Positions 1 through 7,151 of a DNA stretch of 7,151 nt are shown here, in pieces. The stretch is taken from assembly GCA_003818675.1 (NCBI GenBank), contig RPPD01000107.1:1-7151 (forward strand), in the 5' to 3' direction. Within the stretch, counting starts at the first letter, position 1; every line of letters begins with the position of its first letter. Under the pieces are notes generated by a model. That model did no database searches and was not told where the DNA came from. It worked only from the letters and a program-made list of their open reading frames with translations. The position numbers were made by a program, and so were the translations under genes. Source of the DNA: Spirochaetaceae bacterium. Lineage in GTDB: Bacteria; Spirochaetota; Spirochaetia; SZUA-6; RPPD01.

Positions 1-846
1 CATAAATTCAGGATTGTTTATTCCATGATAGAAAACGTGAAATCCGTTGACGAGATCGTTCACCCATCTGTGCGTGAGACCCTGCGATATATGAATATTT
101 CGCAGGGTCTGGAGATTCATCATGATGGTGACATACCGGCCCGTTCGGGCATGGGATCAAGCTCGGCATTTACGGTTGGCCTTCTGAAAATATTGTATGC
201 TCTGAATGGCAGGATCATCTCGAAGAAACAGCTCTATGAGCAAGCAATACACATAGAGCAAACCCTTATCCGGGAAAACGTAGGATCCCAGGATCAGGTT
301 TGGGCTGCATGTGGGGGATTGAATACCATTGAATTCCTGCAAAACGGTGAAATAATCGTGGAACCAATCATAATGCAGGATAGCGCGAGGGGGATGTTTG
401 AAAAAAAATTCATGCTTATATACACAGGATTGGCCAGAAATGCCTCCGATATCGCGTGTGAACAAATCAACAACACGCAAAAGAATAAGGAATTGCTGTG
501 CCGAATGAAGGAGTTCGCGGATGAAGCGCAGGAAATATTGGTATCAAAAAGCGGTGATTTTGTTCAGTTCGGGCGCTTGCTGCATGAAAGCTGGAAATTG
601 AAAAAGTGCCTGTCAAATAAAATCACCAACCCGGAGATAGAAGCCATATATGATGCCGCTGTCAAGAATGGTGCGATAGGCGGGAAAGTACTCGGTGCGG
701 GTGGGGGAGGGTTCATGCTTTTTTATGTGGAACCAGAATACCAGAATAAGGTCAAGGATGCCCTTTCCGACTACCTGCATGTTCCCTTTAAATTCACGTA
801 TACTGGATCAGAGATCATTGTATATAACCCGGATTTTTTCAATTAA
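1..846 (+). CDS. hddA: HddA-type GHMP sugar kinase, 5'-truncated by the window edge
   Basis: GHMP-superfamily kinase resembling D-glycero-D-manno-heptose 7-phosphate kinase (HddA), which phosphorylates heptose 7-phosphate at C1 on the way to GDP-heptose in the cytoplasm. The frame is open from base 1. Eight codons before the ATG at 25 (HKFRIVYS) match the family's KFR..YS..E pattern, and that ATG lacks a well-spaced Shine-Dalgarno site, so the real start lies upstream and roughly 70 N-terminal residues are missing, judging from the usual ~340-350 aa. Numbering from the ATG at 25, the ATP-binding loop PARSGMGSSS is at 38-47. A GSQDQ segment at 88-92 holds the probable catalytic Asp90. The glycine-rich third motif GGKVLGAGGGGF is at 219-230. 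The C-terminus is complete. The following gene starts 32 nt downstream. The exact substrate (heptose phosphate or another hexose phosphate) cannot be fixed from this fragment; kinase identity is firm. Confidence 0.85.
   Translation, partial: HKFRIVYSMIENVKSVDEIVHPSVRETLRYMNISQGLEIHHDGDIPARSGMGSSSAFTVGLLKILYALNGRIISKKQLYEQAIHIEQTLIRENVGSQDQVWAACGGLNTIEFLQNGEIIVEPIIMQDSARGMFEKKFMLIYTGLARNASDIACEQINNTQKNKELLCRMKEFADEAQEILVSKSGDFVQFGRLLHESWKLKKCLSNKITNPEIEAIYDAAVKNGAIGGKVLGAGGGGFMLFYVEPEYQNKVKDALSDYLHVPFKFTYTGSEIIVYNPDFFN
77..110. repeat. Perfect 11-bp inverted repeat inside the kinase gene
   Basis: AGACCCTGCGA at 77-87 is exactly the reverse complement of TCGCAGGGTCT at 100-110, with a 12-nt AT-rich loop between them. 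It would form a strong hairpin in the mRNA. It lies within the coding sequence (residues ~18-29 from the ATG at 25) and is not followed by a T-run, so it is not a typical intrinsic terminator. Function is unknown and it may be a chance arrangement. Confidence 0.6.
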
Positions 847-878
847 AATGAGAGTGCCGGGAAAGGAGTATTTTAGGG

Positions 879-2039
879 ATGAAGTATGAATTGACCTCCC
901 ATACATGGGGAGATGAAGAGATTGAATCCATACAGGATGTAATAAAGAGCGGCAGATTCACCATGAACGGCAAGGTAAAGGAATTCGAGGAAGAGTTTGC
1001 CCGCCATTTCGGCGTTAAATATGCCGCGATGGTCAATTCTGGTTCTTCCGCGAATTTAATCGCGGTGGCTTCACTTTTTTATAAGAAAGAAAAGCCGCTG
1101 GAGCGCGGCGATGAGGTTATTGTGCCCTGTGTCTCATGGGCGACCACATATCATCCACTGCAGCAATACGGTCTCAAGCTGAAGTTCGTGGATGTGGATC
1201 TGAAAACTCTCAACTTCGACATGGAGGAATTAAGGAAGGCGGTTACACGCAAAACCAAAATGATCGTGGCCGTCAGTATTTTGGGCAATCCGTGCAAATT
1301 TGATGAGATTATTGAAATTTGCGAAAAGAACGGCATTTTACTTTTTGAAGATAACTGCGAATCTATGGGTGCGAGATTCAACGGCAGGTATACTGGCACG
1401 TTTGGTTTTGTGAATACTTTCAGCACGTTTTATTCCCATCATATATCAACCATGGAAGGCGGGCTGGTGCTCACGGACGACAAGGAAATGTACAATTTGT
1501 TCAAGGCTGTACGAAATCATGGCTGGGTGCGTGACCAGGACGAGGACAGCCCCATTTTCAAGCGCCAGGCGGATGATTTTTTTGAGGCCTACAGGTTCAT
1601 TCTTCCAGGCTATAATGTCAGGCCCACAGAAATACAGGGGGCGCTTGGCCTGAAGCAACTTGATAAATTGGACAAGTTCGTTGAAATACGGCGGGAAAAT
1701 GCGCTGCATTTCCGGAAGCTCTTCACCGGTGATGAGCGATTCATCCTGCAGCAGGAGACAGGCGAAAGTTCCTGGTTCTGCTTCACCATGATCCTCAATC
1801 CCGAGGCAAAATTGGACAGGAAGAAGGTGCTCCTGAAGCTCAAGGAAGCCGGGATAGAGCATCGCATAATAACTGGAGGATGTTTTTTGCGGCATGATGT
1901 TATCAAGTATTATGATTATGTCTGTGCAAAGTCAACGAATGCGGACATAGTGCATGATAACGGTTTTTTTGTGGGCAATTTCTCCTATGATATAAAGGAT
2001 AAAATTGAATACCTGCATGAGGTTCTTAAAACAATATAG
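879..2039 (+). CDS. PLP-dependent sugar 3-dehydratase, ColD type (DegT/DnrJ/EryC1/StrS fold)
   Basis: 386-aa member of the DegT/DnrJ/EryC1/StrS sugar aminotransferase fold that probably removes the C3 hydroxyl of a GDP-4-keto-6-deoxy sugar rather than transaminating it. The internal-aldimine lysine is absent: the segment FYSHHISTMEGG (184-195) has His188, matching in sequence and number the His188 base of ColD, the GDP-4-keto-6-deoxymannose 3-dehydratase of colitose synthesis (about 388 aa). PLP-site features remain: NSGSSAN (53-59) for phosphate, Trp87 in SWATT for ring stacking, Asp158 in LFEDNCES for the pyridine nitrogen. The C-terminal HDNGFFVGN segment also fits the family. At 386 aa it is shorter than RfbH/E1 dehydrases, and their Fe-S cysteine cluster is not evident, so it should follow ColD chemistry with PLP/glutamate. 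GAAAGGAG (861-868) precedes the ATG. The actual sugar (hexose or heptose) is inferred only from the neighbours. Confidence 0.88.
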   Translation: MKYELTSHTWGDEEIESIQDVIKSGRFTMNGKVKEFEEEFARHFGVKYAAMVNSGSSANLIAVASLFYKKEKPLERGDEVIVPCVSWATTYHPLQQYGLKLKFVDVDLKTLNFDMEELRKAVTRKTKMIVAVSILGNPCKFDEIIEICEKNGILLFEDNCESMGARFNGRYTGTFGFVNTFSTFYSHHISTMEGGLVLTDDKEMYNLFKAVRNHGWVRDQDEDSPIFKRQADDFFEAYRFILPGYNVRPTEIQGALGLKQLDKLDKFVEIRRENALHFRKLFTGDERFILQQETGESSWFCFTMILNPEAKLDRKKVLLKLKEAGIEHRIITGGCFLRHDVIKYYDYVCAKSTNADIVHDNGFFVGNFSYDIKDKIEYLHEVLKTI

Positions 2040-2043
2040 GATG

Positions 2044-2048
2044 AAGGA
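2044..2048 (+). promoter_or_regulatory. Ribosome binding site that selects the ATG at 2055
   Basis: AAGGA abuts the in-frame ATG at 2049 directly, which leaves no spacer, but sits 6 nt before the next in-frame ATG at 2055. This favours 2055 as the initiator of the SDR gene and gives the conventional short N-terminus MKYNILVTGG. Confidence 0.55.
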
Positions 2049-2054
2049 ATGAGT

Positions 2055-2993
2055 ATGAAATACAATATTTTAGTCACAGGCGGAGCCGGTTATATCGGTT
2101 CCATTCTTGTCCCGGAATTATTGAAACTTGGGCATCAAGTAACCGTATTGGATACTTTTTACTTTAACCAAAATTCCCTGCTGGACTGTTGTCATTATGA
2201 CAATTTCGAGATCGTCAGGGGGGATGCACGAGAAGCCGGCATTCTCAAACCATTGCTGAAGAAAACTGATATCATCATACCTCTGGCAGCATTGGTCGGG
2301 GTCGGACTTTGCAACAAGGACAAAACAGGTGCAGAATCCATTAATAGGGGAGCCATAGCCACCCTGATGGGTTTGCTTGCTGACGGACAGCGCGTCCTGT
2401 TCCCGAATACAAACAGCGGCTATGGTATTGGCAAGGACAATATTTTCTGCACAGAAACAACACCACTAAATCCCATATCATTATATGGAAAAACAAAGAT
2501 GGAAGCGGAAAACCTTATTTTGGAACGCGGCAATTCCATAAGCCTTCGGCTGGCGACTGTATTCGGCGTTTCCCCGCGTATGCGGCTGGATCTCCTGGTC
2601 AACGATTTCACATATCGCGCTGTCAAAGACAGGTATATCATCGTGTTTGAAGGTGATTTCAAACGGAATTACATTCATATAAGGGATGTAGCGCGTGCTT
2701 TTATTCACGGCATTGACAATTTTGAGACTATGAAAAATCAAGCCTATAATCTCGGATTATCCAGCGCAAATCTGTCCAAGCTCGAATTGTGCGCAAAAAT
2801 CAAGGAGCAGGTTCCGGATTTTGTTTTTATGGAATCCGATGTGGGGGAAGATCCAGATAGACGCAACTACATTGTTTCCAACGATAAAATAGAGAACACC
2901 GGTTATAAACCTCTCGTGTCCCTGGAAATGGGAATACAGGAATTGATAAAAGCTTATCGAATTATCTCCAACAACAAATACGCCAATGTATGA
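2055..2993 (+). CDS. Extended SDR: NAD-dependent sugar epimerase/ketoreductase
   Basis: Extended short-chain dehydrogenase/reductase of the NAD-dependent epimerase/dehydratase family, 312 aa from the ATG at 2055 (314 aa from the ATG at 2049). Residue positions use the 2055 start. The Rossmann motif TGGAGYIG is at 8-15, and Asp33 at the end of beta-2 (VLD) favours NAD(H). The catalytic set is Thr119 in NTNSGYG plus Tyr144 and Lys148 in YGKTK. The Asp-Glu pair that follows the catalytic Thr in 4,6-dehydratases (TDEVYG in RmlB) is replaced by Asn-Ser, so 4,6-dehydration is unlikely and epimerisation or ketone reduction is more plausible. NYIHIRDVARA (205-215) is the usual nucleotide-sugar-binding region. 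It lies between a ColD-type dehydratase and a split transketolase, so it may reduce a keto group made by one of them. The exact substrate is not recognisable. Confidence 0.85.
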   Translation: MKYNILVTGGAGYIGSILVPELLKLGHQVTVLDTFYFNQNSLLDCCHYDNFEIVRGDAREAGILKPLLKKTDIIIPLAALVGVGLCNKDKTGAESINRGAIATLMGLLADGQRVLFPNTNSGYGIGKDNIFCTETTPLNPISLYGKTKMEAENLILERGNSISLRLATVFGVSPRMRLDLLVNDFTYRAVKDRYIIVFEGDFKRNYIHIRDVARAFIHGIDNFETMKNQAYNLGLSSANLSKLELCAKIKEQVPDFVFMESDVGEDPDRRNYIVSNDKIENTGYKPLVSLEMGIQELIKAYRIISNNKYANV

Positions 2994-3844
2994 AAGGGGG
3001 AGCTGTGGGCGATGACTGGATCGGCAACAAAGCTGAATACCTTCTGGAAAAAGTCCGGTTCGTCAGGGAACAAACCCTGGAGATCCACAGGATAGCACAA
3101 GGCACGCGAATCGCCTCGTCGCTTTCCTGCATCGAGGTCCTGGTGGCTCTGTATTACGGCGGCATCCTGAACTTTAATGCCAGCAATCCGCGTTGGGAAA
3201 AACGGGACAGGTTTATTGTCAGCAAGGTCCATGGTTCGATCGCTTTGTATCCCATATTGGCTGATCTTGGATTTTTCCCCGCTGAACAGCTTGGCCATGT
3301 CGCTTCCCGGGGGTCCATACTGGGAGCAATACCGGACTGCATCATTCCAGGATATGAGACAACAAACGGTTCGCTCGGACATGGGCTGGGCGTGGCGTGC
3401 GGAATGGCGACAGCCTTGCAGTGCAGGAAGGCGGAAGAAAAAGTCTTTGTAATGGCTGGGGATGGTGAATTGTTTGAAGGCGCTGTTTGGGAAGCCATTA
3501 TGTTTGCCGGCGAACATTGTCTCGGCAATCTGATCCTGGTGGTAGATGCGAACAAGGTCAGTATGCTGGATTATTGCAGAAACATTATCGATCTGGAGCC
3601 CTATTCCGCAAAGTTCCAGGCGTTCAAATGGGAGGCCCATTGCGTAAACGGGCATAACCTTGAGGATGTGTACAAATTGATGTTTCGGCTCAAGCATGAG
3701 GAATCCCGTTTCCCGCGGGTTGTCATCGCGAATACCATCAAGGGCAAGGGAATACCCGCACTCGAGAATGATTCGCTCTGCCATATCAAAAACGTTCCGC
3801 CGGAACAGATAGGGGAGATCATCCGAAATTGGAGGAAAGAGTAA
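2990..3844 (+). CDS. Split transketolase, N-terminal (TPP pyrophosphate-binding) subunit
   Basis: 284-aa N-terminal half of a two-subunit transketolase, which binds the thiamine diphosphate pyrophosphate and Mg2+. The TPP motif GDGE is at 157-160, paired with Asn188 (VDAN) about 28 residues on. ETTNGSLGHGLG (123-134), SKVHGS (78-83, His81) and His265 near the C-terminus match family positions. By-eye comparison shows two active-site histidines of classical enzymes replaced: Arg40 in TRIASSLS where GHxGxSLS is usual, and Ile114 in LGAIPD where QGHPD is usual. The ATG overlaps the previous stop (ATGA) but has no upstream Shine-Dalgarno. AAAGGGGGAG at 2993-3002 lies inside and could serve an in-frame GTG at 3005 (279 aa), so the start is uncertain. 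The gene is followed 5 nt later by the C-terminal subunit, and the two presumably form a heterodimer or heterotetramer. Confidence 0.88.
   Translation: MKGGAVGDDWIGNKAEYLLEKVRFVREQTLEIHRIAQGTRIASSLSCIEVLVALYYGGILNFNASNPRWEKRDRFIVSKVHGSIALYPILADLGFFPAEQLGHVASRGSILGAIPDCIIPGYETTNGSLGHGLGVACGMATALQCRKAEEKVFVMAGDGELFEGAVWEAIMFAGEHCLGNLILVVDANKVSMLDYCRNIIDLEPYSAKFQAFKWEAHCVNGHNLEDVYKLMFRLKHEESRFPRVVIANTIKGKGIPALENDSLCHIKNVPPEQIGEIIRNWRKE
2993..3002 (+). promoter_or_regulatory. Purine-rich Shine-Dalgarno-like tract within the start region of the transketolase N-subunit
   Basis: AAAGGGGGAG begins at the last base of the preceding stop codon and lies downstream of the overlapping ATG at 2990. It sits 2 nt (from GGAG) to 7 nt (from AAAGG) before the in-frame GTG at 3005, which could be the real initiator. 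Confidence 0.4.
3831..3839 (+). promoter_or_regulatory. Ribosome binding site for the transketolase C-subunit
   Basis: GGAGGAAAG lies in the end of the N-subunit gene. It lies just inside a possible TTG start at 3829, so it cannot serve that codon, and precedes the ATG at 3850 with a long spacer (14 nt from GGAGG). This supports 3850 over 3829 and implies translational coupling of the two subunits. Confidence 0.5.
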
Positions 3845-3849
3845 GCATA

Positions 3850-4809
3850 ATGACAAAGACCATGCGCGACGGTTTCCTTGAGGCATTATATGCAAAAATG
3901 CAATATAACCGGGATATTTTTCTTGTTTCGGCCGACTTTGGGGCGCCTAAACTGGATGATATAAAAAGCCATTTTTCTGACCGTTTCATTAATGTTGGCA
4001 TAGCGGAACAGAATTTGATCAACATCTCCATGGGTTTGGCCCTGGAGGGATTCACGGTTTATACCTACGCCATTGCTCCATTTCTGACTATGAGGGCCTA
4101 TGAACAGATCAGGGTTAACCTTTCGCTTCATGCGCAAGTGAAGGAACTAAACGTCAATCTGGTTGGTGTCGGTGCCGGCATCAGTTATGATGTGACCGGT
4201 CCAACCCACCATTGCCTGGAAGACCTGAGCATTATGCGCGTATTGCCGCATTTTACTGTTATTTCCCCCAGTGACTGGAAACTGGCGGAGGCGTGCGTCG
4301 ACTACACACTGACTGAAAAAAAACCGAAGTATCTGCGTTTCGACGCCAAGCCACTGCCCCAGATTTATCCCAATGCGGCTCCAGGGGCTTTCAGTGACGG
4401 GTTTATCGAGATCGCAAGGGCAGATTGTGTTTGTTTCGTAACCACAGGATTCATGACTCATAAGGCCCTGGGCGTAATTGAAAAATTGAAGCAAGAGGGG
4501 TTGTCTGTGGGCATCGTGGACGTGGTTTTATTGAAGCCTGTTCACGGGGAAAAACTGTATGATTCTCTCAAACATTACGAACACATCATCACTTTGGAAG
4601 AGGGATTTGTGGGCAAGGGCGGCCTGGATTGCCTCATCGACAATCTCTATAACTCAAGAGGCTCCAGAACAGAATTGACACATTTGGGTTTCCCTGACCG
4701 CTACACATTTGAAATGGGCAGCAGGGAAGAACTTTATGCGCTCAACGGGCTTGATGACGAGAGCATCATTTCCCTGACAAAAAGAATATTTGATAAACGG
4801 GGGAGATGA
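3850..4809 (+). CDS. Split transketolase, C-terminal (pyrimidine-binding) subunit
   Basis: 319-aa partner subunit with the TPP pyrimidine-binding domain and the C-terminal transketolase domain. The catalytic Glu that protonates the aminopyrimidine is Glu53 in NVGIAEQN. MRAYEQIRV (81-89), GPTHH (117-121, His120) and YLRFD (161-165, Arg163) align with conserved family segments. Compared by eye with E. coli TktA, the phosphate-contacting His461 position is Gly108 (GAGIS where THAGI is common). The Ser385 region (STKT-like in other split enzymes) reads KLDD (34-37). The TPP machinery is therefore intact while the phospho-sugar pocket looks altered. I chose the ATG at 3850 because a longer reading from TTG at 3829 would place the Shine-Dalgarno inside the gene. 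It follows the N-subunit by 5 nt. Pyruvate dehydrogenase E1-beta or DXS are less likely given the N-subunit's transketolase signatures. Confidence 0.87.
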   Translation: MTKTMRDGFLEALYAKMQYNRDIFLVSADFGAPKLDDIKSHFSDRFINVGIAEQNLINISMGLALEGFTVYTYAIAPFLTMRAYEQIRVNLSLHAQVKELNVNLVGVGAGISYDVTGPTHHCLEDLSIMRVLPHFTVISPSDWKLAEACVDYTLTEKKPKYLRFDAKPLPQIYPNAAPGAFSDGFIEIARADCVCFVTTGFMTHKALGVIEKLKQEGLSVGIVDVVLLKPVHGEKLYDSLKHYEHIITLEEGFVGKGGLDCLIDNLYNSRGSRTELTHLGFPDRYTFEMGSREELYALNGLDDESIISLTKRIFDKRGR

Positions 4810-4815
4810 AAGGTA

Positions 4816-6288
4816 ATGAACCGTAAAACAGATATAGTTTTCATAAATCCGGGTGACCGAAGGCAGGTCTTCCAGAATCTGGGCGATGATATCGCCGCAA
4901 TCGAACCTCCCTTCTGGATTGTCGTTCTCGCTGCGTTTCTCCGGAAGAATCATTACAATGTGCAGATAATCGATTCCAATGCCCTGAATATCACACCTGA
5001 GGAAACGGCCATGCGTGTCGCGGATCTTGATCCCAAATTGGCGGCTGTTATCGTGTATGGGTCTCAACCTTCAGCTTCCACGCAGAATATGACCATAGCC
5101 GGGAAAATCTGCCAGGCCATACGCAATGCGACCAATTGCAAGATCGCCATGGGTGGTCTGCACCCGTCCGCACTCCCCGAACAAACCTTACGGGAAGAAG
5201 CCGTTGACTTTGTGATCAAAGGTGAGGGGCATGAAACACTGCGTCGGTTATTGGAAGAGATCAGTGCTTCAAAACCGTCTTATTCCTCCATCCCCGGCCT
5301 CTGGTATTTTGAGGAAGGCAGGGTCATGAGCCTGCCGCAGGAACCTGTCAGAAACAATCTGGATGATATTTTGCCTATCGGGGCCTGGGACCTGTTGCCA
5401 ATGGAAAAATACAGGGCCCATAACTGGCATTGTTTCCAAAACATCCAGGCCCGACAGCCTTATGCCGCGATCTATACGAGTCTTGGCTGCCCGTATTCCT
5501 GTGTCTTTTGCTGCATAAACGCTCCCTTTGGCAAGCCGGGAATCCGGTACAGGAGCCCGGACATTGTATTGGAAGAAATCGGCCTGCTCGTGCGGAATTA
5601 TAATGTGAAAAACCTGAAGATCATCGATGAATTGTTTGTATTGCACGAAAAACATTATATGGAAATCCTGGATCGCATTGTCGAACAGGGCTATGACCTG
5701 AACATGTGGGCATATGCCCGGGTCGATACGGTAAAGCCGGAAAACCTGCCTCTTTTAAAAAAGGCCGGGGTCAATTGGCTGGCTTTGGGAATCGAATCCG
5801 CCAATCCCGATGTCAGGGACGGAGCATCCAAAAAAATGCGTGTCAAAGACATCCAGCAGGTGGTCGGGATGATCCGGGATGCGGGAATTAATGTGATAGG
5901 GAATTACATCTTCGGCCTGCCGGACGACACTTTGGAGACAATGCAGGAAACATTGGACCTGGCCATGGAACTCAATTGCGAATTCGCAAATTTTTACTGC
6001 GCCATGGCATATCCAGGTTCGCAATTGTATGGAATCGCCCTGGAAAACAAATGGCCGCTGCCCTCGCAATGGCATGGTTTTTCCCAGCATTCCTATGAGA
6101 TTGTTCCCCTGCCGACCAAGCATTTGACGCCAAAGGAGGTCCTTTGTTTCCGTGACGAGGCCTTTCATTCCTATTTTGAAAATCCTGTTTACCTCGATAT
6201 GGTTGCACAAAAATTCAGCCCAGATGTGAAGGGGCATATGGGCCGGATCACGAAAACGCGGCTGCGGAGAAAACTCCTCGAAAGTTGA
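4816..6288 (+). CDS. Cobalamin-binding-domain radical SAM enzyme
   Basis: 490-aa protein with the architecture of class B (B12-dependent) radical SAM enzymes. The N-terminal ~30-150 residues form a Rossmann-like cobalamin-binding domain, with PPFWIVVLAAFLR (31-43), MGGLHPSALPE (112-122) and VIKGEGHETL (133-142) as typical landmarks. The radical SAM core carries the 4Fe-4S motif CxxxCxxC at Cys225, Cys229 and Cys232 (LGCPYSCVFC). Further core landmarks are WAYARVDTV (near 298-306), a GIES segment near 327 and a GNYIFGLPDD loop. The C-terminal ~90 residues resemble the usual tail. Many relatives transfer methyl groups to unactivated carbon; others do epimerisations or ring rearrangements, so the reaction cannot be named. 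Among deoxysugar enzymes, C-methylation or carbon-skeleton editing of the sugar is plausible. It should need cobalamin and low oxygen. GGGGGAG (4799-4805) lies 10 nt before the ATG. Confidence 0.88.
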   Translation: MNRKTDIVFINPGDRRQVFQNLGDDIAAIEPPFWIVVLAAFLRKNHYNVQIIDSNALNITPEETAMRVADLDPKLAAVIVYGSQPSASTQNMTIAGKICQAIRNATNCKIAMGGLHPSALPEQTLREEAVDFVIKGEGHETLRRLLEEISASKPSYSSIPGLWYFEEGRVMSLPQEPVRNNLDDILPIGAWDLLPMEKYRAHNWHCFQNIQARQPYAAIYTSLGCPYSCVFCCINAPFGKPGIRYRSPDIVLEEIGLLVRNYNVKNLKIIDELFVLHEKHYMEILDRIVEQGYDLNMWAYARVDTVKPENLPLLKKAGVNWLALGIESANPDVRDGASKKMRVKDIQQVVGMIRDAGINVIGNYIFGLPDDTLETMQETLDLAMELNCEFANFYCAMAYPGSQLYGIALENKWPLPSQWHGFSQHSYEIVPLPTKHLTPKEVLCFRDEAFHSYFENPVYLDMVAQKFSPDVKGHMGRITKTRLRRKLLES

Positions 6289-6297
6289 ATACCCATT

Positions 6298-6304
6298 GGA
6301 GGGA
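6298..6304 (+). promoter_or_regulatory. Strong Shine-Dalgarno before the GMER gene
   Basis: GGAGGGA lies in the 21-nt gap with a 7-nt spacer from GGAGG to the ATG at 6310. It confirms that start and suggests efficient translation. Confidence 0.7.
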
Positions 6305-6309
6305 ACAGT

Positions 6310-7151
6310 ATGCGCAAAAACGCGAAAATATATATTGCAGGACACAAGGGCATGGTCGGAACAGCCATTGTCCGCAAGCTGCAGGATTTGGGCTACGATA
6401 ACATCCTGACGCGTTCGAAACAGGAACTGGATTTGCGCGATCAGAATGCGGTAAACCGGTTTTTCAGTGACGAACAGCCGGAATACGTGTTTTTGGCGGC
6501 TGCGCGCGTCGGCGGCATTATGGCAAATTCCACCTATGGTGCGGATTTCATCTATGATAACCTGGCGATCACAATGAATGTCATAAAGGCTTCTTTTGCG
6601 GGCGGAGTTAAGAAATTGCTCAATTTCGGTTCTTCCTGCATGTATCCCAGGCTCGCGCCCCAACCCATGAAGGAGGAATACCTTCTCACGGGTCCCGTGG
6701 AGCCCACAAGTGAACCATATGCGATCGCAAAAATATCTGCCACCAAGCTTTGCAGATATTTCAATGAGCAACACGGTACTAATTTCATATCGGTTTTGCC
6801 CACAAACCTGTATGGGCCAAATGACAATTTCGACCTCAGCGTCTCCCACGTTATGCCAGCGCTGATCAGGAAGCTTCTTGACGCGAAAAAAGCAAATGCA
6901 CCTCACATTACTAATTGGGGAGACGGCAGTCCAAAACGGGAGTTCATGTATATCGATGACCTTGCAGATGCCGTCATTTTCCTGATGGAACGATTTGATT
7001 ACAAGGATATCGGTGAGGTAGTGAATGTCGGGACCGGGGACGAGGTTGCGATCCGGGATTTGGTAGAATTGATAGCCGAGATTGTCGGGTATAGGGGTGA
7101 ACTGCAATGGGACTTTGCCAAACCCAATGGCGCGCCGAGAAAATTGCTCGA
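6310..7151 (+). CDS. fcl: GDP-L-fucose synthase (GMER)-type epimerase/reductase, 3'-truncated by the window edge
   Basis: 280 codons of an extended SDR of the GDP-4-keto-6-deoxymannose 3,5-epimerase/4-reductase family (Fcl/WcaG), open to the last base. The usual length is about 310-320 aa, so only the C-terminal end is missing. AGHKGMVG (10-17) is the nucleotide-binding motif. The catalytic triad is Ser108 or Ser109, Tyr137 and Lys141 (YAIAK). Both epimerisation acid/base residues known in E. coli GMER (Cys109, His179) are present as Cys110 in SSCMYP and His180 in SHVMPAL. It should therefore be a full epimerase/reductase, not a reductase-only variant. NLYGPNDNFD and EFMYIDDLADA fit the family. 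The substrate is a GDP-4-keto-6-deoxy sugar: hexose, giving GDP-L-fucose or colitose-like sugars, or heptose as in Campylobacter capsule pathways if HddA here makes heptose. No gmd-like dehydratase is in view. Confidence 0.9.
   Translation, partial: MRKNAKIYIAGHKGMVGTAIVRKLQDLGYDNILTRSKQELDLRDQNAVNRFFSDEQPEYVFLAAARVGGIMANSTYGADFIYDNLAITMNVIKASFAGGVKKLLNFGSSCMYPRLAPQPMKEEYLLTGPVEPTSEPYAIAKISATKLCRYFNEQHGTNFISVLPTNLYGPNDNFDLSVSHVMPALIRKLLDAKKANAPHITNWGDGSPKREFMYIDDLADAVIFLMERFDYKDIGEVVNVGTGDEVAIRDLVELIAEIVGYRGELQWDFAKPNGAPRKLL

Follow-up and report, generated by a model that had tools for sequence, protein, structure and literature searches.

Genetic organization of the locus

The window, i.e., the whole stretch of 7,151 nucleotides that was analyzed, carries seven reading frames on the + strand, which follow one another with successive junctions of 32, 9, -4, 5, 6, and 21 bases:

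1..846, + strand: HddA-like D-glycero-D-manno-heptose phosphate kinase (GHMP; PF00288 and PF08544), 5' end cut by the window
879..2039, + strand: ColD-type PMP-dependent sugar 3-dehydratase, matching ColD (2gms), with a His at the place of the PLP lysine
2049..2993, + strand: Cj1427-like SDR, predicted GDP-heptose C4-dehydrogenase (6vo6 match)
2990..3844, + strand: N-terminal half (PP domain) of a putative split transketolase-fold carboligase, with H26R and H100I (PF00456; 6yak_AAA)
3850..4809, + strand: C-terminal half (Pyr and C domains), with S385P, H461G, D469T, and R520A (PF02779, PF02780; 6yaj)
4816..6288, + strand: B12-binding radical SAM protein (PF02310 and PF04055), conserved alongside the split pair
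6310..7149, + strand: GDP-L-fucose-synthase-like (Fcl-like) epimerase/reductase (1bws match), 3' end cut by the window

An earlier note on this DNA described the ColD-type 3-dehydratase, the SDR, and both transketolase halves as contiguous and coupled, which is confirmed by the frames, the junctions, and the matches to solved structures. The interval drawn there (positions 879-4809) contains these four coupled genes and omits two further members of the unit, the radical-SAM and Fcl-like genes; the four-gene core is flanked by the HddA heptose kinase gene on one side and by these two genes on the other. The C-half frame begins mechanically at TTG 3829, and ATG 3850, located behind GGAGGAAAGAG, is the more likely start.

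Predicted heptose activation, C4 oxidation, and C3 deoxygenation

The HddA-like protein, which is cut by the window, had HddA (NF049969) as its top NCBIfam match with 136 bits, far below the cut-off of 600, while its best PDB match was a heptose kinase (3k85, 9e-36). Among 60 related loci, which share Ile at position 100 (E. coli TktA numbering) of the split pair, HddA was present in 45/60 and HddC in 38/60, and the HddC of locus L006 reached 260 bits, just below the NCBI cut-off of 300. These counts support the earlier suggestion of a heptose as the starting sugar, which would give the product nine carbons. We infer that the enzymes are specific for GDP-linked heptose substrates.

The best PDB match of the SDR was 6vo6 (1e-112, 379 bits), followed by a second one of 77 bits. 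We take 6VO6 to be Cj1427, the dehydrogenase producing the C4 ketone of GDP-heptose, and on this basis the SDR is nearest to Cj1427 among characterized SDRs and is predicted to be a GDP-heptose C4-dehydrogenase. The SDR had been proposed to reduce the branch; since its nearest solved relative generates a 4-ketone, this role was rejected as probably not its own. According to a previous study, Cj1427 converts GDP-heptose to GDP-4-keto-heptose using 2-oxoglutarate, and together with a C. jejuni C3-dehydratase it produces GDP-3-deoxy-4-keto-heptose in vitro, a product of m/z 616 (PMC10680097). Both enzyme kinds of the window have counterparts acting on GDP-heptose in C. jejuni (the Cj1427 C4-dehydrogenase and the HS:5 C3-dehydratase), although that system has no branching step among its enzymes and transketolase is not mentioned in the paper (0 occurrences; PMC10680097). 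An L-2-hydroxyglutarate oxidase, encoded in the clusters of L006 (324.6 bits, cut-off 299) and L174 (327.7 bits) and, by a looser rule, in 11/60 related loci, would recycle the by-product of a Cj1427-like SDR working with 2-oxoglutarate. The SDR as query against viral contigs gave no match.

Because the SDR itself probably generates the C4 ketone, no 4,6-dehydratase would be needed, the C6 hydroxyl would be retained, and the sugar would be 3-deoxy instead of 3,6-dideoxy. No hexose 4,6-dehydratase was found among the genes of the window, which is cut at both ends, and the related loci contained gmd in 0/60 and rmlB in 2/60. The 3,6-dideoxy product put forward in the earlier note was rejected on the absence of this gene from the window and of gmd from the related loci.

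The ColD-like protein had ColD (2gms) as its top PDB match (E 4.7e-131) and combines the DegT fold with a His replacing the PLP lysine (FYSHHISTMEGG), as in ColD-type 3-dehydratases; orthologues 70-74% identical were present in several related loci. It is predicted to catalyze the 3-deoxygenation of a GDP-4-keto sugar. A His-type 3-dehydratase was found in 46/60 related loci and a Lys-only form in 1/60. The idea that the 3-dehydratase is optional, as seen at a 45% identity threshold, was dropped, because divergent DegT relatives also carry the His; RfbH was the best match for four of these that were scanned, and ColD was the best in PDB for one of them.

The split transketolase-fold pair and its probable donor

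PF00456 covers positions 2990-3844, PF02779 and PF02780 lie on the next frame, and among solved structures the halves are closest to the split transketolase of Carboxydothermus, each to one of its two chains (N half with 6yak_AAA, 4.7e-46; C half with 6yaj, 4.1e-32). The N half scored 103 bits with Transketolase_N and 24 bits with E1_dh, and it does not belong to the E1_dh-type alpha chains of acetyl-branching alpha-KADH2 pairs; the similarity of the pair to E1 chains is weak (E 7e-4 and 3e-5). The ThDP and catalytic residues H66, G114, D155, H261, E411, and H473 (E. coli TktA numbering) are kept, as is R358, whereas six positions of the E. coli transketolase substrate site are altered (H26R, H100I, S385P, H461G, D469T, and R520A), of which S385, H461, and R520 presumably form the phosphate site. 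The donor and phosphate sites of transketolase (EC 2.2.1.1) are thus not preserved, and we regard the pair as a fold relative of transketolase and claim no such activity for it.

The neighbors of the pair recur. A gene was counted as present when tblastn passed set identity thresholds and 45% coverage; short copies (L095-L133, L175-L189), repeats (L140, L166, L190), and E. coli yardsticks were left out before counting, and L085/L086 and L089/L090 (identical coordinates) as well as L143/L167 (one genome) were counted separately despite their likeness. The pair occurred with a radical-SAM gene in 50/60, the SDR in 43/60, and Fcl in 34/60 related loci, in samples gathered by similarity to genes of the window itself. 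In loci of at least 15 kb, the Ile-100 clade (n=36) contained SDR in 31, HddA in 30, radical SAM in 30, His-type DegT in 28, HddC in 27, Fcl in 22, and LhgO in 9, versus SDR in 7, HddA in 3, radical SAM in 5, His-type DegT in 7, and HddC in 2 for His-100 split transketolases (n=39), both sets being gathered by similarity to the window N half and not a random sample. These kinds of genes keep recurring as a group across the 60 related loci, for which 60 other split-transketolase loci served as comparison, and this indicates that the grouping is more than chance. The pair clade was present in 13/395, 14/384, 7/395, and 4/392 genomes of four phyla, and the radical-SAM partner in 14/398 Pseudomonadota genomes.

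The strong linkage of the pair to HddA and HddC, with gmhA or gmhB present in a few loci, would also suit an ordinary transketolase supplying sedoheptulose-7-phosphate, with which the GDP-heptose pathway begins (PMC10680097). However, the window has P, G, and A at S385, H461, and R520 and also departs from H26, H100, and D469, a further transketolase-like match besides the pair was found in 11/11 genomes searched, and the E1-type proteins that replace the pair in some clusters are unable to produce sedoheptulose-7-phosphate. Local supply of this sugar was rejected on the site residues and the further matches, and we hold it to be highly improbable; likewise, it is unlikely that the pair acts only on xylulose-5-phosphate and ribose-5-phosphate, the outcome named earlier as refuting.

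As for the donor, H100F and H100L changes in a transketolase increase the use of pyruvate, and DXP synthase has Phe at that position, according to PMC7661550. A PDH-E1-type enzyme occupies the place of the pair in the related clusters L174 and L194 and, weakly, in L203 (the L174 E1 chains scored below NCBI cut-offs, 278 vs 394 and 291 vs 321), and PMC12247030 describes free E1-type pairs as transferring acetyl from pyruvate to ketosugars. Solidesulfovibrio magneticus RS-1 has an E1-type version on its plasmid pDMC1. The loss of His100 and of the sugar-phosphate site, together with these replacements in two clusters and weakly in a third, suggests that an acetyl branch is likelier than a glycoloyl one, with pyruvate as the likely donor. 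The alternative is a hydroxyacetyl (glycoloyl) unit, drawn from hydroxypyruvate or from a ketose and placed on the C4 ketone, which would leave a 4-C-glycoloyl branch or, once reduced, a dihydroxyethyl one. It is favored by the transketolase fold and by the retained H66, G114, H261, and H473. In addition, split transketolases of Streptomycetes are proposed to attach hydroxyacetyl to a keto-sugar in miharamycin and amipurimycin (PMC12247030), and the window pair may likewise branch a keto-sugar. Ten related loci with the same neighbor kinds (L019, L085-L092, and L173) keep His100, which also speaks for glycoloyl and implies that the gene setting does not demand His100 loss; a tree test of this loss against linkage gave no significance, with only 3 pairs on supported branches. 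Nevertheless, Ile replaces the donor-binding His100 in the window and, by clade definition, in 60/60 loci, and L174 and L194 have E1-type proteins where the pair would be, so that the glycoloyl branch of the earlier note is not supported and appears unlikely. Its broader idea, in which ColD-type 3-deoxygenation is paired with a ThDP carboligase that works on an activated keto-sugar, is supported.

In the yersiniose A pathway (YerE, YerF), 3-deoxygenation is likewise combined with a ThDP-dependent step in which YerE transfers a two-carbon unit to a nucleotide sugar at its C4 ketone (PMC12247030). Unlike YerE, which belongs to the decarboxylase superfamily and uses a CDP-hexose, the transketolase-type pair is the only carboligase in the window, where no YerE-like enzyme was found; the window also differs in its heptose kinase, in a C4-dehydrogenase replacing the 4,6-dehydratase that supplies a 4-keto-6-deoxy sugar in yersiniose-type pathways, and in its radical-SAM partner. 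The acetyl-branching pairs of aldgamycin, kibdelomycin, and avilamycin are also two-chain ThDP enzymes placing a C2 unit onto a ketosugar, but they are E1-type (alpha-KADH2), whereas the pair found in the window falls in the transketolase family.

Radical-SAM and Fcl-like proteins and the predicted product

The nearest solved relative of the radical-SAM protein was AprD4, and it scored 77.6 bits against the AprD4 family (NCBI curated cut-off 500) and 160.9 against HpnJ, a cyclitol-ether radical SAM (cut-off 577.6), falling short of both. Three other radical-SAM proteins from the same loci scored 98-157 with HpnJ; the match is therefore generic, and the likeness was dropped as evidence after this control. 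Of two structure models, the first (6 sequences) had a pLDDT of 61 and was unused, and the second (34 sequences) had a pLDDT of 86; HpnJ and BchE were not seen in the fold comparison, which was counted as no evidence. No carboligase was visible in the radical-SAM loci L198 and L200, nor in L171, L172, and L204.

The Fcl-like protein matched E. coli GMER (1bws, 1.2e-90) and scored 404.8 bits with NF047922, below the cut-off of 500, the protein being cut by the window. It retains S107, C109, Y136, K140, and H179, as in GMER-type enzymes. ColD beside a GMER-like enzyme is the arrangement of colitose synthesis. C109/H179 is the epimerase dyad of GMER (PMC7949155, Table 4). The arrangement, the retained dyad, and the occurrence of Fcl in 34/60 loci would suit two products, with ColD and the Fcl-like enzyme making a colitose-like GDP-3-deoxy-L-heptose and the pair and radical-SAM enzyme serving a different sugar. 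We judge this very unlikely, because the pair, SDR, radical SAM, and His-type 3-dehydratase stand together in most loci, and a single open frame of 596 residues in L012 covers both Fcl-like and N-half matches.

The balance of evidence leans slightly toward the window being part of an operon for one GDP-linked, two-carbon-branched 3-deoxy-heptose. In the proposed pathway, the Cj1427-like SDR would oxidize C4 and pass the hydride to 2-oxoglutarate; the ColD-like enzyme would remove O3 to give GDP-3-deoxy-4-keto-heptose; the split pair would decarboxylate pyruvate and place acetyl onto the C4 ketone, yielding GDP-3-deoxy-4-C-acetyl-heptose, with nine carbons and a tertiary alcohol; the Fcl-like enzyme would epimerize C5 and/or reduce a ketone; and the B12-radical-SAM enzyme would further alter the branch or side chain. 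This scheme builds on the observed gene kinds, their order, conservation, and active-site residues, from which every substrate and product is predicted. A branch at C4 would, however, leave the proposed reductase function of the Fcl-like enzyme without an explanation.

Caryose, a rare carbocyclic sugar from the LPS of Pseudomonas caryophylli (now Trinickia caryophylli), resembles the predicted product in its nine carbons, its 3-deoxy position, and a C-C bond at C4, with C9 as a methyl. It is a 4,8-cyclo-3,9-dideoxy-nonose (PMC9026286), and no paper on its biosynthesis was found in the literature search. As 3-deoxy-4-C-acetyl-heptose and caryose share the formula C9H16O7, their GDP forms are isomers, and the radical-SAM enzyme could be what forms the carbocyclic ring. 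After C4 oxidation by the SDR, C3 deoxygenation by ColD, C5 epimerization by the Fcl-like enzyme, and acetyl addition from pyruvate onto C4 by the pair, it would form the bond between C7 and the carbonyl carbon of the branch (C8) by a 5-exo radical cyclization that is redox-neutral. That the operon makes such a caryose-type carbocyclic nonose is a tentative and rather doubtful reading. Of 5710 relatives that passed, 120 were listed, and Pseudomonas caryophylli is not one of those named, which says little. There is about an even chance that the radical-SAM enzyme does not close a ring and acts as an AprD4-kind dehydratase on the C6-C7 1,2-diol or as a B12-dependent C-methylase; AprD4 is its nearest solved relative, but a shared fold proves no function and its AprD4 score lies far from the cut-off.

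The review PMC12247030 lists 13 ketone-accepting transketolases, all from Streptomycetes and proposed as such, with none characterized in vitro. The clade described here has a recognizable donor-site change, and adjoining genes would supply a defined acceptor for which an in vitro precedent exists; a new route to C2-branched heptoses can thereby be assayed directly. How caryose arises, so far unexplained, also becomes testable; if the caryose reading were true, this would be the first route to caryose, and bicyclic sugars would be implied in many uncultured bacteria.

Operon organization and probable ketone formation

The seven genes of the window run in a single direction, with junctions of 32, 9, -4, 5, 6, and 21 bases, in the order HddA-like kinase, ColD-like 3-dehydratase, extended SDR, transketolase N half, transketolase C half, B12-binding radical SAM protein, and GDP-fucose-synthase-like protein; the unit is of at least seven genes, and all seven kinds are consistent across Pfam, NCBIfam, and PDB comparisons. 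The same comparisons confirmed the four genes named in the earlier note (dehydratase, SDR, and both transketolase halves), together with their positions. The branched-sugar interpretation of that note is supported in part, while the SDR is better read as the likely maker of the ketone and an acetyl donor is favoured.

The best PDB match of the SDR is 6vo6 (379 bits; runner-up, 77 bits), titled only 'putative sugar-nucleotide epimerase/dehydratase', which we take to be Cj1427. An L-2-hydroxyglutarate oxidase gene (lhgO) lies within the L006 cluster (324.6 bits; cut-off 299), the E1-type cluster L174 (327.7 bits), and, under a less strict tblastn criterion, 11 of the 60 Ile-100 clade loci (Ile at TktA position 100), and its product would recycle the by-product of the SDR reaction. 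Because of this relative and these lhgO genes, the SDR most likely forms the ketone; a 4,6-dehydratase would therefore be unnecessary and the C6 hydroxyl retained, which argues against the 3,6-dideoxy sugar proposed previously.

The nearest solved relative of the 3-dehydratase is ColD (E 4.7e-131, PDB comparison), and its PLP lysine is replaced by His. A 4-dehydrogenase and a 3-dehydratase of C. jejuni together produced GDP-3-deoxy-4-keto-heptose in vitro, as a passage of PMC10680097 describes. In the window, genes of the two corresponding kinds adjoin each other. Judged from sequence, the pathway product is on balance probably GDP-3-deoxy-4-C-acetyl-heptose; a caryose-type carbocycle, closed by the radical SAM enzyme, would be a bold yet testable reading, and a rather unlikely one.

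Conservation of the neighbourhood

With the N half as query (1e-90 or better), matches were found in 13/395, 14/384, 7/395, and 4/392 genomes of four phyla; the search centres were MAGs titled Magnetobacteriaceae, Omnitrophota, Deltaproteobacteria, and Scalindua. Among 60 Ile-100 loci, drawn by similarity to the window's own genes, the neighbours were radical SAM (50), DegT with His at the PLP-lysine place (46; Lys only, 1), SDR (43), HddA (45) and HddC (38), both assigned with scores under the NCBI cut-offs, Fcl (34), and rmlB (2). A linked gmd was present in 0/60. The order HddC-HddA-ColD-SDR-(Fcl)-N half-C half-radical SAM recurs often, e.g., in L136, L158, and L163. Many of the His-type DegT neighbours are just 28-36% like the window enzyme; RfbH was the top match for all four that were scanned, and ColD for the single one compared with PDB.

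Near 60 split transketolases with His-100, the same kinds were DegT-His (9), SDR (8), radical SAM (6), HddA (4), HddC (2), gmd (2), rmlB (1), and Fcl (0/60), while nine Tyr-100 loci have kindred neighbours (DegT-His 8; SDR, HddA, and radical SAM 6 each). In a 96-row tree, the sequences with Ile-100 form a single group (support 99) and His-100 was lost about five times, independent pairs being too few for testing.

Donor of the transketolase pair

2990..3844, + strand, transketolase N half
3850..4809, + strand, transketolase C half

Numbered on E. coli TktA, the pair carries R26, I100, P385, G461, T469, and A520; S385, H461, and R520 are presumably phosphate-binding positions. The Ile-100 clade has R26 and I100 wherever these columns are covered, P385 (one Ser exception), G461, S/T/A/V469, and G/A/S520; window and clade retain H66, G114, H261, E411, and H473. 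Since these substrate-site residues are changed and at least one further transketolase-like match occurs in 11/11 genomes searched, the pair is probably neither a housekeeping nor a normal transketolase. According to passages of PMC7661550, H66, H100, G114, and H473 are donor residues, DXP synthase has Phe at the H100 position, H100F and H100L variants of a transketolase gained pyruvate use, and pyruvate is not a donor for the ordinary split transketolase.

The donor could instead be hydroxypyruvate or a ketose, in the window as in His-100 loci, ten of which (L019, L085-L092, L173) also have an SDR, HddA, or radical SAM neighbour and may use such donors. The best evidence for acetyl addition by the pair is its interchange with E1-type enzymes in related clusters. 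On plasmid pDMC1 of Solidesulfovibrio magneticus RS-1, the order is radical SAM, NUDIX, kinase, E1 alpha, E1 beta, Fcl, DegT (His), SDR, and nucleotidyltransferase, with lhgO and a GmhA-like SIS protein farther along; E1 alpha and beta score 278 and 291 bits against the pyruvate dehydrogenase subunits, where curated assignment requires 394 and 321, and no E2 or E3 is named among the 27 listed features. In a second sample, drawn with the radical SAM protein rather than the pair (14/398 Pseudomonadota genomes), the carboligase is a transketolase pair in 10/14 (L035, one of these, coincides with locus L190), whereas L194 has an E1 alpha-beta fusion protein and L203 a weak match of E1 type (31.6% across 174 residues and 24.8% across 165); no carboligase is visible at L198, L200, or L204, the last a second radical SAM copy in one of these genomes. 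Passages of PMC12247030 describe a free E1-type pair transferring acetyl from pyruvate to a ketosugar in aldgamycin, and a kibdelomycin E1-type enzyme taking acetyl from pyruvate in vitro on ketones.

Variant loci

The gut MAG loci L020 and L021 carry gmd, a His-type 3-dehydratase, two Fcl genes, and a Leu-100 split transketolase, likely a GDP-hexose analogue of yersiniose synthesis and a hexose version of the window scheme. Split transketolases of L045, L053, and L073 have Glu-100, another donor-site change, and their surroundings lack every sugar gene that was searched for. An Ile-100 pair with radical SAM, His-type DegT, HddA, or Fcl neighbours also occurs on four contigs that IMG/VR lists as viral (L081-L084). 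A NUDIX hydrolase gene adjoins or nears the HddA-like kinase in L092, L171, L172, L174, and L198, perhaps a GDP-sugar hydrolase or phosphatase stand-in, and the N half of L149 (G580:C8) contains one in-frame TAA. The radical SAM gene at L203:8993-10534 (-) belongs to a divergent, widely spread branch of its family, whose named near relatives, among the matches listed, are Piscinibacter, Rubrivivax, and other Burkholderiales. The genes for bradyrhizose are given as unknown in the relevant part of PMC4743980. Finally, a single 596-residue open frame at L012:9014-10804 (+) covers Fcl-like and transketolase N-half matches; it is possibly a natural fusion, which, if true, would tie the Fcl-like and transketolase steps together.
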